Source: an uncultured Pelagibacteraceae bacterium
GTDB lineage: Bacteria > Pseudomonadota > Alphaproteobacteria > Pelagibacterales > Pelagibacteraceae
DNA length: 52,840 bases
Assembly (NCBI GenBank): GCA_902629215.1
Contig: CACOQC010000004.1
Span: forward strand, 1 to 52,840
Reading direction: 5' to 3'
In this document: one piece after another, positions 1 to 52,840 of the stretch
Layout: the number at the start of each line of letters is the position of its first letter
Position numbering within the stretch: position 1 is the stretch's first letter
The notes under the pieces: model-generated
The model's input: only the letters and a program-made list of their open reading frames with translations
What the model was told of the DNA's origin: nothing
Database searches by the model: none
Translations under genes and position numbers: made by a program

Positions 1-840
1 AGAAGAATTAGGTTAGAGCAAATCGAAAAAGAAAGATTAGAAAGGATTAACTTAGAGAAACAAAAAAAACAGGAAGATATTGAAAAAACAAAATTAAAGG
101 AAAAGACCTTAAGGGAGGAGGCTAGATTAGAAAAACAAAGAAACAAAGATATAAAATTATTTTTAAGAAAAGAACAAGCTATTTTAAGAATTGAACAAGC
201 TGAAAAACAAAAACAATTTTTAAAACAACTTCAATTAGATCGTCAAATTGAAAAATTTAGAATTAGAGAAATCAAAGAATTAGAAAAACTTGAAAAAATT
301 GCTTTAAAAGAAAAAAGAGAGGATTATCAAGGACTTCAAGAAAGAATTGATAAACTTAAAGAAAAATATCGAATAATTAGAGATCAAAAAATTAGGGAAA
401 GAGTAGAGGCCTTAGGTGTTACACTACAAGGCGATGAAGATAGAGAAACTTTATTAATAAAAGAAAAAGAATATACTTTAGCAAGACAAAAAGTTGAGTT
501 TGCTTTAGAAAGTTTTTTTAGAAGTGCAAGCAGTTTAGTATTTCAATTAAACAAACGACATATCACAAGAGAGATGTCTATTTTTCGTTGTATTGATAGA
601 AGATTTGAAACTGGAGAAGTTTTTATTAAATGGGATGAGTCTGAGGATGATGAGTGGTTATTATTAATTTATATTAAAGATAACTCACCTGATAAAGGTA
701 TTGTGATTGAGGATAAGACAAATCCTGAAAAAAACATTTCACATGAGTTTAGAAATGTAGATATATTTAAGGCCTCAGATACAATGGTAGACTCATTAAC
801 GCAACTCATTGCTAGAAAAAGAGCTAAAAATAATAATTAA
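1..840 (+). CDS. Coiled-coil protein, 5' end outside window (partial)
   Basis: The frame is open from base 1 to the stop at 840, giving 279 visible residues, so the first ATG in this frame (574) is an internal methionine and not the start. Visible residues 1 to about 165 are almost entirely Lys, Glu, Arg, Gln, Leu and Ile in heptad-like order, which predicts a long coiled coil. The last 90 residues look globular, with an aromatic- and acid-rich stretch (DEWLLLIYI) and a basic tail. I do not recognise a family and assign no function. A structural or scaffold role is only a guess from the coiled coil. The true N-terminus lies upstream of the window. Confidence 0.8.
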   Translation, partial: RRIRLEQIEKERLERINLEKQKKQEDIEKTKLKEKTLREEARLEKQRNKDIKLFLRKEQAILRIEQAEKQKQFLKQLQLDRQIEKFRIREIKELEKLEKIALKEKREDYQGLQERIDKLKEKYRIIRDQKIRERVEALGVTLQGDEDRETLLIKEKEYTLARQKVEFALESFFRSASSLVFQLNKRHITREMSIFRCIDRRFETGEVFIKWDESEDDEWLLLIYIKDNSPDKGIVIEDKTNPEKNISHEFRNVDIFKASDTMVDSLTQLIARKRAKNNN

Positions 841-870
841 TTATTTATCTTTAATTAGGTATTATTAAAA

Positions 871-1164
871 ATGATTTTAGGCACTATTTTTTTAATAATT
901 CTTTATTTAATCTTAAAATATACTATCGCTTGGATTACGTATTATAATAATTTAGATCCAAGACTTGGAGACAGCACTTGGCGATTTACATATGATTATC
1001 CTGTTATAGGAGAAAGAGATATCTCAGATCTAGATGATAAAGATTTTGTAAGACTTAGAAGAAAAAAAAATAAAATTGTATTATTAATGTATTCAATTGT
1101 ACTTATTATGTTTATTGCCTCAATGTCTTTATTGAGTCAATTTTTATTATTTTTTTTTAGCTAG
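871..1164 (+). CDS. Small two-helix membrane protein, unknown function
   Basis: This is a 97-residue protein that starts with ATG 30 bases after the coiled-coil gene, so the two are probably cotranscribed. Residues 1-24 form one hydrophobic segment and residues about 69-97 a second. Between them is a polar loop with WRFTYDYPV and an acidic patch followed by RLRRKKNK, so the basic cluster probably faces the cytoplasm. No family is recognised. Its last 18 bases overlap the 3' end of the convergent DCC-family gene. It could be a partner of the upstream coiled-coil protein, but only adjacency supports that. Confidence 0.65.
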   Translation: MILGTIFLIILYLILKYTIAWITYYNNLDPRLGDSTWRFTYDYPVIGERDISDLDDKDFVRLRRKKNKIVLLMYSIVLIMFIASMSLLSQFLLFFFS

Positions 1165-1506
1165 TTTTAATTGTTTTTTATTTTTAAGATAAAGGAAAAA
1201 AGCAACTATTTCATAAACAAAAGAAAATAAATTGAAAATAATAGGTAGTTTAAAAAAATTATATAAGAATTTGTATTTAGGCATTTTTTTCCAAAGTACC
1301 AAAAAAGCCTCAGCACCCTCTAAAACTTTTCCACCATCTTTAACATGAAGTCTACGAAGAAGCTCTTTGCTATCTTTAGAGGTTTCTTCTGTGGCTAAAT
1401 TATTATCAGTAATATCGATCCAATCTATTTCTTGAATTTTTTCTTTTTTATATAAATCAATCTCAGCCTTACATATTTTGCAAGAATTATTAAAATAAAC
1501 TTTCAT
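1147..1506 (-). CDS. DCC-family thiol-disulfide oxidoreductase (DUF393)
   Basis: The 119-residue protein has a CxxC motif (Cys9, Cys12, as SCKIC) right after a short beta strand MKVYFNN. That is the layout of the DUF393/DCC family, where the usual motif is D-x-x-CPLC. The middle segment GKVLEGAEAFLVLWKKMP matches the family's conserved region, and the C-terminal third is hydrophobic with a basic tail. Family members are predicted thioredoxin-fold redox proteins with poorly known substrates. The gene is transcribed away from tldD and overlaps the membrane-protein gene tail to tail by 18 bases. Family call fairly sure, function not. Confidence 0.75.
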   Translation of the reverse strand: MKVYFNNSCKICKAEIDLYKKEKIQEIDWIDITDNNLATEETSKDSKELLRRLHVKDGGKVLEGAEAFLVLWKKMPKYKFLYNFFKLPIIFNLFSFVYEIVAFFLYLKNKKQLKLAKKK

Positions 1507-1560
1507 AAGATTTAATAATTACAAAAAAATGAAGTTCTGTATATGCGTAAAATACACATG

Positions 1561-1588
1561 TTGAAAATTCTACTAAACGAACTATGTA
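1561..1588 (+). promoter_or_regulatory. Candidate tldD promoter
   Basis: TTGAAA at 1561-1566 is followed after 16 bases by TATGTA at 1583-1588. This is a weak sigma-70-like pair ending about 10 bases before the tldD ATG at 1598, so a transcript from it would have almost no leader. In DNA this AT-rich such matches arise easily by chance, so this is only a candidate. Confidence 0.25.
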
Positions 1589-1597
1589 TTGTTATCT

Positions 1598-3010
1598 ATG
1601 AGTAATTTTTTCGAAAAATCAGATTTATCAAGAAGTGTTGCGGAAAATATAATCTCAGACACATTACAAAAATGTGATGATGGTGAGCTCTATTTAGAAA
1701 ATTCAAAATCAGAATCTATTTTATTAGATGATAATAAAATTAAAAATTCTAGTTATAGCTCAGATTTAGGTTTTGGGTTTAGAGCTATATCAGATGAAAT
1801 TGTTGCCTATTCTCATTCAAATGAGATATCCAAAAATTCACTCAAACAATCCTCCGAAAATTTAAAATCAACATTAAAATCAGCAAATGGAGTTTATAAC
1901 CATGAAATACCTAAATCTAATAAGAAATATTATGAGAATATTAATCCAATAGATCAAAAGACACTTAATGAAAAAATAGAGATTTTAAATAATGTGAATA
2001 ATTATCTTCGATCAAAAGATAATACTGTTAAGCAAGTAACAGCAAATTTTCTTGGAGAGCAAAAGTCTATAGAAATAATTAGATCTGGAGGTGAAACACT
2101 TACAGATATTCGTCCTTTAGTGAGATTTAACGTAACAGTAATGCTTGAAAAAAATGGGAGAAAAGAGACTGGTGTATATGGTGTTGGTGGAAGAAAATCA
2201 TATGATGCATATTTAAAAGATCACAATTGGAAAAATGTTTGTGATGAAGCTCTCAGAATAGCTTCAATAAATTTAGAGAGTAAACCTGCCCCAGCAGGAG
2301 AAATGAAAGTTGTTTTAGGACCAGGTTGGCCTGCTATTTTAATTCATGAGGCGGTAGGTCATGGTCTAGAAGGAGATTTTAATAGAAAAAAAACTTCTGC
2401 ATTTCATAATTTAATGGGGGAAAAAGTGGCAAGTGAAGGTGTCACTATTGTTGATGATGGAACTATTGATAATAGAAGAGGTAGTCTCACAATAGATGAC
2501 GAGGGAACCCCAACAGAAAAAACAGTTTTAATCGAAAATGGAATACTAAAAAATTTCATGCAAGATAGATTAAATGCTCGACTAATGAAAACTAGATCTA
2601 CTGGAAGTGGAAGAAGAGAAAATTATAGACATATAGTGCTTCCAAGAATGAGAAATACTATGATGTTAAATGGTAATCACACACAAGAAGAAATGATTAA
2701 ATCAGTCGATAAAGGTATTTTTGCTGTCAGTTTTGGTGGTGGACAGGTTGATATTACTTCAGGGAAATTTGTATTTAATTGTACTGAAGCATATGAAATT
2801 ATTAATGGCAAAATAGGATCACCTATTAAAGGTGCAACACTTATTGGCGACGGTCCATCTATTTTGAAAGAGGTTTCAATGGTTGGAAATGACATGATGT
2901 TAGATCCAGGAATTGGAACCTGTGGAAAAGCTGGTCAAGGTGTCCCAGTTGGAGTTGCCCAACCCTCTATACTAATAAATAAAATGACAGTGGGTGGTAC
3001 AAAACTTTAA
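1598..3010 (+). CDS. tldD: TldD, metalloprotease subunit
   Basis: TldD is the zinc-bearing subunit of the TldD/TldE (PmbA) heterodimeric protease, which trims unfolded peptides and, in some bacteria, matures modified peptides and degrades the CcdA antitoxin. The 470-residue protein (E. coli about 481) carries the HExxxH zinc motif as HEAVGH at residues 250-255, followed by GLEGD. It also has the family C-terminal stretch with GKAGQGVPVG. I start at ATG 1598; an in-frame TTG three codons earlier (1589) is less likely. The stop shares one base with the pmbA start (TAATG), which supports coupled translation of the two subunits. Confidence 0.95.
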   Translation: MSNFFEKSDLSRSVAENIISDTLQKCDDGELYLENSKSESILLDDNKIKNSSYSSDLGFGFRAISDEIVAYSHSNEISKNSLKQSSENLKSTLKSANGVYNHEIPKSNKKYYENINPIDQKTLNEKIEILNNVNNYLRSKDNTVKQVTANFLGEQKSIEIIRSGGETLTDIRPLVRFNVTVMLEKNGRKETGVYGVGGRKSYDAYLKDHNWKNVCDEALRIASINLESKPAPAGEMKVVLGPGWPAILIHEAVGHGLEGDFNRKKTSAFHNLMGEKVASEGVTIVDDGTIDNRRGSLTIDDEGTPTEKTVLIENGILKNFMQDRLNARLMKTRSTGSGRRENYRHIVLPRMRNTMMLNGNHTQEEMIKSVDKGIFAVSFGGGQVDITSGKFVFNCTEAYEIINGKIGSPIKGATLIGDGPSILKEVSMVGNDMMLDPGIGTCGKAGQGVPVGVAQPSILINKMTVGGTKL

Positions 3011-4326
3011 TGATTAAAGATCAGGATTATTTATCTCAAAAAGCATCTTATTGTCTAGATTTGGCAAAAAAATTAGGAGCAACAGACTCAAATGTTGTTG
3101 TAAGTAACTCAATTTCTGAGACAGTAAATTTCAGAAATCAAAAATTAGATGAATCTAATAGATCAGACAATCTTGCTATAGGTATAACAACTTATATTGG
3201 TAAAAAAAAATCATCAATATCATCTTCAAACCTATTAAAAAACAATCTAGATATTCTTATAGAAAAATGTATTGAAACTACGAAAAATACTCCTGAGGAT
3301 GAATTCAATTCCCTTCCAGATCAAAATCTACTTGCTAAAGAAGTGAAAGATTTAGATTTATATGATGATACTCATATAAAAAATGAAAATAAGATAGAAT
3401 ATCTAACTAGATTAGAAGCCGCAGCTTCTTATGATAAAAAAATAGTAAATACAGAGTCTAGTTTTACCGAAGATAAATCTAACTTTATTTTAGCTAACAG
3501 TGATGGTTTTTGTAAAGGTTATAAAAGCTCATCATTTATAGCATCAAGTGTGACTGTAGCTAAAGATGACAAAAGCATGGAGCGTGATTATGATTATACA
3601 AGCAAAAGCCATCTTATAGATATTGAGGACGCAGAAGCATTAGGTAAATTTGCTGCAGAACAAACTATTAGAAAACTTAGCCCTAAAAAAATAGGTAGTG
3701 AAAAAATTGCTATAATTTTTGATAAAAGAATTGCAAAAGGGATTTTAAGCACTTTTTCTAGTGCAATATCTTCATCTTCTATTTCAAGAGGTACCTCTTT
3801 TTTAAAAAATATGATCAATCAAAAAGTATTCTCAGATGAAATAAATATTTATGACAAACCAGATATATTAAAAGGTCTTGGCTCTAGAAGTTTTGATTCA
3901 GAAGGCGTCGAAACAAATACTTTAAAACTAGTGGAACAAGGAATTTTAAAACATTATTTGATGGATACTTATAATGGAAAAAAATTAAACCTTAAATCTA
4001 ATGGAAGATGTGGAGGAACAAGTAATCTTTATTTCGACAATGGAAAAATTTCTTACAAAGATCTTTTAAGTTCTCATTCAAGATGTCTTTATATAACTGA
4101 AACTATAGGCCATGGAAGTAATATAGTAACTGGTGACTATTCTGTTGGAGCTACCGGTTTTCTTATTGAAAATGGTGAATTTAAGTATCCTATAAATGAA
4201 ATAACAATTGCAGGTAATTTCAAAGATATGTTTCAAAATATCACTCTCGCAAATGATCTTGAATTTAAATATGCAACAAATTCTCCGACTATGATGATTG
4301 AAGGAATGGTTGTAGCAGGCAAATAA
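3010..4326 (+). CDS. pmbA: PmbA/TldE, partner subunit of TldD
   Basis: This 438-residue protein (E. coli PmbA about 450) is the non-catalytic homologue that pairs with TldD. It shares the fold but lacks the HExxxH zinc motif, as expected for TldE. Recognisable parts include GLGSRSFDSEGVET and, near the C-terminus, TGDYSVGATGFLIENGE followed by EITIAGN, which is the typical end of the family. The start codon overlaps the tldD stop by one base, so the pair forms a two-gene operon. Its 3' end lies 5 bases from the end of the convergent secreted-protein gene. Confidence 0.94.
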   Translation: MIKDQDYLSQKASYCLDLAKKLGATDSNVVVSNSISETVNFRNQKLDESNRSDNLAIGITTYIGKKKSSISSSNLLKNNLDILIEKCIETTKNTPEDEFNSLPDQNLLAKEVKDLDLYDDTHIKNENKIEYLTRLEAAASYDKKIVNTESSFTEDKSNFILANSDGFCKGYKSSSFIASSVTVAKDDKSMERDYDYTSKSHLIDIEDAEALGKFAAEQTIRKLSPKKIGSEKIAIIFDKRIAKGILSTFSSAISSSSISRGTSFLKNMINQKVFSDEINIYDKPDILKGLGSRSFDSEGVETNTLKLVEQGILKHYLMDTYNGKKLNLKSNGRCGGTSNLYFDNGKISYKDLLSSHSRCLYITETIGHGSNIVTGDYSVGATGFLIENGEFKYPINEITIAGNFKDMFQNITLANDLEFKYATNSPTMMIEGMVVAGK

Positions 4327-4331
4327 TTAAT

Positions 4332-5009
4332 TTATTCAAAATTTTTTAAACGGTATTCCCAATTACCCATTCTTGAATATGTTACCCTTAAAATCATGGA
4401 AGTTTTTTGATCATACCAAATATCGAAATCTAATCTTTTATCTTTAGGTAAATTCATATCCTTTGATCTTAGTTTAAAATGATCAACTTCAAAAGTTTTT
4501 CCATAAAGATCAATTTTTTCTTTAGCAATAAAAGTAACAACTTGTTCTTTAACACTTCCTGAAATCGGACTAATTTGACTATCACTCTGTAAAATCTTAT
4601 GACTCCACCAATTTCCTACAATATTATTAATAGATGCTTCTCCTGAATAAGAAGAACCTTTAATATTAAATTTATTTTTAGTTTTATCAAAAACTAAAGC
4701 AACAAATTTTTCCTTATCATTTTGTAAAGTTTTAGATTCATAAGAAATTAATTGATCGTTTATGTATTTTTCTTGACCATATCCCTCTACTTGAAAAACT
4801 GTAGCTCCAAGAAGTTTAACAGAAAACTTTATTTGATTTGTTACTGTTGTCTCATCCCCTTTTCTTGTAAAAAAATAATAATTGTATCCTATTAACTCTC
4901 CATTTCTATAAATGTCCATTTCAATTTTGTTATACTTCTTATAATGGTCTGTATGTGCAAAAACATTTGTAAATAGTAATACAATAATTACAATTAAAAT
5001 TTTTTTCAT
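4332..5009 (-). CDS. Secreted DUF6134/DUF3108-like protein
   Basis: The 225-residue protein begins with a clear signal peptide (MKKILIVIIVLLFTNVFA, cleavage predicted after residue 18), so it should be periplasmic or outer-membrane associated. The body is rich in beta strands with Tyr, Lys and Asp. The C-terminal segment FDIWYDQKTSMILRVTYS resembles the end of DUF6134 and DUF3108 proteins, where a phrase like the-W-Y-D-xxG-xLV recurs. Those families have no firm function. The gene is monocistronic, divergent from the YczE-like gene and separated from it by 52 bases. Family assignment is from memory of the motif and moderate. Confidence 0.65.
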   Translation of the reverse strand: MKKILIVIIVLLFTNVFAHTDHYKKYNKIEMDIYRNGELIGYNYYFFTRKGDETTVTNQIKFSVKLLGATVFQVEGYGQEKYINDQLISYESKTLQNDKEKFVALVFDKTKNKFNIKGSSYSGEASINNIVGNWWSHKILQSDSQISPISGSVKEQVVTFIAKEKIDLYGKTFEVDHFKLRSKDMNLPKDKRLDFDIWYDQKTSMILRVTYSRMGNWEYRLKNFE

Positions 5010-5061
5010 TTAATGAATACAATAATAGACTTTTTTTATAATAGAAGTAGTTTATCAAAAA

Positions 5062-5709
5062 ATGTTTTTAAAAATTAAGAAAATACCAAAAGTTAATTGG
5101 ACATCAGATAAACCGCATAATCTTAAACCAAAATTTTCAACATTCTTTTTTTTATGTTTTGGACTAATGTTATTCGGATTAGGGGAAGGTTTGTTAATTG
5201 TTTCTTTCACGGGGGCTTCACCATGGAGTGTTTTAGCCCAAGGAATTTCTCTTAATATTAATTTAAGTATTGGCACAATAACTTTATTAATTAGTATTGC
5301 TGTTTTAATTTTATGGATACCTTTAGGTCAAAAGCCAGGAATGGGAACAATTTTTAATGCATTAATAATTGCATTAATGATAGATCTTTGTATCAAATTT
5401 GTTCCTACTCCATCAAATTATATTAATCAATTAATTTTAGCAGTCATATCTGTAATTACAGTTGGTATTGGTGGAGGTATATATTTAGTTTCTAATTTAG
5501 GAGCAGGTCCAAGAGATGGATTGATGATTGGTCTACAAAAAGTTACAAATTTTCCAATAGCAGCTGTTAGAGCATCTATAGAAATTTCAGTCGTAAGTAT
5601 TGGATGGTATTTGGGTGGAACAGTTGGAGTTGGAACTTTATTATTTGCTTTTGGAATAGGTCCTTGTGTTGCTTTAGGACTTTATTTAGTAGATAAGATT
5701 TTTGACTAA
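5062..5709 (+). CDS. YczE/YitT-type integral membrane protein
   Basis: The 215-residue protein has about five hydrophobic segments. It also carries the recurring glycine-rich motifs of the YczE/YyaS/YitT family (COG2364): GASPWSVLAQGIS near residue 53 and LGAGPRDGLMIGL near residue 150, which look like two copies of one internal repeat. Substrate and function of this family are not established. The last four bases overlap the 3' end of typA on the other strand. Start at ATG 5062 gives a short basic N-terminus before the first helix, which fits an inner-membrane protein. Confidence 0.8.
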   Translation: MFLKIKKIPKVNWTSDKPHNLKPKFSTFFFLCFGLMLFGLGEGLLIVSFTGASPWSVLAQGISLNINLSIGTITLLISIAVLILWIPLGQKPGMGTIFNALIIALMIDLCIKFVPTPSNYINQLILAVISVITVGIGGGIYLVSNLGAGPRDGLMIGLQKVTNFPIAAVRASIEISVVSIGWYLGGTVGVGTLLFAFGIGPCVALGLYLVDKIFD

Positions 5710-7532
5710 GCTGCAGCCCCAGCTTTTTCGCTTCTTTTTCTTTCGTGTGGATCTAGGATGGCTTTTCTTAACCTACAAGACTCTGGTGTAATTTCCAAAG
5801 CCTCATCAGTATTTAACATACTTAATTGTTCTGCAATTGACATTTTTCTTACTGGAGTTAGGACAACATTTTCATCTGTTCCTTGAGTTCTCATATTCGT
5901 TAATTTTTTACCTTTCATAACATTAATAATCATGTCTCCTGGTTTAGGGGCTAACCCGACAATCATACCAGGATAAACAGGATCATTGTGAGTCACAAAC
6001 ATTTCACCTCTTGCCTGTAAATTGAATATTGCGAAAGCAACAGCTTTGCCTTGTTCCATTGAAATTAATGCGCCGTTTCTTCTTCCTTCCATATCTCCTT
6101 CAAACGGGCCATAAGTATGAAAAATTCTGTTAATTACCCCGTTACCTTTTGTTAATGTTAGAAATCTACTCGTGTATCCCATTAAACCTCTTGTTGGAGC
6201 ATGGAATATAAGCCTTTTTTTATTTTTTCCAGTGTCTTTTAATTCAATTAATTTACCTTTTCTTCTATTCATAGAGTCAATTATTTTTGAAGAGTGCTCT
6301 TCGTCAAGATCCATAGTAATTTCCTCTATAGGCTCAAGTTTATTTCCATTTTCATCTTTCTTATACAAAACTTTTGGAGGGCTTACTGTCATTTCAAATC
6401 CTTCTCTTCTCATTTGAGTGAGTAAGATTTCCAACATTAGCTCTCCTCGACCACTTACTACAAAAGAGTCATTGCCACTATTTTCAGAAAATGTAATTCC
6501 AACATTATTTTGGGCTTCTTGTATTAGTCGGTCTCTTATTTGTGTACTTGTAAGTTTTTTTCCTTCAGTTCCAGCTAATGGAGAAGTGTTTACAGTAATT
6601 GTAATAGACATAGTTGGAGGGTCAATTGGAGTAGCTTCAATTGGCTCATTTACCTCAAGGTCACATATAGTATCTGCAACGTTAGCTTTTTCTAATCCGG
6701 CAACAACGACAATATCTCCCGCTTCACCAACTTCAATTGGAACTTTTTTTGTTCCTTCATATCTAAAAATCTTAGTCAATCTACCTTCATCAACTTTTTC
6801 ACCTTTTAAATTAATTGCTTTAATTGTTTGATTAGCTTTAGCTGTTCCTTGTGAAATTCTGCCAACTAAACTTCTTCCTAAAAAACTATCAGCATAAAGA
6901 AGCGTAGAAAGCATCGCAAAAGGTTTTGATTTATCTAATTCAGCTGGTTTAACATGATCTATAATTTTATCTAAAAGGGGATTTAAATTTTCTCTAGGAC
7001 CATCAACTTCTTCATCAGCCCATCCAGATCTTCCACTGGCATATAAAACTGGGAAATCTAGTTGTTCTTCATTAGCATCTAGGCTTACAAATAAGTCGAA
7101 TGTTTCATCAAGAACTTCGTTGGCTCTTTGATCCGATTTATCTAATTTATTTATAATCACAATTGGCTTTAAACCTTGTTTTAATGCTTTTGCTAAAACG
7201 AATTTTGTTTGAGGCATCACACCTTCAGCAGAGTCTATTAGTAATAAAGCTCCATCAGCCATACTAAGGACTCTTTCAACTTCGGCAGCAAAATCTCTAT
7301 GGCCAGGTGTATCAATTATATTTATTCTTGAATCTTTCCAATTTATCGAGGCAGGCTTGGCTAATATTGTAATGCCTCTCTCTTTTTCTAATTCTCCAGA
7401 GTCCATCAATCTTTCATCTACAACCTCATTTTCTCTAAATGAACCACTTTGTTTCATTAGGTTGTCAATTAAGGTTGTTTTGCCATGATCAACATGGGCA
7501 ATTATGGTGATATTCCTTATAGAATTATTCAT
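5706..7532 (-). CDS. typA: GTP-binding protein TypA/BipA
   Basis: TypA is a ribosome-associated translational GTPase related to EF-G and LepA, involved in 50S assembly and stress adaptation. The 608-residue length matches the family. G motifs are visible: G1 AHVDHGKTT at residues 12-20, G3 DTPGH near 75 and G4 NKLD near 128. The segment RGITILAKPAS is the typical switch region. The C-terminal part contains PTRGLMGYTSRFLTLTKG, characteristic of TypA rather than EF-G or LepA. The gene stands alone on the minus strand, downstream of the groEL terminator, and its 3' end overlaps the YczE-like gene by four bases. Confidence 0.97.
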   Translation of the reverse strand: MNNSIRNITIIAHVDHGKTTLIDNLMKQSGSFRENEVVDERLMDSGELEKERGITILAKPASINWKDSRINIIDTPGHRDFAAEVERVLSMADGALLLIDSAEGVMPQTKFVLAKALKQGLKPIVIINKLDKSDQRANEVLDETFDLFVSLDANEEQLDFPVLYASGRSGWADEEVDGPRENLNPLLDKIIDHVKPAELDKSKPFAMLSTLLYADSFLGRSLVGRISQGTAKANQTIKAINLKGEKVDEGRLTKIFRYEGTKKVPIEVGEAGDIVVVAGLEKANVADTICDLEVNEPIEATPIDPPTMSITITVNTSPLAGTEGKKLTSTQIRDRLIQEAQNNVGITFSENSGNDSFVVSGRGELMLEILLTQMRREGFEMTVSPPKVLYKKDENGNKLEPIEEITMDLDEEHSSKIIDSMNRRKGKLIELKDTGKNKKRLIFHAPTRGLMGYTSRFLTLTKGNGVINRIFHTYGPFEGDMEGRRNGALISMEQGKAVAFAIFNLQARGEMFVTHNDPVYPGMIVGLAPKPGDMIINVMKGKKLTNMRTQGTDENVVLTPVRKMSIAEQLSMLNTDEALEITPESCRLRKAILDPHERKRSEKAGAAA

Positions 7533-7617
7533 AAATCTGGGTTCTTATACATATTTAAACACTTTTGAAAACTTAAAAAAAACTACACTAGGCTTGAAAA
7601 AATTAAGTACTTTTTTT

Positions 7618-7734
7618 TTAATTTGTATTTTTTCGCTTTTCGCGTTTTAATTTTCTTTTTTCTTTAAAGCTTAATTTCGGTTTTTTTTTAATACTAGAAT
7701 CTTTAAATGATTTTCCACTATACCTTTTCGACAT
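7618..7734 (-). CDS. Candidate 38-residue basic micro-protein
   Basis: Between typA and groEL there is a short minus-strand ORF from ATG at 7734 to TAA at 7618. The product is dominated by Lys and Arg, with the sequence MSKRYSGKSFKDSSI at the start and a KLKREKRK-like C-terminal half. No family is recognised. No Shine-Dalgarno is visible, but a TAATAT element ends about 13 bases upstream of the ATG, so a short-leader transcript is possible. In such AT-rich DNA a 38-codon ORF of AAA-rich codons can be accidental; the non-repetitive first 15 residues are the main reason to list it. Confidence 0.35.
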   Translation of the reverse strand: MSKRYSGKSFKDSSIKKKPKLSFKEKRKLKREKRKNTN

Positions 7735-7765
7735 AACAATAGTTCTATATTACAAATTTTTTAAG

Positions 7766-7798
7766 CAAAAAAAAAGGGCAGTAAAAACTGCCCTTTTT
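7766..7798 (-). terminator. Intrinsic terminator of groES-groEL
   Basis: A 12-base-pair perfect hairpin lies 27 bases after the groEL stop. Arms 7771-7782 and 7787-7798 pair around a four-base loop, with a GGGCAGT core. On the minus strand the stem runs into nine consecutive U residues (7767-7775, partly within the stem). It is the only convincing rho-independent terminator I find in the window. Confidence 0.9.
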
Positions 7799-7824
7799 GA
7801 ATTTTTGTTTGAGATTAATGGGGA

Positions 7825-9501
<1,677 letters not shown>

Positions 9502-9506
9502 TTAAA

Positions 9507-9797
9507 TTATTTACTCGAAATTCCCATAATGTCAGACTCTTTCATTATGCTATATTCCTTGCCATCAATTTTGACCTCTGTTCCTGACCATTTGCCAAAA
9601 AGAACTTTGTCGCCAACTTTAACATCCATTGGAACTAATTTTCCATCTTCAGTCTTTGCACCACCTCCAACAGCAACTACTTTACCCTCTTGAGGTTTTT
9701 CTTGTGCAGTATCAGGTATAATTATTCCACCTGCAGTTTTTTCACTGCTATCTAAAACTTCTATAAGAACACGATCGTGTAATGGTCTAAATTTCAT
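9507..9797 (-). CDS. groS: Co-chaperonin GroES (Hsp10)
   Basis: GroES is the heptameric lid of the GroEL chamber. The 96-residue length is typical. Recognisable segments are the N-terminal [11 protein letters not shown], the mobile loop [20 protein letters not shown] at about residues 19-38 and the C-terminal region [19 protein letters not shown]. It is first in a two-gene operon with groEL and has a good ribosome binding site (AAGGAG, 6 bases before ATG). A candidate heat-shock promoter lies upstream; no CIRCE inverted repeat is visible. Confidence 0.99.
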
Positions 9798-9824
9798 AAA
9801 TTCTCCTTTATAAATATGAGCTTC

Positions 9825-9852
9825 ATATAGAGATTGGCCATACTATTTCAAG
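9825..9852 (-). promoter_or_regulatory. Candidate sigma-32 (RpoH) promoter of groES-groEL
   Basis: On the minus strand CTTGAA (9852-9847) is followed by TCTATAT (9831-9825), with exactly 17 bases between CTTG and the second element. The alphaproteobacterial RpoH pattern is CTTG, 17-18 bases, then CYTATnT, so only the first base of the second element differs. The start site would fall about 20 bases before the groES start codon at 9797. The match is from remembered consensus and untested. Confidence 0.55.
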
Positions 9853-9921
9853 ATAAAGATGAAAATAAGTTCTGTAAAAAATATAGGAATTTAGGGATTT
9901 TTTGGTTTATAGATTATTTTG

Positions 9922-10741
9922 ATGACTAAAAATTTAGATAAAATTGGACTTAGCTCAATAGCAGACAATTATCAGCTTTTTTACATTGATTTGTGGGGAG
10001 TTATTCATAATGGTGTTAACTTACACGATGAGGCAATCAATGTTTTAAAACAAATTTCAAATAAAAATAAGGATTACATTCTTCTAACAAATGCACCTAG
10101 ACCAAATAATTCAGTAAAAAAATTTTTAGAGAAAATGGGCATGGAAAAAGAAATGAGAGACCACGTTTTTACTTCAGGAGAAGCAGCATTAAATTACTTA
10201 AAAAAAAACTTTTTAAATAAATCTTTTTTTTCATGTTGGCCCACCAAGAGATTTTGATTTGTTTAAAGATTTTGAAGAAAATAAATTATCTGATATTCAA
10301 AAAAGTGAGTACATTTTGTGCACTGGATTATTTGATGATCACGATAAAGACTTAGTTTTTTACAAAGATTTATTTGAAAAACATTTAAAAAAGAAAATGA
10401 TCTGCACTAACCCAGATCTTATTGTTGATAGAGGGAGCGCAAGAGAACTTTGTGCTGGGTCTGTTGCAATGGTTTTTGAAAAAATGGGTGGAGAAGTTGT
10501 GTATTTTGGCAAACCTTATCCAGAGGTTTATAATCAATCAATTGATAATAAAAATAAGAAAATTCTTTCAATAGGTGATAACTTAAATACTGACATTAAA
10601 GGAGCGAATTTGTTAAATTATGACTCACTAATTATTTCAAATGGAATTCATAAGCATGAAATTAAAGAAAAAGGAATTGAAAAAACAGCAAAATCTTATG
10701 AAACAATTTGTAATTTTATTCAATCAGAACTTAAATGGTAA
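9922..10741 (+). pseudogene. HAD class IIA hydrolase split by a one-base frameshift
   Basis: Two consecutive reading frames together encode one HAD-superfamily class IIA hydrolase (the TIGR01459-like, NagD-related group). Frame one, from ATG 9922, has the nucleophile motif IDLWGVIHNG (Asp23) and LLTNAPRP, then stops at about 10257. Frame two continues to 10741 with FGKPYPEVY and SIGDNLNTDIKGAN (the metal-binding motif). Removing one T from the T8 run at 10224-10231 restores a single frame reading HVGPPRDFDLF, the expected family sequence, and a 272-residue protein of normal length. So this is a real gene with a recent frameshift, a homopolymer sequencing error, or a slippage site. It overlaps ribF by 7 bases, as an intact operon gene would. 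Confidence 0.85.
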
Positions 10742-11664
10742 AATCAGTAAAAATATATAGCAATTTTTATATCAAATCTAACCACAAAAATTCAATTTTA
10801 TTGATAGGTAATTTTGACGGATTACATTTGGGTCATCAAAAATTATTTAAACTAGCTCAAAATTTTAAAAAAAAATATTCTTTAAAAATGGGTGTAATGA
10901 CATTTGAACCGATGCCAAAAATGTTCTTTAATAAAAATTTGAATAATTTCAGAATTTCAAACCAAAAACAAAAAATAAATTTGTTAAAAAAATTTGATGT
11001 AGATTTTGTAATAGTTAAAAAATTTGATAAAAAATTTTCAAAAACAAAGTCAATTAATTTTATAAAAGATATATTGAATAATAGATTAGGAGCTAAATTT
11101 GTATTTGTTAGTAATAATTTTAGATTCGGCAATAAAAGAGAAGGGAACGTAAAACAATTAATTCAGTATGAAACATTATATAATTATAAAATAATTAAAC
11201 CTAAGCCATTATCTAAAAATAAAAAAATAATATCTTCAACTTTAATACGCAAATATTTAGAAGATGGAAAATTAGATAAAGCGAATAAATTTTTAAACAG
11301 AGAGTGGTCTATTGAAGGCAAAGTAATAAAGGGAAGACAATTAGGAAAAAAAATTGGATTTCCAACAGCCAATATTGATATAAAAAGTTATATTTTGGCT
11401 AAGCCAGGAGTTTATGCGGTTAAAGCAAAAAAAGAAAACACTACAAAATTTGTTAGAGGAATAGCAAATTTAGGATATAGGCCTACTTTTAATCAAAAAA
11501 AAATATTATTAGAAGTTCATCTATTTAACTTTTCTGAAAATTTATATAATAAGTATTTAACAGTAAATTTTTTAAAATTTATAAGAAAAGAAAAAAAATT
11601 CAAAAATATTGGCCAATTAAAAAAACAGATAAAAATAGACTTACAAAAAGCAAAAAAAATATAA
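10735..11664 (+). CDS. ribF: Bifunctional riboflavin kinase/FAD synthetase
   Basis: RibF phosphorylates riboflavin to FMN and adenylates FMN to FAD. The 309-residue protein has the N-terminal adenylyltransferase domain, with GNFDGLHLGH at residues 25-34 (the nucleotidyl-transferase HxGH site), and SSTLIRKYLEDG near its end. The C-terminal riboflavin kinase domain shows GRQLGKKIGFPTANI and, later, ANLGYRPTF. It starts 7 bases inside the end of the HAD hydrolase gene and its stop shares a base with the ileS start. The ribF-ileS-lspA order is widespread in bacteria and supports all three calls. Confidence 0.96.
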   Translation: MVKSVKIYSNFYIKSNHKNSILLIGNFDGLHLGHQKLFKLAQNFKKKYSLKMGVMTFEPMPKMFFNKNLNNFRISNQKQKINLLKKFDVDFVIVKKFDKKFSKTKSINFIKDILNNRLGAKFVFVSNNFRFGNKREGNVKQLIQYETLYNYKIIKPKPLSKNKKIISSTLIRKYLEDGKLDKANKFLNREWSIEGKVIKGRQLGKKIGFPTANIDIKSYILAKPGVYAVKAKKENTTKFVRGIANLGYRPTFNQKKILLEVHLFNFSENLYNKYLTVNFLKFIRKEKKFKNIGQLKKQIKIDLQKAKKI

Positions 11665-14387
11665 TGAGCAAATTTCAAATTAATTTACCAAAAACTGCTT
11701 TCTCAATGAAAGCAAATTTACCCGTGAGAGAGCCTGAATTTTTAAAATTTTGGGATAAAATAAATCTTTACAAGGAGTTAAGAAATTCACGAAAAGGTCA
11801 AGAGAAGTTTGTTCTTCACGATGGCCCTCCTTATGCGAATGGGAATATACATATGGGGACAGCGCTTAATAAAATTTTAAAAGATATAATTGTAAAATTT
11901 CACCAAATGGCTGGCAAAGATTCTGTTTATGTTCCCGGATGGGATTGTCACGGTTTACCAATAGAATGGAAAATTGAAGAGCAATATAAAAAAAATAAAA
12001 AAAATAAAAATGAAGTCCCTATAGTTGAATTTAGAAAAGAATGTAGAACTTTTGCAGAAAAATGGATTGAGGTTCACAAAGATCAATTTAAAAGATTGGG
12101 CGTTATAGGAGATTGGGAGAATTATTACTCAACAATGAGTTACGATGCTGAAGCTCAGATTGTAAGAGAGCTTGGAAAATTTTTGAAAGAGGGCAGTTTA
12201 TATAGAGGCTTCAAGCCAGTATTATGGTCAACTGTAGAAAAAACAGCTTTAGCAGATGCAGAAGTTGAATATCAAGATCATAAATCAGATACTATTTATG
12301 TCTCGTTTCAAGTAAAAAAAACAAAAGTTGAAGAATTAAAAGATAGTGAAATTATTATTTGGACTACTACTCCATGGACTATTCCTGCCAATAAGGCTTT
12401 AGCTTATAATGAGGGATTAGATTATTTATTAATTAAAATTTCTGATGATGGAGATTTTAAGAATAAGAAGATTGTTATTGCAGAAGCTTTATTAAATTCA
12501 GTAAAAAAAGATTGCAAAATTGAAAGTCATGAAATTTTAAAAAAAATTAAAGGAAAAGAACTAAAAGATACAGTTTGCAAACACCCTTTTTTTGATTTGG
12601 GTTATGATCATGATATACCATTACTAGAAGCTCATTTTGTAACTACAGAACAGGGTACAGGAATTGTGCACTGTGCTCCAAGTCATGGCCCTGATGATTT
12701 CAACTTATGTTTAAATAATGGGATTAAAGCGATTGAAACTGTGGATGGAGATGGCAAATATACAAAAAATGTGGCTTTGTTCGATGGAATTCATATTTTT
12801 AAAGCTAACCCTCTAGTAATAGAAAAACTAAAAGAACAAAAAAAACTTTTAGCTAATGGTGAGCTTATCCATTCTTATCCACACTCTTGGCGATCAAAAG
12901 CACCTTTAGTTCATAGAGCAACACCACAATGGTTTATTTCAATGGAAAGTCATAAACTTAGAATAAAAGCATTGAAGGCCATAGATGACACAATTTTTTA
13001 TCCAAGTAAAGGTAAAGAAAGATTAAAATCAATGATTGAAAGCAGGCCTGATTGGTGTGTATCTAGACAAAGAGTATGGGGAGTTCCACTTCCTATTTTC
13101 GTAAATAAAAAAAATGGTAAAATTCTTGTAGATGATGAAGTATTTGAAAATATAGCTCAAATTTATGAAAAGGAAGGATCAGATTGCTGGTTTTCTGATG
13201 ATCCTCAAAAATTTTTAGGAAATAATTATAAAGCAGAAGAATATGAGAAATTAAGCGATATTGTTGAAGTATGGTTTGATAGTGGTTCGACACACTCTTT
13301 TGTTTTAGAAAAAAGAAATGATTTAAAATGGCCAGCTTCCATGTATCTTGAAGGTTCAGATCAACACAGAGGTTGGTTTCATTCATCACTATTACAGTCT
13401 TGTGGAACAAGAGGTAAAGCACCATTTGAGGCTATTTTATCTCATGGATTTGTAGTTGATGGCAAAGGTTTAAAAATGTCAAAGTCACTTGGAAATGTAA
13501 TTGCTCCGGAAGATATTTTAAAGAAATATGGAGCAGACATTTTAAGAATTTGGGTAGCGTCCTCTAATTATGCGGAGGATTTGAGAATTGATTATTCTAT
13601 TTTAGATCAGCATGCAGATTCTTATAGAAAAATAAGAAATACTTTTAGATATTTATTGGGTAATTTAAACGACAAATTTGAGGAAATTGATTTAGAAAAT
13701 TTAGATTTAGAGAATTTACCTGAATTAGAAAGATTTATATTAAATAGAGTTTATTCTTTAAATGACAGATTTACAAAATATTTTAAAATTTATGATTTTC
13801 ATAATCTATATAAGGAATTATTAAATTTTTGTACCGTAGATTTATCGGCATTCTACTTTGATATAAGAAAAGATGCACTTTATTGTGACACTTTAAATTC
13901 AGATAAAAGGAAATCATGTATTATAGTTTTAAATATTCTATTAAATTCTTTATTAAAATGGTTTGCACCAATACTTTCTTTTACTACTGAGGAGATATAT
14001 CAATTAGTTTCTAAAAGAATTAAAAGTATTCATCTTGAAAAATTTCAAGATTACCCAAAAAAATTTAAAGACAAGGAACTTGAGAAGAAATGGTCAGAAT
14101 TAATTAAAATTAGAGATATTTGCAATATTAGTATTGAAGAAAAAAGAGCTAGCAAAGAAATAGGCTCAAGTTTAGAGGCTGAAATAAATGTTCAACTAAA
14201 CAATAGTTATAAGAAAATAATTACAAATATTGATTTAGCAGAATTATGCATAACGTCTAAAGCAGAAATCACTTATGATGATAAAGTTGATATTGTTGTT
14301 AAAAGCAAAAAAGCTTTGGGTGAAAAATGTCCTGTGTGTTGGAAAATAAGTCGAGAGCCTTGTATTAGACATCCGAAAAATGCTTAA
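11664..14387 (+). CDS. ileS: Isoleucyl-tRNA synthetase
   Basis: IleRS charges tRNA-Ile in the cytoplasm and edits valine. The 907-residue protein (typical 930-940) has GPPYANGNIHMGT at residues 54-66, where the HIGH box reads HMGT. The KMSKS loop is at 604-608, and the editing-domain motif TTPWTIPANKAL lies in between. The C-terminal zinc knuckle is compact: Cys889-x2-Cys892 followed only seven residues later by Cys900-x2-His903, where most bacterial IleRS have two CxxC pairs spaced more widely. The gene overlaps ribF by one base and lspA by eight, so it is embedded in an operon. Confidence 0.97.
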   Translation: MSKFQINLPKTAFSMKANLPVREPEFLKFWDKINLYKELRNSRKGQEKFVLHDGPPYANGNIHMGTALNKILKDIIVKFHQMAGKDSVYVPGWDCHGLPIEWKIEEQYKKNKKNKNEVPIVEFRKECRTFAEKWIEVHKDQFKRLGVIGDWENYYSTMSYDAEAQIVRELGKFLKEGSLYRGFKPVLWSTVEKTALADAEVEYQDHKSDTIYVSFQVKKTKVEELKDSEIIIWTTTPWTIPANKALAYNEGLDYLLIKISDDGDFKNKKIVIAEALLNSVKKDCKIESHEILKKIKGKELKDTVCKHPFFDLGYDHDIPLLEAHFVTTEQGTGIVHCAPSHGPDDFNLCLNNGIKAIETVDGDGKYTKNVALFDGIHIFKANPLVIEKLKEQKKLLANGELIHSYPHSWRSKAPLVHRATPQWFISMESHKLRIKALKAIDDTIFYPSKGKERLKSMIESRPDWCVSRQRVWGVPLPIFVNKKNGKILVDDEVFENIAQIYEKEGSDCWFSDDPQKFLGNNYKAEEYEKLSDIVEVWFDSGSTHSFVLEKRNDLKWPASMYLEGSDQHRGWFHSSLLQSCGTRGKAPFEAILSHGFVVDGKGLKMSKSLGNVIAPEDILKKYGADILRIWVASSNYAEDLRIDYSILDQHADSYRKIRNTFRYLLGNLNDKFEEIDLENLDLENLPELERFILNRVYSLNDRFTKYFKIYDFHNLYKELLNFCTVDLSAFYFDIRKDALYCDTLNSDKRKSCIIVLNILLNSLLKWFAPILSFTTEEIYQLVSKRIKSIHLEKFQDYPKKFKDKELEKKWSELIKIRDICNISIEEKRASKEIGSSLEAEINVQLNNSYKKIITNIDLAELCITSKAEITYDDKVDIVVKSKKALGEKCPVCWKISREPCIRHPKNA

Positions 14388-14880
14388 TTTTTTTAAAAAA
14401 AATTTTTATATAAATTTCTTTATAATCATTTCAATTTTTTTCTTAGATAGAGTCAGCAAAATATATGTAATTAATTCTTATGATAATAATTTAGGCAATG
14501 ATTTATTCAGTTCTAAATATTTAAATATTATTTTAATTTGGAATGATGGAATAGCTTTTGGTCTTTTTTCTGATAATAATCAAATATTTTACAATATAAT
14601 ATCCATTATCATTTTGCTGATTATAATCATTTTATTTTATTTAATGATAAAGACAGATAGTTATAAGAAGTATGTTTATATGATCATAATTGGAGGTGCG
14701 TTGGGTAACTTATTTGACAGGCTTGTTTATAATTCAGTACCTGATTTTATAGATCTGCATTATCAAGGATTTCATTGGTTTGTGTTTAATTGTGCGGATA
14801 TTTTTATTACTATTGGTGTAATTTGCCTTATTTATGATGAAGTTTTTTTGGAGAAGAATAGAAATGGAAATAATGCATAA
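14380..14880 (+). CDS. lspA: Lipoprotein signal peptidase (signal peptidase II)
   Basis: LspA cleaves the signal peptide of diacylated prolipoproteins in the inner membrane. The 166-residue protein has four hydrophobic segments and the family motifs WNDGIAFG, GGALGNLFDR, VPDFIDLH and FNCADIF. The catalytic aspartates are Asp122 and Asp140, spaced 18 residues apart as in characterised enzymes. The gene overlaps the ileS end by eight bases. The next gene encodes a lipoprotein, a plausible substrate. Confidence 0.97.
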   Translation: MLNFFKKNFYINFFIIISIFFLDRVSKIYVINSYDNNLGNDLFSSKYLNIILIWNDGIAFGLFSDNNQIFYNIISIIILLIIIILFYLMIKTDSYKKYVYMIIIGGALGNLFDRLVYNSVPDFIDLHYQGFHWFVFNCADIFITIGVICLIYDEVFLEKNRNGNNA

Positions 14881-15196
14881 AAAATTTGTTTTTATAATTT
14901 TGGTTTTTTTTATTTATTTAACTGGATGTCAATCTATTAAAGATGGATTAGAAGGAAATAAGAAAACTAAAAGTTCAGAAGAATTTTTGATTCAAAAAAA
15001 AAATCCTCTTGTACTTCCACCTGATTATTCTAAATTACCTTTACCAAAAAATGTCTCTCAAGAAGAACTAAAAGCTGAAAATGAATTTGATTTAGAGAAA
15101 ATTATAAAAAAAGACTCCAAAACAGTAAAAAATAATTCTGTAGAAAAAAATAGTTCATTAGAAAAATCAGTAATTGAAAAAATTAAAGATAATTAA
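14864..15196 (+). CDS. DUF3035-like lipoprotein
   Basis: I start at ATG 14864 because GGAG at 14849-14852 lies 10 bases upstream; ATG 14873 is also possible, and a frame-open ATG at 14834 would put a charged extension before the signal peptide. The 110-residue product has a lysine-led hydrophobic stretch ending in the lipobox LTGC (Cys about 22), so it should be lipidated and anchored in a membrane. The mature part contains PLVLPPDYSKLPLPKN, the proline-rich phrase typical of DUF3035 lipoproteins of alphaproteobacteria, then a Lys/Glu/Ser-rich tail. Function unknown. Its start overlaps the lspA end and its stop overlaps the pgi start. Confidence 0.75.
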   Translation: MEIMHKKFVFIILVFFIYLTGCQSIKDGLEGNKKTKSSEEFLIQKKNPLVLPPDYSKLPLPKNVSQEELKAENEFDLEKIIKKDSKTVKNNSVEKNSSLEKSVIEKIKDN

Positions 15197-16350
15197 TGTT
15201 AACTAAAGATATTAAGTTAAAAAGTTTCAGTAAAACCAATCCAAAAAAAATTATTAAAAAAAAATTAAAATTAATAATAAAAGAAAATAGCCAGCTAATT
15301 AAATCATTAAGTAAAAATTATAAAGATAAATATAATTTTAAAAAAATTAAAAACTTTTTTGGTAATAACAACGTAAGATTAATTGGGATGGGTGGATCTG
15401 TTCTTGGCTCGCAAGCAATTTATTACTTTTTAAAAGAAAAGATAAAAAAAAAATTTTTCTTTATCGATAATTTTACACCTTTAATAAAAAATAATCACAA
15501 ATCAAAAGTTAATAATTTAATTATTTCAAAATCAGGTAACACTCTAGAAACAATATCCAATGTAAATATTTATGTTAAAAATAATGATAAAAACATTATT
15601 ATTACTCAAAATAAACCAAGCTATCTACGGGAGCTTGCAACTAAACTAAAATCTGAAATTGTACATCATAATAATTTTATTGGTGGAAGATATTCTGTTT
15701 TATCGGAAGTTGGAATGCTTCCAGCAGAATTAATGGGATTGAATCCAAAAAAATTTAGACAACTAGATAATTTGATTAAGAATAAGAATTTTTTAAATCT
15801 ATTAATTAATAATACCACATCAATCTTAGACTTTTTGAAAAAAAAAAAATTTAATTCAGTAATAATCAATTATGACTATAAATCTGATTATCTATTTAGG
15901 TGGTATCAACAATTGGTAGCTGAAAGTCTTGGAAAAAAAGGTAAAGGTATTTTGCCAATTATATCAACTATGCCCAAGGACAATCATAGTGTGATGCAAC
16001 TTTATCTTGATGGATTCAAAAATAATTTTTTCACTATTTTTTATTGTAAAGAAAAATTTTCTCAAAAACTTAATAAGAATAAATTGCTTGAGGCTTATGA
16101 ATATTTAGGATCTCAAAGTATAGATAATATTCTTTTTAATAAAAAAAGTGCAACAGAGAGAGTCTTTAAATTGAAAAATATTCCATTTAGAAGTTTTGAG
16201 ATAAGAAATAGAAATGAAAAAACTTTAGGAGAATTATTTTGTTATTTTATATTGGAAACGATTTTATTAGGAAGAGCTTTAAATATTAATCCCTTTGATC
16301 AACCCTCTGTGGAATTAGTAAAAGAAGAAACAAAAAAATTATTCTTTTAA
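15196..16350 (+). CDS. pgi: Glucose-6-phosphate isomerase, short form
   Basis: PGI interconverts glucose 6-phosphate and fructose 6-phosphate. The motifs are clear: GMGGSVLGSQ near residue 65, the sugar-phosphate-binding SKSGNTLETIS, GGRYSVLSEVGMLP, AESLGKKGKG with the catalytic Glu, DNHSVMQLYLDG with the catalytic His, and the C-terminal FDQPSVELVKEETKK carrying the active-site Lys. At 384 residues it is much shorter than the 550-residue enteric enzyme, and the N-terminal region is reduced to a lysine-rich stretch. It ends the ribF-ileS-lspA run and overlaps rsmD tail to tail by 12 bases. Confidence 0.92.
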   Translation: MLTKDIKLKSFSKTNPKKIIKKKLKLIIKENSQLIKSLSKNYKDKYNFKKIKNFFGNNNVRLIGMGGSVLGSQAIYYFLKEKIKKKFFFIDNFTPLIKNNHKSKVNNLIISKSGNTLETISNVNIYVKNNDKNIIITQNKPSYLRELATKLKSEIVHHNNFIGGRYSVLSEVGMLPAELMGLNPKKFRQLDNLIKNKNFLNLLINNTTSILDFLKKKKFNSVIINYDYKSDYLFRWYQQLVAESLGKKGKGILPIISTMPKDNHSVMQLYLDGFKNNFFTIFYCKEKFSQKLNKNKLLEAYEYLGSQSIDNILFNKKSATERVFKLKNIPFRSFEIRNRNEKTLGELFCYFILETILLGRALNINPFDQPSVELVKEETKKLFF

Positions 16351-16908
16351 AAAATTCATAAAAAATATTTTGGAATTTCCATAATTTTTTTGTTCTAAGA
16401 TATTTACAAAATTTGGAAAAATATCTTTTTCACTAGTATGTCTATGCAAAATAATCATACTATTTTTATTAAGAATATTTGACTGATTTATTTTATTTAA
16501 AAGTAAAGTAATTTTTTTTTCTTTAAAAGGAGGATCTAAATAAATCAAATCAAACTCTTGATTAAATTTGTTAAAATCTATTTTGTTTAATATATCTTCG
16601 TTAATAATTTCACATTTTTGATTTAATTTTAAATCATTAATATTTTTTTTTAATATTTCTATTACACTTAAATAATTTTCTACAAATAAAACAAAGTTCG
16701 CACCTCTTGAAATGGCCTCAAGTCCAAAAGATCCAACACCACAAAACAAATCTAAAATTTTAGAATCTTTTAAATTAATCGAGAATTTATTTGAGTGAAT
16801 AAGTATATTAAATATTGATTCTTTGACCATATCTTTTAATGGTCTTGTATTTTTATCTTTTGGTTCTAAAATTTTTTTTCCTTTAAATTGACCCCCAATA
16901 ATTCTCAT
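16339..16908 (-). CDS. rsmD: 16S rRNA m2G966 methyltransferase
   Basis: RsmD transfers a methyl group from S-adenosylmethionine to the N2 of G966 in the small-subunit rRNA. The 189-residue protein begins with MRIIGGQFKGKKI and RPLKDMVKESIFNIL, the typical RsmD opening. It then shows the SAM-binding motif LDLFCGVGSFGLEAISRGA near residue 52, and the catalytic DLIYLDPPF motif near 120. The start codon shares a base with the purD stop, so the two are cotranscribed. Confidence 0.94.
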   Translation of the reverse strand: MRIIGGQFKGKKILEPKDKNTRPLKDMVKESIFNILIHSNKFSINLKDSKILDLFCGVGSFGLEAISRGANFVLFVENYLSVIEILKKNINDLKLNQKCEIINEDILNKIDFNKFNQEFDLIYLDPPFKEKKITLLLNKINQSNILNKNSMIILHRHTSEKDIFPNFVNILEQKNYGNSKIFFMNFLKE

Positions 16909-18170
16909 TAATCAATTACTTTATATCCAATATCTTTACGATAAAAACCTTTATCCCAATTAAGAATATTTATGTTATCAATTGCATTTCTTCTAGCCTC
17001 ATTAAAGTTATCTGCAATACAAACAAAATTTAAAACTCTGCCACCTATAGACATGATTTTACCTAATTCTTTGATTGTACCAGCATGAAAGCATAAATTA
17101 TTTTGATCTTGTTTAATTTTTTCTAAATTATTAATTAAAATATTTTTTTTGTATTCATCAGGGTATCCATTAGAGCATAAAACAATACTTAAGCTTTTTT
17201 TATTATTCCATGATATTTTTGTTTCTTTTAAATTTCCATCACAACATGTTAAAAAAATATCTAATAAATCACTATCTAGTTTTGGAAGTATTGTTTGACA
17301 TTCAGGATCACCCATTCTTACATTATACTCAATTAAATAAGGTTCGTTATTTTTAATCATTAAACCTGCATACAAGAAACCTTTGTAAGTTATTTCTAAA
17401 TCTTTAAGTCCAAAAAGAGTCGGTTTTATAATTTTTTCAATAATTTTTTTTTCTAGTTTTTCATTAAATAATCTTGATGGAGAATAAGCACCCATGCCAC
17501 CTGTATTTTTACCTTTATCTCCTTCATGTACTCTTTTATGGTCTTGAGCTGTTTCAAAGTTTTCTATGTGATTACCATCTGTGATTATGAAAAAACTCAT
17601 TTCTTCACCATCTAAAAATTCTTCAATTAAAACATTCTTTGCTTCACCAAATTTTCCATTGAAGATTTCGTTGATTGCTTTGAAAGCTTCATCTTTATTT
17701 TTGTTTATATAAACTCCTTTACCAGAAGCTAGACCATCAGCTTTAATTACTATTGGGTAATTTGATTTTTCTAAATAATTTTTGGACTCTTTTATATTTT
17801 GAAATATTCCAAATTTGGCAGTTGGAATTTTATATTTTTCGCAGATTTTCTTTGTAAAAATTTTAGAACCTTCTAATTGCGATGCAGCTTTATTGGGTCC
17901 AAATACTTTTATATTTGTATCTTGAAAAAAATCTACAATTCCGTCTACCAGAGGTTTTTCAGGACCGATTATAAGAAGTTCAATATTATTTTTTTTTACC
18001 TCTTCTTCGATTTTTTTAAAATCACTAATGTCAACTTTAATATTTTTTGCAATATTTTCGGTACCTGCGTTTCCAGGCATACAAAAAATTTTACCAATTT
18101 TTTTTGATTTACTTAAAGAAAAAGTAATTGCATGTTCTCTTCCACCACTTCCTATTATTCCAACATTCAT
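16908..18170 (-). CDS. purD: Phosphoribosylamine-glycine ligase (GARS)
   Basis: PurD joins 5-phosphoribosylamine and glycine using ATP, the second step of de novo purine synthesis. The 420-residue length is standard. The N-terminal VGIIGSGGREHAI, the ATP-grasp segment IKADGLASGKGV, KNTGGMGAYSPS and YNVRMGDPECQ are diagnostic. It is the first gene of a purD-rsmD operon. Only 21 bases separate its start from the divergent DUF2093 gene, and those bases hold an AT-rich element that could serve both directions. Confidence 0.97.
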   Translation of the reverse strand: MNVGIIGSGGREHAITFSLSKSKKIGKIFCMPGNAGTENIAKNIKVDISDFKKIEEEVKKNNIELLIIGPEKPLVDGIVDFFQDTNIKVFGPNKAASQLEGSKIFTKKICEKYKIPTAKFGIFQNIKESKNYLEKSNYPIVIKADGLASGKGVYINKNKDEAFKAINEIFNGKFGEAKNVLIEEFLDGEEMSFFIITDGNHIENFETAQDHKRVHEGDKGKNTGGMGAYSPSRLFNEKLEKKIIEKIIKPTLFGLKDLEITYKGFLYAGLMIKNNEPYLIEYNVRMGDPECQTILPKLDSDLLDIFLTCCDGNLKETKISWNNKKSLSIVLCSNGYPDEYKKNILINNLEKIKQDQNNLCFHAGTIKELGKIMSIGGRVLNFVCIADNFNEARRNAIDNINILNWDKGFYRKDIGYKVID

Positions 18171-18171
18171 G

Positions 18172-18185
18172 TATAAATATATAAA
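18172..18185. promoter_or_regulatory. Candidate bidirectional -10 region, purD/DUF2093
   Basis: The 21-base divergent gap contains TATAAATATATAAA. It offers a TATA-type -10 hexamer on both strands within 10 bases of each start codon. If used, both transcripts would have nearly no leader. The base composition makes a chance match possible. Confidence 0.3.
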
Positions 18186-18191
18186 CTAAAA

Positions 18192-18380
18192 ATGCTTAAA
18201 AAATTAGCTAAATTAAAATATTTACCAAATAATTTTGAAATTATAGAACATGGAGATCATGTTATTTGTGCAATATCTAAAAAGCCAATTAAACTAAGTG
18301 AATTACAATATTGGAATGTTGATTTGCAAGAACCATACTACTCTTACATAGAGGCTGCTAAAAAAAGAGACAGCGATTAA
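18192..18380 (+). CDS. DUF2093 protein
   Basis: A 62-residue protein that matches the small alphaproteobacterial DUF2093 family along its whole length: AKLKYLPNNFEIIEHGDHVICAISKKPI, then LSELQYWNVDLQEPYYSYIEA. I recognise the family from the phrases LKYLP, DHVICA, I-x-L-x-x-L-x-YW and QE-x-Y. Function unknown; the shape suggests a small cytoplasmic protein, with one Cys that is not part of a CxxC pair. It is transcribed alone and ends one base before the convergent acyltransferase gene. Confidence 0.85.
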   Translation: MLKKLAKLKYLPNNFEIIEHGDHVICAISKKPIKLSELQYWNVDLQEPYYSYIEAAKKRDSD

Positions 18381-18381
18381 A

Positions 18382-19254
18382 TTATTTCCATCTATCGTGA
18401 GACCATATCCATTTAGATGGGTTATTAGTAATTATTTTCTCTAACCAAAGATTTAAACTATGCGTGATTTGCTCTATACTATCATTATCATTAAATGTAA
18501 TAGGATTAAAAACAGTTAATTTAAATTTTGAGTTTTGTTTTCTTTCAATATTTATTGGTACAATCTTACAATTAAATTTTTTTACAAATTGTGCCGGAAT
18601 TGTTGTTGTATAGGCATCTTTATTGAAAAATTTTGATTTTATTCCTTCACTTACTCTTTGATCAATCATAAGAGCAATTGAAGATCCATTATTAAATGAT
18701 CGTAATAAATCTCTAATGTTTGATCTTCCTTTTTTAATTTGATTTTTGCAAATATATTTAGTTCGTAAACTTTCCATTATTTTATTCATAAAGAAATTAT
18801 TTAAAGGACGATAAATAGCTGAAAGTTTAATTCCTGATTTTTCAATAGTCATTGCCATTAATTCAAAATTATCAAAATGTCCTGAAATAAATATAACGCT
18901 TTCATCTTTTGATTTGATTTCATCAAAAATATTTTGACCAACAACTTCAATGTTATTATTGAGATCACCGTACCTAAATTTTTTTAAAAAAAGATACTCA
19001 ACAAATATTTCTCCATAATAGCTCCACATTTTATTTGTATAATCTGCTATCTCAACATCTGTAATTTTTGGAAAAGCAATTTTTAAATTTTTTGAGACGA
19101 CTTTCTTTGATCTGAAAATTGAACCAAAAATATTAAATATCTTTCTAGAAATTAATGATGATATTTTTAAACCAAGAATTTTAAAAATAAAAAAAAATAC
19201 AATAATTACAATAAATTCAAAGAGATACTTAAAAAACTTAATGTATTTTATCAT
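18382..19254 (-). CDS. Lipid A biosynthesis lauroyl/myristoyl acyltransferase
   Basis: The 290-residue protein belongs to the LpxL/LpxM (HtrB/MsbB) family, which adds secondary acyl chains to Kdo2-lipid IVA at the inner membrane. It has one N-terminal membrane segment (about residues 10-30). The catalytic His-x4-Glu motif appears as HFDNFE near residue 123. AIYRPLNNFFMNKIMESLR, the family's substrate-binding region, and the C-terminal WIWSHDRWK are also present. Which acyl position it modifies cannot be told from sequence. Its start overlaps lpxK by 17 bases in the lipid A operon, which supports the assignment. Confidence 0.9.
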   Translation of the reverse strand: MIKYIKFFKYLFEFIVIIVFFFIFKILGLKISSLISRKIFNIFGSIFRSKKVVSKNLKIAFPKITDVEIADYTNKMWSYYGEIFVEYLFLKKFRYGDLNNNIEVVGQNIFDEIKSKDESVIFISGHFDNFELMAMTIEKSGIKLSAIYRPLNNFFMNKIMESLRTKYICKNQIKKGRSNIRDLLRSFNNGSSIALMIDQRVSEGIKSKFFNKDAYTTTIPAQFVKKFNCKIVPINIERKQNSKFKLTVFNPITFNDNDSIEQITHSLNLWLEKIITNNPSKWIWSHDRWK

Positions 19255-20188
19255 TTACTAGACTCATTAATTGTTTTTTTAATTTTTCCTTTTCTTTTAT
19301 TTCTAAATATATTTTTATAAATTCTATATTAAATTGATCTTGTTTACTTAGTCTTAGAAAATCTTTTTCTGTGGTCAAAATTTTTGCATTTTTATCTAAA
19401 GCAATCTTATTTATGTAGTCTATATCTTTTTTTTTATAATTATAGTGGTCAGGGTATTCAATATTATCAATCACCTTAAATTTATTCTTTAACAACATAT
19501 CAATAAAGGTACTATGATTACCAATACCTGAAAACACCAAGTATTTTTCGTCTAAATTAAATTCATTTAGATTTAATAGTTTATAAGAACATCCATAAAA
19601 ATTTAGGTTAGAAGACTGAGTATTTAGTTTTTCCTTCAAATCACTTTCCTCTTCATCATTTCCACTCAAAAATATATTCTTATATTTTTCAATTTTACTT
19701 AAATTTTCTCTAAGTGGCCCAGCAGGTATTATTCTATTATTACCAACAAAGTTTTTTTTATTAAAACAGACAAAACTGATATCATAATCTATTTTATTAT
19801 CCTGTAGACCATCATCAAAAATTGCGATTTGAAATTTTTCTAAAATTGCTTGTTTCAAAGCTTTTTCTCTAAAATTATTTATAAAAGTTTTACCATGATT
19901 TTCTAGTATCCTTTGCTCATCCTTTTGATCAGAATAGTTTTTTTTAATAAAACATGTTTTTATATTTTCCTTATCAAAAATTTTTTTTAGTTCTATCGCA
20001 ATTGATGTTTTTCCAGTACCTCCTAAATAAATGTTTCCAACACAAATTGTTTTGATGTTTTCAAATTTAATTTTTTTGGTTTTTATCTGACTTGTAAAAA
20101 AATTAATTAATAGTGATAATGGATATAAAATATTTGAAATTAGGTTTGGTTTTTTATAATCCCAAAATTTAGGTTTTTTTAATTTCAT
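19238..20188 (-). CDS. lpxK: Tetraacyldisaccharide 4'-kinase
   Basis: LpxK phosphorylates the 4' position of the lipid A disaccharide. The 316-residue length is typical. It has an N-terminal hydrophobic segment and the Walker A loop GNIYLGGTGKTS near residue 52. ILENHGKT, DDGLQD, PAGPLRE and the conserved YPDHYNY motif near residue 237 are also present. It overlaps waaA upstream by 20 bases and the acyltransferase downstream by 17, so the four lipid A genes appear translationally linked. Confidence 0.95.
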   Translation of the reverse strand: MKLKKPKFWDYKKPNLISNILYPLSLLINFFTSQIKTKKIKFENIKTICVGNIYLGGTGKTSIAIELKKIFDKENIKTCFIKKNYSDQKDEQRILENHGKTFINNFREKALKQAILEKFQIAIFDDGLQDNKIDYDISFVCFNKKNFVGNNRIIPAGPLRENLSKIEKYKNIFLSGNDEEESDLKEKLNTQSSNLNFYGCSYKLLNLNEFNLDEKYLVFSGIGNHSTFIDMLLKNKFKVIDNIEYPDHYNYKKKDIDYINKIALDKNAKILTTEKDFLRLSKQDQFNIEFIKIYLEIKEKEKLKKQLMSLVNDKIH

Positions 20189-21425
20189 AAATAAATCTTT
20201 TATTTATTTCATTTACACTTTTCTTAAGAATTGAATCACCTAATTTCTTTATACTTATACTATTAGTTTTTTTAACAACTAAAAGTTTAGATGAAACATT
20301 AATTAATTGATGTAAATTTTTGATTTTGTATGCAATTTTTTTTTTATTAAATAGTTTATAGATATCATTAAAATTATGAACATTGGGTCCATGTAATATT
20401 TTTAATCCAAATTTAGCAGGCTCGATGGGATTTTGACCCCCATGTTTGATCATTGAGCCGCCAATAAATGCAATTTTTGAAATATTAAAAAATCTTTTTG
20501 TTTCTCCGTAAGTATTTACTAGATAGATATCAGTATCTTTGTCTATATTTTTATTAGAAGTTCTAATGATAGTTTTTAATCTCAATAATTTTAAATTATT
20601 GTAGATTTCATTTATTCTATTTATATGCCTTGGTATAATAATAGTTAATAAGTTTTTATGTTTTTTTTTCAATTTTAAATGTAATTTTGCAATAAGATCT
20701 TCCTCTCCTTTATGAGTACTAGAAGCACAAAAAATCAATCTTTTTTTAATTTTTGATAAAAAAGAATTTGAAAAATTAAAATCCTTTTTTATTTTTGGTT
20801 CACAAAATTTGATATTACCAATATTAGTTATTTTTTGTACTTTTAATCTTTTTAAAAATTTTTCAGTTTCTATATTTGCGGGATAAGCTACTTCTATATT
20901 TTTAAAAATATTTCTAGATAACTGATTAAAGAAATTCCATCTTCTAAATGACTTTGGTGTTATTCTTGCATTTAATAAAAATAGTGGAATTGAATTCTTT
21001 TTTAATTCTCTAAACATGCAAGGCCAAATTTCAGAGTCAATAAAAATTGAAATTTTTGGTTTCCAATAATTAATAAATTTAGAGGTAAAATATAATTGAT
21101 CTATAGGAAAAAATTGATGGATTGCTTTTTTAAATTTAAAGTTTTTAAATATTATAGAAGAACTTAATGTAGAAGTTGTTATTAGTATTGTATTAATTTT
21201 TTTATTTTTTTCTAATTCATATATTAATGGAACAACACTCATAAATTCACCTACACTTGCAGCATGAATCCAAACAAGATTACCTATTGATCTTTTTTTT
21301 GAAAAAAAACAAAACTTCTCTATAAATCTAAAATTGTGTTCTTTACCCTTAAATAATCTTATTAGAATTATTATAGGAGATAACAGAACAACTAGAGAAA
21401 TAAAAATTTGATAAATAAAAAACAT
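20169..21425 (-). CDS. waaA: Kdo transferase
   Basis: WaaA (KdtA) transfers 3-deoxy-D-manno-octulosonate from CMP-Kdo to lipid IVA. The 418-residue protein has an N-terminal membrane anchor (residues 1-22). The family signature WIHAASVGEFMSVVPLI is near residue 50. SEIWPCMFRELKK, ARITPKSFRRW and the C-terminal GGSMIKHGGQNPIEPAKFG, which is typical of this glycosyltransferase, follow. It shares one base with the msbA stop. The operon order msbA-waaA-lpxK-acyltransferase groups synthesis and export of lipid A. Confidence 0.95.
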   Translation of the reverse strand: MFFIYQIFISLVVLLSPIIILIRLFKGKEHNFRFIEKFCFFSKKRSIGNLVWIHAASVGEFMSVVPLIYELEKNKKINTILITTSTLSSSIIFKNFKFKKAIHQFFPIDQLYFTSKFINYWKPKISIFIDSEIWPCMFRELKKNSIPLFLLNARITPKSFRRWNFFNQLSRNIFKNIEVAYPANIETEKFLKRLKVQKITNIGNIKFCEPKIKKDFNFSNSFLSKIKKRLIFCASSTHKGEEDLIAKLHLKLKKKHKNLLTIIIPRHINRINEIYNNLKLLRLKTIIRTSNKNIDKDTDIYLVNTYGETKRFFNISKIAFIGGSMIKHGGQNPIEPAKFGLKILHGPNVHNFNDIYKLFNKKKIAYKIKNLHQLINVSSKLLVVKKTNSISIKKLGDSILKKSVNEINKRFIYEIKKT

Positions 21426-23164
21426 TATCCTTTTCTAATTTGTTTTTCATAGAAACTTTTATATTGATTTGAAATTTTTAAAAGTTCTTCATGATTTCCC
21501 GAAGCTAAAATTTTTCCTTTCTCGACTACAAATATTTTTTCTGAATTTAGAATTGTTGACAATCTGTGAGCTATTACAATTGTTGTTTTATTTTTAGTTA
21601 AAATGCTTATCGCATTCTGAATTTTTTCTTCAGTCTCAGAATCTAAAGATGAGGTAGCTTCATCAAGCAAGATAATTGGGCTTTTTTTCAGCATTGCTCT
21701 TGCTATTGAAATTCTTTGTTTTTCGCCACCAGATAGGCGAATACCATTTTCACCAATTATAGTATCATATTTATTGGGTAAATCTTTGATGAATTCCTCA
21801 CAATAAGATAATTTTGCTGCTTCTTTAATATCATCTTCAGTTGCATCCATTTTTGCATAAGCAATATTATTTCTTATGGTATCATCAAACAAAGTAGTAT
21901 CTTGGCTAACTAAAGATATATGACGCCTCAAAGAACTCAATTTTGAGTCGTAAATAGATTGATGATCAATTTTAATATCTCCTGATTTAATATTATAAAA
22001 TCTTGGAATTAAATTTAAAATCGTAGATTTTCCTGAACCACTATGTCCAACTAATGCAGACATTTTTCCACCTTTAATATCTAAATTAACCTTTTCCAAA
22101 ACAACATCATTTTGCTCATTATATTTGAATGAAACATTTTCAAATTTAATGTCAGCATTATTAATTTTTAGTTCTGTTGAATTTTGATTATCTTTAACTT
22201 CGTTTTCATTATCTATAATAGGCAAAATTCTTCTAGCAGCAGATAAACCCTGATTTACAGCCATGTTAATTGTAGCTAGAGATCTCACTGGTTGATATGC
22301 AAGCATCATAGCAGCAAGAAAAGAAAAAAAATTATTTATGTCGATTTCGTCATTAATGATCAATTTTCCAGAATAAAAGATAAGTATTGCAATCATTATT
22401 CCAGTAAAAGTTTCCATAATAGGAGAAACTCTTACATACACAGTTCTAATTTTAGCATTTTTATCTTTTAAGATTTCCAGATGTTTATCTGAACGTTGAA
22501 TTTCATAATCCTCTTTTTGAAAAATTTTTATTAATTTATGGTTTTTGAATAATTCAATTAGATAGGAATTTAAAAACCCTGACCTTTCTTGTGCTTGAGT
22601 TGCAACCTTACTTATTCTTTTACCCAAAGTTTTTGCAGCTATACTTGCTAATGGTATCATCACAATTGATATTAATGATAATTTCCAATTTTGATAAAAC
22701 ATTACGATTAAAAGTCCAATTAAAGTAAGACTGTCTTTAAAAAGAGCCAGGATCGCATCACTTAACATGTTGGTTATATGAGTTACATCAAATGTGAGAT
22801 TTGAAATAAATTTACCTGAATGTTTGCCATCAATTAATTTAGTATCGGCATTTATCAGTGATGAAACCATATCAAATTGAAGTATTTTTTTAATTTCCTC
22901 ACCAACTTTAATCATCGTTGATTTTGCCAGATATAAAGAAATCCCTTTAGTAGCAAAAGTAATGATAATGAAAGTTGGGATTAAAAAAATTAAAGTTTCA
23001 TCTTTATCTATGAATATTTTTTTAATTGCTGGATCTAATAACCAAGCAATAGCAGAAGTACTTCCTGCAACCATTATTGAAAAAAAAGCAGCAAATAAAA
23101 TTTTATTTAAAAATTTCTTAGAATAATCTTCATATAATCTTTTAATTATTTGAGTTGATTTCAT
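21425..23164 (-). CDS. msbA: Lipid A export ABC transporter, MsbA type
   Basis: A 579-residue half-transporter: an N-terminal domain with about six membrane helices (to residue 310) fused to a nucleotide-binding domain. The latter shows Walker A GHSGSGKST near residue 370, signature LSGGEKQRISIARAML, Walker B IILLDEATSSLD and the switch histidine in VIAHRLST. MsbA flips lipid A across the inner membrane; the family also contains multidrug exporters, but the position in a lipid A operon favours MsbA. It overlaps ubiA by four bases (ATGA). Confidence 0.92.
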   Translation of the reverse strand: MKSTQIIKRLYEDYSKKFLNKILFAAFFSIMVAGSTSAIAWLLDPAIKKIFIDKDETLIFLIPTFIIITFATKGISLYLAKSTMIKVGEEIKKILQFDMVSSLINADTKLIDGKHSGKFISNLTFDVTHITNMLSDAILALFKDSLTLIGLLIVMFYQNWKLSLISIVMIPLASIAAKTLGKRISKVATQAQERSGFLNSYLIELFKNHKLIKIFQKEDYEIQRSDKHLEILKDKNAKIRTVYVRVSPIMETFTGIMIAILIFYSGKLIINDEIDINNFFSFLAAMMLAYQPVRSLATINMAVNQGLSAARRILPIIDNENEVKDNQNSTELKINNADIKFENVSFKYNEQNDVVLEKVNLDIKGGKMSALVGHSGSGKSTILNLIPRFYNIKSGDIKIDHQSIYDSKLSSLRRHISLVSQDTTLFDDTIRNNIAYAKMDATEDDIKEAAKLSYCEEFIKDLPNKYDTIIGENGIRLSGGEKQRISIARAMLKKSPIILLDEATSSLDSETEEKIQNAISILTKNKTTIVIAHRLSTILNSEKIFVVEKGKILASGNHEELLKISNQYKSFYEKQIRKG

Positions 23165-24030
23165 ATATTCATTTTGCTCAAAATAATCGAGAGTAAAACA
23201 ATTAAACCAAATAAATTGTTACTCTTAAAAATTTTTAAACATTGATTTGTATTTGATAAGTTAAAATTTTTAATTTGATAAAAAAAAAGGTGAATAATCA
23301 TTAAAATAGATCCTAGATAAAAAAAATTATTTACATTCATAAGTTGCCCTAAAAATAAATAAAAAATTATTGTAATTGAGTAACATATAAACAAAAATTT
23401 CTTTGGGTTATCTTTAAATTTAATTGATGTAGATTTAACTCCTATAATTTCATCATCAGTAATATCTTGATATCCATATATAGTGTCGTACCCAAGTGTC
23501 CAAAATATGGCCCCAAAATATAATATAATTGGTATTAAATTTATTGAGTTCTCAATTGAAGTCCATCCGAGTATTAGTCCGTAGTTAAATGTTATTCCTA
23601 AATAAAGTTGTGGCCAATAAGTAAATCTTTTCATAAGGGGGTATGTAAATGCTAAAGGCATTGAACAAAAAGCTAATACTATTGTTAAATAATTAAAATT
23701 AATTAAAACTAATAAAGCACAAAAGCATAATATCATTGCGTATATCAATCCAAGTCTAACTGATATCTTTCCTGAAGCTATTGGTCTATTTTTTGTTCTT
23801 GAGACTTTTTTATCAAACTCTCTATCTACAATATCATTTATAATGCAGCCTGCTGACCTCATTAAAACAGAACCTAAAAAGAAAAGCAGAAGATAAAAAA
23901 TATATAATTTTAAATCATTAGAAAAATCATAAGCCAAAGTTAATCCCCAAGAGCAAGGCCAAAATAATAACATATACCCTATAGGCTTTTTAAACCTTGT
24001 AAGATCTAAAAATAATTTCAATTGGTTCAT
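23161..24030 (-). CDS. ubiA: 4-hydroxybenzoate polyprenyltransferase
   Basis: UbiA attaches the polyprenyl tail to 4-hydroxybenzoate in ubiquinone synthesis. The 289-residue integral membrane protein has seven to nine hydrophobic segments. It carries both aspartate-rich motifs that bind Mg-diphosphate: NDIVDREFDKKVSRTKNRPIASG near residue 66 and DTIYGYQDITDD near residue 180. The opening LTRFKKPIGYMLLFWPCSWG is typical. It leads the operon into msbA with a four-base overlap, an arrangement that links quinone and lipid A genes. Confidence 0.95.
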   Translation of the reverse strand: MNQLKLFLDLTRFKKPIGYMLLFWPCSWGLTLAYDFSNDLKLYIFYLLLFFLGSVLMRSAGCIINDIVDREFDKKVSRTKNRPIASGKISVRLGLIYAMILCFCALLVLINFNYLTIVLAFCSMPLAFTYPLMKRFTYWPQLYLGITFNYGLILGWTSIENSINLIPIILYFGAIFWTLGYDTIYGYQDITDDEIIGVKSTSIKFKDNPKKFLFICYSITIIFYLFLGQLMNVNNFFYLGSILMIIHLFFYQIKNFNLSNTNQCLKIFKSNNLFGLIVLLSIILSKMNI

Positions 24031-24081
24031 AAAATTTACTTGTAAATAACAAAGGCAAGATTGATAATCAAACTGATTCGT

Positions 24082-24486
24082 ATGAATATTGATTACACAG
24101 TTACTGCTTTAATGTTTCCAGCCATTCCTTTGATAATGAGTGTTTACAGTAATAGGTTTCATTCTTTGAGTGCGTTGATTAGAGAACTACATGATGAACA
24201 CGTATATGAAAAGCACATCCCTCCAGAATGGAAAAAGCAATTTATAAATTTAAGTGGAAGAATAACATTACTTAGATGGTCTATAATGTTTGGCGCATTT
24301 GGTTTTTTATTTAATATGTTGACCGTCTTGGGTCTTTACTTAAACGAGGTTTTTATAGCAAGATTGATTTTTGGATCTTGTTGTTTATCAATGATGATTT
24401 CGATAATTTTTTTTATAAGAGAAATTCATGTTTCGACAAACGCTTTAAGATTACATATGTCAGATATGGATGTTAATGTGGATTAA
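24082..24486 (+). CDS. DUF2721-like membrane protein
   Basis: The 134-residue protein begins at ATG 24082; a TTG seven codons earlier is possible but adds a basic extension. It has three hydrophobic segments (about residues 5-22, 66-90 and 95-115) with a polar loop containing RFHSLSALIRELHDEH and a C-terminal helix EIHVSTNALRLHM. This matches the DUF2721 pattern, in which a conserved R-x-x-x-L-x-R-E helix follows the first membrane segment. Function unknown. It is divergent from ubiA and overlaps qor tail to tail by four bases. Confidence 0.7.
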   Translation: MNIDYTVTALMFPAIPLIMSVYSNRFHSLSALIRELHDEHVYEKHIPPEWKKQFINLSGRITLLRWSIMFGAFGFLFNMLTVLGLYLNEVFIARLIFGSCCLSMMISIIFFIREIHVSTNALRLHMSDMDVNVD

Positions 24487-25454
24487 GGAATAATTACAGC
24501 AGGACCTAAAATTTTTCTTCCTTCTAAATCTTCATGAGCTTTGACAATCTCACTTAAGGGATACTTTTTAAAAATATCTAATTTAAATTTTTTGCTTATG
24601 AACATTTCAAATACTTTTTTTGCAGCTTCATCTAGCTCTTCTCTAGTCGAGGTGTAATGTGCAATACTTGGTCTAGTTAAATACAAACCTTTAGGTGCTA
24701 GAGATTTTGTTACATTACATGGATCTAAAGGACCTGATGCGTTACCAAAAGATACCATCATCCCTCTTACTTTTAAACATTCAATAGAACCATCAAATGT
24801 TTTTTTACCTACCCCATCATAAACAACTGGTACACCAATACCATTAGTTATTTCCTTAACTTTCTCCGCAAAATTTTCTTTTGAATAATTGATTACATGA
24901 CCACAACCATTTGCTCTAGCTATTGAAATTTTTTCATCAGATCCAACAGTTCCAATTACAGTACAGCCTAAACTTTTGGCCCACTGGCAAAATATTTGTC
25001 CAACTCCACCAGCAGCTGCATGAAATAAAATAGTTTCACCTGATTTGACTGGATAAGTTTTGTGAAGAAGATAAAAGACTGTAAAACCTTTAGTCATCAA
25101 AGTCACAACATTCTCCAATTCAATTTCGTTTGGAACTTTTACTAATTTTTTGGTTGGAAAAATTCGATGAGTTGCATAAGAGCCAATTGGCATTGATGCA
25201 TAAGCAACTTTATCTCCAACATTAAAATCTTTTACATCTGGACCAATTTTTTCAATAATACCTGCACCTTCAATACCAATGTTTGATGGTAGTTCAACTG
25301 GGTAAAGGCCAGACCTATGATAAGTATCAATATAGTTAAGACCAATAGCTACATTCTTAATTAGAACTTCACCAGATTTGGGGTCTCCCAATTTAATATC
25401 TTTAAGTTCTAAAACTTCTGGGCCACCATTTTTTAAAATTGTTACTGCTTTCAT
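24483..25454 (-). CDS. NADPH:quinone oxidoreductase, zinc-free MDR family
   Basis: A 323-residue medium-chain dehydrogenase/reductase of the quinone oxidoreductase (QOR) type. The GroES-like N-terminal half shows NYIDTYHRSGLYP, typical of QOR. The Rossmann half has AAAGGVGQIFCQWAKSLG near residue 150. There is no catalytic-zinc cysteine/histidine set, as expected for QOR. Members reduce quinones or alpha,beta-unsaturated carbonyls with NADPH; the real substrate is not known here. Its start overlaps the pirin stop by four bases (ATGA), giving a pirin-qor operon, perhaps concerned with oxidative or electrophile stress. Confidence 0.9.
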   Translation of the reverse strand: MKAVTILKNGGPEVLELKDIKLGDPKSGEVLIKNVAIGLNYIDTYHRSGLYPVELPSNIGIEGAGIIEKIGPDVKDFNVGDKVAYASMPIGSYATHRIFPTKKLVKVPNEIELENVVTLMTKGFTVFYLLHKTYPVKSGETILFHAAAGGVGQIFCQWAKSLGCTVIGTVGSDEKISIARANGCGHVINYSKENFAEKVKEITNGIGVPVVYDGVGKKTFDGSIECLKVRGMMVSFGNASGPLDPCNVTKSLAPKGLYLTRPSIAHYTSTREELDEAAKKVFEMFISKKFKLDIFKKYPLSEIVKAHEDLEGRKILGPAVIIP

Positions 25455-26287
25455 TTTACAAATGTACCATTATGATAATCTTGAACAGCTTGCAAGATCT
25501 CTGCTTTTGTATTCATTACAAAAGGCCCACCTCTTGCAATTTCTTCATTAATTGGTTTTCCAGATATCACTAAAAATTTTGCTTTTGATTTCGCTTTTAC
25601 TTTTAATTCCTCACCTTTTGTAAGCAGTATTAAGGTGCTATCTTTAATTTTATCATGCTTTTTAGAGCCAATTTCTATTTCACCATTAATTAAATAAACA
25701 AAAGTATTATGTGTAGACTGTAAATTAAAATTAAATTCTTTATCTTTATTTAATTCAACATCAAAATAAATAGGCTCAACGTTATGTCCTTTTACAGGAC
25801 CTTCAGCTTTTTCAAATTTGCCAGCAATAACTTTGATTTGTTTGTCTTGATCTTTATGCACACTCATTTTATCAGCATCAATGTAAATATATTCCGGTTT
25901 ACTCATCTTTAATTTTGCTGGCATATTAATCCACAATTGAAATCCATGAAGTCTACCTTCTTTCATAGCAGGCATTTCAGAATGAATAATACCACTTCCT
26001 GTTTTCATCCACTGAACGTCTCCAGCTGTCATTCTTCCTTCACCACCAGTGCTATCTTTATGTTCGAAATTTCCTGCAAGCATGTAAGTAACTGTTTCAA
26101 TACCTCTATGTGGGTGTGGAGGAAAACCAGCAATATAATCTTCGCTGTTTTCAGATCCGAATTCATCTAGCATTAAAAATGGATCAAAGTAGTTAGGTTC
26201 AACTCCTATACTTCTTTTTAACTTTACTCCCGCACCATCAGAGGCAGGGATTGGGTCTATAATTTGTTTAACCTCAATATTTTTCAT
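25451..26287 (-). CDS. Pirin family protein
   Basis: The 278-residue bicupin starts at ATG 26287; a TTG three codons upstream is less likely. The N-terminal cupin carries the metal site, with FPPHPHRGIETVTYML (two His), then GSGIIHSEMP (His) and a Glu beyond. This is the pirin signature. The C-terminal part contains EEIARGGPFVMNTKAEI, conserved in the family. Bacterial pirins bind iron, and some act as quercetinases or redox-sensing regulators; the role here is open. It is cotranscribed with the quinone oxidoreductase. Confidence 0.93.
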   Translation of the reverse strand: MKNIEVKQIIDPIPASDGAGVKLKRSIGVEPNYFDPFLMLDEFGSENSEDYIAGFPPHPHRGIETVTYMLAGNFEHKDSTGGEGRMTAGDVQWMKTGSGIIHSEMPAMKEGRLHGFQLWINMPAKLKMSKPEYIYIDADKMSVHKDQDKQIKVIAGKFEKAEGPVKGHNVEPIYFDVELNKDKEFNFNLQSTHNTFVYLINGEIEIGSKKHDKIKDSTLILLTKGEELKVKAKSKAKFLVISGKPINEEIARGGPFVMNTKAEILQAVQDYHNGTFVK

Positions 26288-26323
26288 AGTACTCAAATAA
26301 TAATTTTAATGTTTAATTCAAGA

Positions 26324-26692
26324 TTACTTTTTATCTAGACAATAACCTTTTGCACCATTTACTACTAAAAATAAAAAACCACCTGCTAATGCAATATTTT
26401 TCATAAAAGCAATTAATTGCATCTGATCTGAAAAATTTGTGTGAAAGATAACAGCCGTAGATACACAAAATAAACTTAAAGCTCCAGCAGCAATTCTAGT
26501 TTGGTAACCAATAATAATTAATATTGGTGCAAGTATTTCTAATATGATTGCAGGTATTAATAAAAAACCTGGAAGTCCAAAACTTTCCATCCAGCCTACT
26601 GTTCCATCATAATTTACAATTTTATTGAAACCACTTAATAGAAAAACACCTGAAATAAAAACTCTTCCCATTAAGTCAAAAATTTTAATCAT
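26324..26692 (-). CDS. DoxX family membrane protein
   Basis: I start at ATG 26692, five bases after the stop of the preceding gene; a GTG at 26707 would overlap it. The 122-residue protein has four hydrophobic helices. It carries the DoxX opening DLMGRVFISGVFLLSGFNKI, where the Ser-Gly-x-x-K motif is diagnostic. A polar end with YCLDKK follows. DoxX/SURF4-like proteins are found beside redox and detoxification systems, and their biochemical role is unclear. The order micro-protein, DoxX, pirin, quinone oxidoreductase on one strand fits a stress-related set. Confidence 0.85.
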   Translation of the reverse strand: MIKIFDLMGRVFISGVFLLSGFNKIVNYDGTVGWMESFGLPGFLLIPAIILEILAPILIIIGYQTRIAAGALSLFCVSTAVIFHTNFSDQMQLIAFMKNIALAGGFLFLVVNGAKGYCLDKK

Positions 26693-26697
26693 AATTA

Positions 26698-26886
26698 CTA
26701 TCCACACCTATTACATCGCACTGTAGCGAACATATCGTCCCAATCATTCTCTTTTTCCTCAACATAATCCAACAAACATCTTAAAGCTTTTGATTTATCG
26801 GGAAGATCATATTTATCAATAATTTGCTCAAGCATTTTTTCCGAATCTGAATAAATTTCGAAAGACACATCTTTTTTTTCACTCAT
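26698..26886 (-). CDS. 62-residue protein with C-terminal CxxC, RHH-like
   Basis: A short protein with a good ribosome binding site (AAGGA, 6 bases before ATG 26886), so translation is credible. Residues 8-44 (FEIYSDSEKMLEQIID, then DKSKALRCLLDYVEE) look like a strand followed by two helices, as in ribbon-helix-helix or Arc-type proteins. The last residues are RCNRCG, giving Cys58 and Cys61 for metal or redox chemistry, plus Cys37. No family is recognised with confidence. It sits directly before doxX. A metal- or redox-responsive small regulator is one reading, but nothing in the window tests it. Confidence 0.7.
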   Translation of the reverse strand: MSEKKDVSFEIYSDSEKMLEQIIDKYDLPDKSKALRCLLDYVEEKENDWDDMFATVRCNRCG

Positions 26887-26934
26887 GTTTTTCCTTTTTT
26901 TGGTTTAGTTATGTCTCCTAAAATTATTTATACA

Positions 26935-27597
26935 TTATAATTCACTTAATAATCTAGATAAATTTTTTATTTCTAATTTTGGTTTAAAATCTAAATTATC
27001 AAATATATTATCATTTCTATTCACCCAAATAGATTGATATCCATAATTTCCACCACCCGAAACATCCCATGTGTTTGCACTTAAGAAAGCAACTTCATTT
27101 TTTTCAATTTTATATTTTTTTATGGGTATGTCATAAACTTTTGAATTTGGTTTATAAACTCCTACTTCTTCAATAGAAAAAATATCATCAAACAAATTAT
27201 TTAAATTATTACTCTTTACTAATTCATTTAGTAATGAAGGAGTTCCATTTGAAAGAATGGCTAATTTAAATTTTTTTTCTTTTAGGGCTTTTAAAGTTTC
27301 TGGAACTTCTTTGTAGGTTGATAAGATTTTATATAAATTGAGTAATTCATTTTTCATTGAAGTGTCTATATTAAAAGCTTTCATAGATTTATCTAAGCTA
27401 TCTTCTGTAATTTGCCAAAAATCTTTATGTCTTCCCATTAAACTACGTAGCCAAGTATATTCTAACTGGGTGGTTCTCCAAAAATTTGCAAAAGGCTTCC
27501 ATTTATCTCCGATTTTATCTTTACATTTTTCAGCAGCAGAATTCACATCAAACAATGTTCCATAAGCATCAAAAATTATTGCTTTAACATTTTCCAT
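26935..27597 (-). CDS. Haloacid dehalogenase type II (HAD hydrolase)
   Basis: The 220-residue protein has the HAD nucleophile motif IFDAYGTLFD (Asp10) and LEYTWLRSLMGRHKDFWQ, which is the cap-region signature of L-2-haloacid dehalogenases. Also present are ILSNGTPSLL, the Lys in GVYKPNSKVY and the type II phrase SANTWDVSGGGNYGYQSIWVNR. Characterised relatives hydrolyse L-2-haloalkanoic acids through an aspartyl ester. Marine substrates such as monohalogenated acids are plausible but not shown. It is divergent from rsmE, 17 bases away. Confidence 0.9.
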   Translation of the reverse strand: MENVKAIIFDAYGTLFDVNSAAEKCKDKIGDKWKPFANFWRTTQLEYTWLRSLMGRHKDFWQITEDSLDKSMKAFNIDTSMKNELLNLYKILSTYKEVPETLKALKEKKFKLAILSNGTPSLLNELVKSNNLNNLFDDIFSIEEVGVYKPNSKVYDIPIKKYKIEKNEVAFLSANTWDVSGGGNYGYQSIWVNRNDNIFDNLDFKPKLEIKNLSRLLSEL

Positions 27598-27614
27598 AAA
27601 CTAACTTAACACAA

Positions 27615-28316
27615 ATGAGCAATATTAGATTATTTTTTTCGGACACATTGTCTACAGATATGACTAATAGATTGGATAAGTCTCAATCACATTATTTAAC
27701 TAAAGTTATGCGAATTAAAGAAAGTGAAGTTTTTTCAATATTTAATGAAAATGGAGAATGGGAAGCAAAAGTTTTAAAAACATCAAAAGGTATTGTTGAA
27801 TTTAAAACAGTTAAACAATTAAGAAAAAAAGAAAGTTCAAAAGAATTATGGCTAGCATTCTCTCCGATTAAATCAAATTATCAGAATTTTATGATTCAAA
27901 AAGCAACTGAACTAGGAGCAACTAAATTCTTACCAATTATTTTTGACAGAACGGTTGTGAGAAAAGTTAATAATGAGCGTTTAGAAAAAATAGTTATTGA
28001 AGCAAGTGAACAATCTAATCGACTAAAAGTACCTGAAATTGAGAAAGCTCAAAATTTAAAAAATTTTTTAAACTCAAATTCAATGGATTTAATTTTTACT
28101 GATTTAAATTCTGATAATAAAAAAATTGATAAATCAAAGTTAACAGACAAACCCATTTGCATTATAATAGGCCCTGAGGGTGATTTTTCAGAGGCTGAGA
28201 GAGGAGAGATTCTCTCTTTTAAGGGTGTTCAGTCTCTCAAAATTAATGAGAATATTTTAAGATCAGAAACAGCTGTGATATCAGCTATTTCGATCATAAA
28301 TTATGTTATTAATTGA
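27615..28316 (+). CDS. rsmE: 16S rRNA m3U1498 methyltransferase
   Basis: RsmE methylates N3 of U1498 in 16S rRNA using S-adenosylmethionine and belongs to the SPOUT knot family. The 233-residue length is typical. The N-terminal PUA-like part has SQSHYLTKVMRIKESEVFSIFN. The knotted C-terminal part shows KATELGATKFLPI, EASEQSNRLKVPEI, IIGPEGDFSEAERGEI and ILRSETAVISAISIINYV, all diagnostic. It lies 62 bases before coxB on the same strand, so it may feed some transcription into the oxidase cluster. Confidence 0.96.
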   Translation: MSNIRLFFSDTLSTDMTNRLDKSQSHYLTKVMRIKESEVFSIFNENGEWEAKVLKTSKGIVEFKTVKQLRKKESSKELWLAFSPIKSNYQNFMIQKATELGATKFLPIIFDRTVVRKVNNERLEKIVIEASEQSNRLKVPEIEKAQNLKNFLNSNSMDLIFTDLNSDNKKIDKSKLTDKPICIIIGPEGDFSEAERGEILSFKGVQSLKINENILRSETAVISAISIINYVIN

Positions 28317-28378
28317 TAAATTGTCGCGAAAACTAAAGTGTAATTTTTATAAAAGGGCTTTATATAGCTATTAAAAAA

Positions 28379-30828
<2,450 letters not shown>

Positions 30829-30848
30829 AATTAAAGCTAAGAAAATTG

Positions 30849-31760
30849 ATGGATAATTCAAAATTAAAAAAAAGAAGTTTATCACAAGAAGATTTATTTA
30901 ATTTATCTGAACTATTTAAATTGATGAAGCCAAGAGTTATGTCTTTGGTGATTTTTACGTGTGCAGTTGGTTTATTAACTGCGCCAAATCTTGTTTCAAC
31001 AAAAGATGCTATAATTGGAATTTTATTAGTCTCATTGGGCGCTGGGGCTGCTGGAGCATTAAATATGTGGTATGAGTCTGATCTTGATGCTTTGATGACC
31101 AGGACTTGTTTAAGACCTATTCCTACAGGAAAAGTTAACAGAAATCAGGCTCTTATTTTTGGAGTTACACTATCAATTGTTTCAGTGATAGCATTAGATT
31201 ATTTCACAAATAGAATTTCAGCTGCAGTATTACTCCTAACAATTTTGTTTTATGTTTTTGTTTATACAATTTGGCTTAAAAGACGAACGCCACAAAATAT
31301 TGTTATTGGTGGAGCCGCTGGAGCGTTTCCTCCTGTGATTGGATGGACAATTGCAACTGGTTCACTTTCAATTGAACCATTAGCATTTTTTTTAATTATA
31401 TTTTTTTGGACTCCTTCACATTTTTGGGCTTTGAGTTTATATAAATCTGATGATTATAAAAAAGCCAATATACCGATGCTCCCTTTAACAAATGGAGTTG
31501 AGAGTACAAAAATAAATATATTTGTTTATTCTTTACTAATGCTCCCAGTTATAATTTTTCCATATTTAATAAATTTTGTAGGCTTAACATTTTTAATTCC
31601 TGCATTATTGTTAACATTCTATTACAACTTTTTATGCTATGAACTTTATAACTATAAGAAAAATAAGTTTAATCCAAAAAAAGCTAAATCTATATTTGGG
31701 TATTCAATACTCTATTTATTTTTAATTTTTGTACTTTTTTTGATAGATAAAATATTATGA
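30849..31760 (+). CDS. ctaB: Protoheme IX farnesyltransferase (heme O synthase)
   Basis: CtaB converts heme b to heme O, the precursor of the heme a used by the oxidase. The 303-residue UbiA-superfamily membrane protein starts at ATG 30849 (a TTG lies one codon before). It has about eight hydrophobic segments and the two Asp-rich motifs: NMWYESDLDALMTRTCLRPIPTG near residue 77 and the second around YKSDDYKKANIPMLP. The segment TPSHFWALSLYKSDDY is diagnostic for heme O synthase. Its stop overlaps the next small gene by four bases. Confidence 0.96.
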   Translation: MDNSKLKKRSLSQEDLFNLSELFKLMKPRVMSLVIFTCAVGLLTAPNLVSTKDAIIGILLVSLGAGAAGALNMWYESDLDALMTRTCLRPIPTGKVNRNQALIFGVTLSIVSVIALDYFTNRISAAVLLLTILFYVFVYTIWLKRRTPQNIVIGGAAGAFPPVIGWTIATGSLSIEPLAFFLIIFFWTPSHFWALSLYKSDDYKKANIPMLPLTNGVESTKINIFVYSLLMLPVIIFPYLINFVGLTFLIPALLLTFYYNFLCYELYNYKKNKFNPKKAKSIFGYSILYLFLIFVLFLIDKIL

Positions 31761-31882
31761 TAACACCTGACAAAAAAACAAAAAGAAAAAATATTATTAC
31801 TGCATTAGCAATAATTGCTTTCATGATTTTTCTTTTCTTTTTTACATTATATAATACTGGAGTATTTGATAGAGCCATATGA
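31757..31882 (+). CDS. CoxF-like 41-residue single-helix protein
   Basis: This gene is easy to miss because of its size. ATG 31757 overlaps the ctaB stop (ATGA) and its TGA overlaps the ctaG start (ATGA), so it sits in perfect coupling between them. The product has a basic N-terminus (TPDKKTKRKN), one hydrophobic helix (residues 13-31) and a short tail TGVFDRAI. Alphaproteobacterial oxidase operons often carry a small CoxF protein of this shape at exactly this place, between ctaB and ctaG. I infer a role in oxidase assembly from position and topology; the sequence itself is too short to prove homology. Confidence 0.75.
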   Translation: MITPDKKTKRKNIITALAIIAFMIFLFFFTLYNTGVFDRAI

Positions 31883-32412
31883 TTGAAAGAAAAAAATTAA
31901 CACCATTAATTTTAGCTGGTATTTTTGTTTTAATGTTAGGCTTATCATATGCAGCAGTACCTTTATATGATCTTTTTTGCAGAGTTACTGGATTTGGGGG
32001 GACTACTCAAGTGTCGAACAATGCTCCAAAAATAGTATTAGACAAAGTAGTAAGTGTGAGATTTGATACAAATGTAAATAATTTACCTTGGGATTTTAAG
32101 GCTAAATCAAATGTTATCGATGTTAAAGTTGGTCAAGTTAATAAAATTGAGTTTGAAGTTACCAATTATAGTGAAGAGCCAACAGCTGGGGTAGCAAGTT
32201 TCAATGTTTCGCCTGCTAGTTTTGGAAAATATTATAGCAAATTAGGATGTTTTTGTTTTGAAAAACAAGAGTTAAAAGCTGGAGAAAAAGTAACATATGT
32301 TATGACTTTTTATTTAGACCCCGAAATGGTCAATGATCCAACTGTAAAAAACTTACAAGATGTAACTATGTCGTATACTTTTTTCTCGACAGATTACTAT
32401 AAACAATCATAA
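31879..32412 (+). CDS. ctaG: Cytochrome c oxidase assembly protein CtaG/Cox11
   Basis: CtaG delivers copper to the CuB site of subunit I. The 177-residue protein has an N-terminal membrane anchor (about residues 11-29) followed by VPLYDLFCRVTGFGGTTQ, with the conserved Cys. A periplasmic beta-sandwich carries the copper-binding CFCF motif (KLGCFCFEKQ) near residue 117. The C-terminal DPEMVNDPTVKNLQDVTMSYTFF is typical of Cox11. The start overlaps the CoxF-like gene by four bases; coxC follows after eight bases. Confidence 0.97.
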   Translation: MIERKKLTPLILAGIFVLMLGLSYAAVPLYDLFCRVTGFGGTTQVSNNAPKIVLDKVVSVRFDTNVNNLPWDFKAKSNVIDVKVGQVNKIEFEVTNYSEEPTAGVASFNVSPASFGKYYSKLGCFCFEKQELKAGEKVTYVMTFYLDPEMVNDPTVKNLQDVTMSYTFFSTDYYKQS

Positions 32413-32420
32413 TCCAAAAA

Positions 32421-33209
32421 ATGTCAGCTGAAAAAAAACATGATTATCACCTAGTAGACCCAAGTCCTTGGCCAATATATGTTTCTTTTTCTTGTTTAGT
32501 TTTAGCTTTAGGTGCAGTTTATTATATGCATTCAGATGTATCATGGGGAATGTATTTAGGTTTGGCTCTTGTAATTTACGGAGCATACATGTGGTTTAGA
32601 GATGTTGTGATTGAAGCTGAACATCAAGGACATCACACACCTGTAGTACAAATTCATCATCGTTATGGGATGACATTATTTATTGCTTCAGAGGTAATGT
32701 TTTTTGTGGCGTGGTTTTGGGCTTATTTTGATGTAAGTCTTTTTCCTAACGAATTTGTAGGTAATGTTTGGCCACCAAAAGATATTGAAACTTTTGATCC
32801 TTGGGATATTCCATTAATAAATACATTAATATTATTGTTATCAGGTACTACAGTCACCTGGTCTCATCACGCTTTACTTGAAGATGATAGGAAAGGTTTT
32901 ATCAACGGTTTGATCTTAACAGTTATTCTTGGTGTTTGTTTTACTGCTCTACAAGCATACGAATATCATCATGCAACATTTGCTTTTTCAGATCATATTT
33001 ACGGATCAGTATTTTATATGGCGACAGGATTTCATGGTTTTCACGTAATAGTAGGAACTATATTTTTAGCAGTATGTTTATGGCGTGGAAAATTAGGTCA
33101 CTTCAATAAAGATCATCATTTTGGTTTTGAAGCTGCGGCTTGGTATTGGCACTTTGTTGATGTTGTATGGTTATTCTTGTTTGCAGCTATATATATTTGG
33201 GGAAGTTAA
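32421..33209 (+). CDS. coxC: Cytochrome c oxidase subunit III
   Basis: Subunit III stabilises the oxidase core and its proton uptake. The 262-residue membrane protein has seven predicted helices. Characteristic stretches are HHYGMTLFIASEVMFFVAWFWAYF-type sequence around residue 75 (here HHRYGMTLFIASEVMFF), GTTVTWSHHALLE, LQAYEYHHATFAFSD, GFHGFHVIVGTIFL and the C-terminal WYWHFVDVVWLFLF. Its TAA is in frame with the following surf1 gene, which therefore must start in the short gap after it. Confidence 0.98.
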   Translation: MSAEKKHDYHLVDPSPWPIYVSFSCLVLALGAVYYMHSDVSWGMYLGLALVIYGAYMWFRDVVIEAEHQGHHTPVVQIHHRYGMTLFIASEVMFFVAWFWAYFDVSLFPNEFVGNVWPPKDIETFDPWDIPLINTLILLLSGTTVTWSHHALLEDDRKGFINGLILTVILGVCFTALQAYEYHHATFAFSDHIYGSVFYMATGFHGFHVIVGTIFLAVCLWRGKLGHFNKDHHFGFEAAAWYWHFVDVVWLFLFAAIYIWGS

Positions 33210-33218
33210 TTTCAGTCT

Positions 33219-33872
33219 TTGAAACATAAGTTTTTATTTTCTGTTTTTATAATTTTTTTTATATTTGTTTTTATTGCATTAGGTACTTGGCAAATAATTC
33301 GATTAAATTGGAAAAATAATCTTATTTTAGAAATCGAAGAGTCATTAAAAAATCCTCCGATAGAACTTTCTCAATCCAATAAAGAAAATTTTCTAAAAAT
33401 TAAAACATCAGGTATTATTGATTTTGAAAAACAAATTTATTTATATAATTTGAATGATTCTGGCACACCAGGATTTGAAGTTATTAATCCAATTTTAATT
33501 GATGATGAAAATTATTTAATTAATCGAGGCTGGATACCATTTGAAAAAAAAGATACTCCAGAAATAAATATATTTGATCAAAATAGTATAATAGGAACTC
33601 TCAAAACCCAGGGAAGAAAAAACATTTTTAAACCAGATAATGATATTAATGAAAATTACTGGTTTAGTTTAAACAGAGATGATATTTTAAAATTTACAGG
33701 TAAAAAATTTTCTAAATACATAATTTATTTGGATGGAAATTATCAATTTCCTAGACCAAAAAAAATTACAGCCAATATTTCAAATAATCATAAAAAATAC
33801 GCAATGACATGGTTTTCATTAGCGATTTCAATTCTTTTGCTATATTTATATTTTAGAAAAAAGAATTATTAA
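33219..33872 (+). CDS. SURF1 family oxidase assembly protein, TTG start
   Basis: SURF1 (Shy1) proteins help insert heme a into subunit I. The 217-residue protein has two terminal membrane helices, the first with GTWQIIRLNWK and the second at the C-terminus (about residues 194-213), and a periplasmic domain between them with NRGWIPFEKKD. This is the family layout. The start must be TTG 33219: the in-frame coxC stop is at 33207-33209, and the only codons between are TTT, CAG and TCT. The stop abuts the thrC ATG with no gap. Confidence 0.88.
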   Translation: MKHKFLFSVFIIFFIFVFIALGTWQIIRLNWKNNLILEIEESLKNPPIELSQSNKENFLKIKTSGIIDFEKQIYLYNLNDSGTPGFEVINPILIDDENYLINRGWIPFEKKDTPEINIFDQNSIIGTLKTQGRKNIFKPDNDINENYWFSLNRDDILKFTGKKFSKYIIYLDGNYQFPRPKKITANISNNHKKYAMTWFSLAISILLLYLYFRKKNY

Positions 33873-35246
33873 ATGAATTACATTAGCACAAGAAATAATC
33901 AGAAAAACTTTACTTTTAAAGATGTTTTTCTCAAAGGATTAGCAGATGATGGAGGGCTATTTGTGCCTCAATTAATCAAACCATTTAAAAAAGAAGAATT
34001 AGGTAATTTAAAAAATCTTAGTTACAATGATTTAGCAGCTGAAATAATTTATCCATTCATAGGAGATTTCATATCTAAAGATGACCTAATCTCTTTGATT
34101 TCAAAATCATACTCAAATTTCAGATGTGATGATGTTGTAAAAATAACAGATTTGGGAAATTTGAAAGTTCTAGAACTATTTCATGGCCCCACTCTTGCTT
34201 TTAAAGATATTGCAATGCAATTAATAGGTAATTTTTATCAATATCATTTAGGAAAAAATCAAAAAAAAATTAACATAATAGTGGCAACTTCAGGTGACAC
34301 TGGTGCAGCTGCTATAGATGCTTTGAAAGGAAAAAATAATTTAAATGTTTTTGTATTGCACCCAAATAATAAAATTTCACCAGTACAAAGAAAACTAATG
34401 ACAATTCATGAAGAGAGCAATGTTTTTAATATTGCTGTAGAGGGCAACTTTGATGATTGTCAAAATTTAGTGAAAGCAATGTTCAATGATGAAAAATTTT
34501 CTAAAGCAATTAATATGTCCGGTGTAAACTCAATTAATTGGGCAAGAATTATTGCTCAAGCTGTATATTATTTTTATGCTTACTTTAAAGTTGGAAATGG
34601 TCAGCCTCTATCCTTTAGTGTTCCAACAGGTAATTTTGGAGATATTTATGCTGGTTATTTGGCAAAAAAACTAGGACTTCCAATTGATAAATTAATCGTT
34701 GCTACAAATAAAAATGACATACTTCATAGAGCAATATCAGTAGGTGATTATACTCAAAAGAAAGTTGAGGAAACAAATACTCCAAGTATGGATATACAAA
34801 TAGCAAGTAATTTTGAAAGACTTTTATATGATATAAAAGATTGTAACTCAGAAGTTACAAAAGATGTAATGGCTGAAATAAAAAAAAATACTTATAAAAT
34901 TGATAAAAACGATTTAGATAAAATTAAGATGAATTTTATATCTGAGATGCTTGATGAAAATGAAACTGTTGAAATGATAAAGATTATTAATGATGAACAT
35001 CAGATGGTAGTTGATCCTCATACAGCGGTGGGCATTGGTGCTGTGAGAAAATTAGGATTGGAAAAAAATTGTGTTGTATTATCAACTGCTCACCCGTGCA
35101 AATTTCCAAAAGCAATAGAAGATGCAATCTCAAAAACTGAAAATTTACCAACTAGTCTTCAATATGTTAATGACAGAAAAGAAAAATTTGAAATTCTTCC
35201 AAATGATATTGAAAAAATTAAAAAATATGTAATGAATTCGATATGA
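33873..35246 (+). CDS. thrC: Threonine synthase
   Basis: ThrC turns O-phosphohomoserine into threonine with pyridoxal phosphate. The 457-residue protein opens with MNYISTRN, typical of the class I enzyme. It carries the PLP lysine in FHGPTLAFKDIAMQ (Lys111), the phosphate-binding ATSGDTGAAAIDA, PTGNFGDIYAGYLAKKLGLP and, near the end, DPHTAVGIGA. It is appended to the oxidase cluster with zero bases after surf1, and overlaps the peroxiredoxin by four. The homoserine kinase gene for the preceding step lies about 0.9 kb further on, on the opposite strand. Confidence 0.97.
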   Translation: MNYISTRNNQKNFTFKDVFLKGLADDGGLFVPQLIKPFKKEELGNLKNLSYNDLAAEIIYPFIGDFISKDDLISLISKSYSNFRCDDVVKITDLGNLKVLELFHGPTLAFKDIAMQLIGNFYQYHLGKNQKKINIIVATSGDTGAAAIDALKGKNNLNVFVLHPNNKISPVQRKLMTIHEESNVFNIAVEGNFDDCQNLVKAMFNDEKFSKAINMSGVNSINWARIIAQAVYYFYAYFKVGNGQPLSFSVPTGNFGDIYAGYLAKKLGLPIDKLIVATNKNDILHRAISVGDYTQKKVEETNTPSMDIQIASNFERLLYDIKDCNSEVTKDVMAEIKKNTYKIDKNDLDKIKMNFISEMLDENETVEMIKIINDEHQMVVDPHTAVGIGAVRKLGLEKNCVVLSTAHPCKFPKAIEDAISKTENLPTSLQYVNDRKEKFEILPNDIEKIKKYVMNSI

Positions 35247-35731
35247 AACTTAAAATAAAAGATCAAATACCAAATACAGAGATTTTTCAACTTATTGATG
35301 GAGAGCCTCAAAATAACAAATTAAAAGAAGTTATAGGTAATGGAAAAATTGTTTTGTTTGGATTACCTGGAGCATTTACATCAACTTGTTCTAAACTTCA
35401 TCTACCAGGTTTTGTAGCAAATGCAGACAAAATTAAAGCAAAAGGAATAGAAAATATATTTTGTTTATCAGTAAATGATCCTTATGTGATGAATGCATGG
35501 GGAGAGGTTAATAACAATGGAAATAAAATTAAAATGTTATGTGATCCTTATTTATTATTTACTAAATCTATTGGTGCAGAAGTTGATCGGAATGCAAAAG
35601 GAATGGGAATTAGATCTAATCGTTACTTGATGGTTATAGAAAATTTCACAGTTGTTAATATTCACGAAGAAAAAGAAACTAAAGAGTGCGGTTTAACTTC
35701 TGCGGAAAATTTGTTAAATAATTTACTATAA
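35243..35731 (+). CDS. Peroxiredoxin, Prx5 type
   Basis: A thiol peroxidase of 162 residues that reduces H2O2 and organic hydroperoxides. The active site PGAFTSTCSKLHLPGF holds the peroxidatic Cys49 in the P-x3-T-x2-C motif, and the spacing and length match the Prx5/AhpE-like atypical group. A further Cys in KECGL near residue 153 could be the resolving residue. The core SVNDPYVMNAWG is also typical. The start overlaps the thrC stop (ATGA). Next to terminal oxidase genes it would suit removal of respiratory peroxide, which is inference. Confidence 0.93.
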   Translation: MKLKIKDQIPNTEIFQLIDGEPQNNKLKEVIGNGKIVLFGLPGAFTSTCSKLHLPGFVANADKIKAKGIENIFCLSVNDPYVMNAWGEVNNNGNKIKMLCDPYLLFTKSIGAEVDRNAKGMGIRSNRYLMVIENFTVVNIHEEKETKECGLTSAENLLNNLL

Positions 35732-35756
35732 GTAATACAATTTCCATGTGTGCGCT

Positions 35757-36179
35757 TTAATTATTAGCAGCCGACCTCGCAAGTAAATCTACTTCATTAT
35801 TCAATTCATCAGTTGAATGCGCTTTAACCCAGTTCCAACTTATTTCAAATTCATTATTTAAAAGATCTAATTCTGTCCAAAGCTCTTTATTACTTACATC
35901 TTTTTTGTTTACAGTTTTCCATCCATTTTTTTTCCAATTATGTATCCATTCTGTTATTCCAGACTTTACGTATTTAGAGTCTGTAAAGATTTCAACTTTG
36001 CTACCTTTTGGAATTTCTTTAAGAGCTTTTATAGGTGCTAACAATTCCATTTGATTATTTGTAGTATCTTTTTCACTTCCTTTTATTTCGGTTTTATTGT
36101 CACCATTTAATATAATTGCTGCCCAACCACCTTTGCCCGGATTTCCAATACATGAACCGTCTGTATATATTTTAATCAT
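35757..36179 (-). CDS. rnhA: Ribonuclease HI
   Basis: RNase HI cuts the RNA strand of RNA-DNA hybrids. The 140-residue protein has the full catalytic set: Asp7 in YTDGSC, Glu45 in NNQMEL, Asp67 in FTDSKYV and Asp131 in NEVDLLA, plus the active-site His in VKAHS. It closes the long minus-strand run and shares one base with the thrB stop (TAATG). Together with rnhB at the other end of the window, both RNase H classes are present. Confidence 0.97.
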   Translation of the reverse strand: MIKIYTDGSCIGNPGKGGWAAIILNGDNKTEIKGSEKDTTNNQMELLAPIKALKEIPKGSKVEIFTDSKYVKSGITEWIHNWKKNGWKTVNKKDVSNKELWTELDLLNNEFEISWNWVKAHSTDELNNEVDLLARSAANN

Positions 36180-37144
36180 TAATTTAAATAATCTTTATAA
36201 GTCTTTAAATTATTATGTATTACTAATTTTTGATAATATTCCCTTGGATCTTTGATTTTTATCAAAGCTGTTTTTGGGGTATTTGTATAATCATACAGTC
36301 TAGTTAAAAAGTATCTCATTGCAGCTCCACGACATAAAATATTTAATGATTTTTTTTCTCTCTGTGAGATTTTTTTTATACTTTCATATCCCTTAATTAA
36401 ATTTTTAACTTTATTTTTATTGATACTAAATTTTGTTTTGTTTTTATCAAAACACAAAGCATTTATACATATAGCTATCTCGTACATGTAGAAGTCATTA
36501 GCTGCAAAATAAAAATCAATTACACCTGATAGTTTATTATTTTTAAAAAAAATATTGTCTATAAAAAGATCCCCGTGAATTATTCCATTAGGCAATTTTT
36601 TTGGCCATCTTTTTTTAATATCTATGAAATTTATTTTTAAAAATTTTTCTACATTTGTAAATTTTTTTGATTTAAATTTTATACTATTAAATAAAGAATT
36701 TAAATTTTTTACTCCCATTGAATTTCTTCTATAAAGTTTAATTTTTTTTGTAGAAATATGCATAGCGGCAACCATTTTTCCAATATTATAGCAATTCTTT
36801 AAGTTGAGTATTTTTTTATCTTTTCCTTTAAGAAAAGAGACAATACACGCAGTTTTATTTTTTAGTTTGAACAAATAATGTCCATCTGAGTTTCTTAATG
36901 GTTTTGGACAATTAAAATTTAAATTATTTAATTGATCCATCAATTTCATAAAAAAAGGTAGTTCTTTTTTTGAAACTCGTTTTTCAAAAATTGTCAAAAT
37001 AAATTTTTCATTTTTTGACTTAAGTAAATAATTTGTATTTTCAATGCCTTGCTTGATACCTTTAAAGCTTATAAATTTGTGAGTTTGAAATTTTTTATTA
37101 ATAACAGAAAGATCTTTTTTATTTATATTTGTATAAACAGCCAT
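36179..37144 (-). CDS. thrB: Homoserine kinase, APH-fold type
   Basis: This is the aminoglycoside-phosphotransferase-like homoserine kinase common in alphaproteobacteria, not the GHMP type of enteric bacteria. In the 321-residue protein, the opening VYTNINKKDLSVINKKF and FKGIKQGIENTNYLL are family-typical. The catalytic loop is IIHGDLFIDNIFF (Asp and Asn), followed by the metal Asp in GVIDFYFAANDFYMYEIA. It makes O-phosphohomoserine for thrC. It starts directly after ispH without a gap and overlaps rnhA by one base. Confidence 0.94.
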   Translation of the reverse strand: MAVYTNINKKDLSVINKKFQTHKFISFKGIKQGIENTNYLLKSKNEKFILTIFEKRVSKKELPFFMKLMDQLNNLNFNCPKPLRNSDGHYLFKLKNKTACIVSFLKGKDKKILNLKNCYNIGKMVAAMHISTKKIKLYRRNSMGVKNLNSLFNSIKFKSKKFTNVEKFLKINFIDIKKRWPKKLPNGIIHGDLFIDNIFFKNNKLSGVIDFYFAANDFYMYEIAICINALCFDKNKTKFSINKNKVKNLIKGYESIKKISQREKKSLNILCRGAAMRYFLTRLYDYTNTPKTALIKIKDPREYYQKLVIHNNLKTYKDYLN

Positions 37145-38089
37145 TTAATTTAGTTTTTTAGGAATTTTAAAAACAACGTTTTCTTTGATTGCTTCTACTT
37201 CATCTATATTGACTGTAAATCTTTTTTTTAAGTCATTAATAAAATTACTTACTAAAACTTCAGGAGCTGAAGCACCAGAAGATATACCAATAGTATTTGA
37301 TTTTTCAATCAGTTCATAAGGTATTTCACTTTGTGAATGTATCAATATTGAATTAGGACAACCAGACTTTTTAGCAACTTCAACTAGTCTAACTGAATTA
37401 GAAGAATTTCTACTACCAATAACAAAAAATAAGTCACATTTTTTTGCAATATTCTTTACAGCCATTTGCCTATTTGTTGTTGCATAACATATATCTTCTT
37501 TCATTGGCTCTTTAATATTTGGAAATTTTTCTTTTAAAATTTTTATGATATCTTTTGTGTCATCTACAGAAAGAGTTGTTTGAGTGACATATGAAATTTT
37601 ATTGGGATTTTTTGTTGTATATTTTTTTGCTTCATTTTCATTTTGAATAAGATCTATGGATCCATTCGGTAATTGTCCCATTGTGCCAATAACTTCTGGA
37701 TGATTTTGGTGACCAATTAATATTAAATGATATCCAGCCTTATGAAGATTTTCTGCTTCTCTATGTACCTTAGAAACCAAAGGGCAAGTAGCATCTACAT
37801 AGGTCATATTATAATTTTTAGCATCTTCAGGTATTTTTTTTGGAACACCATGTGCAGAAAAAACTACTGGCCTTGATTTATCTTTTATTTCCTCAAGCTC
37901 TTCAACAAAAACAGCTCCTTTGTTTTTCAAATTATCAACAACGTACTTGTTATGAACTATTTCATGTCTTACATAAACAGGACTTCCATATTTTTGTATT
38001 GATTTTTCAACAATTTCAATTGCTCGTTCTACACCTGCACAAAAACCTCTAGGAGCAGATAATAATATTTTAATTTCTTTGTTTTTCAT
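37145..38089 (-). CDS. ispH: 4-hydroxy-3-methylbut-2-enyl diphosphate reductase
   Basis: IspH (LytB) is the last enzyme of the MEP pathway and makes IPP and DMAPP with a [4Fe-4S] cluster. The 314-residue protein shows the three cluster cysteines in APRGFCAGVERAI (Cys17), VDATCPLVSKVH and EDICYATTNRQ. HEIVHNKYVV, GHQNHPEV and GISSGASAPEVLV are also present. Its first 20 bases overlap the end of blh, so isoprenoid precursor supply is coupled to the carotenoid/retinal genes upstream in the same operon. Confidence 0.98.
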   Translation of the reverse strand: MKNKEIKILLSAPRGFCAGVERAIEIVEKSIQKYGSPVYVRHEIVHNKYVVDNLKNKGAVFVEELEEIKDKSRPVVFSAHGVPKKIPEDAKNYNMTYVDATCPLVSKVHREAENLHKAGYHLILIGHQNHPEVIGTMGQLPNGSIDLIQNENEAKKYTTKNPNKISYVTQTTLSVDDTKDIIKILKEKFPNIKEPMKEDICYATTNRQMAVKNIAKKCDLFFVIGSRNSSNSVRLVEVAKKSGCPNSILIHSQSEIPYELIEKSNTIGISSGASAPEVLVSNFINDLKKRFTVNIDEVEAIKENVVFKIPKKLN

Positions 38090-39014
38090 TTTTTTCCAAA
38101 AGATATTCCAACAATATATGTGGAAAGGTTAAAGACGCCAAACCTATAAATATAACTTTGAGAATTGAACTGTCAAAATTGTAAGTATTATTTAAAAAAT
38201 ATAAACTAATTAAACTAAAAATAGCTGTCAGAATTGTTAAAGGTAAAGCTTTTTTTAAAAAAATATTGATACCTATGTTCAAGTCATCTTCTTTCAGCTC
38301 AAATATTAGAGTAATACTGTGTCTTATTGAATGCAAAAAACAAAAGTAGAATGTAAAAGCAACAAGCGGAGAAAAATAATAATTAATTATTAATATTGAA
38401 AAGTAGTCTAAAAAAATAGTGAATTTTTTTAATTCAAAATTTTTCGCAAATAATAAAATATTTGATAGGGTGCTTAAAATTATACAAGAAAATAAAATTT
38501 TATTTGTTTCTACAAAATCTAAAAAATCATAAAAAGCTTCATTTTCAACTAATAAAAATTTAAAAATTTTGATCGTTTCATCAAAATGAAAATACATTGG
38601 TGCTAAAATAATTAACGAACCTTTAAAGAAAAATAATAATGGATTATAAAATGAATTTTCGTTAATCAAAAAAGAAGTATCTTCTTTTCCAAAATGATAA
38701 GATGCTACTATCAAAAAAAAAACCAGTGAGATTGACGGCAATATTACCCAAAAAATTATTATTAAAATAGCCAATAAAATGTAGGATAAGTAAAAAATAA
38801 AAAAATTATTAATTTTGAATATTTCAAAAAGTTTTTTCCCTTTCATATTATCAAGAGAGCCATGAGAAACACCAATACTCAAAATTAATAAAAAGCAAAT
38901 TAATGGAGATATTATGAAATTATTATTGACAAATGTTATTAATGAAAAAATATTGCAAAATAAAAAGAAAATAAAAGAGTGTCTAAAATTTATTTTTTTA
39001 ATTTGATTATTCAT
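38070..39014 (-). CDS. blh: Brp/Blh beta-carotene 15,15'-dioxygenase
   Basis: Blh splits beta-carotene into two molecules of retinal, the chromophore of proteorhodopsin. The 314-residue protein has eight or so hydrophobic segments. The family histidines appear as SIGVSHGSLDNMKG near residue 49, ASYHFGKEDTSF near 109, MYFHFDE and FCFLHSIRHSITLI near 227; iron is presumably bound by such residues. The C-terminal FPHILLEYLLE is also family-like. It follows crtY after three bases and overlaps ispH by 20. Divergence and AT bias lower identity, but motif order and context make the call firm. Confidence 0.92.
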   Translation of the reverse strand: MNNQIKKINFRHSFIFFLFCNIFSLITFVNNNFIISPLICFLLILSIGVSHGSLDNMKGKKLFEIFKINNFFIFYLSYILLAILIIIFWVILPSISLVFFLIVASYHFGKEDTSFLINENSFYNPLLFFFKGSLIILAPMYFHFDETIKIFKFLLVENEAFYDFLDFVETNKILFSCIILSTLSNILLFAKNFELKKFTIFLDYFSILIINYYFSPLVAFTFYFCFLHSIRHSITLIFELKEDDLNIGINIFLKKALPLTILTAIFSLISLYFLNNTYNFDSSILKVIFIGLASLTFPHILLEYLLEKNEKQRN

Positions 39015-39017
39015 TGG

Positions 39018-40085
39018 CTAATAAAATAATGCTTTAATAAAAGTCCATTTAGGCATTTTCAAAATTATTTTTAAATCTTCAAAAAAATTACTTTTATTTG
39101 ATAAAAATTTTATAACAGTCTTTGGTGATGTCTTAAACATGTTAAAGAATATATTGGACATTTTTTCCGGATGTTTATTTAAGACTCTAAGAAAAATATC
39201 ATCTAAAAATTGATATTTTTTACTTATTTCAAATCTTTTAGAATTTGAGATATCTTCAATATTTTCTCTAATATATTTACTGTGCTCTTGGATATTCAAA
39301 AATGTATAACCTGTACTTAATCTTGTCATTCCTCCAGCGGTACCGATATTTATTTTATTTCTTTCTTTTTTGTAAAATGGATAGAAGAGGGGAATAGCAC
39401 CTTCCTCTTTATAAGTAATTTCATAATTTTTTACTTTTAGGTGTTTTTCAATATACTCTTTAATTTGATTATCATAATCTTTTTGTGAATTATCGTTCAT
39501 TTTTGATAACCAAGTAGTTTCAATTAAAGCCTTATTTTTTGAATAAGGAAGTGTATAAAAAAAATGAACACTTTCTCTTTGATCACAATCAAAATCCATT
39601 AGATTGAAAATTTCTTCATCAAAAAGATTATTTTTTGTTTCAATTTCAACACCACAAAAATGTTGCCAAAGATTAAGATGATTTTTTTTTATCTCAGGAA
39701 CACTGTTAAATATGAATGAATTTTTTGTATTGATTTCTGCAATATCTTTAAAGAAAGAAATATTTTTATTTTCTTTTAATTTATTATTTATTTTTTTGTA
39801 AAATAATCCACTATCAATACTTTGGTATGGAAAATCTTTACATTCGAGATAATTAGTTTTTCCTGTTATGTTTATTGAAAAATTATTCCAGTTTTTTTTA
39901 ACACAATCGTCAAAATTATGATGCACAACCTTCCAGAAAGACCATGTTTTATCTTTTTTGTACTCGGATCTAGGTTCAATAATTGCCAAAGTTTTATCTT
40001 TTAATTTTTCGTGAATCTCAAGTTCATATGCAAGCGATAAACCTGCACACCCACCACCAATAATTGTATAATCAAATTCTTTCAT
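39018..40085 (-). CDS. crtY: Lycopene beta-cyclase, CrtY type
   Basis: CrtY closes the beta rings at both ends of lycopene to give beta-carotene. The 355-residue flavoprotein starts with the dinucleotide-binding motif FDYTIIGGGCAGLSLAYELE. It shows KTWSFW, the YQSIDSGLFYKKIN region, an aromatic-rich FFYTLPYSKNKALIETTWL and GTAGGMTRLSTGYTFLN, all typical of the CrtY family. The C-terminal half contains FLDDIFLRVLNKHPEKMSNIFF. It overlaps crtB by 14 bases. No crtZ/crtW or other modification gene is nearby, so beta-carotene is presumably destined for cleavage by Blh. Confidence 0.94.
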   Translation of the reverse strand: MKEFDYTIIGGGCAGLSLAYELEIHEKLKDKTLAIIEPRSEYKKDKTWSFWKVVHHNFDDCVKKNWNNFSINITGKTNYLECKDFPYQSIDSGLFYKKINNKLKENKNISFFKDIAEINTKNSFIFNSVPEIKKNHLNLWQHFCGVEIETKNNLFDEEIFNLMDFDCDQRESVHFFYTLPYSKNKALIETTWLSKMNDNSQKDYDNQIKEYIEKHLKVKNYEITYKEEGAIPLFYPFYKKERNKINIGTAGGMTRLSTGYTFLNIQEHSKYIRENIEDISNSKRFEISKKYQFLDDIFLRVLNKHPEKMSNIFFNMFKTSPKTVIKFLSNKSNFFEDLKIILKMPKWTFIKALFY

Positions 40086-40956
40086 CTAAATCTACTTCCT
40101 GACTAATAATAGCATGTTCTTTTACTCTTTGATGAGGCTCTATCTCTTTTAAATAAATTAATATTAAATCAAATATGGAAATAATTGTTTGATAAATTTT
40201 TTCAAAATTATTTACGTATATTTTTCCTGATTTTTCATAATTTTCCATATCCCCTTTTTGTAAAATTTTTCTGCCAATCTGTCTGTAAATCCTTCTCGCA
40301 ACAATTATAGAAAATTTATATCTAAATGGAATTTTTTGGATAGAACTAAATGAGCTTTCATAGAACATATCTGCAAGTTTTAAGGTTGCTTGAATATTTT
40401 CAAAATCTGGCTTGATATATTCTCTATTCATTTTTTTATCTTCAATTACGTCTCTCGCAATATTTGTCAATTGCATCGCAATACCTAAATCAATTGCTCC
40501 TTTTAAAGCTCTTCTATCGTTCACCATTAGAATTTTTGACATCATTAAACCAACTGTTCCAGCTACTCTATAAGAATAAATTAATAAATCTTTGACAGAT
40601 CTAATATGAATTTTTTTTTTTAAATCTGATGCAACACCATCAACTAAGTCATCTAAAATTATTTTTTTTATATTGTTATTTTTTGCAAGGGTGACTACAT
40701 CATAAACAATTTTTTCACTTTCGTCAGATGAATGTATTTCTTTATTATCTGCATCATAAATTTTTTTTAAAAAATTTCTCATTTCATTAAATTTTTTAAT
40801 TTTATAATCTAAATCAGTTTTTTCGTCAGCTATGTCATCTAAAACTCTACAAAATGCATAAAGTTTAGCAGAATTTTCATAAATTTTTTTTGGTAAAAAA
40901 AAACCTGCCCAATTGAATGATTTAGCAAAAATAGCCAGATAGTTTTTTTTATTCAT
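40072..40956 (-). CDS. crtB: Phytoene synthase
   Basis: CrtB condenses two geranylgeranyl diphosphates head to head into phytoene. The 294-residue protein has the two Asp-rich Mg-binding regions of squalene/phytoene synthases: FCRVLDDIADEKTD near residue 35 and MQLTNIARDVIEDKKMNREYIKPD near residue 160. YRVAGTVGLMM lies between them. Its start shares one base with the crtI stop. The substrate-making crtE is not in the window, so GGPP must come from a prenyltransferase encoded elsewhere. Confidence 0.96.
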   Translation of the reverse strand: MNKKNYLAIFAKSFNWAGFFLPKKIYENSAKLYAFCRVLDDIADEKTDLDYKIKKFNEMRNFLKKIYDADNKEIHSSDESEKIVYDVVTLAKNNNIKKIILDDLVDGVASDLKKKIHIRSVKDLLIYSYRVAGTVGLMMSKILMVNDRRALKGAIDLGIAMQLTNIARDVIEDKKMNREYIKPDFENIQATLKLADMFYESSFSSIQKIPFRYKFSIIVARRIYRQIGRKILQKGDMENYEKSGKIYVNNFEKIYQTIISIFDLILIYLKEIEPHQRVKEHAIISQEVDLDERI

Positions 40957-42416
40957 TAAATTATTTTATCTAATACTTTAGCTGACGACAAAACTCCTGG
41001 TACACCAGCGCCAGGGTGTGTTCCTGCTCCAACAAAATATAAACCATCATAAATTTCTGATTTATTGTGAAATCTAAAATAAGCAGATTGTGAAAATTTT
41101 GGCTGGATAGAAAAACCTGAACCATATTTAGTATTTAAATCTTTTTCAAAGTAATCTGGTGTTAAATAAAAATCCTCGACAATATTTTCTTTTAGATTGG
41201 GCATTAAATCGTTTTGCATTTTATTAATTACTAAATTTTTCATTTTTTCTCCTTCCTGAGACCAATCAATATTTGATTGGTTATTTGGAACAGGCACAAG
41301 AACATAAAAACAATCGTTCCCCTCTGGGGCCATAGATTTGTCAGTCGACGATGGCCTGTGAAGATAATAGCTAATATCATCATTTAACTTTTTATTATTA
41401 AATATATCATTTAAATGTTCTTTATATTTGTTACCAAATTTGATTGTATGATGTTCCACGTTTTCATATTTTTTTTTAGTACCAAAGTAATAAACAAATA
41501 ATCCCATTGAATATTCCATTCGATTTTTTTTCCATTTAAATAGAAATGAATTATCTATATTTCCATTTAACATTTTTTCATAAACTGCAGGTGGGTCTGC
41601 ATTACAAATTACATTATTAGAGTTTATAATAGTTTTATCATTAAGTTGAACACCAGTAATTTTTTTTTTATCTGAAATAATTTTTGTTACTTCATGACCT
41701 CTGATTACTTTAATTCCTTCTTCATTCATAAGTTTTTCAAATCCTTTTATTATATTTCCTGTTCCTCCCATCGAATAATGAATACCCCATTTTTTTTCTA
41801 AGTATAAAATTAGTCCATAAATCGAGGTTGTGGTGAAAGGATTACCCCCAACTAATAATGGATGCATACTTAACATTCTTCTCAATTTTTCATTTTTTAT
41901 ATAAGATGAAACTAATGAATAGACTGATTTATAACTTTTAAGCTTTAAAAGAGCTGGTAATTGTTGCATCATTACTAATGGTTTATCAAATGGTACATCA
42001 GCCAGTTCAATAAAACCCTTATCAAAAATTTTTTTTGTAAAATTAACTAATTTTTCATAACCAATAACATCTTCTTTATTGATTTTTTCAATTTGCTTTT
42101 TCATTTCCACTTCGTCTCCAGAGTAATTAAATTTAGTTTTGTCCTCAAAAATAAATTGATACCAAATCTTTAAAGGTTTAAGTTTAATGTAGTCTTTTGG
42201 ATTCTTTTTGAATAATTCAAATAATTCGTTAATTAAATAGGGTGCTGTAATTACTGTTGGGCCACCATCATAAATGAAGCCATTTTTTTTAAATACTCTT
42301 GCTCTTCCTCCAAGATCTGGATGTTTTTCAATTAATGTTACATCATGACCTTTTGCTTTAAGACGAAGAGCGGCAGCTATACCCCCAAAACCTGAGCCAA
42401 TTATAACAAAATTCAT
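40956..42416 (-). CDS. crtI: Phytoene desaturase
   Basis: CrtI performs four desaturations of phytoene to lycopene. The 486-residue protein starts with the FAD-binding NFVIIGSGFGGIAAALRLKAKG, then DLGGRARVFKKNGFIYDGGPTVI. It ends with the bacterial-type CrtI signature FVGAGTHPGAGVPGVLSSAKV. It is the first of the four retinal-pathway genes and starts 40 bases after the atpF stop. No terminator is apparent between them, and a TATAAATTAT stretch (42430-42421 on the minus strand) close to the start could be a -10 element. Confidence 0.97.
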   Translation of the reverse strand: MNFVIIGSGFGGIAAALRLKAKGHDVTLIEKHPDLGGRARVFKKNGFIYDGGPTVITAPYLINELFELFKKNPKDYIKLKPLKIWYQFIFEDKTKFNYSGDEVEMKKQIEKINKEDVIGYEKLVNFTKKIFDKGFIELADVPFDKPLVMMQQLPALLKLKSYKSVYSLVSSYIKNEKLRRMLSMHPLLVGGNPFTTTSIYGLILYLEKKWGIHYSMGGTGNIIKGFEKLMNEEGIKVIRGHEVTKIISDKKKITGVQLNDKTIINSNNVICNADPPAVYEKMLNGNIDNSFLFKWKKNRMEYSMGLFVYYFGTKKKYENVEHHTIKFGNKYKEHLNDIFNNKKLNDDISYYLHRPSSTDKSMAPEGNDCFYVLVPVPNNQSNIDWSQEGEKMKNLVINKMQNDLMPNLKENIVEDFYLTPDYFEKDLNTKYGSGFSIQPKFSQSAYFRFHNKSEIYDGLYFVGAGTHPGAGVPGVLSSAKVLDKII

Positions 42417-42456
42417 TATGATAATTTATAGCCTTTTAAAAAAAAATGTAAGGGGA

Positions 42457-42954
42457 TTATGAGTTAATTTTTTTTAACTCTTCTTTAGTCTCATCTAAAT
42501 TTTTTTGAAATAAAGTATCTAGTTTTGATTTATCTACAGAGGTAGTAATAATTTTTTTGACCGAGTCCACTGCAATTTTGATCGAGGCATTTTTTATTTC
42601 TTTAATTGCTGTGTTTTTCATCTGCGTAATTTTAGTTTCGGCTGAATTTTTTTTAATCTCAGATGATTTGTGAAATTTATCATTTAATTCTATGATTAAT
42701 CTATCACTGTCTTTTTTTGCTTCTTCCAAAATTTCACTTCTAACTGATTGTGCAGTATCAAGTTTTTTTTGAGCATTATCTAGCATCACTTTAGCTTCAG
42801 TTCTTAATTTTTCACTTTCATCTATTTCATTTTTAATATCTAAAATAAGCTTATTAAGAATTTCATTTATTTTTTGTGGAACTTTTAGATATATCAATCC
42901 TCCAAAAAATATAAAAAAAGAAACTGCCACCCAAAAAGTTGAATCAATTTCCAT
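42457..42954 (-). CDS. atpF: ATP synthase F0 subunit b
   Basis: Subunit b is part of the peripheral stalk linking F0 to F1. I start at ATG 42954 because GGAG lies 9 bases upstream; ATGs at 42969 or 42993 are in frame but overlap the previous gene further. The 165-residue protein has one N-terminal membrane helix (about residues 7-24) with FWVAVSFFIFFGG, then a long charged coiled coil with ILEEAKKDSDRL, typical of b. It overlaps the b' gene. Alphaproteobacteria carry b and b' as separate proteins that form a heterodimer. Confidence 0.92.
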   Translation of the reverse strand: MEIDSTFWVAVSFFIFFGGLIYLKVPQKINEILNKLILDIKNEIDESEKLRTEAKVMLDNAQKKLDTAQSVRSEILEEAKKDSDRLIIELNDKFHKSSEIKKNSAETKITQMKNTAIKEIKNASIKIAVDSVKKIITTSVDKSKLDTLFQKNLDETKEELKKINS

Positions 42955-43534
42955 AGAATTTATCTCCATTTTTTTTTGAAAGATCTTTAACAATTGCGGA
43001 AATACTACTATTATTAATTTCAGTACCCATTAAATTTTTTAATATTTCTGAAGAAGTTTCAATTGCAATCTGATTAATTTTTTCTGGAGCAGTTTTTTTA
43101 AGTTCATTTATTTCTTTCTCTGCCTTATTAATTTCTTCATCAATTTGTTTTTCTAAAACCTCTCTTTTTAAATTTATATCTTTAATAGTCTTCTCTCTTG
43201 TTTCTTTAAAAATATCTTTTGCTTCAGATTTACTCTTTATAATTATTTCTTCATACTCCTTGAGTTTTGATTCACTATCTTTTCTTTGTTTCTCAGCGGC
43301 CTCAATATTTTCTTGTATTTGAGATTTTCTTAATTCTAGGTTTGCACTTATTTTTGGCAATATAAGTTTAGATAATACAACGTATAAAATACCAAAAGTT
43401 AATGTAAGCCAAAAAATTTGTGAAATCCAAAATTCAGGATTTAATTGAGGCATACCTCCACTTTCAGCTGCAAAAACCTCTCTAGAAATAAAGAGGTTAA
43501 AAAATATTAATTGAAAAAAATATTTTTTAATCAT
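42944..43534 (-). CDS. ATP synthase F0 subunit b'
   Basis: The second stalk subunit has 196 residues. A hydrophobic N-terminal stretch that looks like a signal peptide (about residues 1-22, ending VFAAE) precedes MPQLNPEFWISQIFWLTLTFGILYVVLSK, the classic b' opening and true membrane helix. A long coiled coil with EAAEKQRKDSESKLKEYEE follows. The apparent presequence is common in alphaproteobacterial b' proteins. It starts five bases after atpE and overlaps the b gene by 11 bases at its 3' end. In other species the gene is called atpG or atpF2. Confidence 0.92.
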   Translation of the reverse strand: MIKKYFFQLIFFNLFISREVFAAESGGMPQLNPEFWISQIFWLTLTFGILYVVLSKLILPKISANLELRKSQIQENIEAAEKQRKDSESKLKEYEEIIIKSKSEAKDIFKETREKTIKDINLKREVLEKQIDEEINKAEKEINELKKTAPEKINQIAIETSSEILKNLMGTEINNSSISAIVKDLSKKNGDKFYGN

Positions 43535-43539
43535 TAAAT

Positions 43540-43767
43540 TTAAAAAGCAAATAGAATGATTAATGCAACCACTAATCCAAATAATCCAGTAGCCTCTGCT
43601 AATGCGAAGCCTAAAAGTAAATTTGGAAATTGTTTCTGTGCTGCAGAAGGGTTTCTCATAGCTCCTGATAGATAATTACCAAAAATTATTCCTATACCAA
43701 CACCAGCACCAGCTAAAGCGATAGCCGCTAAGCCTGCTCCGATCATTTTTGCTGCTTCTAATTCCAT
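43540..43767 (-). CDS. atpE: ATP synthase F0 subunit c
   Basis: Subunit c forms the rotor ring. The 75-residue hairpin has two helices, with GAGVGIGIIFG in the first and the proton-carrying Glu58 in FALAEATGLF in the second; the polar loop is RNPSAAQKQFP. The residues around Glu58 and the absence of a Gln in helix one point to proton rather than sodium coupling. A strong ribosome binding site AGGAGG (43778-43773) lies five bases before the ATG, the best in the operon, matching the need for many c copies per complex. Confidence 0.98.
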   Translation of the reverse strand: MELEAAKMIGAGLAAIALAGAGVGIGIIFGNYLSGAMRNPSAAQKQFPNLLLGFALAEATGLFGLVVALIILFAF

Positions 43768-43783
43768 TATTTCCTCCTATATG

Positions 43784-44518
43784 TTAATGGTGTAAATTTA
43801 ATGCATCATTTAAATAGATGCATGTTAAAATTGCAAAAACATATGCTTGAAGAAAAGCAACTAATATCTCCAAACCAGTGAGTGCAACTGAAAAACTCAG
43901 TGGAAGCCATCCACCGACTATTCCAAGACTTATAACAAAGCCTCCGAAAACCTTCATCATTGTATGACCCGCCATCATATTAGCAAAAAGTCTAACAGAT
44001 AAACTTATGGGTCTACTTAAATATGAAATAATTTCAATAACCACAATTAAAGGAAGTAATACAACTGGTACTCCACTTGGCACAAAAAGCTTTAAATAAC
44101 CAAAACCATGTTTAATAAAACCAATTATTGTTACTCCTATAAAAATAAATGCTGCTAAAATAAATGTAACTATTATATGACTAGTAACTGTAAAAGTGTA
44201 AGGTATCATTCCAAACATGTTACAAAATAAAACAAACATGAATAATGAAAATATAAAAGCAAAGTAGGGCTTTGCTTTCGAACCTGCAGTGTCACTAATC
44301 ATTTTTGATACAAATGTATAACTAAGTTCTGCTAAAAGTTGAATTTTGTTAGGCAACATTGAATTTTTTTTAGAACCTAAATTAAAAATTATTAAAATAG
44401 CTAAAGTACTCACAACCATAAACAAACTTGCGTTTGTAAATGAGATATCAAAAGAACCTATTTTAATCTCTGGCCCAATTCTGTAAACTTCGAACTGGGT
44501 CATCGGATTTGCTGCCAT
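43784..44518 (-). CDS. atpB: ATP synthase F0 subunit a
   Basis: Subunit a provides the proton half-channels against the c ring. The 244-residue membrane protein has about six helices. The essential Arg is in SLSVRLFANMMAGH near residue 178. The downstream LEILVAFLQAYVFAILTCIYLNDAL is diagnostic, and the opening MTQFEVYRIGPEI is the alphaproteobacterial form. It follows atpI by 11 bases and precedes atpE by 16. The F1 genes (atpA, D, G, C, H) are not in the window, as expected for alphaproteobacteria, where F0 and F1 operons are separate. Confidence 0.98.
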   Translation of the reverse strand: MAANPMTQFEVYRIGPEIKIGSFDISFTNASLFMVVSTLAILIIFNLGSKKNSMLPNKIQLLAELSYTFVSKMISDTAGSKAKPYFAFIFSLFMFVLFCNMFGMIPYTFTVTSHIIVTFILAAFIFIGVTIIGFIKHGFGYLKLFVPSGVPVVLLPLIVVIEIISYLSRPISLSVRLFANMMAGHTMMKVFGGFVISLGIVGGWLPLSFSVALTGLEILVAFLQAYVFAILTCIYLNDALNLHH

Positions 44519-44529
44519 AAATTTTTTAT

Positions 44530-44805
44530 CTATTTTTGCATATTTTTTGCAGATTTAATCACATTTGTAATTCCAGCAATTACCCCTACAAAAAAAAATA
44601 TTAAAATTAACCAAGGTTTAGTACCAAAGGTCTTGTCCAAAATAAACCCAATAATTGTCCCTACTGCTACAGCTGAAACGAGCTCAGTGCTTAGCTTAAA
44701 AGCGGTGCCAATTGGTGATGGATTGAGATTTTTGCTATTTATATTTCGTTTAGAGGCTTTTTTTTTTGCAATTTCTAAGCGAGTTTTGAACTGATCTTTT
44801 GGCAT
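44530..44805 (-). CDS. atpI: ATP synthase protein I (AtpI)
   Basis: I start at ATG 44805 (MPKDQFKTRLE), just after the smc stop; upstream in-frame starts would run back into smc. The 91-residue protein has a basic N-terminal half, then two membrane helices: TELVSAVAVGTIIGFILDKTFGTKPW and LIFFFVGVIAGITNVIKSA. The D-K-x-F-G-T-x-P-W link is typical of AtpI/AtpQ. AtpI is thought to aid c-ring assembly or Mg uptake and is usually the first F0 gene, as here. Confidence 0.9.
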   Translation of the reverse strand: MPKDQFKTRLEIAKKKASKRNINSKNLNPSPIGTAFKLSTELVSAVAVGTIIGFILDKTFGTKPWLILIFFFVGVIAGITNVIKSAKNMQK

Positions 44806-44815
44806 TATGATGTAA

Positions 44816-47212
44816 TCAAGCAACCATACTTTCTGCTTTCTGTAAATCCACAGCAACTAACTGACTAATTCCTTTTTCAGGCATTGTTACACCGTAAAGT
44901 CTGTTCATTTTTGACATAGTTAAAGCGTGATGGGTAACAATTATAAATTTAGTATTAGTGATCCTAGTGAGCTCTTCTAATAAATTACAAAATCTAGTTA
45001 CGTTAGCATCGTCTAAAGGAGCATCTACTTCATCTAGAACACATATCGGTGAAGGGTTAGTTAAGAAAACTGCAAAAATTAAGGAAAGAGCTGTTAATGC
45101 TTGTTCTCCTCCGGACAATAAAGTAATTGATTGCAATCTTTTTCCTGGGGGACTAACTAACATTTCTAAACCAGCTTCAAGAGGATCATCTGAGTCTACT
45201 AATTCAAGTTTGGCATTACCACCATTAAATAGTTTCGTATAAACTTCATTAAATTTTCTATTAACTTTTTCAAAAGCTTCGATTAATCTTTCCCTCCCTT
45301 TTTGATTTAATTCATTAATACTATCTTTAAGTTTAATAATTGCAGATACTAAATCAGCTCGATCTTGTTCCATCTTTTTTATTTCAGACTCATATTTATT
45401 TGTTTCCTCATCAGCTTTTAAATTCACAGATCCTAATTTTTCTCTTTCTTGTTTTTTTTTATCTAATAAATCTTCTTGATTTACTGCATCTGGTAATTCT
45501 TCAACTCCAAAAAGATTTGAATTTTCTAAAATATTTTCCTCTTTTAAATTTAGCTCAGAATTTATTCTATCTATCAAATCACTTTTTCTTTTTTTAAGAC
45601 CTTCTATTGTTGCTCCTGAACTAGCTTTTCTCTCTCTAATTTGTATTGATTGTTCTTGTATGTTATTTAATTGAGTTCTGAAAGTTTCTATTTTTTCATC
45701 TGTCTCATTTATTATTTTTTCATTTAAATCTTTTTCCTCTTCAGAAATTCTTAAGTTTTCAGAAATTTGTCCCTTTTTTTCAGCTTGTAGTTTCGGTTGA
45801 TTTTCTAATTTATCCAATTGACTACTAAATTTATTTTTTCTGTCAGATAATTCATTTACCATTTTTTCAGAATTTAAAAGCAAATTTTTCCAACTTTCAA
45901 TTTCTTTATCAATAATATTAATTCTTTCATTTCTTTTGACAGATTCTTTTTTGATATTTTGGTTTTGACTGTAACTATTTGCATATTTTTCAATGCTATT
46001 CTCAAAATTGTTTAAGGCATTTATTGCTTCTTCATTTTTTTGAGAATGGATTAAATCTTTTATATTATCAATTTCAGTCTTTAATATATTTTTCGATTGA
46101 TTTAAATCTTCATTTGATTGCTTCTCAGTTTCATAATACTTTGAGTCAATTTCAATCAAATCATTTTTTTCTTCTTTAAGTCTTTTTTCATTAGAATTTG
46201 CATCAATTATAATTCCTTTTTCTCTTGAAATATCTTCATCAAGTGTTTGAAGAGATTTCTTAATATTTTCTATTTCTTCTTGCACTCTAGTGTTTTCTTC
46301 ATCTAAACTCTGAAGTTCTAAATTTAGTCTCTGTATCTTTGATAAATTCTCAATATTTTTTTCTCTTAAAGGAGTTACTTTTTCAGTTTCAGATTTGATT
46401 GTTTTTTCTAATTCTGAAATTTTAATATTATATCCACTTACCTCTCCTTCTGCTTCAGTATTTATTTCATTTTCAACTCTTATTTCCTTATCGATTTCTA
46501 ATAATTTCAAATAATATAGCCCAGCTTCAATCCTTTTAATTTCATCTGATATATTTTTATATTTGGTTGCTTCCTCTGCTTGTTTTTGAAGATTGGCTAA
46601 TTGTCTTTCCTGCTGTCTTCTTAACTCATCTGCTCGCTTTAAATTATTTTCTGCAGCTCCTAATCGTAATTCTGCTTCATGTCTTCTTACATGAAGACCT
46701 GAAATACCAGCAGCTTCCTCTAAAATAGCTCTTCTATCAGTAGGTTTTGCAGTAACAAGGGCTCCAATACGCCCTTGGCTTATCATAGAAGGTGAATGAG
46801 CACCTGTTGATAAATCAGCAAAAAACATTTGTGCATCTCTTGCTCTAACTTCTTTATCGTTAATATAAAATTTCGATCCTTTATCTTTTTCAATTTTTCT
46901 TTTTACATTTATCTCTTCGATCTCACGATATTGTATAGGCCCTTCATTTTTTTCATTTTGAACTGTTACTAAAACTTCAGCTATATTTTTTGAGGCTTTA
47001 TTTGAGGTACCTGAAAAAATCACATCCTCCATTCCTGAGCCACGCATACTTTTAGCTGATGTTTCTCCCATTACCCATCTTAAAGACTCAACTATATTTG
47101 ATTTACCGCAGCCATTAGGCCCAACAATACCCGTTAAACCATCTTCAATTAAGAAATTGGTTTTATCCGCGAAGGATTTAAATCCATTTAGCTGGATTTT
47201 TTTAAACTGCAT
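44816..47212 (-). CDS. smc: SMC-family chromosome segregation ATPase, short and hinge-less
   Basis: SMC proteins organise and segregate chromosomes as condensin ATPases. Both ATPase halves are complete. The N-terminus has FKSFADKT and Walker A GPNGCGKSN (residues 31-39). The region SQGRIGALVTAKPTDRRAILEEAAGISG follows. The C-terminus has the signature LSGGEQ at 699-704 and Walker B ICVLDEVDAPLDD from 723. The protein is only 798 residues, where bacterial SMC is usually about 1,150-1,190. Between the two coiled-coil arms (roughly 170-385 and 415-650) I see no hinge domain, only a charged segment around residues 385-415. No scpA or scpB lies nearby. It could be a reduced SMC or a related dimer with another join. 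Confidence 0.9.
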   Translation of the reverse strand: MQFKKIQLNGFKSFADKTNFLIEDGLTGIVGPNGCGKSNIVESLRWVMGETSAKSMRGSGMEDVIFSGTSNKASKNIAEVLVTVQNEKNEGPIQYREIEEINVKRKIEKDKGSKFYINDKEVRARDAQMFFADLSTGAHSPSMISQGRIGALVTAKPTDRRAILEEAAGISGLHVRRHEAELRLGAAENNLKRADELRRQQERQLANLQKQAEEATKYKNISDEIKRIEAGLYYLKLLEIDKEIRVENEINTEAEGEVSGYNIKISELEKTIKSETEKVTPLREKNIENLSKIQRLNLELQSLDEENTRVQEEIENIKKSLQTLDEDISREKGIIIDANSNEKRLKEEKNDLIEIDSKYYETEKQSNEDLNQSKNILKTEIDNIKDLIHSQKNEEAINALNNFENSIEKYANSYSQNQNIKKESVKRNERINIIDKEIESWKNLLLNSEKMVNELSDRKNKFSSQLDKLENQPKLQAEKKGQISENLRISEEEKDLNEKIINETDEKIETFRTQLNNIQEQSIQIRERKASSGATIEGLKKRKSDLIDRINSELNLKEENILENSNLFGVEELPDAVNQEDLLDKKKQEREKLGSVNLKADEETNKYESEIKKMEQDRADLVSAIIKLKDSINELNQKGRERLIEAFEKVNRKFNEVYTKLFNGGNAKLELVDSDDPLEAGLEMLVSPPGKRLQSITLLSGGEQALTALSLIFAVFLTNPSPICVLDEVDAPLDDANVTRFCNLLEELTRITNTKFIIVTHHALTMSKMNRLYGVTMPEKGISQLVAVDLQKAESMVA

Positions 47213-47219
47213 ATTAATC

Positions 47220-47795
47220 TTATATCAGTTTTTCTAATATTTTTTTTAAATTTTTGTAATTAAGTGATTTTTCAAACTTTTTATTATTGATTATTATCGT
47301 AGGAGTAGCATTTACCTTAAAATTTTTAACACCTTCGACTCGATCATTTAAAACAAAATCCTCTATATTTTTATTATTAATACATTTTTCAAAATTAATT
47401 TTAAAACCTTCTTTTTCAATGAAATTTTTTAGATTATCATTAACGTCCTCAATAGAGCTTCCCCTTACCCACTCTTGTTGATTTGAATATAAACTTTCTA
47501 AAATTTCTAAACCTTGATCATAATTACATTGAGCAATTTTTGCAGCGTTAAAAGCTGCAATATCTAGTGGAAAATGTCTAAATTCAATTTTAGCCAAACC
47601 CGTATCTAAAAAATCTTTTTTAAGCTGAGGATAAATATCTTTATGAAAACTTGCACAATGACTACAAGTTAAAGACTCATATGCAATTATAGTTATTTTA
47701 GCGTCTATTTCTCCTGAAACTAAACGATTAGTATCAGCGTTAACACTTGCGGTTATTCCAAAAAAAATAAAAATTAATAAATAAATTTTTTTCAT
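47220..47795 (-). CDS. Periplasmic DsbA-like thiol-disulfide oxidoreductase
   Basis: The 191-residue protein has a signal peptide (residues 1-20, ending VNA) and a thioredoxin fold with the active site LTCSHCASFH (Cys44, Cys47). This is the thioredoxin_4 / DsbA group that includes BdbD and alphaproteobacterial ScsC-like proteins. The cis-Pro loop is NATPTIIINNKKF near residue 165. DsbA-like proteins oxidise or isomerise disulfides of exported proteins; which of these applies is not clear. It overlaps the DUF721 gene by four bases and ends seven bases before smc. Confidence 0.9.
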   Translation of the reverse strand: MKKIYLLIFIFFGITASVNADTNRLVSGEIDAKITIIAYESLTCSHCASFHKDIYPQLKKDFLDTGLAKIEFRHFPLDIAAFNAAKIAQCNYDQGLEILESLYSNQQEWVRGSSIEDVNDNLKNFIEKEGFKINFEKCINNKNIEDFVLNDRVEGVKNFKVNATPTIIINNKKFEKSLNYKNLKKILEKLI

Positions 47796-48280
47796 TTTTC
47801 TCTAAATACTTTTGTTAATTCAATTAATGATTTTTTTATTTTTTCATTTTTTACACCAAAGATTTTTTTTTGATACTCATTTTTTGTCACATTGGTCTTA
47901 AGTGGCTTTAAATCTTTAGAAATTTTTTGATCATCTTCAAAACTAGTAAATTTTATTTTTTCTACTACTGTCTTTCCAAAAAAATTATTCATTCTATCCA
48001 TAATTTCTTTTTTGGAATATTCCAAATCTACCTCATGACCTCTTTTTACCATTACTATTAAAGTACTTACCCCAAATTTATTTGAATTCTTAAATGATTT
48101 TGGATAGCAAACTTTAAAAAGTCTCTCTCCTGCTATAATTTTCCAGTTATTCAATGTTTCCGAATAAACTTGACCTCTATTATTTATTATTTTTTTAATA
48201 TTTTTTGGCAAAGTGTCTTTTAAGGATCTTAAACCTTGAATGGTGTTAAATCTCTGCTTAGTATTATTTTTATATTGCAT
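47792..48280 (-). CDS. DUF721/DciA-like protein
   Basis: The 162-residue protein matches DUF721: LNNWKIIAGERLFKVCYPKSF near residue 43, then a strand with STLIVMVKRGHEVDLEYSKKEIMDRMNNFFG. The pattern W-x-x-I-x-G, then hydrophobic strand, then R-x-N-x-x-x-G is the domain core. The family includes DciA, which loads the replicative helicase in bacteria without DnaC or DnaI, so a replication role is likely but rests on the family. A Lys-rich tail follows. Its ATG abuts the divergent mutY ATG with no base between them. Confidence 0.78.
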   Translation of the reverse strand: MQYKNNTKQRFNTIQGLRSLKDTLPKNIKKIINNRGQVYSETLNNWKIIAGERLFKVCYPKSFKNSNKFGVSTLIVMVKRGHEVDLEYSKKEIMDRMNNFFGKTVVEKIKFTSFEDDQKISKDLKPLKTNVTKNEYQKKIFGVKNEKIKKSLIELTKVFREK

Positions 48281-49261
48281 ATGAAAGAAAAGATAATAAC
48301 AAAAAAAGTTCTTAAATGGTATGATTTAAATAAAAGATCATTACCATGGAGAAAGAAAGTTTCTTTAGAAAAGAAACAATATTACACATTGGTAAGTGAG
48401 TTTATGTTGCAACAAACTCAAGTTAAAACTGTAATACCTTTTTTTAATAGATTTATAAAAGATTTACCTTCTATAAATTCTCTTGCGAAAGTTAATGAGA
48501 AAAAATTAATAAAACTTTGGGAAGGTCTAGGATATTACTCTAGAGCAAGAAATCTAAAAAAAACTGCGCAAGAAATAATTAAAAATTTTAATGGAAAATT
48601 GCCTAATAATTCTGAGGATTTACTAAAGCTCCCTGGTGTAGGAAATTATACTGCAAATGCAATTTTGGCTATTGCATTTAACAAACCTTATATTCCACTA
48701 GATGGAAATATAGAAAGAGTTTTAAAAAGATACCTTTATTTAAAGAAAGAAAAAGAAATTCGAAAAGATAATCTTGTCAAAAAAAAAATTATATTTGGAA
48801 CTACTTTAAGATCAAGTGATTACGTTCAAGCATTAATGGAATTAGGAGCATTGATATGTAAGCCAAGTAATCCAATATGTAGTCAGTGTCCAATTATAAA
48901 AAATTGCAAATCTTATAGAAAGAATGATTTTACTTTAACTAAAAATACAAAGAAAAATAGGGACAAATATTTTATCCTTAAAGTTTATAAAAAGGATCAG
49001 AAATATTTATTAATTAAAAACACTAAATTTAATTTTCTAAAAAATTTATCTATTTTTCCCATGGAAGAATTATCTAATCCAAAAAATTTTAATGAAAATT
49101 TGAATTTTAAGATGTCCAATATGAATATGAATATAAAGATTCAATATTCTAAAGATAATCAAAAATTTCCTTCATCTTATTGGTTTGATAGAAAAAAATT
49201 AAATAGTTATATGTTACCTTCATTTACAAAAAAAGTAGTTCAATATTTAGAGAAAAATTAA
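48281..49261 (+). CDS. mutY: A/G-specific adenine glycosylase
   Basis: MutY removes adenine mispaired with 8-oxoguanine. I start at ATG 48281; an in-frame ATG at 48236 would extend 15 residues into the divergent gene. The 326-residue protein has the catalytic Glu40 in SEFMLQQTQV, the helix-hairpin-helix LPGVGNYTANAI (117-128) and catalytic Asp141 in PLDGNIERV. The [4Fe-4S] loop has Cys spaced C-x6-C-x2-C-x5-C (CKPSNPICSQCPIIKNC). The C-terminal NUDIX-like 8-oxoG recognition domain (from about 225) is present but divergent. One base overlaps the next gene. Confidence 0.96.
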   Translation: MKEKIITKKVLKWYDLNKRSLPWRKKVSLEKKQYYTLVSEFMLQQTQVKTVIPFFNRFIKDLPSINSLAKVNEKKLIKLWEGLGYYSRARNLKKTAQEIIKNFNGKLPNNSEDLLKLPGVGNYTANAILAIAFNKPYIPLDGNIERVLKRYLYLKKEKEIRKDNLVKKKIIFGTTLRSSDYVQALMELGALICKPSNPICSQCPIIKNCKSYRKNDFTLTKNTKKNRDKYFILKVYKKDQKYLLIKNTKFNFLKNLSIFPMEELSNPKNFNENLNFKMSNMNMNIKIQYSKDNQKFPSSYWFDRKKLNSYMLPSFTKKVVQYLEKN

Positions 49262-50400
49262 TGAAAAAAGTTGGTATTATTGGTGCAGGTATCTCAGGAC
49301 TATACATTGCTAATTTATTTAAAAGAAATTCAAATTATCAAATTACAGTTTTTGAAAAAAATCATGTGATTGATTTAGATGAAGGTTATGGAATTCAGTT
49401 ATCAGTTAATAGCGTAAAGCTTTTGAATCAAATTGGATTTGACAAATTTAAAGATGATAAAAAATTCAATCCAAATAAAATAAATTTCTATTCTATTAAA
49501 AGCTCTAATAAGATATGCGATTTGGATATCTCAGAATTTAATTCACAAGAATGTAAGTATACTACTTTGAAAAGGTCTGATCTAGTCAATTTTTTAAAGG
49601 TGGGTTTAGAGCAGTCAATTAAAACCAATCATAATATTTCGAAGATAGATCAAGAAAATAAAAAGATTAAACTTAATTTTGAAAACAATGAAATTTTTGA
49701 ATGTGATTATTTGATAATTTCAGATGGAGTTTTTTCAAAAAGCAAAAGTCTTATCTCAAATAATAAAACTCAACCAAGTTTCAATAAAATGTTGGCTTTA
49801 AGAGGTACAATACCTAATTCTCAAAAAATTGATTGTAATAATATTTCGTTGTTTTTAGGTCCTGATTTTCATCAGGTAATTTATCCTGTAAATCCTAGCG
49901 GGGATTTAAATTTTATAGCCATATTAAAATATGACCTTTCAATTAATGAACAAAAAAACCATTTGTTATTCAATGAGAATAATTTTATCAAAAAAATTTT
50001 AGATGATATTCCATTAGAGATGAGAGAATTTATAAATGAAATTAAGCAATTAAAGATATTTCCAGTATTTATCAGTAATAATTTTTTTAAATTAAAAAAT
50101 GATAATGTTCATTTTATAGGCGATGCTCTTTTTGCCTTTCCTCCATCATTTGCCCAGGGTGCATCACAGTCTATAGAGGGCGCTTATGAATTATTTAAAA
50201 GTATAGAAAACAAAACGGAAAATAGTTTTTTTAAAAATAGAGTAAGTAAAATTAGAATGGTTAATAACAGATCAAAATTTAATCAATTTGCATTCCATTT
50301 ATCTAATCCTTTAACTACATTTTTAAGAAACATTTTTTTGAAAAAATTGGTTAAGAATAAAAAGTTTTTAGAAAGTTATCTTGGTAAAATTTATAGATAA
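49261..50400 (+). CDS. FAD-dependent monooxygenase, UbiH/PHBH-like
   Basis: A 379-residue class A flavoprotein hydroxylase. The N-terminal Rossmann motif [13 protein letters not shown] is at residues 5-17. The middle [16 protein letters not shown] corresponds to the DG motif. Near residue 285 [27 protein letters not shown] is the GD-x6-P motif that binds the FAD ribityl chain. The family hydroxylates aromatic rings, including ubiquinone precursors (UbiH, UbiF, UbiM) and salicylate-like compounds. A role in ubiquinone synthesis is possible but not shown. Its TAATG start overlaps mutY, and its end overlaps ccrM by 10 bases. Confidence 0.88.
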
Positions 50401-51470
50401 TTTTTATCAACAAGGAATTTTTGTCTTAAATTATCTATTGGCACAAAAGAACTACCTAATTTGCAATGCCAATAAGTCCATCCGTTACAGCTTTCGGCAC
50501 CTAAAATTGTAGCTGCTACTTTATGAATAGATCCCTCAGTTTGAGCATGCTTGATACTGCCATCAACCATTATTTTTGCACTAATTTTCCTCTTATTATC
50601 AAAAATAGTGGTACCTGGTTTAATAATTCCTAATTCAACTAATGATCCAAAAGGTATTCTTGGTTTAGATCTATTGTTCTGAAGAGTATCTAAATAATCA
50701 TCTTCTATAGGTATTGTTTTTTTTACTCTTTGTTCTGCAGCTTTAAAATAGGTTTTTTCTCGTTCAATTCCGTAATAATTTCTCCCCAATTTTTTAGCAA
50801 CTGTTGCTGTAGTTCCAGATCCTAAAAAAGGATCTAAAACTAAATCATCTTTATTCGAGGTTGCTAATAAAATTCTGTGAAGTAAAGCCTCTGGTTTTTG
50901 TGTAGAATGTACTTTTTTACCATTCTTTTTAAGCCTTTCTGAGCCATTACAAATCGGTAATTCCCAATTAGATCTCATTTGAAGATCATCATTCAAACAT
51001 TTTAAAGATTGGTAGTTGAATGTATATTTTGATTTTTCAGTTTTTGACGCCCAAATTAATGTCTCATGAGCATTTGTAAAACGTGTGCCTCTAAAATTTG
51101 GCATGGGATTTTTTTTATTCCAAATGACATCATTTAAAATCCAAAAACCTAAATTTTGAATTGCCGTACCAACTCTGAAAATATTGTGATAACTACCGAT
51201 TACCCAAATAGCTCCATCTTTTTTTAAAATTCTTTTACATTGAGTTAACCATGAATAAGTAAAGTCATCATACTTTTTAAAATTTTCAAATTGGTCCCAT
51301 TTGTCATTTACTGCATTAACCTTAGATCTGTCTGGTCTTGTTAATTCACTTTTTAATTGTAGGTTGTAGGGAGGATCAGCAAAAATTAAATCAAAAGTAT
51401 CATCAGGGATTTTTTTCAGTTCCTTTAAACTATCTCCATTAATTAATTTATTTTTCAAATCTAAATTCAT
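50391..51470 (-). CDS. ccrM: Cell-cycle-type adenine DNA methyltransferase CcrM (GANTC)
   Basis: CcrM methylates the adenine of GANTC and couples transcription to replication in alphaproteobacteria. The 359-residue beta-class enzyme has catalytic [10 protein letters not shown] (Asp32-Tyr35) and the SAM motif [19 protein letters not shown] near residue 213. The extra C-terminal domain that defines CcrM against plain restriction methylases is also present, with [14 protein letters not shown] and [24 protein letters not shown] specificity is inferred from this resemblance. No restriction enzyme is adjacent, so it is a solitary methylase. A well-spaced promoter with a GANTC site lies directly upstream. 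Confidence 0.95.
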
Positions 51471-51483
51471 TTTTTAAAAATAA

Positions 51484-51512
51484 ATTAGACTCCAAAAAGA
51501 TTAATGGGTCAA
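51484..51512 (-). promoter_or_regulatory. Candidate ccrM promoter with overlapping GANTC site
   Basis: On the minus strand TTGACC (51512-51507) and TCTAAT (51489-51484) are separated by exactly 17 bases, a good sigma-70-type pair. The -10 element overlaps GAGTC (51492-51488), a CcrM target. A second target, GAATC, lies upstream at 51536-51532. The predicted start would leave a leader of only about seven bases before ATG 51470. Confidence 0.6.
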
Positions 51513-51573
51513 CCTACGATTGAATTATTTAGATTCGATTTGTGTTAGATTTTTTTGAGATAACTAGATATTG

Positions 51574-51590
51574 TGTTTCTACGTGAAACC
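51574..51590. other. parS-like imperfect palindrome
   Basis: TGTTTC, then T, then ACGTGAAAC-C forms a 17-base imperfect palindrome that equals the 16-base ParB site consensus TGTTTCACGTGAAACA with one extra base in the left half and a final C instead of A. It starts at the last base of the rnhB stop codon and lies in the 119-base gap before ccrM. Insertion within a ParB site normally destroys spacing, so function is doubtful. Confidence 0.25.
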
Positions 51591-52150
51591 TATTTAATTT
51601 TATTAATTGGTGAAAAAGTTTTCCTATGATGAGATGTAACACCTAAATTTTTAATAGCTTTCAAATGTTCTTTAGTTCCATAACCACAGTTTTTATCCCA
51701 ATAATATCCTCCAAATTTCTTTCCAAGATTAGATATCATTTTATCACGTGTAACTTTTGCAATTATAGAAGCTGCTGAAATTGACGGTATTTTTTGATCA
51801 CCTTTAATAACACAAATAAAATTATAATTCTTAATATTTGGGGATTTATTTCCATCAATTAGAACTAGGGAGGGTTTTTTTTTTAATTTTATAATTGCTC
51901 TTTTCATAGCAAGCATACTTGCATGAAATATATTTATTTTTTCAATTTCTTTGACTGAAGCTTTACCTATAGCCCATATAGAGTTTTTTTTTATATATTT
52001 TGCTAAAGTTTTTCGTCTAGATTTTGATAGTTTTTTTGAGTCACTTAATATTTTTTTGTCTATTGATTTATTCAATATTACCGCAGCAGCATATACAGGT
52101 CCTATCAAGCTACCTCTTCCAACTTCATCAACTCCAGCAACAATTTTCAT
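51590..52150 (-). CDS. rnhB: Ribonuclease HII
   Basis: RNase HII removes single ribonucleotides and RNA primers from DNA. The 186-residue protein starts with AGVDEVGRGSLIGPVYAAAVIL, carrying the catalytic Asp8-Glu9 and the G-R-G loop. SAASIIAKVTRDKMI and the C-terminal GYGTKEHLKAIKNLGVTSHHRKTF, with the usual Gly-Tyr-x-T-x-x-H motif, follow. The start shares a base with the stop of the glycosylase-like gene, so the two DNA-repair genes form an operon. Confidence 0.96.
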   Translation of the reverse strand: MKIVAGVDEVGRGSLIGPVYAAAVILNKSIDKKILSDSKKLSKSRRKTLAKYIKKNSIWAIGKASVKEIEKINIFHASMLAMKRAIIKLKKKPSLVLIDGNKSPNIKNYNFICVIKGDQKIPSISAASIIAKVTRDKMISNLGKKFGGYYWDKNCGYGTKEHLKAIKNLGVTSHHRKTFSPINKIK

Positions 52151-52840
52151 TAAATTTTTATTTTAAGATCTTTAATTTTTTGTCTGATTTTTTTTAAATC
52201 CTCCCAAGAATATTTCTTATTTTCTGGAAATCTAATTAAATATGAAGGGCTAAATGTTATCATGATAGGATAATTTTTATCTTTTATGATAATCTCCTTC
52301 CAATCTCCTCTTTCACTTGAAATTTTATTGTTTATTCCTGTAATAGACTCCATAGCTGTACTTCCCATTAAAATAATAATTTTAGGATTTATTATAGCAA
52401 TATGCTCTTTTAAGAATTTGGAGTATCTTTTGATTTCTTGGGCTGTTGGTTTTCTATCATTGGGTGGACGAAAATTTACAGAGTAAGTTAAATATACATC
52501 ATCAATATTAATATTTATTGCAATCAACATTTTTTTTAAAAGTTTACCAACTTCTCCTTGAAAAGCTAAACATGATAAATCCTCTTCAGCTCCTGGAGCT
52601 TCGCCAATTAACATTAACGGGCTATTTGCATTTCCATCACCAAGAATCAAATTTTTAGAATTATTTTTTAAATCACAACTTTCAATTGAATTAATTATTT
52701 TTTTTAAGTCAGATAATTTTTCAGCCTTATCAAGAATATTTTTGGCATTATTGGAATTATTGATTTTAAATCTATTTAGTGGTTTATCATTAAAAATAAA
52801 ATCGGGTTCAAAAGTATCAATTAAGTCTAGTTTAATTTTG
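52150..52840 (-). CDS. Family 4-type uracil-DNA glycosylase-like protein (partial, 5' end outside window)
   Basis: The frame is open to the window edge, giving 229 residues. The TTG at 52650 is internal because the conserved LILGDGNANSPLMLIGEAPGAEED motif spans it. Family traits are GEAPG, NFRPPNDRKPT, IIILMGSTAMESITG and the C-terminal SYLIRFPENKKYSWEDL. Several key places differ. The usual HPS/HPA motif reads SPS (Ser codon 52251-52249), the G-x-PFVG motif reads CLAFQG, and the usual TN after the YL strand reads TY. Only one possible cluster Cys (ESCDLK) is seen near the start. Fold is likely retained, but glycosylase activity is uncertain. Confidence 0.8.
   Translation of the reverse strand, partial: KIKLDLIDTFEPDFIFNDKPLNRFKINNSNNAKNILDKAEKLSDLKKIINSIESCDLKNNSKNLILGDGNANSPLMLIGEAPGAEEDLSCLAFQGEVGKLLKKMLIAININIDDVYLTYSVNFRPPNDRKPTAQEIKRYSKFLKEHIAIINPKIIILMGSTAMESITGINNKISSERGDWKEIIIKDKNYPIMITFSPSYLIRFPENKKYSWEDLKKIRQKIKDLKIKI

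Follow-up and report, generated by a model that had tools for sequence, protein, structure and literature searches.

CcrM target sites in the core promoter of ccrM: a possible self-methylation switch in SAR11 and other Alphaproteobacteria

The promoter of ccrM carries target sites of the CcrM methyltransferase itself (5′-GANTC) within its core. The sites, their fixed geometry with respect to the −35 and −10 hexamers, their conservation and the near-exclusive use of the two-site form at ccrM were observed here, starting from the window, i.e. the whole 52,840-nucleotide stretch of Pelagibacteraceae DNA that was analysed. In the fullest reading, to which we give an even chance, the arrangement is an ancient and nearly ccrM-specific self-methylation switch of the Alphaproteobacteria: two CcrM sites 11 bp (one helical turn) apart in the core promoter, a −10 hexamer starting inside a GANTC, often a further site near −50, and an mRNA without a leader. 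Having no CtrA, SAR11 bacteria would on this reading need nothing but replication and methylation to time CcrM. The sensitivity of the promoter to methylation and the sign of the effect are suggested by published work on relatives.

Results

The ccrM promoter in the window

The ccrM gene (50391..51470, minus strand) is predicted, from its domains and from the matches in relatives, to encode a solitary CcrM-type DNA adenine methyltransferase of 359 amino acids. The Pfam search found the N6_N4 methylase domain (PF01555, 6.7e-69) and the RAMA domain (PF18755, 2.1e-16), the combination that defines the CcrM type. At E ≤ 0.001, ccrM matches were present in 155 of 200 relatives, and among the matches listed the nearest ones came from Pelagibacteraceae, i.e. 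from SAR11. The upstream neighbour, rnhB (51590..52150, minus strand; ribonuclease HII, PF01351), is transcribed in the same direction and is separated from ccrM by 119 bases.

The earlier note had placed a promoter in this gap, and its letters and coordinates proved correct: the −35 hexamer TTGACC (51507..51512, read 51512-51507 on the minus strand) is followed, after 17 bp, by the −10 hexamer TCTAAT (51484..51489, read 51489-51484, minus strand), which ends 13 bases before the ATG at 51470. The two hexamers have 10 matches out of 12, as counted by eye. This promoter was missed by the program's sigma-70 scan, which requires an A at position 2 of the −10 hexamer, where the ccrM promoter has C.

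The −10 hexamer shares its first two bases (TC) with a CcrM site, GAGTC (51488..51492, listed without strand), an overlap that the note had also described. The second GANTC, an upstream GAATC (51532..51536, likewise without strand), which the note put about 45 bases away, is separated from the first by 44 bases. Two GANTC sites in the 119-base gap compare with an expectation of 0.16 from the GANTC density of the window (Poisson p ~0.012), an enrichment that is weak if taken alone; that the sites are more than chance follows from their conservation in relatives and not from this p value. The window has only the −10 member of the core pair that is conserved in relatives. The spacer member, located between −35 and −10, was lost, and in the alignment TAATC (51499..51503, minus strand) stands in the place where most close relatives have GAATC.

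A further element, the TTCAATC box (51518..51524, minus strand), lies 5′ of the −35 hexamer and is nearly invariant among 110 relatives: five of its seven columns have no change and two have one change each. The box and GGTTGA form an imperfect inverted repeat. As a whole, the window (1-52840) avoids GANTC, with 74 sites against 141 expected from shuffled sequences.

Conservation of the core sites in Pelagibacteraceae

The family sample comprised 130 ccrM upstream regions (30, including that of the window, L001, plus 80 plus 20). Since the sample contained duplicate genomes, identical 77-base blocks were removed, which left 108 distinct promoters. TTGAC and GTCTA were found at constant spacing in all 130 regions. 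The −10 GANTC was kept, as GAGTC, at 127 of 130 loci (106/108 distinct promoters), so that the check proposed in the earlier note, conservation in relatives, came out positive for this site. The GANTC in the spacer was present at 124 of 130 loci (102/108 distinct). Both core sites occurred in 100 of the 108 distinct promoters, and none of the 108 was devoid of both. The upstream GAATC did not hold up as the conserved partner: a GANTC was found at its offset at 65 of 130 loci and in only 52 of 108 distinct promoters. The conserved partner is the spacer site, and the window is among the six loci that lack it. Three loci (L021, L070 and L097) have the converse pattern, with the −10 site absent and the spacer site kept.

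The spacer site occurs in two registers. At offset 9 it is GAATC in 75 distinct promoters; one base closer to the −35 hexamer it is GACTC in 17, GAGTC in six, GATTC in three and GAATC in one. The GA and TC of the site are constant while its central base and its register vary, which shows that selection has maintained the CcrM site, GANTC, itself. At the −10 site the central base is also invariant in the family, so at this site alone selection for GANTC and selection for the promoter are inseparable. When changes were inferred on a ccrM gene tree with 110 members, TTGAC (invariant at 110/110 relatives), TCTAAT and AGTCTAAT had none, as compared with a median of 10 changes for third codon positions; the first G of GAGTC had two. 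The start codon follows the −10 hexamer by 12-15 nt at all 110 family loci. In two complete genomes of a different Pelagibacteraceae genus (L181, L182) the promoter is kept as TTGAC-17-TCTATT, both core GANTC sites are absent, and GcrA is present despite their absence.

The sister family and the class

In a sister family, represented by 25 sampled genomes, the −10 GANTC was present as GAATC in all 25 and the spacer GANTC in 21. At 24 of these 25 loci (L131-L150, L166-L170) the start codon lies only 6-7 nt after the −10 hexamer.

The class sample consisted of 75 further ccrM upstream regions from 62 family groups, hand-picked for spread among the best ccrM matches listed. Behind TTGAC, a GANTC was found in the spacer at 42 loci, at the −10 position at 37, at both at 28, and at either at 51 of 75 (51/73 without L181 and L182, which belong to the window's own family). 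Dinucleotide shuffles of the same loci gave ~0.13 loci per position, and no shuffled locus had the two sites together. Over the final 300 bases of the class upstream regions, the distances of GANTC from TTGAC showed peaks at offset 19 (34 of 81 TTGAC) and at offsets 8-9 (29), and antisense TTGAC (n = 18) in these regions had no peaks at those offsets.

The 34 class rows with TTGAC and a GANTC at offset 19 were aligned. Positions 2 and 6 of the −10 hexamer, neither of which was used in selecting the rows, are A (+24) and T (+28) in every one of them. The class −10 hexamer is CANNNT after a 17-bp spacer, and its first base is the C of the GANTC. The −10 site is GACTC or GAATC in these rows, GAGTC in the window's family and GAATC in the sister family. 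An ATG was found 6-8 nt after the −10 hexamer in 14 of the 34 rows. Start codons just after the −10 hexamer point to a leaderless or nearly leaderless ccrM mRNA, as a real promoter at this place would give.

A third GANTC near −50, located 14-16 bases 5′ of TTGAC, was seen in 19 of 37 class rows and, by eye, in 25 of 25 sister-family rows.

At 24 of the 75 class loci GANTC was found at neither position behind TTGAC, and six of these 24 had no GANTC at all within 260 bp. At L232 and L186, visual inspection showed TTAACC, which resembles a CtrA half-box, in the place of TTGAC, with GGACTCAGGATC or TGACTCATTAT after it. At these loci the −35 element may have been replaced by CtrA with the −10 GANTC retained.

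The two-site pattern is found mainly at ccrM

The genomes of the order were searched with TTGAC-N3,4-GANTC-N6,7-GANTCW, the reversed pattern serving as control. The search yielded 86 hits, spread over 85 of the 121 genomes, against two hits for the control. The pattern lay at ccrM in 83 cases: 82 hits were located 16-72 bases 5′ of a ccrM match and one preceded a ccrM cut by the contig end. The remaining three fall inside open reading frames. With the class pattern 41 hits were obtained in 38 of 143 genomes (control, one hit), and 28 of them precede ccrM. Among the 13 class hits elsewhere, one precedes a DivIC gene and one a similar open reading frame, and of the other 11, six are inside open reading frames. 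The two-site form is nearly exclusive to ccrM.

The DivIC case is L340, where the pattern at 1488-1515 precedes the gene of a septum protein (PF04977). In L279 the pattern lies near 1527 before an open reading frame which resembles DivIC by eye and has no Pfam match.

In the window's own genome a one-site pattern had a single hit, at ccrM, against three for the reversed control. Because the control exceeds the hits, the sequence of one genome alone proves nothing. We also looked for a wide SAR11 regulon with TTGAC-N13-16-GANTC and rejected it: in all six genomes the hits stayed below the reversed control (e.g. 11 vs 29 in G012 and 7 vs 37 in G082), which fits the avoidance of GANTC.

Discussion

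A promoter that may sense its own methylation

We interpret the ccrM promoter as a candidate negative feedback element, sensitive to CcrM methylation and on when hemimethylated, an interpretation that we hold with modest confidence. The core-promoter sites would be placed so that CcrM methylates DNA that sigma contacts, at the −10 hexamer and in the spacer. Full methylation would lower promoter activity. Passage of the replication fork would leave the promoter hemimethylated and its activity would rise; newly made CcrM would then remethylate its own promoter and close it, and the loop would serve as a timer, based on feedback, that each passing fork sets going.

The negative-feedback interpretation was chosen in the light of published data. 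In Caulobacter crescentus, transcription of ccrM is reported to take place only from hemimethylated DNA, under the control of CtrA (PMC2217572), and methylation is described as most probably acting on ccrM itself (PMC3973325), which bears out, as reported or inferred in print, the methylation sensitivity that the earlier note had described. The Agrobacterium tumefaciens gcrA promoter, which contains a GANTC cluster, is reported to be less active when methylated, in E. coli too (PMC11514494). Finally, GANTC methylation in SAR11 is reported both in culture and at sea (PMC9516812), in bacteria from which ctrA is reported to be absent (PMC2877005, PMC7987155).

The absence of CtrA agrees with our own search, and with the earlier remark that CtrA boxes are not evident here: none of 61 SAR11 genomes passed the cut-off of the CtrA model, a Rhodobacter-type model that one of 14 controls passed, and weaker OmpR-type matches were present in all 61. 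A point against the interpretation is the C at position 2 of the Pelagibacteraceae −10 hexamer, since A is the base preferred there by sigma-70.

Sequence does not settle whether methylation lowers or raises activity. In C. crescentus, a GANTC between −35 and −10 is reported to go together with activation in mid-cycle (PMC4287350), and mutation of the GANTC of ftsN is reported to cut its activity (PMC3885167); methylation can therefore also activate.

The layout bears on the timing of CcrM in bacteria that have no CtrA, SAR11 among them. With the target of CcrM placed inside the sigma contacts of its promoter, replication would be enough to time the enzyme and further regulators would not be needed; if this is true, SAR11 would represent a minimal fork-to-methylase clock. 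The layout is a concrete, testable element common to much of the class. Methylation control of ccrM and its link to GcrA are already known or predicted. For the two-site core geometry, the overlap with the −10 hexamer, the near-exclusive use at ccrM and the presence in SAR11, no description was found in our searches of the open-licence literature.

Alternative explanations

The main rival is co-activation by GcrA, a sigma-70 partner that senses methylated GANTC. GcrA would activate the methylated ccrM promoter, so that CcrM would promote its own expression, which would fall if methylation were lost; alternatively, the hemimethylated promoter would be the form on which GcrA acts, a mode proposed for ctrA P1. 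We regard this as possible but rather unlikely. The GcrA domain (PF07750) was found in 157 of 200 relatives and in 64 of 75 class genomes, with a model that also matched one archaeal control, Sulfolobus, so that single weak hits need caution. The unusual −10 hexamer would go well with a factor that assists in opening the strands, an argument on GcrA that reportedly goes back to Haakonsen 2015. The mid-cycle activation in C. crescentus (PMC4287350) and the loss of ftsN activity (PMC3885167) fit GcrA as well. A published comparison of 13 orders counts ccrM among the likely core targets of GcrA, with a loss in Caulobacterales (PMC7987155); that search was blind to position, and the layout described here offers a reason for its call.

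The contigs of the window's genome contain no gcrA match, which may reflect an assembly gap, the genome being ~84% complete. Against co-activation, the extended motif YGAKTCK fits only seven of 127 family sites at the −10 and one of 124 in the spacer, and by eye neither window context (GGAGTCT, CGAATCT) fits it. In the class rows it fits eight of 34 −10 sites and 12 of 26 spacer sites. One published species is reported to show no extended YGAKTCK preference (PMC7987155). We also tried to relate the layout to the presence of GcrA and found no association: any site was found in 44 of the 64 genomes that have GcrA and in seven of the 11 that lack it (Fisher p 0.74), a comparison in which the model may miss divergent GcrA. 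The known GcrA-activated promoters of C. crescentus (ftsN, mipZ, ctrA P1) resemble the ccrM promoter in having GANTC at or between the −35 and −10 elements of sigma-70 promoters, and GcrA occurs in most relatives; they differ in that the family sites seldom fit YGAKTCK and the two-site geometry is found mainly at ccrM.

It is improbable that the bases are kept as promoter or as the binding sequence of another factor, with GANTC incidental and its methylation without effect. At 110 of 110 family loci the −10 block reads AGTCTAAT without variation, the central base of the site included, the TTCAATC box is equally conserved, and the genus of L181 and L182 keeps the promoter without GANTC, all of which would be expected if GANTC were incidental. 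Against this stand the constant GA and TC of the spacer site despite a varying central base and register, the −10 site that differs between groups as GAGTC, GAATC or GACTC, and the two-site form occurring mainly at ccrM. Main transcription of ccrM from upstream of or through rnhB is very improbable: rnhB is a co-directional neighbour only 119 bases away on the 5′ side, and a literature search for a start-site map of a SAR11 ccrM found none, but neither TTGAC nor TCTAAT varies, their spacer is fixed at 17 bp, and start codons in the sister family are at leaderless distance.

Comparison with known systems

The methylation-sensing interpretation has a close counterpart in the ccrM promoter of C. 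crescentus: the gene is the same, GANTC sites are present in the promoter region, and transcription from hemimethylated DNA is reported for Caulobacter (PMC2217572, PMC10073500). In contrast, the Caulobacter promoter is described as activated by CtrA, and SAR11 has no CtrA above the cut-off. The Caulobacter-like autoregulation proposed in the earlier note thus stands as far as GANTC sites in the promoter are concerned, whereas the design of the promoter is different. The GANTC sites of Caulobacter ccrM reportedly lie downstream of the core promoter (Stephens 1995).

The A. tumefaciens gcrA promoter, similar in its GANTC cluster and in its response to methylation, belongs to a different gene; it has six sites in 250 bp, and the text available to us describes no fixed core geometry there (PMC11514494). 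In the CfrBI and LlaDII systems, judging by the titles of the papers, the methyltransferase gene is controlled by methylation of its own site or by the methyltransferase itself. As in the CfrBI type, the methyltransferase's own target site is located within the core promoter at ccrM. CfrBI and LlaDII are restriction-modification systems, whereas ccrM here encodes a solitary cell-cycle methyltransferase.

Genomic context of ccrM

Within ~2.2 kb, ccrM is flanked by genes for an HhH-GPD base-excision (mutY-like) protein and an FAD enzyme and by rnhB. The Pfam search revealed no restriction enzyme in this interval, so ccrM is not part of a restriction-modification pair here. The window's genome (G000) comprises 1.06 Mb in 47 contigs. 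Published GANTC methylation data exist for Pelagibacter NP1, in which 99.86% of GANTC is reported to be fully methylated in culture, and for one Pelagibacter metagenome-assembled genome (PMC9516812). A second methyltransferase, encoded on contig C2 of the window's genome (31284-32045), has 46% identity to CcrM across residues 7-252. The distance between ccrM and dnaA, which is merely a proxy for the origin, is ~279 kb of 1343 kb in G012 and ~274 kb of 1438 kb in G082.
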